Assembly: GCA_022822005.1 (NCBI GenBank) | Contig: JAJECO010000023.1 | Span: forward strand, 93,904 to 137,423 | Direction: 5' to 3' | DNA length: 43,520 nucleotides | Source: Candidatus Poribacteria bacterium | Lineage (GTDB): Bacteria; Poribacteria; WGA-4E; PCPOR2b | Shown: piece after piece, positions 1-43,520 of the stretch | How the letters are laid out: every line of letters starts with the position of its first letter | Position numbering within the stretch: the first letter of the stretch is position 1 | The notes under the pieces: model-generated | What the model saw: only the letters and a program-made list of their open reading frames with translations | Databases searched by the model: none | What the model was told of the DNA's origin: nothing | Translations under genes and position numbers: made by a program

Positions 1-2
1 AT

Positions 3-149
3 GCGCGCTTCCTCGTGGAAGCTGTGGGACATATTCAAGCCGAAGATTTCCGCTTGGAACTCAAGGATTCTCTCAGCGCAGCTGTCTTAAAGCCAGCTGA
101 CGGTGAAGGACATCTCTGCTTAATCATGCCCATGCGGCTGGAATCATAG
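3..149 (+). CDS. dnaN: DNA polymerase III sliding clamp, C-terminal end (partial)
   Basis: The reading frame enters from outside the window and gives 48 residues before a TAG stop. It contains ARFLVEAV, then LELKDSLSAAVLKPAD, and ends LCLIMPMRLES. The MPMRL ending is the classic C-terminus of the beta clamp, which contacts clamp loader and polymerases, and the preceding segment matches its last strand-helix unit. The clamp encircles DNA and tethers polymerase III. Position directly before recF and gyrB is the standard dnaN place. Most of the gene lies to the left of the window, so length and start cannot be judged. Confidence 0.9.
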   Translation, partial: ARFLVEAVGHIQAEDFRLELKDSLSAAVLKPADGEGHLCLIMPMRLES

Positions 150-185
150 CAGCCTTCAAAGCCAAATCGGGACCTTTTTCAGCTG

Positions 186-222
186 CTCCGGTGTGTTGAT
201 CGTATGATCTCTTCCACCGGAG
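186..222 (+). terminator. Inverted repeat after dnaN, possible terminator
   Basis: CTCCGGTG at 186-193 pairs perfectly with CACCGGAG at 215-222. The sequence after it is T-rich but has no solid T-run, so it may be a weak terminator or a site of another kind. It lies in the 165-base gap between dnaN and recF, where I see no other feature and no DnaA box. Confidence 0.35.
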
Positions 223-314
223 TGGTTTCTCTTGCTGTTTATAGACTACTTCATGTGTGTGGAGAAGATATAATTGAACAGCCCCGCCGCTCACGCTAAA
301 AGTGTTTCACGACA

Positions 315-1487
315 ATGCGACTAAACCAACTTGTACTGCGTAATTTTCGTAGTTATACTGATTGTGAAATCGATTTCACTGATCGAGTGAACCTGATTGT
401 TGGGGAAAACGCGCAGGGGAAAACAACACTACTAGAAGCAATCTATTTCCTCAGCACGGCAAAATCGCACCGTACCTATCCGGATAATGAATTGATACGG
501 TACAATGAAAGTTGGTTTTATCTCAGAGGGAAGATCGCCGCTGCAAATGGTTCGGATACGAATCCAGAAGCCCAAATAGAACCATTAGACTTGATGACGG
601 TTGAGGTCTCAAACGAGTTGAGTGGCAAGAAGCGTTTCAAGTTCAACGGGGTTCTTCAAAAAAAACTCTCTGAGTGGATTGGTCAGTTCAACGTTGTCTT
701 TTTTTCTCCTGAATCACTAACTTTGGTCAAAGGTGCTCCCGCAGATCGCCGACGTTTCATTGACCTTTTGATTTCCCAGATTGATTCGGTATATTTAAGT
801 TCGCTCCAAAACTACCAATTTGCGCTCAAGCAGCGCAACGAGTTACTGAAACAGATTCGGTCGAAACAGGCGAATCCTGACTTCCTCGATCCATGGGATG
901 ATATACTCATTGCCGAAGGAATCTCTATCAGCCAAACGCGCGTAAGAATGTTTGCCCAATTAAAAGCTTACGTTCAAGCCAAGCACACCGAATTAACCGG
1001 CGACCGCGAGGTCCTTGAATTGAAGTACCAACCGTCGCCAGAAAAAATTGACCGTGCGCCGAAGCAAGAGGCAACGGAACTATTTCGCCAAGGTCTACAA
1101 TCGTCCAGATCTTACGATATTCTTCGCGGGATGACCGCAGTAGGACCACACCGCGACGATTTCAAATTAATATTGGAATCACAGTCTGCTGGGGCGATGT
1201 ATTTTCAGGAAGCAAAGGCTTTTGGATCGCAGGGACAACAACGAACCATCGCTCTAGCCCTTAAGCTCGGAGAATTGGAATTAATACGTGAAACCACAGG
1301 TAAAACCCCTATCGTTCTGTTAGATGACGTTTTCTCAGAATTGGATGGAGAGCGCTCATCGTTTTTATTTAACCTGTTAGGACGATTGAATGCGCAAACA
1401 TTTATCACCTCGACTCGGCAAGAAGCATGGGGACCTGAGCTAGGAGATTGCCGCGTATTTACGGTGCATGATGGACAAGTCAACTGA
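315..1487 (+). CDS. recF: DNA replication and repair protein RecF
   Basis: RecF is an SMC/ABC-like ATPase that loads RecA at gapped DNA with RecO and RecR. The 390-residue product has usual RecF length. It opens MRLNQLVLRNFRSY, the family N-terminus, and has a Walker A motif GENAQGKT at residues 30-37. An ABC signature-like segment (SQGQQRTIALALK) lies near residue 305, and Walker B LLDDVFSELD is at about 335-344. No clear Shine-Dalgarno precedes the ATG, but the N-terminus fits the family exactly. The gene sits between dnaN and gyrB as in many bacteria and its end overlaps the next gene by 20 bases, which points to translational coupling. Confidence 0.97.
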   Translation: MRLNQLVLRNFRSYTDCEIDFTDRVNLIVGENAQGKTTLLEAIYFLSTAKSHRTYPDNELIRYNESWFYLRGKIAAANGSDTNPEAQIEPLDLMTVEVSNELSGKKRFKFNGVLQKKLSEWIGQFNVVFFSPESLTLVKGAPADRRRFIDLLISQIDSVYLSSLQNYQFALKQRNELLKQIRSKQANPDFLDPWDDILIAEGISISQTRVRMFAQLKAYVQAKHTELTGDREVLELKYQPSPEKIDRAPKQEATELFRQGLQSSRSYDILRGMTAVGPHRDDFKLILESQSAGAMYFQEAKAFGSQGQQRTIALALKLGELELIRETTGKTPIVLLDDVFSELDGERSSFLFNLLGRLNAQTFITSTRQEAWGPELGDCRVFTVHDGQVN

Positions 1488-1974
1488 GAAAACAGAACGC
1501 ATCGATCTGCTTCTTGATACACTTATTCGTGATTACGGTTTGGATCACAAAGTTCTTGAAGCGAAAGTCTTTGCCGCTTGGAAAGAAGCTGTCGGTGCAC
1601 TGATTGCTCGCAACACCCAACCGATTTCGCTCGTTGATGGGAAACTGACAGTTTATGCTACCGCTCATGTCTGGGTCAACGAACTGCAAATGTTGAGAAG
1701 CCAAGTGATTCCCAAAATCAATAAAGCCGTCAGTTCTCCCGCTGTGAAAACATTGGAATTTTCTATTAAACCAGTTCATTCGTCAACCTCTCCAAAAAAT
1801 CAACGTTTTCACCGTCCAAAACGTCTAAAAAAATTAGAGACCATTGAATTGGATACGGAGACATTGAAACGCATTGATCAGACCGTAGCATCGGTCGAAG
1901 ACCCAGACCTTAAGGCGCGCTTAAGGCAACTTTTTATCAAGCAGAGCCAACGCGCTCGAATTGAAGATGAATAG
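1468..1974 (+). CDS. dciA: DciA/DUF721-family protein, probable helicase-loading factor
   Basis: This 168-residue protein starts inside the 3' end of recF (two adjacent ATG codons, 1468 and 1471, are possible starts). The N-terminal half has the DUF721 pattern: AWKEAVGALIARNTQPISLVDGKLTVYATAHVW, followed by NELQMLRSQVIPKIN. The C-terminal half is basic and probably disordered (KNQRFHRPKRLKK), then a helical tail. DUF721 proteins include DciA, which loads the replicative helicase in bacteria lacking DnaC or DnaI. DUF721 genes are commonly found between recF and gyrB. The role is inferred from family and context; the gene name is moderately certain. Confidence 0.8.
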   Translation: MMDKSTEKTERIDLLLDTLIRDYGLDHKVLEAKVFAAWKEAVGALIARNTQPISLVDGKLTVYATAHVWVNELQMLRSQVIPKINKAVSSPAVKTLEFSIKPVHSSTSPKNQRFHRPKRLKKLETIELDTETLKRIDQTVASVEDPDLKARLRQLFIKQSQRARIEDE

Positions 1975-1988
1975 TAAACTATTGATAG

Positions 1989-4448
<2,460 letters not shown>

Positions 4449-4449
4449 G

Positions 4450-4938
4450 ATGTCAAATGATGGCGTCAAGTGGCGTGACAGTGGTGTGAAGATAGTCCGT
4501 AGCGATCAGCTTGATATGAATACGCCGCAGACCCCCGGTATGACCCGCGCCGCTGCTATTAATCATGCGACCGCTGGTGCTAACAAACTCTGGGCTGGTA
4601 CGGTGAACATTCAACCGAACGCAAAAACTGGTGCACACCATCATGGCAAATTAGAGAGTGTGATTTATGTCGTGAATGGTCGCGCGCGGATGCGGTGGGG
4701 AGAGCATCTTGAGTTCGTTGCAGAAGCAGGACCTGGCGACTTTATCTACGTACCCCCCTTCGTGCCACACCAAGAAATCAATGCGAGCACGGACGAACCC
4801 CTTTCCTGTGTTTTGGTGCGGAGTGATCAGGAGCCGATTGTTATCAACTTGGATATTGAACCGGTAGAGCCACCGGAGGAAGTCTACTGGATTGACCCGA
4901 TCCACCCTGAACCATCTGAGGTTATACCGAAGGAGTAA
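4450..4938 (+). CDS. Cupin-domain protein between gyrB and gyrA
   Basis: A single-domain cupin of 162 residues. The metal-binding cupin motif 1 is GAHHHGKLESVIYVVNGRARMRWG and motif 2 is GDFIYVPPFVPHQE, giving three clustered histidines, a Glu and a distal His. The ORF can be extended to ATG 4429 inside gyrB, but ATG 4450, one base after the gyrB stop, gives a natural MSNDGVKW start and is preferred. Cupins of this kind are small-molecule binding or enzyme folds; the substrate cannot be told from sequence. It is embedded in the gyrase operon with gyrA 8 bases downstream, so it is probably cotranscribed, but nothing ties it functionally to gyrase. Confidence 0.85.
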   Translation: MSNDGVKWRDSGVKIVRSDQLDMNTPQTPGMTRAAAINHATAGANKLWAGTVNIQPNAKTGAHHHGKLESVIYVVNGRARMRWGEHLEFVAEAGPGDFIYVPPFVPHQEINASTDEPLSCVLVRSDQEPIVINLDIEPVEPPEEVYWIDPIHPEPSEVIPKE

Positions 4939-4946
4939 AGCATAAC

Positions 4947-7427
4947 GTGCTAACACGAAACGATGAAAATACCAATATTGTCACGCGATATATTGAGGAC
5001 GAATTAAGAGAATCCTACCTCACCTACGCGATGAGCGTCAACACCAATCGGGCGATCCCGGACCTAAGGGATGGATTGAAACCCAGTACACGACGCATAC
5101 TCTATGCGATGGGAGAGATGAACCTCACAGCAGGACGCGCCTATGACAAATGTGCCGCTGTTGTTGGTGAGGTCATGAAGAACTTCCATCCACACGGCGA
5201 TGGTCCAATCTACGATACGTTAGTTGGACTGGCTCAAGATTTTGCTATGCGTTACCCTTTGGTCGATGGGCAGGGGAATTTTGGGTCCATTGACGACGAC
5301 CCACCAGGGGCAATGCGTTACACCGAATGCCGTTTGATGCGAATTGCGGATGAAATGTTGGCGGACATCCATAAAAATACCGTTGATTTCCAGCCAAATT
5401 ACAAAGAATCCGTGGACGAACCGAGTGTCCTGCCCGCACGACTACCAAACTTGTTAGTCAACGGGACAACCGGTATTGGGGTTGGATACTTGACTCGAAT
5501 TCCGCCTCACAACCTTGGAGAAATCGTTGATGGATTGATTCTTCTGCTGGATACTCCAGACGCAACCCTTGAACAACTCATGCAACATATTCCCGGTCCC
5601 GATTTTCCAACGGCAGGCGAAATCGTTGGACGCGGTGGTATTCGTGATATATACACCACAGGCAGAGGTTCCATCACCGTTCGAGGAAAAGCCGTTATCG
5701 AACGTACCAAGGGGGGCAAGGAACATATTCTCATCACAGAGATTCCCTACCAAGTTAAGAAAAATCAGCTACTTCAGAAGATGTATGAGTTGGTCGTCAA
5801 TAAGACAATAACGGGGATCAGTGATCTCCGCGATGAATCCGATCAAAACATACGGATTATCGTTGAACTCAAGCGAGGCGAAATCGCACAAGTAGTCCTG
5901 AATCAGATATACAAGCATACGCAGATGCAAACCAACTACAGCGCAATTATGCTATGCCTCGTTGATGGGCTGCCTAAGGTGTTATCTCTCAAAGAGATCA
6001 TGAGCTACTACCTTGACCATCGTCGAGAAGTCATACGTCGTCGGACGCAATACGATCTCGATGTCTGTGAACGCCGCGCACATATTGTGGAAGGGTATCG
6101 CATCGCCTTAAACAACATTGAGGATGTGGTCGATATTGTTCAAACCGCCGAATCTCCGGAAGATGCCCGAAATCTATTAGTAGAAAATTACGATCTTTCA
6201 GAGGTGCAGGCGAGTGAAATCTTAACCATGACGCTCCGCCAATTGACAGGGTTGGAACGGCAGAAAATTAATGATGAATACACCAACCTTCTCGAACGGA
6301 TCGAAGAATTACGAGAAATCCTCAATAGTGAGACACTCATTACCAACATTGTCAAAGAGGAATTGTTAGAACTAAAAGACAAATACAACGATGATCGCAG
6401 AACCCAAATCGTTGATGCAGCGGCTGAATTTGAGATTGAAGACCTCATTGCTGATGAAGAGATGGTTGTCGTTATTACTCATGAAGGTTATATCAAACGA
6501 GTGCCAATCACCACCTATCGTCGTCAGCACCGAGGTGGGGTGGGGGTGATCGGGATGCAAAACAAAGAAGGAGATTATCCTGAACATGTCTTTGTCGCAT
6601 CAGCCCATCAATATATCCTCTTCTTCACCGATCGGGGCAAGTGCTATTGGCTGAAAGTTTTCGAGATTCCAGAGCGCGGGCGTACCTCATCAGGGCAGGC
6701 AATCGTTAATCTCCTGCGGTTAGGAGGCGACGAAAAGATCACCGCATTTGTACCAGTGCGCGAGTTTGATGAGGAACGGTTTGTTTTCATGGCAACCGAG
6801 AAGGGCATTGTCAAAAAATGCAGCCTCGAAGTCTTCAGCAGACCCAATTCTGCTGGCATTATTGCAATCAATCTCGACGAAGGAGACAAACTCATTGGGG
6901 TACAATTGACCGAAGGCGATCACAATATTCTCTTGGTCACACGATCCGGAGGCTCCATCCGTTTCAATGAAGAGGAAGTTCGGAAACTCGGTCGGGCGAC
7001 AATGGGAGTGCGTGGAATCCGCTTGGATGAGGACGATTATGTTATCGGTATGGTCGCTGCGGTTGATGAGAGAGAGACGGTGTTAATCGTCACGGAAAAC
7101 GGTTACGGTAAGCGTACACTATTGGCGAATTATCGGTTGCAGGGACGTGCCGGAAAAGGCGTAATTGCCATTAAAACAAGCACCCGCAACGGACCCGTTG
7201 TCGCAGCGAAAATAGTGTCGGACGATGATGAACTGATTATTGTAAATTCAAACGGCATGCTGACACGGATGGCGGTCAACGATATCCGCACGATTGGGAG
7301 AAACACCCAAGGTGTGCGTTTAATGTCCTTGCGTAAGGAGGAGACTGTCGTTGATGTCGGAAAGATCTCCCCAAATGGTGATGCCGAAGTCCCAGATGAG
7401 GACAAATCCAAGGTTGACGAAAGTTGA
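4947..7427 (+). CDS. gyrA: DNA gyrase subunit A
   Basis: GyrA is the DNA-cleaving subunit of gyrase. The 826-residue protein starts at GTG with an AGGAG site 11 bases upstream. The catalytic tyrosine is Y125 in GAMRYTECR. The winged-helix region reads HPHGDGPIYD (81-90). The C-terminal beta-pinwheel has repeated blades, for example GRATMGVRG and GRNTQGVRL. Two oddities: the residue matching E. coli Ser83 is Gly86, and the GyrA-box is QHRGGVG (about residues 526-532) rather than the usual QRRGGKG type. Next to gyrB, it is more likely gyrase than topoisomerase IV. The C-terminus has an acidic tail (EVPDEDKSKVDES), as in many GyrA proteins. Confidence 0.96.
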   Translation: MLTRNDENTNIVTRYIEDELRESYLTYAMSVNTNRAIPDLRDGLKPSTRRILYAMGEMNLTAGRAYDKCAAVVGEVMKNFHPHGDGPIYDTLVGLAQDFAMRYPLVDGQGNFGSIDDDPPGAMRYTECRLMRIADEMLADIHKNTVDFQPNYKESVDEPSVLPARLPNLLVNGTTGIGVGYLTRIPPHNLGEIVDGLILLLDTPDATLEQLMQHIPGPDFPTAGEIVGRGGIRDIYTTGRGSITVRGKAVIERTKGGKEHILITEIPYQVKKNQLLQKMYELVVNKTITGISDLRDESDQNIRIIVELKRGEIAQVVLNQIYKHTQMQTNYSAIMLCLVDGLPKVLSLKEIMSYYLDHRREVIRRRTQYDLDVCERRAHIVEGYRIALNNIEDVVDIVQTAESPEDARNLLVENYDLSEVQASEILTMTLRQLTGLERQKINDEYTNLLERIEELREILNSETLITNIVKEELLELKDKYNDDRRTQIVDAAAEFEIEDLIADEEMVVVITHEGYIKRVPITTYRRQHRGGVGVIGMQNKEGDYPEHVFVASAHQYILFFTDRGKCYWLKVFEIPERGRTSSGQAIVNLLRLGGDEKITAFVPVREFDEERFVFMATEKGIVKKCSLEVFSRPNSAGIIAINLDEGDKLIGVQLTEGDHNILLVTRSGGSIRFNEEEVRKLGRATMGVRGIRLDEDDYVIGMVAAVDERETVLIVTENGYGKRTLLANYRLQGRAGKGVIAIKTSTRNGPVVAAKIVSDDDELIIVNSNGMLTRMAVNDIRTIGRNTQGVRLMSLRKEETVVDVGKISPNGDAEVPDEDKSKVDES

Positions 7428-7453
7428 TACGTCGCCTGTAGAAAGATCTGGAT

Positions 7454-8863
7454 ATGAGACTTTTATCTGCGATATTGCTTGCTACCCTGATAGTGGTGAA
7501 TTTAAATGCACAACTGAACACTTCTGACGCAGCAGTATCAGATTCCTCATTACAGCCTGAATATGAACGTGCGAAGCGGGTTTACGCACACTTGATCTCT
7601 GCCACCTATCTCCGGGAAACAGCCAAACTGTTTCCTGCGAAAAAAGAGTATCAGCAGATTCTACGTGAACATGAGGAGTCCGCCTTTGTCCATACGCAAC
7701 TGGCGAGTCTGAGCATGGAGATTTACGACCTCCCAGCTGCCGAGCAGAGCTGCCGCAGAGCCATTGAAATTGACCCCGAAAAACCGACGCCCTTCTATCT
7801 GCTGGGGCAGATTATGATCTGGCGATACGGAGATGCGAAGAACAAAGATAGGTGGAGCGATATTATTGAGGCATTCCGAAAAGTTATCGAACTCGATCCT
7901 GACCATTATGGATTTGAGAGAAATGGACGTCCGTTCAGCGCGTACTCCTACCTCGGGCAAATTTCAGAGCAAATCGGAGACTACCAATCTGCCGCCAACG
8001 CTTTCAAAGAGTTGATTCGCATTATGCCTTATCAACCAGCCTACTATTTGCGGCTGGCGAACGTTTATAACCAGTTGGGGGATAAACAGGAAGCAATTAC
8101 AGCTTATGAGCGCGCAATCAAAATCAACAACGACCTGTGGAGAGCGCATGATGCACTGTGGAAACTGTGCGTTGAGCAGCATGATCTGTTATATCCAGCA
8201 GATCGGTTAGAAGACGCAGCAGAAAACCTGCGGAAAGCAATTCACTCCTACTCTGAACTGCGTCGACTCGCTCCACCTGCTAACCACAAACACGATGATG
8301 ATCTACTAACACAGTTTCGCGCGCGGCTTGGGAGCCTGTACGTCGTCCTTCAACGGGAAAACGAGGCGCTTGAAGTTTTAGAAAAAGCCTTAGAAACAAA
8401 TCCTGATGATCCCGATGCGAACTACTGGATCGGAATTACTCACCAAGCAATTGGTAATTTTGAACAAGCTGAACATCATCTTAGAAGAACAATTGCACTC
8501 TCACCCGAACGTGAAGACGCTTACAATGCGTTAGGGTATTTTTTTGCTGAACTTGGAACAAACTTGGACGAAGCTGTGAGCCTAATCCAGAAAGCCCTGA
8601 AAAAATCGCCAGCGAATGGCGCCTATTTGGATAGCCTTGGTTGGGCATATTTCAAGCAGGGTAAGCTGAATGACGCATTGAAACAACTTGAAAAAGCAGC
8701 TCTCTATATGCCAGATAATGTAGAGCTCCAGGATCACCTTGGGGAGGTCTATTTAAAAAAAGGACGTAAGAAAGAAGCGGTTGCTGCGTGGCAAAGGGCG
8801 ATTCAACTATCACCGGGTAATACCGCTATTCTGGAGAAGCTGAAAAAGCATGGACAAGAATGA
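7454..8863 (+). CDS. Secreted TPR-repeat protein
   Basis: 469 residues with an N-terminal signal peptide (RLLSAILLATLIVVNLNAQ, cleavage likely near residue 20). The rest is almost entirely tetratricopeptide repeats, with recognisable units such as AEQSCRRAIEIDPEKPTPFY, then AYERAIKINNDLWRAH, and ALEKALETNPDDPDANYWIG. The last repeats (LGWAYFKQGKLNDALKQLEK and VYLKKGRKKEAVAAWQRAI) are highly regular. TPR arrays are protein-binding scaffolds; the partner is unknown. It is probably exported across the inner membrane. It starts 27 bases after gyrA and is followed 27 bases later by another exported protein gene, so both may belong to one transcription unit. Confidence 0.85.
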   Translation: MRLLSAILLATLIVVNLNAQLNTSDAAVSDSSLQPEYERAKRVYAHLISATYLRETAKLFPAKKEYQQILREHEESAFVHTQLASLSMEIYDLPAAEQSCRRAIEIDPEKPTPFYLLGQIMIWRYGDAKNKDRWSDIIEAFRKVIELDPDHYGFERNGRPFSAYSYLGQISEQIGDYQSAANAFKELIRIMPYQPAYYLRLANVYNQLGDKQEAITAYERAIKINNDLWRAHDALWKLCVEQHDLLYPADRLEDAAENLRKAIHSYSELRRLAPPANHKHDDDLLTQFRARLGSLYVVLQRENEALEVLEKALETNPDDPDANYWIGITHQAIGNFEQAEHHLRRTIALSPEREDAYNALGYFFAELGTNLDEAVSLIQKALKKSPANGAYLDSLGWAYFKQGKLNDALKQLEKAALYMPDNVELQDHLGEVYLKKGRKKEAVAAWQRAIQLSPGNTAILEKLKKHGQE

Positions 8864-8889
8864 ACTCCGAAGAATGAGGAAATGGAGAC

Positions 8890-10683
8890 ATGAGAAAATG
8901 GCGAAATGGTGCGTTCATTGGTTCATTGTTTCATGAATTCATTCAGGGGGTGTGGAATGCACGGGCTGTTGCACGCTTCACGCTTCACGTTTTACCCATT
9001 GCGCTTTACCTTCTGCTGGGAGTGTCAACCGCGTACGATTGGATCGATGGCACTCCCTATTTTTATGAACACTTCGGTCCTGTCCTCAAAGATGTTGGTG
9101 AAGTGCCTTCTGCGCCTGCTCGACCAAATGCGCCTCAACCGGTGCTTGGAGACCGCAAGAACTTCTTTTCGGTCAATTTTAATACCCACGAACAATATAT
9201 TGTTCAAGCCACATTGCGGGCGATTGGGGAATTCTGTTACATCTTCGTTGAGGATTCGCAGTGGCTGCAGACGGTGAATGACGAAACGGTTCGCTCAGTG
9301 CGCCGTGCATTCGATGACGCAGTGCCCGCCGACTTGAACCGTGGAATCTACGAAATCGAAACAGAACTTTTCGGTGCACCGCCAGACATTGATGGCGATA
9401 AGCGAATCTATCTGCTTTTATTAGACATTCGCGATAAGGAGACGCGGGGCGGCAGTTTTGTCGCAGGTTTTTTTAGTCCAGTCAACCAGCACCGAGGTGT
9501 TCTCAGGCACCCAGATATAGGTATTCCGGTCCGTAGCAATGAACTCGAGATACTCTATCTGGATACCAACCCCCAGAACGCAGGGAGTGAGAACGCGTTC
9601 GGTGTACTCGCTCACGAATTTCAGCATCTCATCCACTGGCGGCATGACCCAAATGAAGCGATCTGGGTCAATGAAGGCTGCGCTGAATATGCTACATTCG
9701 TTTGCGGTTATCAAGTACGAAACCATGTCTCAGCATTTCAACAGAATCCACATGTTTCACTTGTGAATTGGCCCCAAGGAATGCAGAGCCAAGTTGCCCA
9801 CTATGGTGCGGTGTACTTGTGGATGCTTTATCTCCATGAACATTACGGTGGCGCACAGACGATCGCCACAATTGTGAAAAATCGAGAGAACGGAATCTCC
9901 GGCATTAATAGTGCTTTACACGCGCGTAGTGTGGAATCGACCTTCTCTGCTATCTATGCTGATTGGAAGGTCGCAAATTATCTTGATGATGGCAATTTTG
10001 CTGATGGGCGGTACGGTTATCAGAATGAACAATTAACGCTCCGATCTCGCCGTGAGCATCGTTCATATCCTGTTTCCGTTAAAAACAACGTACTTGCCAG
10101 CTATGCGTCGGACTATATTCCTTTTTATCCTAACGCAGGAAACGGTAGCCTGAGCCTTTCCTTTGAGGGTGATAATCATCACCCTTACGATGTCAAGGTT
10201 ATTGAGTTTCAAGGGGGACAACCGACGACAGTCTATGATATGTCGTTAACTGAGATTGGAAAAGGAAGTCTGCTTATCTTGGATTTTGGGAGGAGTGTTG
10301 AGAAAATCACGCTTATCCCAAGTGTGCAACCCAACAGCGAGTTACCGCCACCCACCGTATCATCTTACGCTTATAGCGCGGAGCAGATTGTCGAAAAGGT
10401 AGAATTTAATGCAACAGTCTTGCCCAATCCCGTTCACCCAAGGTACTGGGACATCATCGCCGTTCCAAATCACGCAATTGGTGCAAGTCCACCACACATC
10501 ACGATTGCGCAAGGTGTTGAATCCGTTATTTCAACAGATCCAATGAAGGTTGTGCAAGATGGAGCCATTTACACCTATTCGCTTTATCTTGCTCCGGAGA
10601 TCGCCCCCGAAAGCGTCCGGTGGGAGATTTTCTTTTTGGGTGAATCGGTTGGATCTGGTGAACTTGAAAAACATAATGAGTAG
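8890..10683 (+). CDS. Exported gluzincin-type zinc metallopeptidase (M30/M6-like)
   Basis: 597 residues. A hydrophobic segment near residues 33-50 (FTLHVLPIALYLLLGV) is a signal peptide or membrane anchor. The zinc-binding motif is HEFQH at residues 242-246, followed by WVNEGCAEYA with E262 as the probable third zinc ligand. The HEFQH-x15-E layout and the NEG-AEYA motif resemble hyicolysin-like (M30) and immune-inhibitor-A-like (M6) peptidases, and many uncharacterised exported peptidases. The C-terminal third has a beta-rich pattern without recognisable catalytic residues. An active extracytoplasmic peptidase is likely; the exact family is uncertain. Confidence 0.75.
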   Translation: MRKWRNGAFIGSLFHEFIQGVWNARAVARFTLHVLPIALYLLLGVSTAYDWIDGTPYFYEHFGPVLKDVGEVPSAPARPNAPQPVLGDRKNFFSVNFNTHEQYIVQATLRAIGEFCYIFVEDSQWLQTVNDETVRSVRRAFDDAVPADLNRGIYEIETELFGAPPDIDGDKRIYLLLLDIRDKETRGGSFVAGFFSPVNQHRGVLRHPDIGIPVRSNELEILYLDTNPQNAGSENAFGVLAHEFQHLIHWRHDPNEAIWVNEGCAEYATFVCGYQVRNHVSAFQQNPHVSLVNWPQGMQSQVAHYGAVYLWMLYLHEHYGGAQTIATIVKNRENGISGINSALHARSVESTFSAIYADWKVANYLDDGNFADGRYGYQNEQLTLRSRREHRSYPVSVKNNVLASYASDYIPFYPNAGNGSLSLSFEGDNHHPYDVKVIEFQGGQPTTVYDMSLTEIGKGSLLILDFGRSVEKITLIPSVQPNSELPPPTVSSYAYSAEQIVEKVEFNATVLPNPVHPRYWDIIAVPNHAIGASPPHITIAQGVESVISTDPMKVVQDGAIYTYSLYLAPEIAPESVRWEIFFLGESVGSGELEKHNE

Positions 10684-10831
10684 ATAGAAACTTTTCTCTG
10701 AACTATAAAGTAGACAGGAAAATGGTCAGTTCTGTCACATTGATAGACTAAAATAAACAGGACCGACACTTGAAAACAGATACCCATTTTCCTTTTACAC
10801 ATCACGTTTTACGTCTCAAGGAGGTTATTAC

Positions 10832-11800
10832 ATGGCAACACCAACCTTTTATGCAGGAACAGTGGGCCAGAGCGTTTGGCGCAGCAATGATGGTGGCGAC
10901 ACGTGGGCTCGAGCAAGTAACGGAATGTTCCCGGAAGCAGATATTCGTGCCCTCGCTGCAAATCCCAACGATTCGTCAATCCTTTTTGCCGGTACAGAAG
11001 CCGGAATTTTCCGGACACAGGACGGGGGGGACAATTGGGAACAGCTCAACTCTCCTATGGATGGACTGCAAATCTGGGCAATTGCAATCAATCCCAGCAA
11101 CCCCGCTATCCTCTACGCAGGCACTTGTCCGTCTGCTCTGTTCAAATCAACTGACGGCGGGGATACATGGAAACAGCTTGATGTTGCGCTCGCTGAAGAG
11201 TGCGAGGGGGTGCCAATCATACCGCGCGTAACCTCGATCTCAATTGATCCGGACGATGATAAGACCGTCTATGCTGGAATTGAAATTGATGGGCTGCGTC
11301 TTACCACCGACGGTGGCGAAACATGGGTAGAGCGGAGTGATGGACTGAGCAGCCTCGATATCCATGGGCTGGCTGTTGTTCCGGGTGACTCTAAGGCACT
11401 CGTTGCCGCGACAAATAACGACGTGTGCGTTACGACAGATCTAAACGAATGGACGCCACTCAGTGTGGGTGATGGCTTCCCTTGGCCCTACTGTCGGGCG
11501 GCGATGTATGTACCCATGAACGGTACAGGTAGAGTTTATATTGGGGCGGGAAATGGTCCGCCCGGAGATGAAGGCGGACTGTTCTACACCGACAACCTCG
11601 GTAAATCGTGGGAACGGGCGGATCTCGGACTCACCGCCAACAGCACAATCTGGTGTTTGGCACGTCAGCCTGCGGTACCCGGCTGGTTATTTGCTTGTAG
11701 CGTCAACGGTCAGCTTTTCCGCAGCACTGATGATGGGGCATCTTGGTCTAAGCTTTCGCATGAGTTTGGCGAAGTCCGTGCCTTGGCAATTGTGCCGTAA
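10832..11800 (+). CDS. Asp-box (BNR) beta-propeller protein
   Basis: 322 residues preceded by a strong AAGGAGG site. Six Asp-box motifs are visible: SNDGGDTWARA, TQDGGDNWEQL, STDGGDTWKQL, TTDGGETWVER, TDNLGKSWERA and STDDGASWSKL, spaced as in sialidase/VPS10/photosystem-stability-factor propellers. Intervening strands include ILFAGTEAGIFR and ILYAGTC, typical of these repeats. No signal peptide is seen, and no sialidase catalytic residues can be assigned. It is best described as a propeller scaffold or binding protein, not a proven glycosidase. Such genes are frequent in Poribacteria-like genomes. Confidence 0.85.
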   Translation: MATPTFYAGTVGQSVWRSNDGGDTWARASNGMFPEADIRALAANPNDSSILFAGTEAGIFRTQDGGDNWEQLNSPMDGLQIWAIAINPSNPAILYAGTCPSALFKSTDGGDTWKQLDVALAEECEGVPIIPRVTSISIDPDDDKTVYAGIEIDGLRLTTDGGETWVERSDGLSSLDIHGLAVVPGDSKALVAATNNDVCVTTDLNEWTPLSVGDGFPWPYCRAAMYVPMNGTGRVYIGAGNGPPGDEGGLFYTDNLGKSWERADLGLTANSTIWCLARQPAVPGWLFACSVNGQLFRSTDDGASWSKLSHEFGEVRALAIVP

Positions 11801-12244
11801 TGAGTTCGTGTTCCTATGAAATTCCACTTGAATCGAAAACCCAAAGCGTAGGGAGCAACGGTTGTTGTTCCCTACTGAAATACCTATACTGTTGAAGATA
11901 AAACACTGCTTTGTAGAGAAGGTGTGGATAATACAAACGTAAAACGATGAGTTGATGGATAAATCACACGCTGTACTAAAGAGTCAGCCAGCTTGTATTG
12001 GAGACAAACGAGAATTCTAGCATCAACGGCTTGATACGATGTTCCTCTGTGCATCGGGAAGTATTGCCGCCTTCAATTTCATTTGATATTTGAAGATAGA
12101 TTTGGTATACTTCAACTGCGCGGAATGATAGGGTGGCTATTATTGATCCAATCCAGATAGATAATCTTTTCGCTGTCGGGAAACGTTGGCTACCCACGTA
12201 TCAATTCGGGATTTTTTGTAGATACAAAAGAGAGGTTAAGTGCT
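11801..12244. other. Intergenic region before ftsH with a hairpin and a perfect DnaA-box 9-mer
   Basis: No convincing gene is seen in these 444 bases. They contain the hairpin at 11848-11875 and TGTGGATAA at 11923-11931, which is the reverse complement of the consensus DnaA box. A weaker 7/9 match (GATGGATAA) lies at 11954-11962. The remainder is AT-rich, for example around 12076-12115. One perfect 9-mer can occur by chance in a window of this size, so an origin function is only a suggestion. The ftsH promoter presumably lies here too, but I cannot place it. Confidence 0.4.
11848..11875. repeat. Short palindromic repeat, GTAGGG-bounded
   Basis: GTAGGGAGCAAC at 11848-11859 pairs with GTTGTTCCCTAC at 11864-11875 with one G-T pair and a 4-base loop. 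There is no T-run after it. Its GTAGGG...CCCTAC ends resemble the larger palindromic elements at 33971-34033 and 38509-38560, so it may be a member of one dispersed family. It may also act as a transcription stop after the propeller gene. Confidence 0.55.
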
Positions 12245-14134
12245 GTGAATAAGAGTGCCAAAAGTATTGTGGTTTGGTTGATTATGGCATCATTGGTCGC
12301 TTATGCCATGTACCAGTTTCTAAGTCCGGGTAAGGGCAAGGTACATCAGCTGGCGTCATCAGAATTTTATGCCTACCTCCGACAACCAAACAGCAAGGAC
12401 CTATTTGAGGGAAAAATCGAAATCGGTAAAGAGTGGATTAAAGGAAAATTCAGAGACCCGCAACCTATTCTATTAGATGAGATGTCCAGAGGTGGAGGAG
12501 AACCAGTAACGTTTCAGGAATTTCGGACCAGTCGCGACATTTATTCCGAGTATCCACTCCAAGAAAAACTGATTGAGTATCAAATTCCATTTGATAATGA
12601 GCGTTCATCGCCTGTTCCGCAATGGATTGTGATCTTTGGCTCGACAATCTTACCAATCTTGCTTTTCCTGGGGATTATGATCTTCATTTCGAGGCAGATG
12701 CAAGGCACGGGCAACCGAGCGTTATCGTTTGGAAAAAGCCGCGCTCGACTACACTCTGAAAGCGAGTCAAAAATTACCTTTGCCAATGTCGCCGGTTGTG
12801 ATGAGGCGAAAGAAGGGTTGGAAGAGGTAATTCAGTTTCTGAAGGATCCGAAAAAATTTCAGAGATTGGGCGGACGTATCCCAAAAGGGGTCCTGTTAAT
12901 GGGACCGCCGGGCACCGGAAAAACCTTACTCGCGCGTGCTGTCGCCGGGGAGGCCAATGTCCCATTTTACAGTATCAGCGGATCTGATTTTGTTGAAATG
13001 TTTGTAGGAGTTGGCGCGTCGCGCGTCCGGGATCTGTTTGAGACCGGAAAGAAGAATGCGCCGTGCATCATCTTTATTGACGAGCTGGATGCGGTTGGTC
13101 GGCATCGTGGCGCAGGCATCGGTGGCGGCCATGATGAGCGGGAACAGACCCTAAACCAGCTGCTCGTCGAAATGGATGGGTTTGATACCTCTGAAGGCGT
13201 CATTCTCATTGCTGCAACAAACCGTCCCGACGTACTAGACCCTGCGCTCCTCCGTCCAGGGCGCTTTGACCGTCAAATCGTTGTTGACCTCCCTGATGTC
13301 AAGGGCCGTGAAGATATTTTCAAGGTCCATGCGGAGAACATTGAAACAGACCCAGATGTGGACTTAGAGATACTCGCAAAAGCGACACCCTATTTTTCGG
13401 GAGCGGACATCGAAAATATGGTGAACGAGGCCGCCTTACTCGCAGCCAAAGAGGACAAAGATTCCGTTGAAATGGTTTTCTTTGACGAAGCTAAAGATCG
13501 TGTGCTGATGGGACCTGAGCGCCGTAGCCTCATGATCAGTGACGATGATAGACGTGTCACCGCGTACCATGAGGCGGGTCATGCGCTGTTACGACATGTC
13601 ATCCCCGAAAATGATCCGAACTATAAAGCTACTATTATTCCTCGTGGACGATCGCTCGGTGTTTCGGTGGCACTTCCCATCCAAGAACGCCGCAATTTCA
13701 ACAAAAAATATCTACTTGGTAGCATTACCACCGCACTTGGTGGACGCGTCGCCGAGGAACTCATCTTTGGCGAATTGACCACCGGTGCGCAGAACGATTT
13801 TGAGCAGGCAACCGATATCGCCCGCAAAATGGTTACGCAATGGGGGATGAGCGATCTTGGACCACTCTCCTTCGGACGACGTGAAGAGCAGGTCTTTTTA
13901 GGCAAAGAGATTGCACATCACCAAGATTATAGCGACAAGACTGCTATTGAAATTGATGAAGCTGTCCATAGTATTGTTATGGGCTGCTATAATAGAGCGA
14001 GAGACCTCATTGAAACGAATCTTGATGGGCTAAAGAAGCTTGCTGATGAGTTGCTTGAACGCGAAACACTCATCACAGCAGATATTGAAGAGATACTTGG
14101 TCCCCGTCCCCAAACTTCTCCAGCTACATCATGA
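12245..14134 (+). CDS. ftsH: ATP-dependent zinc metalloprotease FtsH
   Basis: FtsH is a membrane-bound AAA+ protease that degrades damaged membrane proteins and some regulators. The 629-residue protein starts at GTG after an AGAGGT site. Two membrane segments flank a periplasmic loop (about residues 9-27 and 126-148). AAA motifs follow: Walker A GPPGTGKT (220-227), Walker [10 protein letters not shown], and a second region of homology [20 protein letters not shown]. The zinc site is HEAGH at 442-446, and the third ligand is an Asp in the [14 protein letters not shown] segment. All catalytic residues are present. Its last four bases overlap the folP start (ATGA), a coupling also common in other bacteria. 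Confidence 0.97.
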
Positions 14135-14964
14135 ATTGCCGAGGAAAGTCCCTTACCTGCGGGGAACGCACTTGGATCATGGGAATTCTCAACGTTACCC
14201 CAGATTCATTCTCCGACGGTGGTCGTTATATCGATGCGAACCGTGCGATTGACTACGCTTATCAGATGATCGAAGATGGCGCAGATATTATCGACATCGG
14301 CGGCGAATCTTCTCGGCCGGGAGCCTTACCCGTCGCTACAGACGAAGAGCTAACCCGTGTGCTACCGGTGATTGACGCGCTTGCAAAGGGGACAGATGCC
14401 TTCATTTCGATTGACACCTGCAAGTCCCCTGTTGCACGCAATGCACTTCAAGCTGGGGCTCATATTGTCAACGATATTACCGCGTTAGGTGATGCAGATA
14501 TGGCGGGAGTCGTTGCGGGGCTGGGGGCTGGGTTGATTCTCATGCACATGAAGGGTGTTCCCCGTACCATGCAGCACTCACCGGTGTATCAAGACCTAAT
14601 CCCTGAAATTCTCACCTTTCTTCAAAACCGGATTGATAAAGCACAAGCGGCGGGAGTTTGTCCTGATCGGATTATGATTGATCCCGGCATTGGATTTGGT
14701 AAAACTGCCGAGCATAACTTGGAGATTTTACGCTCTCTCGATGCGTTTCGGAGCTTGAATAAGCCCATCCTTATTGGCACTTCCAGAAAAGCGTTCATTG
14801 GAAAGATCCTCAATCTGCCCAATCCGGACGATCGTTTGGAAGGCACCGCAGCGACGGTCGCGTGGGCAATTGCCCACGGTGCAGATGTCGTTCGCGTCCA
14901 CGACGTGAAGGCGATATGTAAAATCGCTCAAATGACAGACGCAATTCATCGTCGCACAAATTAA
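14131..14964 (+). CDS. folP: Dihydropteroate synthase
   Basis: FolP condenses para-aminobenzoate with dihydropterin pyrophosphate in folate synthesis. The 277-residue product has the full motif set: GILNVTPDSFSDGG, DIGGESSRPGA, IDTCKSPVARNALQAGAHIVNDI, LMHMKGVPRTMQ, the DPGIGFGKTAEHN segment, the sulfonamide/pABA loop GTSRKAFIG, and the terminal VRVHDV. It starts on the ATGA overlap with ftsH. The length is normal and no sulfonamide-resistance insertion is apparent. Confidence 0.97.
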   Translation: MNCRGKSLTCGERTWIMGILNVTPDSFSDGGRYIDANRAIDYAYQMIEDGADIIDIGGESSRPGALPVATDEELTRVLPVIDALAKGTDAFISIDTCKSPVARNALQAGAHIVNDITALGDADMAGVVAGLGAGLILMHMKGVPRTMQHSPVYQDLIPEILTFLQNRIDKAQAAGVCPDRIMIDPGIGFGKTAEHNLEILRSLDAFRSLNKPILIGTSRKAFIGKILNLPNPDDRLEGTAATVAWAIAHGADVVRVHDVKAICKIAQMTDAIHRRTN

Positions 14965-15118
14965 ATTCCCTCCCGGAAAACTGAAGATTCAATTGCCTAT
15001 ACACAACAAATCAAAAGCGCAACATACAAAAATTGATTATAGCGATCGATATTGACATCGCCTAAGTCAGTAGGATGGGTATCCGTGTGTGCGAATACCC
15101 TCCTTGTGAACGACAAAC
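14965..15118. other. Short intergenic region with a GGGTAT/ATACCC inverted repeat
   Basis: In this 154-base gap GGGTAT (about 15075-15080) pairs with ATACCC (about 15093-15098), with GGA/TCC on the outside and one unpaired base. It may be a transcription stop after folP or an operator for the following gene. No gene is seen. Confidence 0.35.
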
Positions 15119-16276
15119 ATGAATAAACACCAATCGTACTATCTTTTTCACCTCATGTTTTACACAATACCTAACTTCAAAATTGCGTTCATGATGCTGT
15201 TACTGTTCCTTGGCGGGAGTCATCTCGCATCAGCCCAGGCTATTAGCGCAGACTTTCGTGCGTCCGCGGATACATTTCTCAGAAGACTCACTGCAGCAGA
15301 ACATCTGAGGATGGGAGATAACTCCGTCAACTCAATTTCGGGAGCGAATGCCCTTAACAGCAATCCTGCTGGGCTCAGTTTCATTAATAGCAACCATCTT
15401 ATAACGCACACCTCACGATTTCCGCGCACTATTGCCGTCATCGCCAAACTGAACGAAGTCGAACGATACGAGGACCACAGTCAGTACGCACTTCCCGCAT
15501 CGGGACTTGAGTTTGTAAACTACAGTAGGCATTTGGGGACAGCAGGGGCAATTGGATTCAATTTCGCTGTCGGACATGAGGGGCGGTTCAGTCGTGTCAA
15601 CCACCTCGGAAAAGCCACGAACAGTTTCCCGGAAACCGACTTCGCGGTTGGACTGAGCTATGCGGTGAAACCCTTTCGAAGGCTCGCTATCGGTGCCGAT
15701 GCTAAGTGGCTGCGATCTAAAGTGCAGGATACTGAGAGCGAGCGACATATCGGACACGGTTACGCTTATAATTTAGGACTAATCCAACAATTGGGCGAAC
15801 ACCTCCACATCGGTGCTGTGGTTAGAAACTTGAGCAACGGACTGTCATTCACTGATAATTCTATTCCTGATCGCATCCGTCGAGATATTCTTCTGGGCGG
15901 AGCATACCAATTCCATTATAAAAATGTCGATGTTCATCTTGGCTTGGACCTGAACCCACCCTTTGAAGATGGCATCCGAACTAATTTCGGCGGAACTGTT
16001 TGGTATCGCGATTTCATCGGTGGCCGAATCGCTTATCTGCGTCACACCGAAAAACGGTTTGGCTCAGTCCTTAGTCTTGAAACAGGGCAAGTTGACTCCG
16101 AGGATAGATCCTGGAAGGCTGAAGGACTCTCGTTCGGACTTGGATTACAGGTCCGTGGAATTTACGTAAACGCGGCCTATACGCCGCAGCTGCGACCGGT
16201 GGAAAATGACGGAGAGCAAATCCGCGTAGAAACTGGTAAATCTGTATACTCATTTTCGGTTGGACAGCGGTTCTGA
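15119..16276 (+). CDS. PorV/PorQ-like outer-membrane beta-barrel protein
   Basis: 385 residues with an N-terminal hydrophobic export signal (FMMLLLFLGGSHLASAQA, start uncertain between residues 1 and about 24). The mature part begins with the pattern GDNSVNSISGANALNSNPAGLSF, typical of the PorV/PorQ and UPF0164 outer-membrane families (GA-A---NPAGL). Many amphipathic beta strands follow (AIGFNFAVGHEG, LAIGADAKWLRSK, HIGAVVRNLSNG) and the last residues SFSVGQRF end in aromatic Phe, as expected of a barrel. It implies an outer membrane. In Bacteroidetes PorV takes part in type IX secretion; here that role is not supported, since no other T9SS gene is visible. Confidence 0.75.
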   Translation: MNKHQSYYLFHLMFYTIPNFKIAFMMLLLFLGGSHLASAQAISADFRASADTFLRRLTAAEHLRMGDNSVNSISGANALNSNPAGLSFINSNHLITHTSRFPRTIAVIAKLNEVERYEDHSQYALPASGLEFVNYSRHLGTAGAIGFNFAVGHEGRFSRVNHLGKATNSFPETDFAVGLSYAVKPFRRLAIGADAKWLRSKVQDTESERHIGHGYAYNLGLIQQLGEHLHIGAVVRNLSNGLSFTDNSIPDRIRRDILLGGAYQFHYKNVDVHLGLDLNPPFEDGIRTNFGGTVWYRDFIGGRIAYLRHTEKRFGSVLSLETGQVDSEDRSWKAEGLSFGLGLQVRGIYVNAAYTPQLRPVENDGEQIRVETGKSVYSFSVGQRF

Positions 16277-16300
16277 ATCCTATTACGCATCACGTCTATT

Positions 16301-16915
16301 ATGTCAGACGAATACAAAACCATTGTTGGAACAGCAGAGTCAAAGCTGGTTGTTAAAAAATCTCGCTTTTTTGGGCTTGCTACATCGATTGATACAATAG
16401 AAGCCTCGAAAAAGTTCCTGACGCTTCTCCAAGAGAAATATCCTAATGCCTCGCACGGCTGCTATGCATACAGTATCGGGTGCGGACACGAAAAGCGAGA
16501 ATATGCCACCGATGCCGGTGAGCCAAGAAACTCCGCAGGTCCCCCAATTTTAGCAGCCGTAACCGCCTCTCAGCTATCAAATGTTATCTGTGTTGTCATC
16601 CGCCACTACGGCGGCATCAATCTTGGTATTGGTGGGCTTATCCGGGCTTACGGTCGATGTGCGAGAGAATGTTTAGGGAGCGCAAAAATTGAAACTCAGA
16701 TTTCTTATAAAACGCTACAGGTACGAATACCTTACGAACAGATCGGTTCGGTCCTTAAACTGTGTAACAGGTTGGGCGGAAGGGTGATAAACATCGAATA
16801 TGGTCAAGATGCAACGGCACATCTGCAAATTCGTCAACGAGAGATTGAAAACTTTCAAGAAAATCTGCGAGGAATCAACTCCGATATTGACGTGATTAAT
16901 TCTATGACTGTATAA
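16301..16915 (+). CDS. YigZ/IMPACT-family protein
   Basis: 204 residues with the UPF0029 N-terminal fold. Signature segments are KKSRFFGLATSI, HGCYAYSIG, the DAGEPRNSAGPPIL motif and CVVIRHYGGINLGIGGLIRAYG. The C-terminal part matches the ferredoxin-like DUF1949 domain. YigZ is related to eukaryotic IMPACT/Yih1, a translation-linked regulator, and the bacterial function is poorly known. The usual gene length is about 200 residues, so it appears complete. No strong ribosome site is seen before the ATG. Confidence 0.92.
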   Translation: MSDEYKTIVGTAESKLVVKKSRFFGLATSIDTIEASKKFLTLLQEKYPNASHGCYAYSIGCGHEKREYATDAGEPRNSAGPPILAAVTASQLSNVICVVIRHYGGINLGIGGLIRAYGRCARECLGSAKIETQISYKTLQVRIPYEQIGSVLKLCNRLGGRVINIEYGQDATAHLQIRQREIENFQENLRGINSDIDVINSMTV

Positions 16916-16971
16916 TCTACCGGTGTTAAATCTTGAATGTGTAGGCATTAAGCGATATGGGAGGGATAATC

Positions 16972-17406
16972 TTGGACGAGGATAAAAAATTTACCACTAC
17001 ACATGAATGGATTGAAGTTGGAGAAAGCGAAGGAATTGTGGGCATTACCGAGCGCATCCAACTTGAGTATGGCGATATTGTCTTTGTTGAACTGCCCGCA
17101 GTTGGCGATGAATATGAACAAGATGAGCCGCTGGGCAGAGTGGAGGTGACTGATGGTAATACTTTTCCTGTCCACGCGCCAGCAACCGGAGAGATTAAAG
17201 AAATCAACGCCACTCTGGAGGAAGATCCTGACTTAATTAACCACTCGCCTGAAGGGGATGGGTGGATCTGTAGAATAAGCATTGAGAGCCCCCGAGAGCT
17301 CGACGTGTTGATGGATATCGACGCGTACAACGACTATGAGGAAGAAGAGCTCGATGACGAGTATATGGATGAACAGGATTTTTACGATGAAGATGAGGCT
17401 TATTGA
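16972..17406 (+). CDS. GcvH-like protein lacking the lipoylation lysine
   Basis: A GcvH (glycine cleavage H protein) fold of about 144 residues. The start is taken at TTG 16972, with GGGAGGG seven bases upstream, giving MDEDKKFTTTHEWIEVG, a normal H-protein N-terminus; an ATG at 16957 lies in the ribosome site itself and is less likely. The core reads GIVGITERIQLEYGDIVFVELPAVGDEY and GEIKEINATLEEDPDLINHSPEGDGWICRI, clearly the H-protein family. However, where H proteins have the lipoyl motif ESVKA, this one reads VEVTDGNTFPVHAP with no lysine at all. It also has a very acidic tail (about 20 Asp/Glu in the last 30 residues). It cannot carry lipoate at the normal place. No gcvT or gcvP is nearby. 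Confidence 0.88.
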   Translation: MDEDKKFTTTHEWIEVGESEGIVGITERIQLEYGDIVFVELPAVGDEYEQDEPLGRVEVTDGNTFPVHAPATGEIKEINATLEEDPDLINHSPEGDGWICRISIESPRELDVLMDIDAYNDYEEEELDDEYMDEQDFYDEDEAY

Positions 17407-17432
17407 ATGCGTTAATCTACCCATCTTTGAAC

Positions 17433-17459
17433 CGGATCTGTAACCGGAGGACAGATCCG
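17433..17459 (+). terminator. Hairpin between gcvH-like gene and ABC-F gene
   Basis: CGGATCTGT at 17433-17441 pairs perfectly with ACAGATCCG at 17451-17459, with a 9-base loop. A stable stem in a 123-base gap, but without a clear T-run, so it is a possible terminator or mRNA-stabilising hairpin. Confidence 0.45.
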
Positions 17460-17529
17460 CGCAAATCTTCTGCTACACTCCCCGCCTAAAATAGAATCTC
17501 CACTCTTTTCTTTGATATGAAGGATCTCT

Positions 17530-19275
17530 ATGTCATTAGTCCGATTAGACCAAGTCACAAAATCGTATGACCCTTATCTCATTCTGGACGAAGTCTCTTT
17601 GTCAATTGAGCATGGCGATCGGATCGGACTCATTGGAAAGAACGGAACTGGTAAAACCACACTAATTGAAATTATCGCCGGTGTGATAGAGGATTTCAAA
17701 GGGAGCATTACGTATGCCAAGCGACTACAAATCGGGTATCTCTGCCAAGAACCCAATTTGGAGGCGAATTGCTCACTTCGACAAGAGATGTTTAAGGTCT
17801 TTCAGGAACGGCGGGATCTCGAAGATGAGATGCTGCTGCTCAGTGAAGAGATGGTAGAAGATCCCAATCTGCTCGACAAATATGCTCAGCTGCAAGAGCA
17901 GCACGAACGAATGGGCGGTTACGATTACGAGTATCAAACAAATCGGACGCTGGGTGGCTTAGGATTTCGTGACGACGACTTTAACCTGAAGGTTGGTGTA
18001 TTAAGCGGTGGACAGAAAAGCCGTGCTGCGCTCGCGAAATTACTGCTTGAGGATCCCGATCTGCTGCTGCTCGACGAACCCACCAACCACCTAGACATCA
18101 AAGCCATCGAGTGGCTGGAGAACTTCCTGAATACCGAATATCGAGGGGCGGTCATCATCGTTTCCCATGATCGCTACTTTTTGGATCGGGTTTCTCGCAA
18201 GACTGTCGAGCTGCGAAACAACAAGCTCAAAGAATACCCTGGAAACTATACGAAACACCTCGAAATCCGACAAGCTGAAAAACTAACGCAGGAACGAGAA
18301 TATAAAAAACAGCAACGGTATATCGCTCACGAGGAAGACTTTATCCGTCGCAATATGGCTGGGCAACGGACGCGAGAGGCGCAAGGACGGCAGAAGTTAC
18401 TGGACCGACTTGAGCGGGTAGAAAAGCCAGAGACCACGGATAAGACACTCAAACTCCGCTTCACACCGGAAGTACGAGGCGGAAATGACATCTTGCAATG
18501 CCGGGGCTTAGGAAAGCAATATGGCGATAAACAGATTTTTGAGGATCTGAATCTAGAAGTCTACCGCCAAGATGTGATCGGTATCATCGGTCCTAACGGC
18601 GTTGGAAAAACAACCCTGTTCCGAATGATTCTGGGAAACGAAAAACCCACTTCAGGGGAATTGAAGATTGGTCACAATCTCCATTTCGGATACTATGACC
18701 AAGAACTTGCAGGACTCAATCGAGATACCACAGTGATCGATGAGATTTGGGCATTACGTCCAACGCAGAAACAGGGGGAAATTCGCAGTTTTCTCGGACG
18801 ATTCCTATTTTCCGAGGATGAGGTGTTCAAATGGATTGGTGACCTCAGTGGTGGTGAGCAGAGCCGTGTTATGCTCGCTAAGTTGCTCTTGGAAAACGCG
18901 AATGTTCTGCTACTTGATGAGCCGACAAACCACTTGGACATACCATCGCGCGAGGTGCTTGAAGAAGCATTGGCGGAGTACCCCGCAACCGTTTTTATGA
19001 TTTCTCATGACCGCTATTTTCTGAACAAGCTCGTCAACAAGCTGTTGGTCTTTGAGAATGGAACAGCGAGACTATTTTTTGGAACTTACGCAGAATATGA
19101 AGCCCGCGTCCGTGAGCAGAAGCGAATTGCAATGGAAGCGAAGGAGGAAGCAGAGAAAGCGGAAAAGGGAGAACGGCAGGAAAAACAGCGGAGAGAGAGG
19201 TTGCGAGTTGCCTCGACTTCAAAGCGATCTAAGAAAAAACGGCGGGTGAAAGCACAACGCATAGCTGATGTATGA
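17530..19275 (+). CDS. ABC-F family ATPase
   Basis: 581 residues with two fused ABC ATPase domains and no membrane segments, the ABC-F layout. Domain 1 has GKNGTGKTTL, signature LSGGQKSRAALAKLL and Walker B LLLLDEPTNHLD. Domain 2 has GPNGVGKTTL, LSGGEQSRVMLAKLL and LLLDEPTNHLDI. Between them lies the charged helical P-site-tRNA-interaction linker (QEREYKKQQRYIAHEEDFIRR region). The C-terminus is a Lys/Glu-rich coiled coil and basic tail, similar to Uup and EttA-related proteins. ABC-F proteins act on ribosomes, and some confer antibiotic resistance. The exact subgroup cannot be decided from sequence alone. Confidence 0.93.
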   Translation: MSLVRLDQVTKSYDPYLILDEVSLSIEHGDRIGLIGKNGTGKTTLIEIIAGVIEDFKGSITYAKRLQIGYLCQEPNLEANCSLRQEMFKVFQERRDLEDEMLLLSEEMVEDPNLLDKYAQLQEQHERMGGYDYEYQTNRTLGGLGFRDDDFNLKVGVLSGGQKSRAALAKLLLEDPDLLLLDEPTNHLDIKAIEWLENFLNTEYRGAVIIVSHDRYFLDRVSRKTVELRNNKLKEYPGNYTKHLEIRQAEKLTQEREYKKQQRYIAHEEDFIRRNMAGQRTREAQGRQKLLDRLERVEKPETTDKTLKLRFTPEVRGGNDILQCRGLGKQYGDKQIFEDLNLEVYRQDVIGIIGPNGVGKTTLFRMILGNEKPTSGELKIGHNLHFGYYDQELAGLNRDTTVIDEIWALRPTQKQGEIRSFLGRFLFSEDEVFKWIGDLSGGEQSRVMLAKLLLENANVLLLDEPTNHLDIPSREVLEEALAEYPATVFMISHDRYFLNKLVNKLLVFENGTARLFFGTYAEYEARVREQKRIAMEAKEEAEKAEKGERQEKQRRERLRVASTSKRSKKKRRVKAQRIADV

Positions 19276-19319
19276 GGAGCATTGGAAAGCTATAAACCGC
19301 ATCAAAAAGGAGACTAGTC

Positions 19320-20363
19320 TTGACATCACAAATATCGTCCACAGACCTTCATAACGAAGCTCTCGTCATCGATTCTCACAACGATACGATTGTTGGCCAC
19401 ATCCGTCGAGGAAACGTCAGTATTGCGGATAAGGGGATCCCCGACCGCGTTCGGCATGATGGAACAATCGCCTATATGCGCGGTCCCCTTGACCGAGTAG
19501 CCAACCAGCTGGAAATCCAGATCAATCTGCCAAAGATGCGTCAGGGCGGGGTTGACGCTGCCTTCTTTGCAATTGATGTAACGCGAGCATGGAAGAATCA
19601 TCTCAGCTACGCCTTAGATGCTATCGGCTTTTTCAGGGCGGAAGTTGAAACCCACGCCGATGAAATTATCATTGCAAAGACCGCAGACGACGTTCGGAAG
19701 GCAAAAGCAGCGGGTAAACTCGCTGCAATCTTGGTCATTGAGAACAGTGACGGTGTGGAACGAAGCCTCAACATCCTGAAAAGCCTCTACCATCTTGGTG
19801 TCCGATCTATTGGGTTGACCCACGACCCGACCTCATGGGCGGCTGCCGGCAACGGCGAAACAGATAGCGGCGGCGGACTCACCCGATTTGGTGTCCAACT
19901 GGTGAAAGAGATGAATCGGCTGGGAATGCTGGTCGATGTTTCCCACATCAGCGAGCGAGGCTTTTGGGACGTGCTGGAAATTGCCGAACGTCCTGTGATC
20001 GCTTCCCACAGCAACTGTAAGGCACTCTGTGGTCATCCGCGCAATCTAACCGACGAACAGATCAAACGCATCGCCGAGAACGGTGGTGTCATCGGCGCCA
20101 CCTTCGTAACATGGTTCATTGACGATGACGCTCCCTCCTTTTCCCGTTATCTGAATCACATCGATCACATGGTCGGTCTGGTCGGAGATGATCACGTTGG
20201 TATTGGATCCGACTTCGATGGTGGTGGCGAACAACTCAAGGACGCGACAGAGTTCCCAAAAATTACCGAAGGACTGCTGGAGCGGGGCTATTCGCCTGCG
20301 TCAATCCGGAAGATCCTTGGGGAGAATCACCTACGGGTCTTTGCGGAGGCATGTCCCGGATAA
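19320..20363 (+). CDS. Membrane dipeptidase-like peptidase, family M19
   Basis: 347 residues starting at TTG after an AAAAGGAGA site. The family pattern is clear: metal-binding IDSHNDT (H20, D22), the VIENSDGV segment with Glu ligand, GLTHDP, the HSNCKALCGHPRNLTDEQ motif, and GIGSDFDGG near residue 294. M19 enzymes hydrolyse dipeptides, and relatives act on modified or D-containing dipeptides. No signal peptide is seen, so it is probably cytoplasmic. Length and residues look complete. It ends 49 bases before the convergent PhyH gene. Confidence 0.93.
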   Translation: MTSQISSTDLHNEALVIDSHNDTIVGHIRRGNVSIADKGIPDRVRHDGTIAYMRGPLDRVANQLEIQINLPKMRQGGVDAAFFAIDVTRAWKNHLSYALDAIGFFRAEVETHADEIIIAKTADDVRKAKAAGKLAAILVIENSDGVERSLNILKSLYHLGVRSIGLTHDPTSWAAAGNGETDSGGGLTRFGVQLVKEMNRLGMLVDVSHISERGFWDVLEIAERPVIASHSNCKALCGHPRNLTDEQIKRIAENGGVIGATFVTWFIDDDAPSFSRYLNHIDHMVGLVGDDHVGIGSDFDGGGEQLKDATEFPKITEGLLERGYSPASIRKILGENHLRVFAEACPG

Positions 20364-20412
20364 ATCTCGAACATTGACACAGACTGTCCGATAAGGGACA
20401 TCGACAATACTC

Positions 20413-21174
20413 TTAGGACTTACGCAACACCAGATGATCATCCATCACCTCTCCCTTGCCGTTGCGTGTCCCGGTCGGCATATAGTGGATAACCGTTGCC
20501 CGACGCCGACGGCTTGACCGATTCGGATTCGTCTGATGTAACATCAGGCAGTGATGCACCATCCCGAACCCCGCCTTAACTGGTACAGGTGCCGCACGAT
20601 TCTCATCCACATCTGCTTCCAGCAACGCGGGAAGTTGCCCCTTCTCTGTTGCAGCACGATCGTGATCTGGCGTGCCCTCCAAGTGGCTGCCGGGGATAAC
20701 ATTCATACACCCGTTCTCTTCATCGGCATCGTCGAGTGCCATCCAGATGCTCACGAGGTCAGATGGCGTACAACGCCAGTATCCGTTGTCCTGATGCCAC
20801 GGCACTTCACCACCGTGACTGGCTGGCTTGTACAGTGCTTGGTCGTGGAACAACTGGATATTGGCCCCAATCAAGCTTTCAGCTATGTCCAGCAACGGCT
20901 TATGATAGAGTAGCTGACGGTACACCTCGTCGAAACGCCACATCTCCATAATCTGCAGCATCTCCTCCGAACGATCTGCGGTCTCGTCCTGCTCCGACTC
21001 TCCGACGACAGCGAGGTTGCGCATCCCCTCACCGATTGTCCCACGCTTTTTTGCAAACAGCGCGTCGTAATGCTCACGCAGCAAATCGAGGTGATCGTCT
21101 GCAACGAGGCGATGTGGAATGTTGAGATACCCTTTCTCTTGAAATTGTTCGACCTGTTGTGGCGTGAGTTTCAT
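20413..21174 (-). CDS. Phytanoyl-CoA dioxygenase (PhyH) family oxygenase
   Basis: A non-haem Fe(II)/2-oxoglutarate oxygenase of about 253 residues. The start MKLTPQQVEQF at 21174 is chosen because it has AAAGGAG directly upstream; the frame can run upstream to 21237 without a ribosome site. Iron ligands are H127 and D129 in VPWHQDNGYW, and a distal His near residue 213 in LMLHQTNPNRSSRRRRA, whose arginines likely bind 2-oxoglutarate. Segments WMALDDADEENGCMNVIPGSH are typical of the PhyH family. The substrate is unknown. This family is unusually expanded in Poribacteria-like genomes. The gene reads opposite to its left neighbours. Confidence 0.92.
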   Translation of the reverse strand: MKLTPQQVEQFQEKGYLNIPHRLVADDHLDLLREHYDALFAKKRGTIGEGMRNLAVVGESEQDETADRSEEMLQIMEMWRFDEVYRQLLYHKPLLDIAESLIGANIQLFHDQALYKPASHGGEVPWHQDNGYWRCTPSDLVSIWMALDDADEENGCMNVIPGSHLEGTPDHDRAATEKGQLPALLEADVDENRAAPVPVKAGFGMVHHCLMLHQTNPNRSSRRRRATVIHYMPTGTRNGKGEVMDDHLVLRKS

Positions 21175-21326
21175 CACACTCTCCTTTAGCCTTTTAATTT
21201 TGTTAGGAATTACGCAGTTCAGTTTGTGGTAGCGCAATTTATTGCACGTTCTTATCGCTATTGATTGTGGATTTCATTTTTGATCTGACACATCTAAATT
21301 CCTGAATGCAAGCCGCCAAGTAAATC

Positions 21327-22310
21327 TTACAACACAACCGGCTCCCCAATCTCTGCTGATCGCTTCACCGCCCGACATATTGCCACCGCTTTCATACCCG
21401 CCTCACCGCTTGCCCGAGGTTCACTTCCCGTCTGAATGCACTCGATAAAATGCTCAATCTCTGCCCGGAAAGAATCAAAATTCGGGTAGTTTTCTTCCTG
21501 CAAAGTCTCCGAATCATCTCGGAAAGAGTAACGCAAAGTCTCTGCGCTATCAAACCTACCTATCACCTCAGCGACCCCGTTTTCGTTGGCAACATAGAAG
21601 TCCTCAAAACTAAAGCCTCCCATCGAAACCATCCCGGCGTTGACAACACCAATCGCGCCGCTTTTGAAGCGCAGCGTGAACATGGCACAATCAATCTGCG
21701 GTTTCCGGTGCGGCGCAAAGAAGGTCCCACCTTCGGCATAAACCCGCTCAACATCTCCCATCAGAAAACCCAGAATGTCTGCAGCGTGCACGGCGTTCTC
21801 AAGGATAGGTCCGCCACCATCGTCCTCTGCCCAAAACCAGTCTTTGTTCGACATCCCCGGATGCGGATACCGATGCACCATATACTGAATCGGTCCAAAT
21901 TTCCCTTTCGTCAATTCCTTCAATCGCAGGAGCGGCGGGATAAATCGTTTCTTATGCCCAATCTGCAAAACGACACCCGCTGATCCGCACACATCGATCA
22001 TCTCCTGACAGTCTGAAACTGTGCTTGCCATCGGCTTCTCACACAGTACATGAATCCCACCCGCTGCCGCCATGCGCGTTAGCGCCAAATGAACCTTCGG
22101 GGGTGTACAGATACTGATTGCCGTCAGGTCCTCCGTATCCAGCATCTCCTCCGTAGAGGTATATCCTTTGACCTCGTATTCCGACGCGAACTCATCTGAG
22201 ATTTGTCGGTTGATATCGCATACACTGACCAGTTCGGCATTGGGACTCTTAGCCCACCGATCAACATGGGCACGCCCTACACCCGCTAACCCAATCACTG
22301 CAACTCTCAT
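21327..22310 (-). CDS. Gfo/Idh/MocA-family NAD(P)-dependent oxidoreductase
   Basis: 327 residues with an N-terminal Rossmann fold (VAVIGLAGVGRAHVDRW), the catalytic-region lysine motif CEKPMAST (K92), and a C-terminal alpha/beta domain including GGGPILENAVHAADILGFL with the conserved histidine. A ribosome site (AGGAGC) precedes the ATG. The family oxidises or reduces sugars and inositols, or dehydrogenates similar polyols. The substrate cannot be named. It is likely cotranscribed with the PhyH-like gene downstream, 152 bases away, and both could act on the same uptake pathway, though this is inference. Confidence 0.93.
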   Translation of the reverse strand: MRVAVIGLAGVGRAHVDRWAKSPNAELVSVCDINRQISDEFASEYEVKGYTSTEEMLDTEDLTAISICTPPKVHLALTRMAAAGGIHVLCEKPMASTVSDCQEMIDVCGSAGVVLQIGHKKRFIPPLLRLKELTKGKFGPIQYMVHRYPHPGMSNKDWFWAEDDGGGPILENAVHAADILGFLMGDVERVYAEGGTFFAPHRKPQIDCAMFTLRFKSGAIGVVNAGMVSMGGFSFEDFYVANENGVAEVIGRFDSAETLRYSFRDDSETLQEENYPNFDSFRAEIEHFIECIQTGSEPRASGEAGMKAVAICRAVKRSAEIGEPVVL

Positions 22311-22605
22311 ACGCTGCTCCTAATATTTTCTAACCCGAGTTGCTAACCGCTGAAAGTACGCCGAGTTGTCGACGAAGTTGAGCGACTAAACCCTCCGCTC
22401 CAGAGGAACGTTATGTGTATCAGTCAGACTCTTTATCATCACGTTTCGTCGCTATAAATGTGCCCTGTAGTTTAGCAGAGACAGGTTGCAGAGTCAAGGT
22501 ATACGAGGAGGGAATCGAAAAGATAAAACTTGACAAGGTATAGCAGATCTCATAAACTAAAGTTCAGCAACCATTCTGAGTTGTTCGTGGGAGGAGGCGT
22601 CTACA
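22311..22605. other. Divergent intergenic region
   Basis: 295 bases between the leftward oxidoreductase gene and the rightward zinc-ribbon gene. It should hold promoters for both directions. I can place none with confidence and see no repeat or RNA gene. Confidence 0.4.
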
Positions 22606-22839
22606 TTGATTTGTCCCGAATGTGGCGGTAAGGTGCAAACGCTTAAAAACGAATCTGCGTTTTGCTTAGATTGCGAGTGGGATAATCTTGAGCAAATCTC
22701 CCGATCAGGACAACGCGCGGATTGCAAGCATCTGTGGGTGTTACAAGTGAACCAAGCGGATAGCACATCACAGTGGTGGTGCGTACACTGCTCTGAACGC
22801 CGGGATTTTCAAATGGCACTGATGTATCTGAGACCTTAG
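22606..22839 (+). CDS. Small zinc-ribbon protein
   Basis: A 77-residue protein starting at TTG with a strong GGAGGAGG site eight bases upstream, which supports it as a real gene despite its size. It has CPEC at residues 3-6, CLDC at about 20-23, then a Cys near 40 (DCKHLW) and WCVHC near 58-62. The two CxxC knuckles followed by a second Cys/His set indicate one or two zinc ribbons. Function unknown; such proteins often bind nucleic acid or act as protein adaptors. It stands alone between divergent genes. Confidence 0.7.
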   Translation: MICPECGGKVQTLKNESAFCLDCEWDNLEQISRSGQRADCKHLWVLQVNQADSTSQWWCVHCSERRDFQMALMYLRP

Positions 22840-22934
22840 TTAGCATAGAGCTAAGTTATTACCTAAAGTCCTAAGGGCGACAGATGTATAGCATTCATAT
22901 ATTATATTTTTAGGGAAAAATAGGGGGATATCCT

Positions 22935-23657
22935 ATGGGATTTTCATTGGCGGATAAGGTTGCCATTGTTGTGGGGAGTAGCAGTGGCATGGGACAGGCA
23001 ACAGCGACTACCTTCGCTGAAGCCGGGGCAAAGGTGATTCTGGCTGCACGGAGCGTCGATAAACTCGCAGCGTTGGAGGAAGAAATTGGTGAGAATGCGG
23101 TCGCCTGCTCGACCGACGTTCAAGATGCGGGGGCCGTTGATAGGCTCATTGCAACAACATTAGAACACTTCGGACGGATTGATGTGCTCGTCTATGTCAC
23201 CGGTACAAACATTCCCGAGCGGAGTCTTGAAGTTTTGTCCAACGAAACGTGGGATATGATGATTCAGACGAACCTGACCGGAGCATTTTACTGCACAAAA
23301 GCGGTCCTGCCAACTATGCGAGATCAAAAGGACGGCTTGATCATTTATGTATCCAGTGGAGCAGTGCAGCGTCCCGATACATCTGGTGTCTCCTATCAGG
23401 CAACCAAACACGGGATGGTCGGCCTCGCTCACGGCACATTCCAAGAAGAAAAAGAAAATGGTATCCGTACCTCAATGCTCTTCCCCGGTTTGACCGATAC
23501 GCCACTTGTCCTGCAACGTCCGGTGCCAACGCCCCCCGAGGTGATGGCAAAATCGCTACAACCGCAGGATGTCGCTGATGCGTGTCTGCTGGTTGCCTCT
23601 CTACCAGCGCGGGTGTATGTTCCAGAATTAATCATGCTACCTGCAGGTTTAGCGTAA
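22935..23657 (+). CDS. Short-chain dehydrogenase/reductase
   Basis: 240 residues of classical SDR type. The cofactor loop is VVGSSSGMGQA (residues 13-22, in place of the usual TGxxxGIG), and the NNAG position reads YVTGTN. The catalytic set is Ser near 140 (YVSSGAV) and Tyr-Lys in SYQATKHG near residues 153-157. The usual ALDxxG pattern is partly diverged. The substrate is unknown. The stop lies 35 bases before the start of the M28 peptidase gene. Confidence 0.92.
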   Translation: MGFSLADKVAIVVGSSSGMGQATATTFAEAGAKVILAARSVDKLAALEEEIGENAVACSTDVQDAGAVDRLIATTLEHFGRIDVLVYVTGTNIPERSLEVLSNETWDMMIQTNLTGAFYCTKAVLPTMRDQKDGLIIYVSSGAVQRPDTSGVSYQATKHGMVGLAHGTFQEEKENGIRTSMLFPGLTDTPLVLQRPVPTPPEVMAKSLQPQDVADACLLVASLPARVYVPELIMLPAGLA

Positions 23658-23692
23658 TCAGAATCATGCCGTTATCCAATCAAAGACCGCAA

Positions 23693-25858
23693 ATGGTTAA
23701 GAGATTTACCTCTATTTTTATCTTTTCAATCTTCATTCCAACGATCCTCTTTGCCCAAGAAGATCGCCTCGTCAAGATTCCCGAAAGTTCGCATCAACAC
23801 CTCCAGTTTCTCCAAACGCATCATCGGATCAAACTACGCTATCGCACCCCAGAATTTTCCATCATTCAAGTCCCTTTGAACTCCGGTTCCACCGAGGCGA
23901 TCCAGGACGTATTGACCGAACTACCTGACCCACAAATCTTGGATACAGTTACACCCGGCTTCAACTATTATATCCTCTGGCTCCCTTCAGCGGGAGACCG
24001 TGCGGCAATCGAAGCGTATGGCGAAATTTTAGATCAGTTCGGCGGGCTTTCCCTGCTCAAATTGCACGTTAATCTTGAATCCATCCTGTTGGACCTTCCG
24101 CTACATCACCGTGCGAAATTACCCGCTGATATTATCCTGTCCGAACTCCAACCTCCCGCATTGGCTCCGAGTATAGCCGCTTCCCCCCAACAACAATCAG
24201 TCATTCAAGGGCTACTTGGCCAGGCGGATGGCTTTCGATGGCTTTGGCAGACTATCACCCTCGTTGAAAATGAAGATCTCCAGCGACCGGGACAGTTTTT
24301 CCGAAGCCGATATGCCCTACGAGTCCGCGATGCTGTCCAATTTGACGACAAGCCGACACCCGATCACGCTTGCGATAATTCCGCGGAATACATCGCCCAG
24401 CAGTTTCGCAGCTACGGCTTGGAGGTCGAATTTGATCCCTTTGATCACCGACGTCGATCCGCACTTGGAGCATTGGTGGGAGAGTACGTGATGCGGAATG
24501 TGGTCGCCACACTGCCGGGGAAAGGTCCAAACAAAAATCGAATCTACCTGATGGTGGGACATTATGACAGCATCGCCTCCAAAAATCCCGGTTGGGATGG
24601 CGGATGGAGAAGGATGGCAGCGCCGGGTGCGTCCGACAATGCGTCGGGCATCGCTGAAATGCTCGAAACCGCACGCATTCTCAGCCAGCAAGACTTTGAC
24701 TTCACGGTTCGATTCATCGCTTTTTCAGGGGAAGAACTGTTTCTATTCGGAAGCAAACACTATGCGCAGCTGGTTCGGGAACGCGGGGACGACATCGCCG
24801 GTGTCTTAAACTTCGATCTTTTGGGACACGACCCGGACGGAAACTTGGACATCCATGTGCTTGGTGATGAGCAATCGCAATGGCTCGTCAACGCTTTCGG
24901 GGCTGCCGCGGAGCGATACCGGCTCCCGATAGATCTGCGCCTGAAAAACGATCCCAGTTTTATCTTCAGTGACCACTCCCCATTTTGGGACATCGGGATT
25001 CCAGCGGTAATGGTAGCCGAGGAATCCTCCCTTGATGCGCCAGACGAATCAACAGCATACATCCACAGCGCGGAAGACGATTTAACAAAGATCTCGATAC
25101 CGCTGTTGGGAGAATTGGCTATCAAGTTAGCTGTAGCGACCCTCGCCGAACTCGCTCGTCCCATGGTCGGGTCAAGCGAACCACTTAATCCCGATATTTT
25201 CTGGGAAGCCGAAGGAATCACCGTTTCCAATCCCTCTCCTACCAAAGGAGATGAGGTTATAATCAGTGCCAATGTCACAAACGCGGGTCCTATTCCTGTT
25301 GAGAATATCACAATACGGTTCGTCGTTGTGAACCCCGATGGAAGCACTGAAACCCTTCCCGAACAACACGTGGATCTGGACGTCAATCAGCCAAAAACGG
25401 TCACCGCCCGCTTTACACCAACCACATGGGGCATCCTTACCCTCCGCGCCTCGGTGAACGACGATACGCGTGTCTTTGAGTCCAATTTCAATAACAATCG
25501 GATCGAAACCGAATTGATTGTGGCGAATCCGAGCGTGACAATCGAAAACATCATCGCTTACCCCAATCCACTCCGTCTCGGCCAACCGGGGACCGCCCTC
25601 AAACTAACCTATACACTGAGTCGTGATGCGGAGGTCGTTATTTCCGTTTACGACGCTGTTGGCGAGCAGATCCTTGAAAGTATATTCCTTGCGGGAGACA
25701 ACGGTGGTCGATTGGGCGCAAATGACGCCTTTACTTGGGAAGGCAGGCGCAACTTTTTTGAACTTGTCACACCCGGCGTCTACATCTGCCGGATCACCGC
25801 AACCGATGCAGATGGCGAATCACAAACAAAAGGTACAAAAATCGCCGTGATTCGATAG
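23693..25858 (+). CDS. Secreted M28-family aminopeptidase with CARDB and FlgD-like domains
   Basis: About 721 residues from ATG 23693, which starts directly with a signal peptide (KRFTSIFIFSIFIPTILFAQ); ATG 23666 is an alternative. The peptidase domain has all five M28 zinc ligands in order: GHYDS (His near 290), SDNASG (Asp near 316), GEEL (Glu pair near 345), NFDLLG (Asp near 374) and YIHSAED (His near 456). After it comes a CARDB-type adhesion domain (GDEVIISANVTNAGPIPVEN) and a FlgD-like C-terminal module (TYTLSRDAEVVISVYDAVGE). The latter is commonly used to hold secreted enzymes or mark them for secretion. It is predicted to act outside the cytoplasmic membrane. Confidence 0.9.
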   Translation: MVKRFTSIFIFSIFIPTILFAQEDRLVKIPESSHQHLQFLQTHHRIKLRYRTPEFSIIQVPLNSGSTEAIQDVLTELPDPQILDTVTPGFNYYILWLPSAGDRAAIEAYGEILDQFGGLSLLKLHVNLESILLDLPLHHRAKLPADIILSELQPPALAPSIAASPQQQSVIQGLLGQADGFRWLWQTITLVENEDLQRPGQFFRSRYALRVRDAVQFDDKPTPDHACDNSAEYIAQQFRSYGLEVEFDPFDHRRRSALGALVGEYVMRNVVATLPGKGPNKNRIYLMVGHYDSIASKNPGWDGGWRRMAAPGASDNASGIAEMLETARILSQQDFDFTVRFIAFSGEELFLFGSKHYAQLVRERGDDIAGVLNFDLLGHDPDGNLDIHVLGDEQSQWLVNAFGAAAERYRLPIDLRLKNDPSFIFSDHSPFWDIGIPAVMVAEESSLDAPDESTAYIHSAEDDLTKISIPLLGELAIKLAVATLAELARPMVGSSEPLNPDIFWEAEGITVSNPSPTKGDEVIISANVTNAGPIPVENITIRFVVVNPDGSTETLPEQHVDLDVNQPKTVTARFTPTTWGILTLRASVNDDTRVFESNFNNNRIETELIVANPSVTIENIIAYPNPLRLGQPGTALKLTYTLSRDAEVVISVYDAVGEQILESIFLAGDNGGRLGANDAFTWEGRRNFFELVTPGVYICRITATDADGESQTKGTKIAVIR

Positions 25859-25887
25859 GTTTTGGTCGAGGGACAAGGGAGAAAAAA

Positions 25888-27036
25888 ATGGACACGATAC
25901 CCAATCGACAAACCACTCCCAAGCACGTTCTCATCAGCGTTGTCGGACTCTCACCGCAAGTAATCACAGAAACCCTCTACTACTATTGGCACCTTGCTTC
26001 ACCACCCGTCCCAATCACCGAAGTGTTTGCCTTGACTACCCTGCATGGCAAACAGGCTTTGGAAGATACACTTCTCGGAGATGATGGAAAGCTCAAGTCC
26101 CTTTGCAGCGACTACAATCTGCCACCAATCCACTTCGATCTGGCGAATATTCAGCTCCTCACGGGTGCAGATGGACAGCCATTAGACGACATTTCGAGTG
26201 TGATTGACAACGAAGCCCTCGCAGACCAACTCTTTGCATTCGTGCGAAGGTTGGCAACCTCAGCCGATATCTGTCTACACGCCTCTATCGCAGGCGGGCG
26301 AAAAACGATGGGGCTCTATATCGGCTTAGCGCTGCAATTTTACGGCAGACCGGGCGATACCCTTTCCCATGTCCTCGTGAACCCTGAACTTGAAAATCGG
26401 GAGTTTTTCTATCCACCGCCAAACGGTGCCGATGTCGTTTTGAGCGATGGACGTACAATTCCTGCCGATGAAATTCGACTTGAATTGGCAGAAATCCCGC
26501 TCTTGCTACTTGGGGAACAGATCCCTTTTCTCAAGGACCATACCGATGCTGGCTACACGGAGTTAATTGAGATCGCTCAACGAGAGTATAATGCGTTGCA
26601 AGCGATCTCCCCTATCGTTGTTAATACATTCTCCCGTTGTTTAGAAATTGGAGAGGTTACTATCACCTTCACACCCCTTGAACTTGGGCTCTATCTGTTT
26701 TTTGCACAGCGACATTTAGAGGGGGAAGGGAACGAAAGATACTCTATTTCACGCTCTGAAATTCAGGCGAGACTTCTAACAGATGCACTCAGAGATATCA
26801 TACCTCAAATTCCCGCGCGAGATTTCCGCCTAGAGGGGTTGAAAGGTTGGGAAAGTGATCCAATTGCCCGTTTCTCTCAAACCCGATCTAATATCAACAG
26901 AAAAATTAAAGACGCGCTGGATGAATCCCAGGCGACTCACTATCAAATTCAGTCTTGGGATCCTTTATCAAACCAAAACGATATCCATTACGGGTTGGCA
27001 CTTTCCAAAAACCGTATCCACCTCCGGCTACACTGA
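25888..27036 (+). CDS. CRISPR-associated ring-nuclease/CARF protein, NE0113 (TIGR02584) family
   Basis: 382 residues. The CARF-like N-terminus has HVLISVVGLSPQVITETLYY (from residue 13) and the second nucleotide-binding motif ASIAGGRKTMGLY near residues 131-143. Together these are the hallmark of the Cas_NE0113 family, often annotated as Csm6-type ring nuclease. The C-terminal part includes RSNINRKIKDAL, a helix conserved in that family. I see no HEPN RxxxxH motif, so it is probably not itself an RNase; members of this group are thought to bind or cleave cyclic oligoadenylate. It has a good GGGAG site and reads towards cas10, but 1.2 kb separates them. Family call good; ring-nuclease activity inferred. 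Confidence 0.82.
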   Translation: MDTIPNRQTTPKHVLISVVGLSPQVITETLYYYWHLASPPVPITEVFALTTLHGKQALEDTLLGDDGKLKSLCSDYNLPPIHFDLANIQLLTGADGQPLDDISSVIDNEALADQLFAFVRRLATSADICLHASIAGGRKTMGLYIGLALQFYGRPGDTLSHVLVNPELENREFFYPPPNGADVVLSDGRTIPADEIRLELAEIPLLLLGEQIPFLKDHTDAGYTELIEIAQREYNALQAISPIVVNTFSRCLEIGEVTITFTPLELGLYLFFAQRHLEGEGNERYSISRSEIQARLLTDALRDIIPQIPARDFRLEGLKGWESDPIARFSQTRSNINRKIKDALDESQATHYQIQSWDPLSNQNDIHYGLALSKNRIHLRLH

Positions 27037-28226
27037 CACAGGTTACCGTAGTAGATTTTAGAATTACCTAGACACTCCCAACACAGCCAACCCCCTAAAT
27101 CCCGCTCCCGATTTTATCCCCGATGAGTCGGGAGTCCGACAAGCCGAGACCAGGCAGGCGGGATGTGCCACTTATCATCAGGGGGACTTTTGAAACCTCG
27201 CCAAGGGGAGCCAACTGAGTTTCAAGAACCCACGTACGGGGCCACACTTCCTTCTTTTTGCCTACCCGTCCACTCACCATCGTCTGTAAACTCCAACACC
27301 TCCCGCGTGCACGATGATACGGTGCTCGAACACTGTAAACTGCCTTCTGAACATAATGGATTCAGGGAACCGATACCCCGCCAGACCATAGCGCGTATGT
27401 GACTTGCCACCCTCTTGCTTCAACGCCAAGAGCTTTCGTCTTGAATACGTTCGTCTGAAGCCCTTCCTGCGGGATCCATGTCCGATTCCTCCGAGTATGG
27501 AACCGATTGTTCATTACGTGAAAGGTGAAGACCGGAAAATGGAATCGTCTCTGTTGTCGCAAAATGCGATAGCGTTGCGTTTTGCGATAGATCGACCGGC
27601 ATCCCGCGTCATTACAGGCTTTCTGCCGATATACCTTCCACTTACCATCCATCTAAACTGTGGTAAAATGCGAAGGTGTTGTATTCTGCGACAAACTCGC
27701 CCGTATCGCCTTCAGCCCGCGTCATTACAGGCTTCCCCGCCAATATCCTCTCATTTAGTCCATCTAATCTGTTGCATTTTGCGACATTTCCAACCCTCCA
27801 CTATCACGCTATCTGCCCAGCCATATCTTTCCTCGTATGCTTCAAAGATAAACCTATCAAAGGATTTTGCTGTATGACAGGCTTCCATTGAGTTGACCTC
27901 CGCCTTCGACAAGCGTTGGCACGGTTTATGCTGTTTTAGGTATATCCTTATCTACCATTAGCAAACTTTTGGAAAAATGGGCGTGGTTGGTGGGTGATGG
28001 CTCGCTGTAGCGGCAGGGCTTGTACCTGTCCATCAGATAACTAGCAACTTACGTTATCTTAGATGTTGAGTATGGAAACTCAGCCTACGAGCTATCTAGC
28101 AACTTGCGTTACACTACGCTGATAAAAACTGAGTTGTTACGATAAAAACCGACTTTTTATCCTTGAAGGCTCTCAAAACGGAAGGTATATTTTCTCTCAA
28201 AATCTTGAATCTCAAGAGGTGACTAC
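27037..28226. other. 1.2-kb region without a convincing gene, between the CARF gene and cas10
   Basis: Open frames here are short, lack ribosome sites and show no recognisable domain. The region contains a CCCCCTAAATCCC to ATCAGGGGGA palindrome-like element near 27096-27188, an imperfect tandem duplication with CCCGCGTCATTACAGGCTT at 27603-27621 and again at 27716-27734 (period 113), and a repeated AGCAACTTRCGTTA motif near 28042 and 28097. The right end (GATAAAAACTGAG, then GATAAAAACCGAC near 28121-28152) resembles one arm of hairpins found further into the cas operon. The whole looks like decayed or mobile DNA plus the cas promoter, which I cannot place. Confidence 0.5.
27603..27792. repeat. 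Imperfect 113-base tandem duplication
   Basis: The identical 19-mer CCCGCGTCATTACAGGCTT begins at 27603 and at 27716. Similarity continues with indels for about 70 bases (CATCTAA..CTGT, AATGCGA/TTTGCGAC). A related ATGACAGGCTT occurs near 27876. Function unknown; it could be coding remnants or a regulatory repeat. Confidence 0.5.
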
Positions 28227-30930
<2,704 letters not shown>

Positions 30931-30941
30931 GGAGGAACGAA

Positions 30942-31766
30942 ATGGCAAGTATTCAGCTGCAAGGTAAGATTTTTGTCAGAGGTGAGATTAAAACCACGAC
31001 AGGACTGCACATCGGCGGTAGCGCGGGCGAATTGGACATCGGCGGTGTCGATAACCCAGTCATCCGGAACCCACTTACCCGTGAGCCGTATATCCCCGGC
31101 TCGTCGCTACGCGGCAAGATGCGGTCACTACTTGACCGTCACCTCAACCGAGACCTGAATAAATTTATCCGTCGCGGTCGTCCACAAGTCCGTGTCCACG
31201 AGTGTGATCAGTTAGCAGATTACCAATCGTGTCCGGTCTGCCAAGTCTTCGGTATCGCACCGACAGCTAACATGGGCGACACAATGCCCACCCGCCTAAT
31301 TGTCCGCGACGCGCTATTAACCGCTGCGACACGGGACCGTTTTGCCGAGATCGACACCGATATGCCCTATACAGAGGTCAAGACCGAAGTTGCAATAGAC
31401 CGTATCACTTCAGCGGCAACACCCCGTCAGAATGAGCGGGTGCCCGCCGATGCAACCTTCGGTCCCTTTGAGGTCGTTCACAGCCTCTACACCCTCAATA
31501 GCGCGCCTGCGGAGAGCATTGATCGTGAGATCGACCTCTTTGACACCGTGCTGAAGGGGATGGAACTGCTCGAAGATGACTATATCGGCGGTTCCGGGTC
31601 ACGTGGGTCTGGGAAAATCGTCTTCTGTGATCTGGAGCTAACCTTCAAGTCCCGCAAGTATTACGAAAACCCGCAGTCGGTATCCGTTATATCGCTTGCC
31701 CAAGGGGCTGGCGTTGCAGCGTTACGAGGGGCGAATTACCAAAGCCAGATTAAAGCGGCGATCTAA
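30942..31766 (+). CDS. csm3: Type III-A CRISPR backbone RAMP protein Csm3
   Basis: 274 residues, preceded by AAGGAGG. Csm3 forms the repeated backbone of the complex and cuts target RNA every six nucleotides. The N-terminus TGLHIGGSAGELDIGGVDNPVIRNP includes D37, equivalent to the catalytic aspartate D33 of S. thermophilus Csm3, so RNase activity is probably kept. RAMP glycine-rich parts are YIPGSSLRGKMRSLL and GSGSRGSGKI. A Cys-rich stretch (HECDQLADYQSCPVCQVFG) may bind zinc, as in other Csm3 proteins. Confidence 0.96.
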   Translation: MASIQLQGKIFVRGEIKTTTGLHIGGSAGELDIGGVDNPVIRNPLTREPYIPGSSLRGKMRSLLDRHLNRDLNKFIRRGRPQVRVHECDQLADYQSCPVCQVFGIAPTANMGDTMPTRLIVRDALLTAATRDRFAEIDTDMPYTEVKTEVAIDRITSAATPRQNERVPADATFGPFEVVHSLYTLNSAPAESIDREIDLFDTVLKGMELLEDDYIGGSGSRGSGKIVFCDLELTFKSRKYYENPQSVSVISLAQGAGVAALRGANYQSQIKAAI

Positions 31767-31783
31767 CCGTAGGGAGGGCTTTG

Positions 31784-32752
31784 ATGTCAATTTATGTCAC
31801 CTACTATCTCAACTTCCGCGCGTCGTTCCACCTCGGTCGGCGCGGGGTTGGGTTAGAGACAACTGAAATCTCAATTCCTGCCGATACCCTCTTTTCGGCG
31901 CTCTGTCAGATGTGGCGGACGTTTTACGAGGAGCAGAGTTTGACCGACTTTCTAACTCAATACGAAACAGACACACCGTTTCTGTTGACCTCTGCCTTCC
32001 CCTTTGCCGGTAATACCAGATTCTTTCCCAAACCGTTAATTGATCTTAATGTCAATGCGGGTGCTGACCTGAAAAAGCTGAAAAGGGTTCGCTACCTGTC
32101 CGAGCGGCGGTTCGGTCAGATTATCAATGGCGGACCGATTGCATTTGACACCGATAACCTAATCAACGACGGTCAGCTTTGGATACATGACGATGACAAA
32201 TGCCCGTCCGCTGTTTGGAACACGGAAAGGCGCCCGCGTGTAACGCTTGACCGTCAATCGTTTGCATCAGAGATTTGGCACTTAGGTGCAGTTAAGTTTC
32301 ATGAAAACTGCGGGCTCTGGTTCGATGCTAAGTTCGATACCCATAAGACTAAAGAGCAGGTCGAAACGATCCTTCGTGTGCTTGGCGATACCGGTATCGG
32401 TGGAGAGCGGAGCGCGGGGTTTGGGCTGTTTGATCTTCGTTGCCAGGCTACTGTGGTTGAATCAGCGCAGGGGACTTGTCGGTTTGTAACACTTTCGCCT
32501 ATCTGCCCGCGAGATGCTGCGGAGTTGGACCAGCTCCTTGATGGCGATGTTGGTTATACCTTAGAGGAACGGTCGGGCTGGATCGGTTCGGCTGAAGGGA
32601 GCGGTCAACAGCGTCAGAAAGTAATGGTATTTGCAGAGGGCTCGGTGTTGAGTGGGAGCGGCAAACAGGTAGGCCGTCTAATTGACCTGAAACCGTCGGC
32701 GTGTCCGCACCCAGTCTGGCGATACGGCTACGGCTGGCCCATAAAGATATAG
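31784..32752 (+). CDS. csm4: Type III-A CRISPR RAMP protein Csm4
   Basis: 322 residues from ATG 31784, with AGGGAGGG five bases upstream; the ATG follows a TTG that could be read in frame but is not needed. Csm4 binds the 5' handle of crRNA and anchors Cas10. The N-terminus reads FRASFHLGRRGVGLETTEISIPADTLFSALCQMW, typical of Csm4, and the mid-region GERSAGFGLFDL is the glycine-rich RAMP loop. Order between csm3 and csm5 supports the call. A perfect hairpin lies directly after the stop. Confidence 0.94.
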   Translation: MSIYVTYYLNFRASFHLGRRGVGLETTEISIPADTLFSALCQMWRTFYEEQSLTDFLTQYETDTPFLLTSAFPFAGNTRFFPKPLIDLNVNAGADLKKLKRVRYLSERRFGQIINGGPIAFDTDNLINDGQLWIHDDDKCPSAVWNTERRPRVTLDRQSFASEIWHLGAVKFHENCGLWFDAKFDTHKTKEQVETILRVLGDTGIGGERSAGFGLFDLRCQATVVESAQGTCRFVTLSPICPRDAAELDQLLDGDVGYTLEERSGWIGSAEGSGQQRQKVMVFAEGSVLSGSGKQVGRLIDLKPSACPHPVWRYGYGWPIKI

Positions 32753-32770
32753 ATAGTTCTTTACTATTCA

Positions 32771-32802
32771 GAAACCGAGTTTTTTCTTCAAAACTCGGTT
32801 TC
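32771..32802. repeat. Perfect 13-bp hairpin between csm4 and csm5
   Basis: GAAACCGAGTTTT at 32771-32783 is perfectly complementary to AAAACTCGGTTTC at 32790-32802, with loop TTCTTC. A near-identical hairpin occurs at 34894-34925 after cas6. With T-rich flank it might act as a partial terminator within the operon, or it may be a dispersed miniature repeat. Confidence 0.85.
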
Positions 32803-32828
32803 TTATCGCTTGATGATTGGGGGAAATT

Positions 32829-33953
32829 GTGAAATACCAACTAAAAACTATCACGCCTGTTCACATCGGTACGGGCGAAACATTAAGCCAAATTGACGGG
32901 TTCTACGACAACGGACGATGGCACCGGATTGACATTGATGCCGTACTTGCGGCGATCCCTGAATCCGAGCTAAATCAGCTTACCATTGCAATGGGGGGAC
33001 GCAACTTTCAGTGGGGAGGATACCTACCAACAAATCAGTCATCAGCGCGTTATACCCTCCCGTGCCCCGAAGATCCAGGGGAAACCGAAATCCGTGAGGC
33101 GATTAAACACCCTTCCAACCGTCCAATGATCCCCGGCAGCAGTATCAAAGGTGCGATCCGCACCGCACTGCTGTGGGACCTCATCGGTGATAGTAATCAA
33201 GAACCTTTCAAAGATTCAGTCAACTATTTGAAAGAACAACTACGCCGAAAACCGAATCGAAGTTGGGCTGGACGAGGGATTGAGCAGCGTGTGCTTGGCA
33301 AAGATCCGAACCACGACCTGATGCGCGTTATGCAGGTCAGCGATACCGCGCCGCTACCGATAACCGCTTTAGAGATGGGTATCGCGTGGACAGTTACACT
33401 CAATCAGCGCGATGAACTCGTTCAGAAACGGGAAGGTAATCGTGAGTACAAAACCTTTGCCGAACAGATCCGCGCTGACCAGACCTTCGACTTCTCAATC
33501 AAAATTGACACGACCCTTTTCCGCCAGCGTGAAAAACGCGAACTGGGATATAGTGATCTGCAGGAGCAGGTACTTTGCAAAGAACTCGCTGAAGTATGCA
33601 ATTTCGTGGCGAAAGGGCTTGCCAAAGTGGAGGCGGATTTTTACGGTCATTATAACTTGCCTGAACTTGCCAATTTCTATGAATCGCTCGCAAGCCAGAT
33701 CGAAAATCTACAGGGCGGTGGGTTCATCCTACAGATCGGTTGGGGAACGGGGTATCTCCCTAAAACGGTCACCGGGCTGTTGGCCGGGGACGATAATGAT
33801 CTGATGATGAGAGTCCGACGGCACTATCGTCTGGGTAGAAGCCTTTCAGAGGGCGATTACTACGATGAGGAATTTCCCAAGACCCGCCGGGTGCTGTATG
33901 ACCGGCAGAACCCAAAATCTCCGCTCGGTTGGGTACAAATCACACCCGCCTGA
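32829..33953 (+). CDS. csm5: Type III-A CRISPR RAMP protein Csm5
   Basis: 374 residues starting at GTG 32829 (KYQLKTITPVHIGTGE), with a GGGGG stretch five bases upstream; a TTG at 32817 is an alternative. Csm5 caps the 3' end of crRNA in the Csm filament. The N-terminal VHIGTGETLSQIDGFY and the later PGSSIKGAIRTALLWDL match the family. The C-terminus GFILQIGWGTGYLPKTV and FPKTRRVLY is also typical of Csm5. The gene is complete. A palindromic element separates it from cas6. Confidence 0.94.
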   Translation: MKYQLKTITPVHIGTGETLSQIDGFYDNGRWHRIDIDAVLAAIPESELNQLTIAMGGRNFQWGGYLPTNQSSARYTLPCPEDPGETEIREAIKHPSNRPMIPGSSIKGAIRTALLWDLIGDSNQEPFKDSVNYLKEQLRRKPNRSWAGRGIEQRVLGKDPNHDLMRVMQVSDTAPLPITALEMGIAWTVTLNQRDELVQKREGNREYKTFAEQIRADQTFDFSIKIDTTLFRQREKRELGYSDLQEQVLCKELAEVCNFVAKGLAKVEADFYGHYNLPELANFYESLASQIENLQGGGFILQIGWGTGYLPKTVTGLLAGDDNDLMMRVRRHYRLGRSLSEGDYYDEEFPKTRRVLYDRQNPKSPLGWVQITPA

Positions 33954-33970
33954 AAAATTGATTTAATCTT

Positions 33971-34033
33971 CCGTAGGGGTAACCCTTGTGGTTACCCTCG
34001 TGCTATGGGTCGGGCAAGATGCCCGACCTACGG
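33971..34033. repeat. 63-base nested palindromic element between csm5 and cas6
   Basis: Outer arms CCGTAGG (33971-33977) and CCTACGG (34027-34033) enclose two hairpins: AGGGGTAACC with GGTTACCCT around a CTTGT loop, and GGTCGGGCA with TGCCCGACC around AGA. It resembles dispersed palindromic repeats that occur in many copies in some genomes. It sits inside the cas operon, so the operon mRNA would fold here, and read-through to cas6 could be reduced. Confidence 0.75.
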
Positions 34034-34066
34034 TTGTAATCCTCTTCATTACGTGGAGGCTATCTC

Positions 34067-34834
34067 ATGCGAATCAAAATTACGTGCGACATCGGCAGGG
34101 GCATCTGCCTGCCTATCAATTACAATCACTTTCTGACGGGCGTTATCTATCAACTTATCAAGGGGACTGATCCGGAATATGCGGATTTCCTGCACCAAGA
34201 CGGCTATGAACTAGAGAATCGGCGTTTCAAACTGTTTACCTTCTCCCAACTGATGGCAGCGCAAAGACAGATTCGGGGCGATCAGATACACTTTGGTTCG
34301 CCGCTGACATGGTTTGTCTCGTCATCTCAGAAACCGTTTCTGGAAAACTTTGCCGCCTCGCTGATGCGAGACGGCCTCCTACAGATTGAACGGCATCAAC
34401 TTCAGATACAGGATGTGGAGGTGTTGTCGCAGCCTCGCTTTCGACCAAAGATGAGTTTCCGATGCCTCTCACCAATTACCATGTCCACGATGCGTGAACG
34501 AGATGGTCAACTCAGCACACACTACTGCCTCCCCGATGACCCCCAGTTCTCCGAGTTAGTTCGGCAGAATCTAATTCGGAAATACGAAGCGGTGTACCGA
34601 CAACCGCCAACGGAGGAATCGTTTGCAATGATCTTCGATCAGACGTACATCGACAAAAGGAAGGGACGTGTGACCCGCCTAGTCGATTATAAAGGTGTCA
34701 AAATTCGCGGCGTCGTCGCTCCGTTTCACGTCATCGGTGCACCGGAATTAATCCATATCGGCTATGAATGTGGATTCGGCGATAAAAATAGCGCGGGATT
34801 TGGGATGGTGGAGGTTGCAAAGAAGCGGAGATAA
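34067..34834 (+). CDS. cas6: CRISPR repeat endoribonuclease Cas6
   Basis: 255 residues with a GTGGAGG site before the ATG. Cas6 cuts the array transcript within each repeat, usually leaving an 8-base 5' handle, here AUUGAAAC. The N-terminal LPINYNHFLTGVIYQLIKG contains H21, a candidate catalytic histidine of this family, and the C-terminal glycine-rich loop is GFGDKNSAGFGMVEV. It comes 113 bases after csm5 and is the last complete cas gene before the array. Confidence 0.95.
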   Translation: MRIKITCDIGRGICLPINYNHFLTGVIYQLIKGTDPEYADFLHQDGYELENRRFKLFTFSQLMAAQRQIRGDQIHFGSPLTWFVSSSQKPFLENFAASLMRDGLLQIERHQLQIQDVEVLSQPRFRPKMSFRCLSPITMSTMRERDGQLSTHYCLPDDPQFSELVRQNLIRKYEAVYRQPPTEESFAMIFDQTYIDKRKGRVTRLVDYKGVKIRGVVAPFHVIGAPELIHIGYECGFGDKNSAGFGMVEVAKKRR

Positions 34835-34893
34835 ATCTACTTGCCAAATTTATGCTCCTTCAAATTAAACTCATGTTAAGAAACCGGACGCCA

Positions 34894-34925
34894 GAAACCG
34901 AGTTTTTTCTTGAAAACTTGGTTTC
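34894..34925. repeat. 13-bp hairpin after cas6
   Basis: GAAACCGAGTTTT at 34894-34906 pairs with AAAACTTGGTTTC at 34913-34925 (one G-T pair). The left arm is identical to the hairpin at 32771. It follows cas6 and precedes the cas4 fragment, so it could reduce transcription into the array, or be a miniature mobile repeat. Confidence 0.8.
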
Positions 34926-34982
34926 TCTGCACACTTTCCTTTTATTTGAAACTCAAATCAAACCGGAGGAGAGGACACATTT

Positions 34983-35147
34983 ATGCAAACCGAAACCCGT
35001 ACCACCGGTCGCGTTACCGGCACAATGATCAGCTACCTCCACGTCTGCCCACGACAACTCTGGTTCTTTCAGAACCACATCGAAATGGAACACACCTCAG
35101 ACCGCGTCTCTATGGGGCGATTGCTACAGGAGGAGAGTTACTTTTAA
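34983..35147 (+). pseudogene. cas4: cas4, N-terminal fragment joined to the first CRISPR repeat
   Basis: ATG 34983 has a strong GGAGGAGAGG site and opens a 54-residue frame. It reads TGRVTGTMISYLHVCPRQLWFF and IEMEHTSDRVSMGRLLQEES, then YF and stop. This is the start of Cas4: the first iron-sulphur Cys in HVCPRQLW, and the EHTSD/V..GRLL..ESY segment. The frame ends because CRISPR repeat 1 begins at 35141, inside the Tyr codon. The rest of Cas4 (RecB-type nuclease motifs and the other three cysteines, usually about 120 more residues) is missing, so it cannot be functional. No cas1 or cas2 follow. Deletion by recombination into the array is the simplest explanation; an assembly join is the alternative. 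Confidence 0.85.
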
Positions 35148-36553
35148 TCGTACCATTGTGGAATTGAAACGCTGCTACGAGAGCCTTGTCGCTTTTATCA
35201 AGGATTCTTTTAATCGGACCAGTATGGAATTGAAACCCGAGCAAGTAAGCGGCGATTGAAGCGATTGCGAAGCCTTTTAATCGTACCATTGTGGAATTGA
35301 AACCCACGAGGGCAGATAGTTAGGGAAGGTTTTGAATTCTTTTAATCGAGCCATTGTGGAATTGAAACACGGGAACGTTAGTCCGAAGGTGGTAGCTGAC
35401 CTCCTTTTAATCGAACCATTATGGAATTGAAACGGTTCCGGAGTGACTACTGTGTTGTCGGTCGAACATCTTTTAATCGGACCATAGTGGAATTGAAACA
35501 AAACAAGGTGACGGATGCCACTGTTGTCTAGGTCGCTCTTTTAATCGGACCATTGTGGAATTGAAACTCTGCTAATCTTGCGAAGCGGGGATTTTCTCTC
35601 CACCCTTTTAATCGAACCGTTGTGGAATTGAAACATATCAAGTAAATCCTTGTGCGGCGCGAGGTGAACGCTTTTAATCGCCCCATTTTGGAATTGAAAC
35701 ATCTCAGGGGGACGCCTCCGAGGAGAATCCTCGCGCCTTTTAATCGGACCATAGTGGAATTGAAACAAGTAATGTTCAATCATTGGAACAACATATTCCA
35801 AACTTTTAATCGGACCATAGTGGAATTGAAACACAAAAGGCACGAAAGCATCAGGGGTTTTCTCACTTGCTTTTAATCGAACCATTGTGGAATTGAAACT
35901 TCTCATTGTCTGTTAAATTCGCACCCATCCGTTCCACTTTTAATCGGACCATAGTGGAATTGAGACCCTGCCGAAGACTTCGGTCCGTACGGGGAATTTC
36001 CCCTTTTAATCGGACCATTGTGGAATTGAAACGTGCAACCGGAAACGTCTAAATTCTGGCGAAGACCGACTTTTAATCGTACCATTGTGGAATTGGAACT
36101 GGTGACCGACACTGTCCGGATGCCGCGTTTTCCATATCCTTTTAATCGGACCATTGTGGAATTGAAACAGCGGATGCCATAGGTTTGGCAGGGTGTACGG
36201 AGTGTCTTTTAATCGGACCATTGTGGAATTGCAACGGTTTTTGAAATGTGTTGTTTAATACTGAGAATTTAGCTTTTAATCGCACCATTATGGAATTGAA
36301 ACGCTTGATCTTTCAGATTGATCAGCGAATGACCAACGCTTTTAATCGCCCCATTGTGGAATTGCAACGTCTCTAATTGGGTGCCAATCCCTATTCCACC
36401 AATCTTTTAATCGCCCCATTGTGGAATTGAAACGTGCCATGCCATTGATGCCTTGCTCAAAGAGTAAGTCTTTTAATTGACCCATAGTGGAATTGAAACC
36501 TTTTTTCGGTGATACCAATGGAGGTTCATCACCCGCTTTTAATCGAACCATTA
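35141..36553 (+). CRISPR. CRISPR array segment A, 22 repeats (last one truncated)
   Basis: Thirty-base repeats with 21 spacers of 35-39 bases. Layout: CTTTTAATCG at positions 1-10, two variable bases, CCA at 13-15, three variable bases, TGG at 19-21, and AATTGAAAC at 22-30. The ATTGAAAC end implies transcription to the right and an AUUGAAAC crRNA handle. Within this segment, positions 11-12 are TA, GA, AA, AG, CA, CC or AC, and 16-18 are TTG, TAG, TTA, GTA or TTT. Handle mutations occur in repeats at 35937, 36070, 36206 and 36339. The final copy (36536-36553) stops after position 18. No leader is present: repeat 1 is joined to the cas4 fragment. Confidence 0.97.
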
Positions 36554-36572
36554 TTGAAATGGAGGTCTTGCA

Positions 36573-36893
36573 ATGACGCAAAGCACTAATTGTGAAGGTG
36601 GTTCGCGCTGTACTTGTGAGCGTCCTCATGTCTGCTCAAAAGAAATAGCAATCATGGACCTCGAGGTAGTGACTCAAGAGGATTTAGACCGCTCCGAGGA
36701 GGCGGCGCGCTTATCGGAGCGCGAACATGGACTCAGATCCTTTGAGGCTTGTCGAGATCGCCGATTACACAAAATGTATTGGGTTCGCCAGTGTATTCTC
36801 GAGTGCAAATCCCAAGGGGAAGAGGTGCCATGGCCTGTGCTGGATTGGCTCTTTAATACCAGACCTCCTACACGTGAACAGTTCATGAAATAG
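36573..36893 (+). CDS. Unrecognised Cys-containing small protein encoded inside the CRISPR array
   Basis: 106 residues between array segments A and B. TGGAGG lies eight bases upstream of the ATG, directly after the truncated repeat. The N-terminal part has five Cys within 22 residues (NCEGGSRCTCERPHVC) suggestive of a metal site; then an acidic helix (EVVTQEDLDRSEEAARLSERE) and a basic/aromatic C-terminal part (CRDRRLHKMYWVRQCILECK, PWPVLDWLFNTRPP). No family is recognised. A short GGGC/GCCC stem and TTTTT follow the stop. The frame and site suggest a real gene. Its place could reflect a cargo gene, a CRISPR-associated accessory factor or an insertion, none of which can be chosen here. Confidence 0.6.
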   Translation: MTQSTNCEGGSRCTCERPHVCSKEIAIMDLEVVTQEDLDRSEEAARLSEREHGLRSFEACRDRRLHKMYWVRQCILECKSQGEEVPWPVLDWLFNTRPPTREQFMK

Positions 36894-36978
36894 GGCCGGT
36901 GCCCCGTTCCCTTTTTAGCACGTGCTTTCATCGGGAGCCTTGAAGTGGATTGCCGTATATCGCAGCGGATCTAGCCCA

Positions 36979-37074
36979 CTTTTAATCGAACCATTGTGGA
37001 ATTGAAACTTGAGGATATGGGCGAAGTCGTCGCAGTCTTGCCGTCTTTTAATCGAACCATTGTGGAATTGAGAC
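36979..37074 (+). CRISPR. CRISPR array segment B, two repeats and one spacer
   Basis: Repeat 36979-37008 is the form with AA at 11-12 and TTG at 16-18. Repeat 37045-37074 is the same but ends ATTGAGAC. One 36-base spacer (37009-37044) separates them. The unit is isolated between two protein genes. Confidence 0.95.
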
Positions 37075-37110
37075 TCCTCTAAAAATCTGATATTTTTTGT
37101 AATGTCAAAA

Positions 37111-37138
37111 TTGTGCATTGTTGAGATATGAGTATACT
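37111..37138 (+). promoter_or_regulatory. Possible promoter for the second array-embedded gene
   Basis: TTGTGC at 37111-37116 and TATACT at 37133-37138 are spaced by 16 bases, a partial sigma-70-type match. It would place the transcript start just before the GGAGG ribosome site of the 37161 gene, and it argues against the earlier ATG at 37128 as the start. Confidence 0.4.
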
Positions 37139-37160
37139 ATTCCCTTGGAGGTGGCTTTTA

Positions 37161-37643
37161 ATGGCTAATACCAACAGATCCACCATATACGATCTGACTA
37201 AGGCAGTAGAAAAGTGCAATTCGATTATGGCTTCTAATCTTCTGCATGAGGGGGTGGTTGAGGAGGGGGAAGATTTGCCGCAGCTTGACTCTTCCGTTCG
37301 TATTTCTATTGAAACAACTGTTGGTTGGATATATGAGAAAATGTGCCTGCTTCTTAAAATGGAGACAGCGAAGTGGGCGTATATTGAGTTGTTATCCCCT
37401 CTCAAAAATCTCTGGAAAGACATGCAAGAAGAGGAGAAATTACAACCTCGTTTTTCTAATCAACCGCACCATTTGTGGGATATCTCTTTTCAGGAGGCAA
37501 AGAAATTGCTTCCGGCGCTAAAGGATGAATATCCCCGGAAAAAGAATGGCGAGTACCTTGTTTTTCTGGGCACCTTATCGTCTCTATGTTTTCTGGGACT
37601 TATCTATGCTCTGAATGAAAAAAGCATAGAGGAACTGGCTTGA
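37161..37643 (+). CDS. Unrecognised small protein with C-terminal membrane segment, inside the CRISPR array
   Basis: 160 residues from ATG 37161, with TTGGAGG nine bases upstream; the frame also opens at 37128 but without a ribosome site. The N-terminal two thirds is helical and soluble-looking (TIYDLTKAVEKCNSIMASN, then TTVGWIYEKMCLLLKMETAK). A probable transmembrane helix follows near the end, YLVFLGTLSSLCFLGLIYAL, with a short NEKSIEELA tail. No known family is recognised. It has a possible promoter before it and a hairpin with T-run after it, so it looks like an independent unit. Codon use is more AT-rich than in neighbouring cas genes. Membrane accessory proteins are known in type III systems, but a link here is inference. 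Confidence 0.65.
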   Translation: MANTNRSTIYDLTKAVEKCNSIMASNLLHEGVVEEGEDLPQLDSSVRISIETTVGWIYEKMCLLLKMETAKWAYIELLSPLKNLWKDMQEEEKLQPRFSNQPHHLWDISFQEAKKLLPALKDEYPRKKNGEYLVFLGTLSSLCFLGLIYALNEKSIEELA

Positions 37644-37658
37644 TTTTGAGATTATTGA

Positions 37659-37693
37659 ACAAGGATAGGCATTAGTGCCTGTGCTTGTTTTTT
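37659..37693 (+). terminator. Intrinsic terminator after the membrane-segment protein gene
   Basis: ACAAGGATAGGCA (37659-37671) pairs with TGCCTGTGCTTGT (37676-37688) with one mismatch and one G-T, a TTAG loop, then a T-run to 37693. Confidence 0.8.
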
Positions 37694-37752
37694 ATTGCAT
37701 CCTACTCTATCTGTTTACTCCATCAAATCTCATATTTTTTCACAATGTCAAC

Positions 37753-38430
37753 CTTTTAATCGCCCCATTTTGGAATTGAAACACCGCCCCATAAACAACA
37801 GCTTTTTCCGAAGCATTCCTTTTAATCGGGCCATAGTGGAATTGAAACGCATTTTTTCCGCCGGCGATAAGACCGCTTGCCAATCTTTTAATCGCCCCAT
37901 TGTGGAATTAAAACCTCGGTGCCGCCGGAGCGGCGTGGTAGTGGTGCTCTTTTAATCGAACCAGTATGGAATTGAAACATTGCGAAGTGGTAAATCTCGC
38001 GGGGGTGAATCACGCTTTTAATCGAACCAGTATGGAATTGAAACGAAGCCTTGCGACTACCAACAATTGCAATGCCTTCTACTTTTAATCGCCCCATTGT
38101 GGCATTGAAACACCGCATGGCGGAGCTGCGGAAGATACTCAATGAATACTTTTAATCGCCCCATTTTGGAATTGAAACTGTTCAAGAACCCCAAAAATAT
38201 AAGTGCGAATTCCTCCTTCTAATCGCCCCATTTTGGAATTGAAACTCTTACCACTATCCGTCCTCAACTGTCAAAGAAACCTTTTAATCGAACCATTTTG
38301 GAATTGAAACTCTTACCACTATCCGTCCTCAACTGTCAAAGAAACCTTTTAATCGAACCATTGTGGAATTGAAACGTCTTATCGGCTACCCATTCGATAG
38401 TGTCTACCTCTGCTTTTAATCGAACCATAG
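37753..38430 (+). CRISPR. CRISPR array segment C, 11 repeats (last one truncated)
   Basis: Ten full repeats plus a truncated copy at 38413-38430, with ten spacers of 34-37 bases. Repeat forms are mixed as in segment A: CC with TTT or TTG, GG with TAG, AA with GTA, TTT or TTG. Single changes include ATTAAAAC (37885 copy), GGCATTG (38082 copy) and CTTCTAATCG (38216 copy). One spacer (TCTTACCACT...CAAAGAAAC) is present twice, at 38246-38280 and 38311-38345. The last repeat ends after position 18, as in segment A. An AT-rich stretch precedes the first repeat. Confidence 0.97.
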
Positions 38431-38468
38431 AGGTATCGGTATAATCGAGGCTAGGAAGCCCCTCCCAC

Positions 38469-38566
38469 GGTGCCCAATGGATCGGGCAACTACAATAAGG
38501 CCTAGTTTGTAGTAGGGTAATTTATCGCCCGTCCGGACGCGCAATGAATTGCGCTACTACGAACTG
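38469..38566. repeat. Nested palindromic repeats after array C
   Basis: GTAGTAG at 38509-38515 pairs with CTACTAC at 38554-38560 and encloses GCGCAAT-GA-ATTGCGC (38539-38554). Just before it, GCCCAATGGATCGGGC (38472-38487) and ACTACAA/TTGTAGT (38489-38495 / 38507-38513) form similar stems. The architecture matches the element at 33971. Confidence 0.65.
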
Positions 38567-38596
38567 AAGGGCGTGACTCCTATTGGAAACAAAAAA

Positions 38597-38633
38597 AGCC
38601 GATGGAACAAGAAAGTTCCACCGGCTCTTTTTA
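38597..38633. terminator. Bidirectional intrinsic terminator between array C and the Card1-like gene
   Basis: AGCCGATGGAAC (38597-38608) pairs with GTTCCACCGGCT (38615-38626) with one mismatch. A-run before it (38590-38597) and T-run after it mean it can stop transcripts from both sides: the rightward array and the leftward gene ending at 38827. Confidence 0.85.
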
Positions 38634-38826
38634 TTTATCGCTATAGAATTATTTTAGATAGACAATTTTCTCAGATGCTACGGATTTTTGTAGGCGTAAT
38701 CATGCCCCCCATAATGCCTAAGCGTCAATCCACCATCATCAACCGTACAACTGACGCGGATAGCTTGAGTAACCCGAAACGTATGGATACCTTTTTAGCG
38801 GTTCCTGATTGTGAAACGTAGTGTGT

Positions 38827-39918
38827 TCACTCCCAGTCGAAGGTAGTACGTATGTATTGATTAAACGTTTGCTGGAGACAATACCAAGTATCCTTTCCCC
38901 AAATTTCTAAGGGGAGGCTTGGATGCCCTGTCTCCTCCTTCAGTTCCGCTTGGATAAGTTGCTGGGCATTTCGCGAAGCACCGGAGAGTACAATGGACCG
39001 TGCTTCAACGCCACCGAGTTGCCTCATCCGTAAAATAGCCTCCATCCCTTTTCGTTTAACTATCTCATGTTTAGCAGAAACGGTGCACGAAACCACGACA
39101 ATTTGATATCCCAGTACCGCGACTACATCAAGTTGAAAAGGTTTAACACTTGCGTCTGTCGCATTGGCTCGCCGCACATATACCGAGTGAAAGAGTTTAT
39201 AATTTTTCCGATCTGGGCTCTGCCGATAAACATCCGCCAAGGCGTGTTGGAAGGCAGCATACGCACCGTACTCAAGAAGATGGGACTCAGATTCATCAAT
39301 AAATCTGCCGAGGGCGTTATAGCCATCGGTCATCTGTCCTTCAGTGAGGGTCCCAGGGGCGGGATTGTCACTCGTCTGATAGTTACCCGATTTATCCCAG
39401 TATTCATAAGGAAATGGACCGATTTCAAAGCCGTTGATTTCAGCAATGCGACGCAGACACGGCTCAATCCCCTTGCGAGTATCGGAGACTAAGGCATTGC
39501 CCTCCCGGTCTACGAGGGTCGCGCCTGAATCAGCACGTGGATCCAGATAGGAGGTCTCTAAGTCAATCGGTTCTGATAAAGCAACTGTTTCTGCAGCGGC
39601 AACGGTTTCAACACACATCACCTTGGTGCCGCCAGTATAGTGCACATGAATGCAAGTGATATTGTCTGGTAAATTCTCCTTGAGATTTCGTGTAATGTCG
39701 TTGCGTACGGTAGATGGGTTCCCCGACACCGTTTCAACAGCGTCAATAGCAAATATGTTGCGACTATATTTCAATAACCGGTCCCGTTCGGACCTAGTTT
39801 CCTCCGTATGTACAAGTCGTACATGAATCGGGTTTAGCAGCTTATCTTTCAAATGATGCAGTGCTACCCAGACGGGCAGTGGATTGGTGCCAACTGTAAG
39901 AATGAGAAGTGTTCCCAT
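38827..39918 (-). CDS. CARF plus PD-(D/E)xK protein, Card1/Can2-like, with altered active site
   Basis: 363 residues from ATG 39918 (a weak CGGAGA site upstream; the frame also opens at TTG 39948). The N-terminal CARF domain has LLILTVGTNPLPVWVAL and VHYTGGTKVMCVE, expected for cyclic-oligoadenylate binding. The C-terminal part looks like a PD-(D/E)xK nuclease of the DUF1887/Card1 group: Glu in HLLEYGAYAAFQ (about residue 216), LDVVAV with D264, then VVVSCTV. In active relatives the last motif is ExK or similar; here Ser277 and Thr279 take those places, so nuclease activity is doubtful unless another lysine from SAKHEIVKRKG serves. It is predicted to be a signal-activated effector or an inactive sink for the signal. 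Confidence 0.75.
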   Translation of the reverse strand: MGTLLILTVGTNPLPVWVALHHLKDKLLNPIHVRLVHTEETRSERDRLLKYSRNIFAIDAVETVSGNPSTVRNDITRNLKENLPDNITCIHVHYTGGTKVMCVETVAAAETVALSEPIDLETSYLDPRADSGATLVDREGNALVSDTRKGIEPCLRRIAEINGFEIGPFPYEYWDKSGNYQTSDNPAPGTLTEGQMTDGYNALGRFIDESESHLLEYGAYAAFQHALADVYRQSPDRKNYKLFHSVYVRRANATDASVKPFQLDVVAVLGYQIVVVSCTVSAKHEIVKRKGMEAILRMRQLGGVEARSIVLSGASRNAQQLIQAELKEETGHPSLPLEIWGKDTWYCLQQTFNQYIRTTFDWE

Positions 39919-40146
39919 TGCGGAAGTTTCTCCGTTTGTTACTGTCAAAATGATTACTGTTGATCTTGTATTGTCCCATCTTCAGGGATTCTTGGACGGT
40001 GTAGGTGAAGCAGAAACGAGCGAAGCGGAAGTTTTGGAACATGGTAGGGATTGGGTTCTTATTTTTTATCAACAAAACCTATGAAGCTTCAGCAAGTTCT
40101 TGAAAAATTGGCCTTTTTTGCAACAATAACCACATGAGTCTTTCAA
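39919..40146 (-). other. Gap between the two CARF genes
   Basis: 228 bases with no clear gene. Short open frames run in both directions, without ribosome sites. It probably carries the promoter or leader of the Card1-like gene. Confidence 0.4.
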
Positions 40147-41595
40147 TCAAAATGGAGTAATAAATTCATATTGCTTGTTGAAAGTAGACGCATTAATACA
40201 TGCAAGTTTTTGAGCTTTTTCAAATCGTTCTTCGACAGTCGCTTTAAACGCCTCGAATTTTTTATCATCAATCATGCTCATACCATGGGCGTAAACACTC
40301 TCATTTCGTGTCTCAATTTGGTTCCGAAATTTGCCCCAATCTAGGCTTTCAACAATATCATCAGCCAGGGCGTATAAAACGAAGAATCCGTCAATCAACC
40401 CAATTGGAGCAGGAAGAGTCGATCTGTCCATGTGTGTAAAGGCTGCCTTCCGCTTTTCCCCATACAGATCGAAAAGTTTCTTCTCGTTAAATTTAGAATA
40501 ATCAGGACTACGAGTATCGATTCCTTGCTGTGCAAGGCGGTGCTGTCCAATCCATTCCAGAAGCCGATACAGAATTAGACATGCTGTGTCAAATTTTCCC
40601 TGCGCTGCTCGACGGAGTGCCTTGTGATAAAGTGTATACGCAAAGTGAAAGCCATGAGGAGCGAGGAGTGCATATTGCGAATCTCTGACAATTTTCCGCA
40701 AACACCCCAACGCCTTCTTTTGTTCAACAAGACGGGGGAGAAAAGTACGGAGATGGCTTAACTCTTCTGGTAATGAAAATTGATTAAGGAGATCCAACAG
40801 CTGCTGCGAGAATTTTTGAGCTTTGCCAATGTTAAGATTATCCCACGCTTCGTAAGCTGTGCAGAGGTAACTGTATGCCTCATAAGTTTTAGCTTTGTTG
40901 GCATCACCTACCTGTCCTCTAAGCTGATCAAAAATACGTTGTGCACCAGCGTAATCATGTTCTGCGTAGAGAGATTTCGCTTTATCAGCCTCTATATCAC
41001 CAAACACGGTGTAAGGGTTATCCAAAAGATTCAAGTACTCACTGCCCGGTTCAGGCTTGTTGCCCAATTTCGGGTGGAATTGGGTATTGTCAATATAATA
41101 GATGTCAGCATTAAGCACAGTGCCTGCTAGTGTTGCGCCGCTAACCATCGACTTTTTGCCACCGGTGATATCCACAGCGATATTCGCAGGGCGGTTCCAA
41201 TCCTCGTAAAGTGCCATGATTGTTTTGTAGATCTCGGTAATGTCACTCCCGTCAATTTCGCGCGAATAAAGTTCAGAGATTCTCAAGCCAGTTTCCTCTT
41301 GGATTCGATCAAGTACCCCCTTTGTCCTTTGCGTATAAAGCAAACCGACTCGTTGCGGTTGTATGGTGCATATAGAAAGGATCAGCGGTTCAGGGGACGA
41401 GCCAACAGTCAAAATCAATCCGTCATATTGTCTCCCCTCTGGTGGGCGGTTTTCCGGTTTAGCGAGGAACACCTCTTTGATAAGCGGAAAAATCTGCTTG
41501 TCGTAAAAATTGCTCGCTGCTGCTCGCTTTTTGTCGTCGGAGCGATCCATATTCTTCCATCTTTTGATGAGATTATCAAATTCAGATTGGCACAT
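40147..41595 (-). CDS. CARF-HEPN ribonuclease, TIGR02710/Csm6-like
   Basis: 482 residues with AAGGAG before the ATG. The CARF part has LILTVGSSPEPLILSI (Gly65 region) and VDITGGKKSMVSGATL (GGKKSM 145-150), typical of the TIGR02710 family. The middle is helical. The C-terminal HEPN domain has RNESVYAHG with R430, N431 and H437, the RNase catalytic signature. Csm6/Csx1-type proteins degrade RNA non-specifically when CARF binds cyclic oligoadenylate. All key residues seem intact. It is leftward, 47 bases downstream of the next gene to its right, and likely shares its promoter. Confidence 0.88.
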   Translation of the reverse strand: MCQSEFDNLIKRWKNMDRSDDKKRAAASNFYDKQIFPLIKEVFLAKPENRPPEGRQYDGLILTVGSSPEPLILSICTIQPQRVGLLYTQRTKGVLDRIQEETGLRISELYSREIDGSDITEIYKTIMALYEDWNRPANIAVDITGGKKSMVSGATLAGTVLNADIYYIDNTQFHPKLGNKPEPGSEYLNLLDNPYTVFGDIEADKAKSLYAEHDYAGAQRIFDQLRGQVGDANKAKTYEAYSYLCTAYEAWDNLNIGKAQKFSQQLLDLLNQFSLPEELSHLRTFLPRLVEQKKALGCLRKIVRDSQYALLAPHGFHFAYTLYHKALRRAAQGKFDTACLILYRLLEWIGQHRLAQQGIDTRSPDYSKFNEKKLFDLYGEKRKAAFTHMDRSTLPAPIGLIDGFFVLYALADDIVESLDWGKFRNQIETRNESVYAHGMSMIDDKKFEAFKATVEERFEKAQKLACINASTFNKQYEFITPF

Positions 41596-41642
41596 TATGT
41601 TTTTTCTCCTTCTTATACCCTCTCCAAATTCAAGCGTACCAT

Positions 41643-42362
41643 CTAAGGAATGACTTGGGTCACCTGTCCACTTTCATTGACTGCTTGCACTCTTAGCTTA
41701 GCCTGTGCTCCAACCAATCCTGGATAATAAGGACGCTCAAAGACAACTTCTTCTGTGTAACTGGTCTGCAACTGTACCATTACCTTCATCCCATCCTTCT
41801 TCAGAATCGTCGCGTTCACGCGGTCACCAACTTTGAATCTCGGCTTCTCGGGTTGCGGGGGAGGTTTGGGAATCTGCGTTGGTTGCGATTTCGGCGTTGA
41901 TCTCGGTGCACGTTGTTCCTCGGTGGCACGCTTTGGCTCAACACGATAATAGCACATCAACCGCAGAATTGCTGTCAAAGCGGATAGGCGGAGTTGATTC
42001 AACGTTTTGATCTCGGACCGGAAACCGTTATCGTAGCCAAGACAGAACGCAATTGCCGAAGCGGTCAGCGCATGGTCAGCAACCGTTGCCCCCGGGAGTG
42101 AACGGCACGGCAACCATCGGAATGGAAGCTGATCTCTCTTTCCTTTCCACAAAGTCGAAAGGGGCGGAAGGAGTAGGTTGATTATGCAAGAGACACGTCC
42201 CGTGATGTCTTGTTCAGGCAAACTGCGAACATGCTCGGCAGTCTGCTTGACCACAGTGCTCCAATCCTCCTGCGTGATACCAAATCCATCTTTGAGAATT
42301 AGATCTTCCCAGCAATAATGGGCATTCTTGGTCGGTTCACCTGTTTTCCAGTCTCGTGTCAT
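41643..42362 (-). CDS. Unrecognised CRISPR-locus protein with C-terminal S1/OB-like domain
   Basis: 239 residues; first gene of the leftward unit, with a weak AGGA site eight bases before the ATG. The C-terminus (about residues 175-239) reads KPRFKVGDRVNATILK, then MKVMVQLQTSYTEEVVF and VGAQAKLRVQAVNES, an S1/TRAM-like OB-fold that would bind RNA. A Pro-rich linker (PKSQPTQIPKPPPQPEKP) joins it to a helical N-terminus including VADHALTASAIAFCLGYD and LRLSALTAILRLMCYY, which resembles the HD-domain region of Cas10-type proteins but lacks the HD pair. I know no characterised family with this fusion. Position next to a CARF-HEPN gene suggests an accessory role in the type III system; this is inference. 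Confidence 0.65.
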   Translation of the reverse strand: MTRDWKTGEPTKNAHYCWEDLILKDGFGITQEDWSTVVKQTAEHVRSLPEQDITGRVSCIINLLLPPLSTLWKGKRDQLPFRWLPCRSLPGATVADHALTASAIAFCLGYDNGFRSEIKTLNQLRLSALTAILRLMCYYRVEPKRATEEQRAPRSTPKSQPTQIPKPPPQPEKPRFKVGDRVNATILKKDGMKVMVQLQTSYTEEVVFERPYYPGLVGAQAKLRVQAVNESGQVTQVIP

Positions 42363-43031
42363 AAACTTATCCTGTTTTTACTAAACCTATAGTGGTTAAA
42401 ATTAGATCTATTCAGTTCAACGAAAAGGTTGGAAACGATTTCATCCGAATTAGCAAATGAGGGTACCCGTCATTACGTACATATCCTGAACACTATGCAA
42501 TTTCTAACACATATAACATAGCACGACACCATAGGGATATCAACGCTTTTTGTGCGTGCCAAGAAAATCGCGTGTACAAAGGACATCTACAGGAAGTGTC
42601 ATTCCCCCGAACCTAGACAGTTGAATAAGATAGATTTCCGACTGCCAAAACGATCGGCATCTATACGAAGAAATGGCTTAACGCCAACAAAAAAAGGAGT
42701 GTTCATGCTATGTCCCGCAGAAGGCAGTCCCATTCTGTCTAAAGGATGGGGGTAAGTATAGACCAACCTCTTATAACGGGGCTACGACAAGGGTTTGAGG
42801 CATTTTCACGTCGATGGTGAGTTGTCAACCCCACTTTCTGCGATAATTTTCTTGATCCATGAAGCAGCTTTTCTGCTCAATTATTCCGATTTTGGAGCGT
42901 AACCGTGCGGTGTCGTCAACCTCCCGTCAATTTTGCACAACCGGACGTTGACGACTTTTGATAGAAAGGGTGATTTTTTCCTTGTAGCAATAGCGCGGGT
43001 TTTGTACAATATTTTTTGCCGATTGGTCGGG
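42363..43031. other. Region between the leftward effector genes and array D, including its leader
   Basis: No gene is supported; a 67-residue rightward frame at 42552 lacks a ribosome site and recognisable content. The left part should hold the promoter of the leftward unit. The right part (about 42940-43031) is the probable leader of array D. Confidence 0.5.
42982..43010 (+). promoter_or_regulatory. Probable leader promoter of array D
   Basis: TTGTAG at 42982-42987 and TACAAT at 43005-43010 with exactly 17 bases between them; the -10 is a 5/6 match. Transcription would start about 15 bases before the first repeat at 43032. The following ATATTTTTTGCC is also similar to the AT-rich stretch before array C. 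Confidence 0.55.
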
Positions 43032-43520
43032 CTTTTAATCGAACCATTGTGGAATTGAAACTAATTCAATGTTGCGAGAAACTCTATATCCCGATCTTCC
43101 TTTTAATCGAACCATTGTGGAATTGAAACTATATTCGGGCGGGTGGGCTTAATCCCCAAAGAAACGGCTTTTAATCGAACCATTGTGGAATTGAAACTAT
43201 TTCAATGAAACCTTGAACGTCTTGAGCGGTGGCCTTTTAATCGAACCATTGTGGAATTGAAACATATTGTGGGCTTTGGCAAGTGCTAATAACAATTTGC
43301 CTTTTAATCGAACCATTGTGGAATTGAAACCTGGTGTTGTCTTTCTACCATTCTTCCCTCGATGTGGCTTTTAATCGAACCATTGTGGAATTGAAACTAT
43401 ATTCGGGCGGGTGGGCTTAATCCCCAAAGAAACGGCTTTTAATCGAACCATTGTGGAATTGAAACTCTTCTGAATCTTCCGGCAATGCATCCATGAATAG
43501 ATCTTTTAATCGAACCATTG
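43032..43520 (+). CRISPR. CRISPR array D, identical repeats, runs off the window
   Basis: Seven full 30-base repeats plus 18 bases of an eighth cut by the window end, with seven spacers of 36-38 bases. All repeats are identical: AA at positions 11-12 and TTG at 16-18. This is the same repeat family as in segments A-C, so it probably uses the same Cas6. The spacer TATATTCGGG...GAAACGG occurs twice (43130-43167 and 43398-43435). Uniform repeats and a nearby leader suggest it is the younger or active array. Confidence 0.98.

Follow-up and report, generated by a model that had tools for sequence, protein, structure and literature searches.

A Lysine-Less GcvH-Fold Protein with an Acidic Tail Is Kept Across Poribacteria and Probably Has a New Role

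Overview

Poribacteria, a sponge-associated bacterial group, possess a paralog of the glycine-cleavage H protein (GcvH) in which the lipoyl-bearing lysine is missing and to which an acidic tail has been added. The protein probably has a new job, because it is retained almost universally, including in some members of the phylum with no sign of a glycine cleavage system. The explanation we lean towards is that GcvH was exapted throughout the phylum as a binding or adaptor protein that carries no group. The gene is an old, vertically kept paralog; its product represents a variant within a known fold family and, by function, no GcvH. It provides a clean example of a cofactor-carrier fold that persisted in almost an entire phylum after its cofactor site was lost. 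In practice, annotation by Pfam as glycine cleavage H protein would wrongly assign glycine cleavage to genomes that apparently lack it.

Gene, Start Codon and Fold

The gene lies in the window, i.e., the whole stretch of 43,520 nucleotides that was analyzed, and its features are collected in Table 1. A longer frame opening with ATG (16957–17406) overlaps the TTG frame. The TTG at 16972, chosen in the earlier note, is a better start than this ATG, because it is preceded by GGAGGG at Shine-Dalgarno spacing, and because the relatives in G004 and G005 have no ATG at the corresponding place yet keep both the TTG and the Shine-Dalgarno sequence.

Table 1. Coordinates of the lysine-less gene, its parts, and its upstream surroundings in the window.
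Feature	Position	Strand	Remarks
ftsH	12245–14134	+	Upstream in 48/57 loci
folP (dihydropteroate synthase)	14131–14964	+	Upstream in 49/57 loci
PorV/PorQ-like outer membrane protein gene	15119–16276	+	Most constant neighbor, 54/57 loci
yigZ/IMPACT-family gene	16301–16915	+	Usual upstream neighbor, same strand in 39/57 loci
Promoter-like TTGACG-18-TATAAT	16887–16916	+	At the end of yigZ
GGAGGG Shine-Dalgarno	16960–16965	+	6 nt upstream of TTG; conserved among genus relatives
Lysine-less GcvH-fold paralog	16972–17406	+	TTG start, TGA stop, 144 aa
Former lipoyl hairpin, E58–P70	17143–17181	+	13 residues, against 12 in canonical GcvH
Acidic, aromatic-rich C-terminal tail, residues 120–144	17329–17403	+	AlphaFold2, alignment, dN/dS

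The window protein matched Pfam GCV_H (PF01597) with 99.6 bits (E 1.5e-28), passing the gathering cut-off of 22.2. It scored 100.7 against the GcvH equivalog TIGR00527, under the cut-off of 115.85, and 56.4 bits against TIGR03077 (not_gcvH; cut-off 144.05), which by its model name describes a GcvH homolog outside glycine cleavage and which we take to be the chlamydial GcvH-like protein. The AlphaFold2 model, built from a 59-row alignment, had a mean pLDDT of 87.5 and a pTM of 0.79, with pLDDT values of 94–96 for the hairpin blocks. Its best structural matches in the PDB were H-proteins, such as 3klr (TMt 0.94, rmsd 1.0); each of the first 22 was either GcvH-L or an H-protein chain, solved singly or within a complex. 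The H-protein fold that the earlier note had recognized from the sequence was thus confirmed by the Pfam match, the model, and its superposition on 3klr. H11, E12, W13, G24, E58, P70, G73, E74, N79, N90, P93, G97, and W98 are retained, and since these H-protein positions are still conserved, the change from canonical GcvH is local.

Loss of the Lipoyl Site

In GcvH, lipoate is attached to a lysine of the hairpin. The hairpin of the window protein, V57–P70, reads VEVTDGNTFPVHAP and contains no lysine; D61 (codon 17152–17154) stands in the canonical lysine column. Checked genome by genome, this column held lysine in 0/76 full-length Poribacteria orthologs versus 27/27 canonical Poribacteria GcvH proteins in a joint alignment; the 77th ortholog is a fragment without the hairpin, so the hairpin counts run over 76. 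All 71 distinct lysine-less sequences in the joint alignment had D, T, E, N, S, or A there. The hairpin measured 13 residues from E to P in 76/76 orthologs, versus 12 in canonical GcvH. The replacement of the VESVKA-type motif by a segment without any lysine, first read from this single gene, therefore holds in all 76 full-length orthologs, which rules out a sequencing error at the motif.

A lysine two residues beyond the canonical column occurred once among the 71 distinct sequences (L108) and in one hairpin of the genome-by-genome check (G060). Lysine exceeded 30% of the family only at positions 6 and 101, both outside the hairpin; position 101 is K in 82% of the family and R in the window protein. 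No invariant nucleophile was found in the hairpin across the family alignment. G62 was almost constant (0.95 weighted), the TDGN segment singled out earlier was conserved in relatives as a DG-type turn (joint alignment), and the turn pattern (DG, EG, TG, NG) looks structural. With the attachment lysine lost and the fold retained, lipoylation at the usual site is ruled out, and the protein would be unable to carry aminomethyl groups.

Acidic C-Terminal Tail

AlphaFold2 predicted the tail to be helical up to about residue 130 and gave low confidence beyond. The long acidic tail described in the earlier note is a general feature of the family: its net charge was −9 to −18 in 77/77 orthologs, and 71/77 ended in Y or F. 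Canonical GcvH tails measured 4–11 aa, with charges of −4 to +1. Sequence similarity in the tail was weak between distant families. For the tail alone, dN was 0.015–0.089, and the ratios were 0.016–0.281 in those pairs where dS was computable; purifying selection thus acts on the tail as well. Going by this conservation, the tail with its aromatic positions would most simply be a binding element, and it offers a direct handle for locating the new partner.

Distribution, Phylogeny and Selection

A search of 84 Poribacteria genomes with a 59-row profile detected a full-length ortholog in 76 and a fragment in one more. The profile found no ortholog in the remaining seven (G003, G007, G016, G032, G045, G067, and G070). 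In G045 and G070, both of genus g10, the upstream genes are present and the lysine-less gene is absent; this is a true loss, and the gene is thus dispensable. The upstream PorV-like gene is also missing from the assemblies of G003 and G032, the contig of G007 terminates within yigZ, and G016 and G067 are 80% and 61% complete, respectively. Gaps in the assemblies account, or may account, for the absences in G003, G007, G032, and G067.

The tree was calculated from 92 rows and 111 columns, with the hairpin and tail columns excluded. All 28 lysine-less rows fell on one side of one branch (support 98/95), so that the sampled orthologs form one clade in the phylogeny that the earlier note had proposed. 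The clade adjoins 14 rows of canonical type from the Oligosphaera phylum (97/93) and lies apart from the canonical Poribacteria rows; with so few columns the inner order of the tree is uncertain. A profile scan of 115 Oligosphaera-phylum genomes gave a best score of 112 bits, and among the matches listed none extended to the tail end. When contigs were scanned with peptide patterns taken from the window protein, which distant forms may escape, matches came from Poribacteria and Lentisphaerae only.

Over the whole gene, dN/dS was 0.02–0.12 in 10 pairs among five genus members. Selection on the gene is purifying, and these values rule out a pseudogene.

Retention Without Glycine Cleavage

The genome of the window carries a normal gcvT-gcvH-gcvP cluster on another contig (C18), and the GcvH encoded there has ESVKAAFD. 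The second, normal GcvH that the earlier note had suggested looking for is thus present in the same genome, and a normal gcv operon that uses the lysine-less protein is ruled out, since the C18 cluster has its own lysine-bearing GcvH. The note had also stated that no gcvT or gcvP is adjacent; neither was found anywhere on the contig of the window, with gcvP on C18 only and GCV_T matches on C18, C19, and C42. The lysine-less gene is not linked to gcv genes.

gcvP was present in 75/84 Poribacteria genomes and in 70/77 of those bearing an ortholog. The other seven (G058, G059, G060, G061, G066, G068, and G075) had no gcvP match, and the single H-type match in each was the lysine-less protein. GcvT, LipA, and biotinyl/lipoyl domains were scanned in 22 chosen genomes, which included all of these seven except G075. 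No full-length GCV_T was found in G058–G061, G066, and G068; G066 and G068 had partial matches, which we read as YgfZ-like. LipA over the cut-off was missing in G060, G061, G066, and G068 and present in G058 and G059; it was also missing in G063, G067, and G016. The absence of LipA does not equal the absence of all lipoylation, which may also proceed through LipS1/LipS2 or lipoate ligases. No E2-like lipoyl-domain frame of 400–500 aa was found in G061, G066, and G068. The completeness of G061, G068, G066, G059, G058, and G060 was 95, 95, 91, 91, 88, and 76 percent, respectively.

That the gene persists where no glycine cleavage system can be detected shows its function to be separate from glycine cleavage, at least in the gcvP-less lineages. 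The recruitment to a new role proposed in the earlier note gains support from the six genomes in which the gene is kept without gcvP, full gcvT, or canonical gcvH. In most lineages a tie to glycine cleavage is possible, given gcvP in 70/77.

Two further observations concern the gcv genes. G062 (79% complete) has gcvP, and its only H-type match is the lysine-less form, canonical GcvH not having been found. Besides gcvT, further GCV_T-family proteins occur in frames of 980–1000 aa in G000 (on C42), G001, and G003.

Gene Neighborhood

The neighborhood was surveyed at 63 loci, 57 of them with at least 2 kb upstream. The lysine-less gene is usually the last of a conserved ftsH-folP-acpS-PorV-like-yigZ run, which suggests shared transcription. 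acpS lies upstream on the same strand in 48/57 loci, in most relatives between folP and the PorV-like gene; it is missing from this place (14964–15119) in the window and in the genus relatives. The PorV-like product of the window scored 76.1 bits against NF033709, under the cut-off of 90. None of the genes of the run was found upstream in family f5 (L108, L109), and a partner deduced from the neighbors was rejected, since even the PorV-like gene is absent there. The next gene downstream in the window encodes an ABC-F translation factor, which was rejected as a partner because it is downstream in just 6/63 loci. No sirtuin or macrodomain gene was found among six neighbors scanned with Pfam.

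The promoter-like site at the end of yigZ could drive the lysine-less gene alone. The same site was read in four other genus orthologs; it lies inside coding sequence, and the scan gave nine promoter-like sites versus 8.5 in shuffles, i.e., no excess. Further upstream, recF, gyrB, and gyrA-like genes were recognized by eye from the translations at 315–7427, an origin-type neighborhood.

Functional Interpretation

As a binding or adaptor protein, the lysine-less form would no longer shuttle any group. The H fold would act as a rigid platform, and the E-rich tail, with its Y/F positions and usually a terminal Y/F, would dock on a basic surface of the partner, so that the protein would work as a non-catalytic adaptor or regulator. 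A more specific version, to which we give slightly less than an even chance, is that GcvH turned into a lipoate-independent adaptor in the common ancestor of Poribacteria, with the acidic-aromatic tail as the working part and a receptor found throughout the phylum.

The protein may instead be an apo-H regulator within the glycine-cleavage/lipoate network, either as an activator of the P-protein or as a decoy for lipoyl synthase or octanoyl transferase. The retained fold with its many conserved residues (HEW, E58, P70, GE, N79, N90, P93, GW) and the frequent presence of gcvP speak for such a role, and it is possible where both occur. However, we consider it unlikely overall, as the gene is unlinked to gcv genes and is kept in the six scanned genomes without gcvP, full-length GCV_T, or a canonical H match, four of which also lack LipA over the cut-off and three of which lack the E2-like frame. 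Less probable still is a nucleic-acid mimic, or a protein associated with the ribosome or RNA polymerase, in which the acidic tail and nucleic acid would compete for the same basic surface. The single-strand-binding protein offers one precedent for an acidic C-terminal tip with an aromatic last residue, the charge of the tail is strongly negative in every ortholog, and an ABC-F gene comes next in the window; yet this gene is rarely downstream elsewhere, and no constant nucleic-acid-related neighbor was found.

A carrier with another attachment, holding a different group on Asp, Glu, Ser, or Thr of the hairpin or elsewhere, is very improbable. The conserved hairpin shape and the nearly constant G62 would suit it, but the hairpin offers no invariant nucleophile, its turn pattern looks structural, and the two common lysine columns lie outside it. 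The loss in genus g10 is what a decaying, functionless relic would predict; the low dN/dS values and the open frames and conserved features throughout the phylum refute this in the main, and we give it hardly any credence.

Comparison with Other GcvH Relatives

With GcvH (TIGR00527, PF01597) the protein shares the fold and the conserved HEW, E58, P70, G73-E74, N79, N90, and G97-W98. It differs in the missing lipoyl lysine, the extra hairpin residue, the acidic tail, the score below the equivalog cut-off, the lack of linkage to gcv genes, and its retention without gcvP in some genomes. GcvH-L of SirTM/macrodomain operons is lipoylated; in the Poribacteria protein the lysine is absent. LbpA of sHdr sulfur oxidation is a lipoate-binding GcvH paralog recruited to another pathway, in which the lysine is strictly conserved and, in most cases, two cysteines are conserved as well (PMC6067878); the Poribacteria protein lacks the lysine, and the window protein has one cysteine. 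Simiate/ABITRAM (FAM206A) is a eukaryotic, proposed GcvH descendant that has an acidic/hydrophobic cluster and binds actin, a role outside metabolism (PMC3859600; PMC3986562), the protistan form being about 20% identical to bacterial or archaeal H protein (PMC3859600). To the Poribacteria family it would be a parallel in kind. In the portions of the literature returned by our search, a lysine-less bacterial GcvH family was not recognized, which is weak evidence.

Another lysine-less GcvH homolog was found in Oligosphaera ethanolica (G084) and in two Lentisphaerae genomes (G085, G086), with a hairpin region of LHLHLSGRIHHLRSP in two of the three sequences (L151–L153) and LHLANRIHHLRSP in one. 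All three genomes also hold a lysine-bearing GcvH. These sequences share the lack of a hairpin lysine with the Poribacteria protein, but they have no acidic tail and form a separate long branch, and their loss is probably independent. L176, the sole GcvH homolog of G102 and one of the 14 Oligosphaera-phylum rows adjoining the Poribacteria clade, has the hairpin GSIAADDTYEIYSP without lysine; nested among lysine-bearing rows, it appears to be a recent loss or decay.

Follow-up and report, generated by a model that had tools for sequence, protein, structure and literature searches.

There are CRISPR-Cas loci that have no adaptation module, some of which use machinery in trans (PMC8092290, PMC12669027). 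In-trans spacer uptake between CRISPR types has been shown experimentally in Flavobacterium (PMC8092290). Type VII loci have no adaptation module and carry many repeat substitutions, which were read as a mark of rare spacer uptake (PMC12669027, the 2025 classification), and exchange of modules is known in type III (PMC6452270).

The window analysed here, a stretch of 43,520 nucleotides, comprises bases 93904-137423 of contig C77 (137423 bp) in a 6.0-Mb assembly of 97 contigs which is 97.78% complete. As the window reaches the last base of the contig, its right end is the contig end. It holds a CRISPR locus of a Poribacteria-related bacterium without spacer-capture genes, which is a known type of decay with unusually clear anatomy, and a literature search on Poribacteria and CRISPR gave no paper on it. 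Taken as a whole, it is probably a rearranged type III-A locus, derived from a joint III-A/I-B ancestor, which lost its adaptation segment, had its leader displaced and is left with interference only. Bacterial genomes were scanned with the 54 residues of the cas4 stump described below and two loci matched, both named Poribacteria: OY282444.1 (L007, the 5.16-Mb complete chromosome of genus member G005) and JAJEAL010000088.1 (L006, from G003). The features of the window are as follows, with G002 being another member of the genus.

25888-27036 (+): CARF accessory gene (NCBIfam cas_NE0113, 'ring nuclease Csm6', 7.7e-53; PADLOC CARF5)
28227-30518 (+): cas10/csm1 (TIGR02578, 3.6e-160), with HD (LLHDIGKF) and palm (AGGDD) motifs in the translation
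30481-30930 (+): csm2 (PF03750, 2.9e-30)
30942-31766 (+): csm3 (TIGR02582, 2.6e-66)
31781-32752 (+): csm4 (TIGR01903, 3.5e-73)
32817-33953 (+): csm5 (TIGR01899, 5.4e-38)
34067-34834 (+): cas6 (TIGR01877, 5.6e-41), 79% amino acid identity to L007
34835-34982 (+): interval between cas6 and cas4, occupied in relatives by cas8-cas7-cas5-cas3 (about 5.5 kb); contains a hairpin element at 34892-34926
34983-35147 (+): cas4 stump of 54 codons; cas4-derived up to 35141, with its final codon and stop provided by repeat 1
35141-36565 (+): array A, 22 repeats of variant sequence, no leader; the last repeat is degenerate and overlaps the ribosome-site region of ORF106
36573-36893 (+): ORF106, no family, 92% amino acid identity to the ORF at the same site in G002
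36979-37074 (+): another two repeats with a single spacer, lying between ORF106 and ORF171
37128-37643 (+): ORF171, no family, present in one of six genomes of the genus, this one
37753-38442 (+): array B, 11 repeats, the last one degenerate
38586-38791 (-): C-terminal remnant (206 bp) of an APE2256-type CARF gene; the full gene follows the array in relatives
38827-39948 (-): CARF-PD(D/E)XK nuclease-type gene (PADLOC), similar in DNA to the G005 copy
40147-41595 (-): CARF-HEPN gene (TIGR02710, Csm6/Csx1-like)
41643-42362 (-): Csx21-like type III accessory gene (PADLOC, 6.1e-7)
42762-42776 (+): cas2 tail, the last four codons (TNLL) and stop, with only silent differences from L007
42777-43031 (+): leader of array C, homologous to the one that follows cas2 in L007
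43032-43520 (+): array C, seven identical consensus repeats and a partial one, cut by the contig end

The joint between cas4 and the first repeat of array A had been described in an earlier note on this DNA, according to which cas4 is cut at repeat 1 and the first base of the repeat serves as the third base of a Tyr codon. This description is confirmed to the base by the coordinates and by alignment to two relatives. The frame 34983-35147, preceded by the ribosome-site-like stretch GGAGGAGAGG, translates as MQTETRTTGRVTGTMISYLHVCPRQLWFFQNHIEMEHTSDRVSMGRLLQEESYF followed by a stop. It matches Pfam PF01930 (Cas_Cas4) with 6e-13 over profile positions 1-42 of 160, and the best PADLOC family is Cas4b (1.8e-16). 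Repeat 1 (CTTTTAATCGTACCATTGTGGAATTGAAAC) occupies 35141-35170; the TAC (Tyr) codon of the cas4 frame takes its third base from the C of the repeat, which then supplies Phe and the stop TAA. When the three cas4 starts (window, L007, L006) were aligned, homology ran through GAGAGTTAC and no further in the window, so that homology with both intact relatives ends exactly at base 35141, with at most one base of shared sequence at the joint. The conserved N-terminal block of Cas4 with the first cysteine is present in the stump (PF01930 positions 1-42), and the nuclease motifs and the three C-terminal cysteines are missing along with profile positions 43-160, which were not found elsewhere in the assembly. 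In the Cas4 family these motifs and three of four cluster cysteines fall in the missing part, and the stump as it reads would be without nuclease function.

The two relatives show what once followed cas6. The order in L007 is csm, cas6, cas8, cas7, cas5, cas3, cas4, cas1, cas2, leader and 74 repeats, followed by a CARF gene on the opposite strand; L006 has the same order up to cas1, inside which its contig ends. This Poribacteria III-A/I-B locus has the upstream gene order, the repeat, the leader and the start of cas4 in common with the window. In contrast, both relatives keep cas8-cas7-cas5-cas3-cas4-cas1 (L007 also cas2, leader and array); in the window, cas6 ends at 34834 and the start of cas4 follows directly at 34983. 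An assembly-wide DNA search with bases 4430-11930 of L007 (cas8 to cas2, 7.5 kb) returned only 132 bp of cas4 at 88% identity; the type I-B genes cas8, cas7, cas5 and cas3 are absent from the window and, at the DNA level, from the assembly. The earlier note was right that the rest of cas4, cas1 and nearly all of the cas2 of the locus are missing, and this holds assembly-wide in profile and DNA searches, only the last four codons of that cas2 being left in the window. As the I-B effector genes were lost too, the loss is larger than first thought. A sensitive tblastn search for remnants of cas1 and cas2 in 35141-42762 gave nothing above noise. The second Cas4-like match of the genome (C54) was rejected as Cas4, being a DUF2779 RecB-like protein.

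An imperfect palindrome (AGAAACCGAGTTTTTTCTT...AAAACTYGGTTTCT) lies at 34892-34926 and again at 32769-32803, each time in an intergenic gap of the operon, and has many copies scattered across the genus. Since one copy stands between cas4 and cas1 in L006, the palindrome could have mediated deletions.

Cas1 (PF01867) gave no match in the assembly, in which gaps at array ends remain, and matches were obtained in 9 of 14 control genomes. Cas1 is thus likely, though not certain, to be absent from the genome, judging by the assembled sequence, since the contig stops within array C and the array on contig C93 is cut where G003 has a reverse transcriptase and Cas1. That contig (L062 1-14706) carries a second CRISPR locus, separate from the window, with the repeat GTTTGGAAGAAGTTTCCCGNTTGAAGGGAATTGAAAC and with Cas2, Cas6-, Csx1-, Cmr5- and Cmr6-like genes (the Cmr naming being a reading of translations) and no Cas1. 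Its full Cas2 lies at C93:9396-9611, and the contig begins (C93:1) inside the III-B-like array, on the leader side. In G003 (L043, contig C135, 5342-8178) an array with the III-B-like repeat type is immediately preceded by genes for a reverse transcriptase and Cas1. The suggestion in the earlier note that the locus may live on adaptation genes elsewhere is unsupported in the assembly, which has no Cas1 and one Cas2, that of the III-B-like locus; both kinds of array break contigs.

It is possible, though we would not expect it, that adaptation works in trans, with array C being served by a Cas1-Cas2 hidden in a gap, such as that of the III-B-like module. This would be compatible with the main anatomy. 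Array C has a leader and identical repeats, the III-B-like locus has its Cas2, and in G003 the reverse transcriptase and Cas1 stand just before the leader end of an array with the same repeat type, in the part that is cut off here at C93:1; in-trans uptake between types is documented, moreover (PMC8092290). Nevertheless, the assembly is without Cas1, and the repeat of the III-B-like locus differs from that of the window.

The leader had been thought deleted as well. There is none at the joint of array A, where the cas4 stump stands directly upstream of the first repeat instead, but BLASTN and alignment place it at 42777-43031, directly upstream of the first repeat of array C. The L007 segment after cas4 matches the window at 42762-43034 with 75% identity over 278 bases (E 1.6e-42), and the leader is a single copy in this genome. 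The cas2 tail in front of it reads ACC AAC CTC TTA TAA. Both ends of the lost segment are found in the window, cas4 residues 1-53 (34983-35141) and the cas2 tail (42762-42776), 7.6 kb apart; arrays A and B, the two family-less ORFs and CARF genes lie between them. In G003, one leader-array unit stands alone beside unrelated genes. Within array C one spacer occurs twice, at 43130-43167 and 43398-43435.

The place of arrays A and B was judged by comparison with G002 (L039). There the same chromosomal site contains only an internally deleted cas6, three repeats, of which one is degenerate, and ORF106; next to these lies the gene found behind the CARF gene in L007. The degenerate last repeat overlapping the start region of ORF106 is an arrangement common to the window and G002 (L039 8572-8933). 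The relic in G002 resembles the window in its site, in ORF106 and in a cas gene (there cas6) that ends in a repeat giving its stop codon, and differs in that all csm genes and most of the array have been lost too. Since G002 keeps cas6, repeats and ORF106 at this site and a CARF remnant follows array B, arrays A and B occupy the place of the old array, and it is the unit of cas2 tail, leader and array C that is the displaced part. ORF106 and ORF171 (106 and 171 residues) gave no match in Pfam, PADLOC or PHROGs. G001 (L040) was considered as a further loss and set aside as uninformative, since its contig stops before the place expected for cas4 and cas1; it has a relic array of degenerate repeats between csm5 and cas6 (2940-3220) and, after cas6, a different gene set that is type I-like from reading of the genes.

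In arrays A and B (35141-38375) the 30-base repeat has 62 substitutions among 33 full copies, in 14 combinations, and positions 11, 12 and 16-18 account for almost all of them. By comparison, all seven repeats of array C are identical, as are 71 of the 74 in L007; variant repeats in A and B and identical ones in C are as expected if only the leader-proximal array was recently renewed. In a putative fold that pairs positions 2-8 with 23-29 and 13-15 with 19-21, and was drawn after the variation had been seen, 54 of the 62 changes are unpaired; computed folds of the repeats are weak and differ among the variants. If the putative fold holds, one may suggest that the repeats of A and B drifted yet stayed readable by Cas6. 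Repeat orientation was set by the position of the leader in L007, not by Rfam, in which two repeats match CRISPR-DR2 on the minus strand. In array B one spacer is found in two neighbouring units (38246-38280 and 38311-38345), and arrays A and B share no spacer with array C. As for the claim that array A would need a promoter upstream, no promoter-like site is indeed seen before it; however, the promoter and terminator scan of 33950-35400, which found none, had a count below that in shuffled sequences and so carries no weight either way.

That the effector module stays intact is borne out: the families of Csm1-5 and Cas6 were found, with frames open and conserved. Cas10/Csm1 with its HD and GGDD palm motifs stands in one operon with csm2, csm3, csm4 and csm5, as in type III-A. 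The frames of Csm3, Csm4, Csm5 and Cas6 are open with dN/dS of 0.08-0.21 to relatives, values that are pairwise and in part reflect the time before the loss; in the lineage of the window, about 38 silent and 23 replacing changes have accumulated in cas6. Among the CARF genes, the one at 38827-39948 has 83% DNA identity to the G005 copy (L065 8726-9874), which lies beside a Cas10-encoding locus, and this identity suggests that such genes have moved from one CRISPR locus to another. The APE2256-type CARF gene is also present in full, with its neighbour, on contig C22.

Taken together, these observations would fit, in the simplest account we can offer, a history in which the ancestor was a joint III-A/I-B locus of the order csm-cas6-cas8-cas7-cas5-cas3-cas4-cas1-cas2-leader-array. 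Comparison with the relatives suggests that a single deletion took the I-B genes. Tandem duplication or transposition would have brought a unit of cas2 tail, leader and array to a position downstream of the CARF genes; as no spacer is common to A/B and C, an exact recent tandem duplication is less likely. A further deletion would have reached from within cas4 to the 5′ edge of one of the inner repeats of the old array, removing the rest of cas4, cas1, cas2 and the leader at the original site. Three joints are needed by this model, namely cas6/cas4, cas4/repeat and the one of a sequence X with the cas2 tail. The present state is most likely interference-only type III-A, in which Cas6 would cut the array transcripts, the Csm complex would use the crRNAs and the CARF nucleases would be switched by cyclic oligoadenylate from Cas10. 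New spacers would no longer be gained, or only at array C given an unassembled Cas1-Cas2, and transcription of array A would depend on read-through out of the csm-cas6 operon or on an unrecognised promoter.

The main rival to this history is a chimeric contig, which could be joined falsely at 35141 or 42762, the analysis having used the fragmented assembly. The true genome would then have the intact order, with false joins between cas4 and the repeat and between the CARF region and the cas2 tail, and with the rest of cas4, cas1 and cas2 unassembled. We regard this as unlikely. The contig does end inside array C, arrays break contigs in the genus (repeats stand at several contig ends in G003) and both joints involve pieces of one ancestral segment. 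But the cas4/repeat joint offers an assembler no overlap of more than one base to follow, neither the missing 1.8 kb nor the 5.5-kb I-B genes have left a remnant in any contig, and at the same site G002 has undergone a different loss that is larger still.

As to how the deletion in cas4 came about, Cas1-Cas2 cuts at the 5′ edge of the repeat, and the joint lies on exactly this edge. By chance this would be met at about 2 of 66 positions (~3%), counting one repeat-spacer period and one base of ambiguity, and in G002 the end of cas6 likewise lies no more than about 7 bases from the 5′ edge of a repeat. There is only a small chance, in our estimate, that the adaptation enzymes themselves caused the break and that integration, by failing or running in reverse, removed the integrase's own genes.

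The version in the earlier note, a single recombination between cas4 and a repeat that deleted the rest of cas4, cas1, cas2 and the leader and nothing more, agrees with the clean joint on a repeat edge. It is nonetheless very improbable as a complete account, and refuted as such unless the contig is chimeric, since the cas2 tail and leader persist 7.6 kb downstream; the I-B genes, whose loss falls outside it, are gone as well. That the stump is instead a retained small protein with its own function, such as a decoy or regulator derived from the N-terminus of Cas4, is hardly credible. It keeps a start, a ribosome-site-like sequence and a pairwise dN/dS to relatives of 0.21 over 44 codons, but of the features known in the Cas4 family it lacks the nuclease motifs and three of four cluster cysteines, and no other genome of the genus has this 54-residue ORF. 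Its lineage-specific changes, 2.5 silent and 3.5 replacing where the two relatives together have 9.5 and 2.5, point to relaxed constraint, with numbers far too few for proof.

The genus holds three states of the locus, intact, half-lost as in the window and almost wholly lost as in G002 at the same chromosomal site. Such states within one genus make a clear record of an adaptive immune locus becoming fixed, and array C with its kept leader makes spacer gain in trans by such loci testable. Like other adaptation-less type III-A loci, the window has the Csm effector, Cas6, CARF accessories and arrays and no cas1 or cas2; unlike them, it leaves both ends of the broken segment readable, with the joint on a repeat edge. 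The likeness to type VII is an analogy only, as the effector there is Cas14 and that of the window is Csm/Cas10.

What the first reader, a model, noticed from the sequence alone, without database searches (positions are those of the whole stretch)
36554..36978. Cys-rich small gene inside the CRISPR array
Between truncated repeat 36536-36553 and segment B lies a 106-residue ORF with a TGGAGG site. It matches no family I know. Its ribosome site lies right after the broken repeat, so the gene and the array end were formed together. A protein gene within an array could be a guard, a toxin or antitoxin regulated by neighbouring crRNA, an anti-CRISPR, or a captured fragment.
Basis: partly seen in the sequence, partly recalled or inferred. 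Interest (0 to 1): 0.72.

Follow-up and report, generated by a model that had tools for sequence, protein, structure and literature searches.

The report
Small orphan gene between CRISPR repeats
A small protein gene sits where a spacer should be inside a bacterial CRISPR array; a near-copy sits beside CRISPR repeats in a related species, and similar array-embedded genes turn up in other genomes of the phylum, so some CRISPR arrays may carry whole genes as well as phage memories.

Summary
The ORF is real: 106 codons (36573-36893, +), 7 Cys, GGAGG seven bases before ATG, directly after a degenerate CRISPR repeat in an aged type III-A array. Its only relative in 84 genomes of the phylum is in a congener, G019, again directly after a degenerate repeat, in a locus that lost csm and part of cas6. 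The two copies differ at 2 of 44 four-fold sites, against 421 of 1099 in seven nearby genes (Fisher 5.5e-7), so the repeat+gene block moved or recombined between species after they split. No family, phage, plasmid or fold match was found. It is not isolated: 69 repeat chains in cas1 neighbourhoods and related loci hold 20 gaps of at least 150 nt; ATG+SD ORFs in them are 11 sense, 0 antisense; one other orphan family was found at 4 loci, all beside repeats. Best reading: a repeat-anchored gene insert of CRISPR arrays, spread by recombination between arrays, probably translated from array read-through. Coding selection, expression and biochemical role are unproven. Guard, toxin and anti-CRISPR readings have no support here.

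The parts
36536..36560 (+). Degenerate CRISPR repeat (5-nt internal deletion), left border of the insert, keeps the handle as ATTGAAAT
   Evidence: Sequence; alignment with the G019 copy
36561..36565 (+). Shine-Dalgarno GGAGG, 7 nt before ATG
   Evidence: Sequence
36573..36893 (+). ORF1, 106 aa, Cys-rich N-terminus, orphan
   Evidence: no family match
36894..36918 (+). Tail shared with G019; homology ends here
   Evidence: Alignment
36979..37008 (+). Intact repeat, right border of the gap
37161..37643 (+). ORF2, 160 aa, second gene in the same array, host-like codon usage, flanked by 27-nt imperfect direct repeats
   Evidence: no relative in the other 83 phylum genomes
35141..38375 (+). Array 1, 33 recognisable repeats
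34983..35140 (+). Cas4 N-terminal fragment ending where array 1 begins; no leader left before array 1
   Evidence: PF01930 6e-13; homology to G022 and G020 ends at 35141
34067..34834 (+). cas6
   Evidence: PF01881 2.8e-33

Best explanation
ORF1 is a small orphan gene carried as a gene-sized insert in the position of a spacer, with a degenerate CRISPR repeat as its left border. The repeat+gene block spread between two species recently, most likely by homologous recombination between repeat arrays, and is one case of a recurrent state in this phylum in which arrays hold co-directional genes. It has its own Shine-Dalgarno; no promoter was looked for or identified. Shown: position, relative, recent movement, strand bias of such inserts. 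Inferred: that it is translated, from read-through of the cas operon and array transcript; that the route was recombination; that it brings a benefit. Loss of the CCA/TGG stem in the repeat before ORF1 in both species may spare the message from Cas6 (guess). For the protein I guess a small helical protein with a metal-binding Cys cluster; its biochemical role is open.
For: Same repeat-gene junction in G000 and G019 with different neighbouring spacers. Four-fold sites 2 of 44 against 421 of 1099 in seven flanking genes; dS 0.078 against 0.65-0.99 for six left-flank genes and 0.74-0.89 for cas6 pieces. ATG+SD ORF of this length in 3 of 5000 shuffles. All 7 Cys kept in G019. Pattern: 20 gaps of 150 nt or more in 14 of 69 chains, ATG+SD ORFs 11 sense, 0 antisense, against 9:9 among chains just beyond the last repeat (Fisher 0.005-0.012). 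The A2 family lies beside repeats at 4 of 4 loci. The G052 insert is chromosomal-type DNA ending exactly at a repeat.
Against: Only two copies of ORF1 are known, so purifying selection is not shown (N/S P = 0.12, 3rd-position P = 0.10); 13 random substitutions leave the frame open in 50% of trials. Codon usage is not host-like. At least 7 of 20 gaps hold no convincing gene. Most gaps lie at trailer ends (15 of 20), where debris is expected; ORF1 does not. No expression data.
Confidence: 0.5

Rival explanations
1. Passive debris: the old part of an array collects insertions and rearrangements; ORF1 is a fragment of foreign DNA with no role, kept by chance.
For: Degenerate repeats around it; low host codon score; dN/dS not distinguishable from neutral; gaps without genes occur too.
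Against: Intact frame and SD in both species; strand bias of inserts; two orphan families found only beside repeats.
Confidence: 0.3
2. Oversize spacer: Cas1-Cas2 integrated a long DNA fragment between duplicated repeats, giving sharp borders.
For: Left border at the repeat edge in ORF1 and G052; the right border in G052 is exact.
Against: Repeats on the two sides of the G052 insert have different consensus; in G000 the right border cannot be checked; G000 has no cas1 above threshold now. Spacer length is normally set by a ruler (recalled).
Confidence: 0.12
3. Guard or toxin of CreTA type, repressed by a crRNA-like RNA from the degenerate repeats.
For: Degenerate repeat beside a small orphan gene.
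Against: No spacer of 36 fits the ORF1 block above shuffles (best 0.56; null 5% 0.56); no type I effector genes in the window, where G022 has extra genes between cas6 and cas4.
Confidence: 0.05
4. Anti-CRISPR or other phage gene captured whole.
For: Small orphan, codon usage unlike the host's.
Against: No match in 50,697 phage records and none in IMG/VR scans; one 36-residue plasmid hit at E 9; best PHROG E 0.055.
Confidence: 0.03

Closest known systems
CreTA (CRISPR-regulated toxin-antitoxin; PMC9458426, abstract and outline read)
   Same: Degenerate repeat directly beside a small gene
   Different: No spacer-like guide matching the gene was found; insert lies inside a long array; no type I effector seen in the window
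MITE inserted in a CRISPR spacer of Haloquadratum (PMC3119063, passages read)
   Same: Foreign DNA inside an array next to a decayed locus
   Different: Here a gene with its own SD, shared by two species at the same repeat edge
Trailer-end decay and repeat-repeat recombination of arrays (PMC8047081, passages read)
   Same: Old repeats decay; recombination between repeats rearranges arrays
   Different: Genes lie between the decayed repeats, those with ATG+SD all on the array's sense strand
Integron gene cassettes (recalled)
   Same: Works like: promoterless-looking genes bordered by a short repeated element, same direction
   Different: No integrase or attC was sought or seen; border is a CRISPR repeat

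Membership tests
CreTA | Degenerate repeat(s) beside the toxin gene | tested here: met
CreTA | Guide with partial match to the toxin gene region | tested here: not met
   Whole-spacer fit of 36 spacers to the block is no better than shuffles; short seeds could be missed
CreTA | Type I effector (Cascade) to repress with | tested here: inconclusive
   Window holds type III-A genes and cas6 only; whole genome not searched for Cascade
CreTA | Toxicity of the gene product | not testable with these tools
   Needs expression
Ordinary CRISPR spacer | Length like its neighbours (35-38 nt) | tested here: not met
   418-nt insert between handle and next repeat
Anti-CRISPR / phage protein | Relative in phages, prophages or plasmids | tested here: not met
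Known Cas or defence protein | Profile match | tested here: not met
   Pfam, NCBIfam, PADLOC: none above noise
Integron cassette | attC site and integron integrase | not tested
   Not searched

The most novel reading that the evidence does not exclude
In this phylum CRISPR arrays double as integron-like gene platforms: genes with their own SD are loaded or exchanged at repeats, read from the array transcript, and some families (ORF1, the A2 family) live only beside CRISPR repeats and move between species with them.
Probability: 0.2. Interest if true: 0.87.

Novelty: new variant of a known kind. Interest (0 to 1): 0.6.

Why it matters
If arrays can carry and exchange working genes, CRISPR repeats become a recombination platform for gene exchange, and array finders that split arrays at gaps would hide it. 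It also gives a defined set of orphan genes tied to CRISPR repeats whose role in immunity can be tested. Searches of the open literature listed no paper whose title or abstract start was about genes embedded in arrays; only listings were seen, and most subscription papers are not in that library.

Tried and rejected
Serratia hit L003 (24 residues) rejected: it lies in a frame antisense to a 706-aa ORF. The IMG/VR hit for ORF3 (14 residues) was judged chance from its length. Structure: ORF1 model pLDDT 58.9; Foldseek PDB and BFVD gave nothing with E <= 0.001. ORF2 model pLDDT 45.9, not searched. Rfam (34800-38700): repeats match CRISPR-DR2, two weak hits lie at 38584-38673, none on ORF1. Spacers against the held loci: 146 spacers from eight sources gave no match in ORF1 or ORF2. 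Relatives: ORF2 none in the other 83 phylum genomes or one IMG/VR scan; ORF3 none in the other 83 genomes. PMC6452263 was opened for 'between repeats' and held nothing on genes in arrays (passages).

Limits and dropped rows: one search leaves out L183 (overlaps L073), which still counted; L072 and L180 overlap by 501 nt. The survey covers the neighbourhoods (at most about 10 kb each side, less at contig ends) of 97 cas1 places plus loci reached otherwise, not all arrays of the phylum. Chains needed at least 4 repeats. Repeat consensi without GAAAC near the 3' end were left out (listed), one re-added by hand. Two of the 11 sense ORFs are weak witnesses: one is nested in ORF1, one is Cas2; without them 9:0. 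The strand control 9:9 is my count of chains from the listing; one search used 10:9 by miscount, corrected.

Full report
What is there. The window is the 3' end of contig C77 of a 6.0 Mb draft genome. The lineage is not named; it reminds me of Poribacteria, which is recall and untested. A type III-A operon (HD-Cas10/Csm1, Csm2, Csm3, Csm4, a further RAMP protein, then Cas6) runs into a Cas4 fragment whose homology ends at the first repeat, then array 1 (33 recognisable repeats). Two genes sit in the array on its sense strand: ORF1 (106 aa) and ORF2 (160 aa from its SD-bearing start). G000 has no cas1 above threshold.

ORF1 itself. GGAGG lies at 36561, directly after the repeat's handle ATTGAAAT, and ATG at 36573. 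An ATG ORF this long with an SD arose in 3 of 5000 shuffles. It is the longest open frame of the block in both genomes. All 7 Cys are kept in G019; 8 of 13 changes alter the protein. Against coding: the host codon score is low and the N/S ratio is not significant (P = 0.12). I treat it as a probable foreign gene, not a proven one.

Relative. Of 84 genomes only G000 and G019 hold it. In G019 the csm genes are gone, cas6 has an internal deletion, and two recognisable repeats precede a degenerate repeat that abuts ORF1. The neighbouring spacers differ between the species. The shared block begins in the repeat and ends about 25 nt after the stop.

Recent movement. Six left-flank genes have dS 0.65-0.99 and cas6 pieces 0.74-0.89; ORF1 has 0.078. 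Four-fold sites: 2 of 44 against 421 of 1099, Fisher 5.5e-7. Selection on the protein would not hold silent sites, so the block most likely moved, or was converted, after the species parted. Recombination between repeat arrays is the simplest route because the block's left edge is a repeat; this step is inferred.

A wider pattern. In the neighbourhoods of the 97 cas1 places of 55 genomes, plus loci reached otherwise, I found 69 chains with 2626 repeats: 2524 normal spacers, 13 gaps of 61-149 nt and 20 of 150 nt or more, the last in 14 chains (a reversed-sequence control gave 1 single match). The gaps hold ORF1, ORF2, ORF3 in G020, a metallopeptidase-dockerin gene in G052 whose SD follows an intact repeat directly, an ankyrin-like gene in G041 and a lipoprotein-like ORF in G046 (both named by eye), the A2 family in G081 and G032, Cas2 in G068 (by eye and by its matches), a seemingly frameshifted gene in a second G052 array, and others; at least 7 of 20 hold no convincing gene. 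ATG+SD ORFs were 11 sense and 0 antisense; one is nested in ORF1 and one is Cas2. Just beyond the last repeat, among 41 chains with enough sequence, 9 had such an ORF in sense and 9 in antisense (Fisher 0.005-0.012 by choice of rows). Most gaps lie at trailer ends (15 of 20 with at most 3 repeats after them); ORF1 and ORF2 do not.

Repeat-bound families. A profile from the two A2 members found 5 matches at 4 loci in 3 of 84 genomes; two of these loci are the sequences it was built from. All four lie beside CRISPR repeats, including a repeat-flanked frameshifted copy at G032:C27 where no array was found in the fetched stretch. Start codons lie about 38-42 nt after the repeat at three loci and about 500 nt after it at G032:C144, where a partial repeat supplies the stop codon. 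ORF1 is beside a repeat at 2 of 2 loci.

Source of an insert. The G052 insert matches an array-free locus in G051 at 90% over 1027 nt; homology stops exactly at the next repeat and cuts a second gene. So chromosomal-type DNA was taken into an array with a sharp border.

Mechanism. Best supported: a repeat-anchored gene insert exchanged between arrays. Likely but inferred: translation from read-through of the cas operon and array, since both inserts lie on that strand and no leader remains before array 1. In both species the CCA/TGG stem of the repeat before ORF1 is lost (a 5-nt deletion in G000, two substitutions in G019), which may spare the message from Cas6; this is a guess. A passive-debris reading stays open at about 0.3.

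Novelty. Insertions into arrays are known (PMC3119063, passages) and so are degenerate ectopic repeats that control toxins (PMC9458426, abstract and outline). Co-directional genes embedded in arrays, with families found only beside repeats, I did not find in print (listings only).

Noticed in passing
35141-38375: In the 33 repeats of array 1 nearly all variation falls at positions 11, 12 and 16-18; both ends are almost fixed.
   Followed up: partly
37083-37109 and 37725-37751: ORF2 is flanked by imperfect 27-nt direct repeats lying next to the two CRISPR repeats; 0 of 2000 shuffles reach the score.
   Followed up: partly
38681-38797 (-): C-terminal fragment of a CARF gene that ends arrays in G020 and G022; a full copy lies on G000:C22 beside a lone repeat.
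   Followed up: partly
38827-42362 (-) and 25888-27036 (+): Several CARF effectors: CARF-PDDEXK/Csx1-like, CARF-HEPN, a weak Csx21 match and a further CARF protein.
   Followed up: no
L036 (G018), minus strand, near 9600-9800 and 2960-3220: Degenerate repeats stand directly upstream of csm1 and of cas6 in G018.
   Followed up: no
L040 (G021) near 2504-2532; L041 (G020) near 2122-2150 (-): Single, near-perfect or perfect repeats away from any array, between genes.
   Followed up: no
L053 1255-1261 and L173 near 11970: The stop codons of ORF3 (G020) and of one A2 gene (G032) lie inside a CRISPR repeat.
   Followed up: partly
43130 and 43398; 38246 and 38311: Duplicated spacers within array 2 and within array 1.
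   Followed up: no
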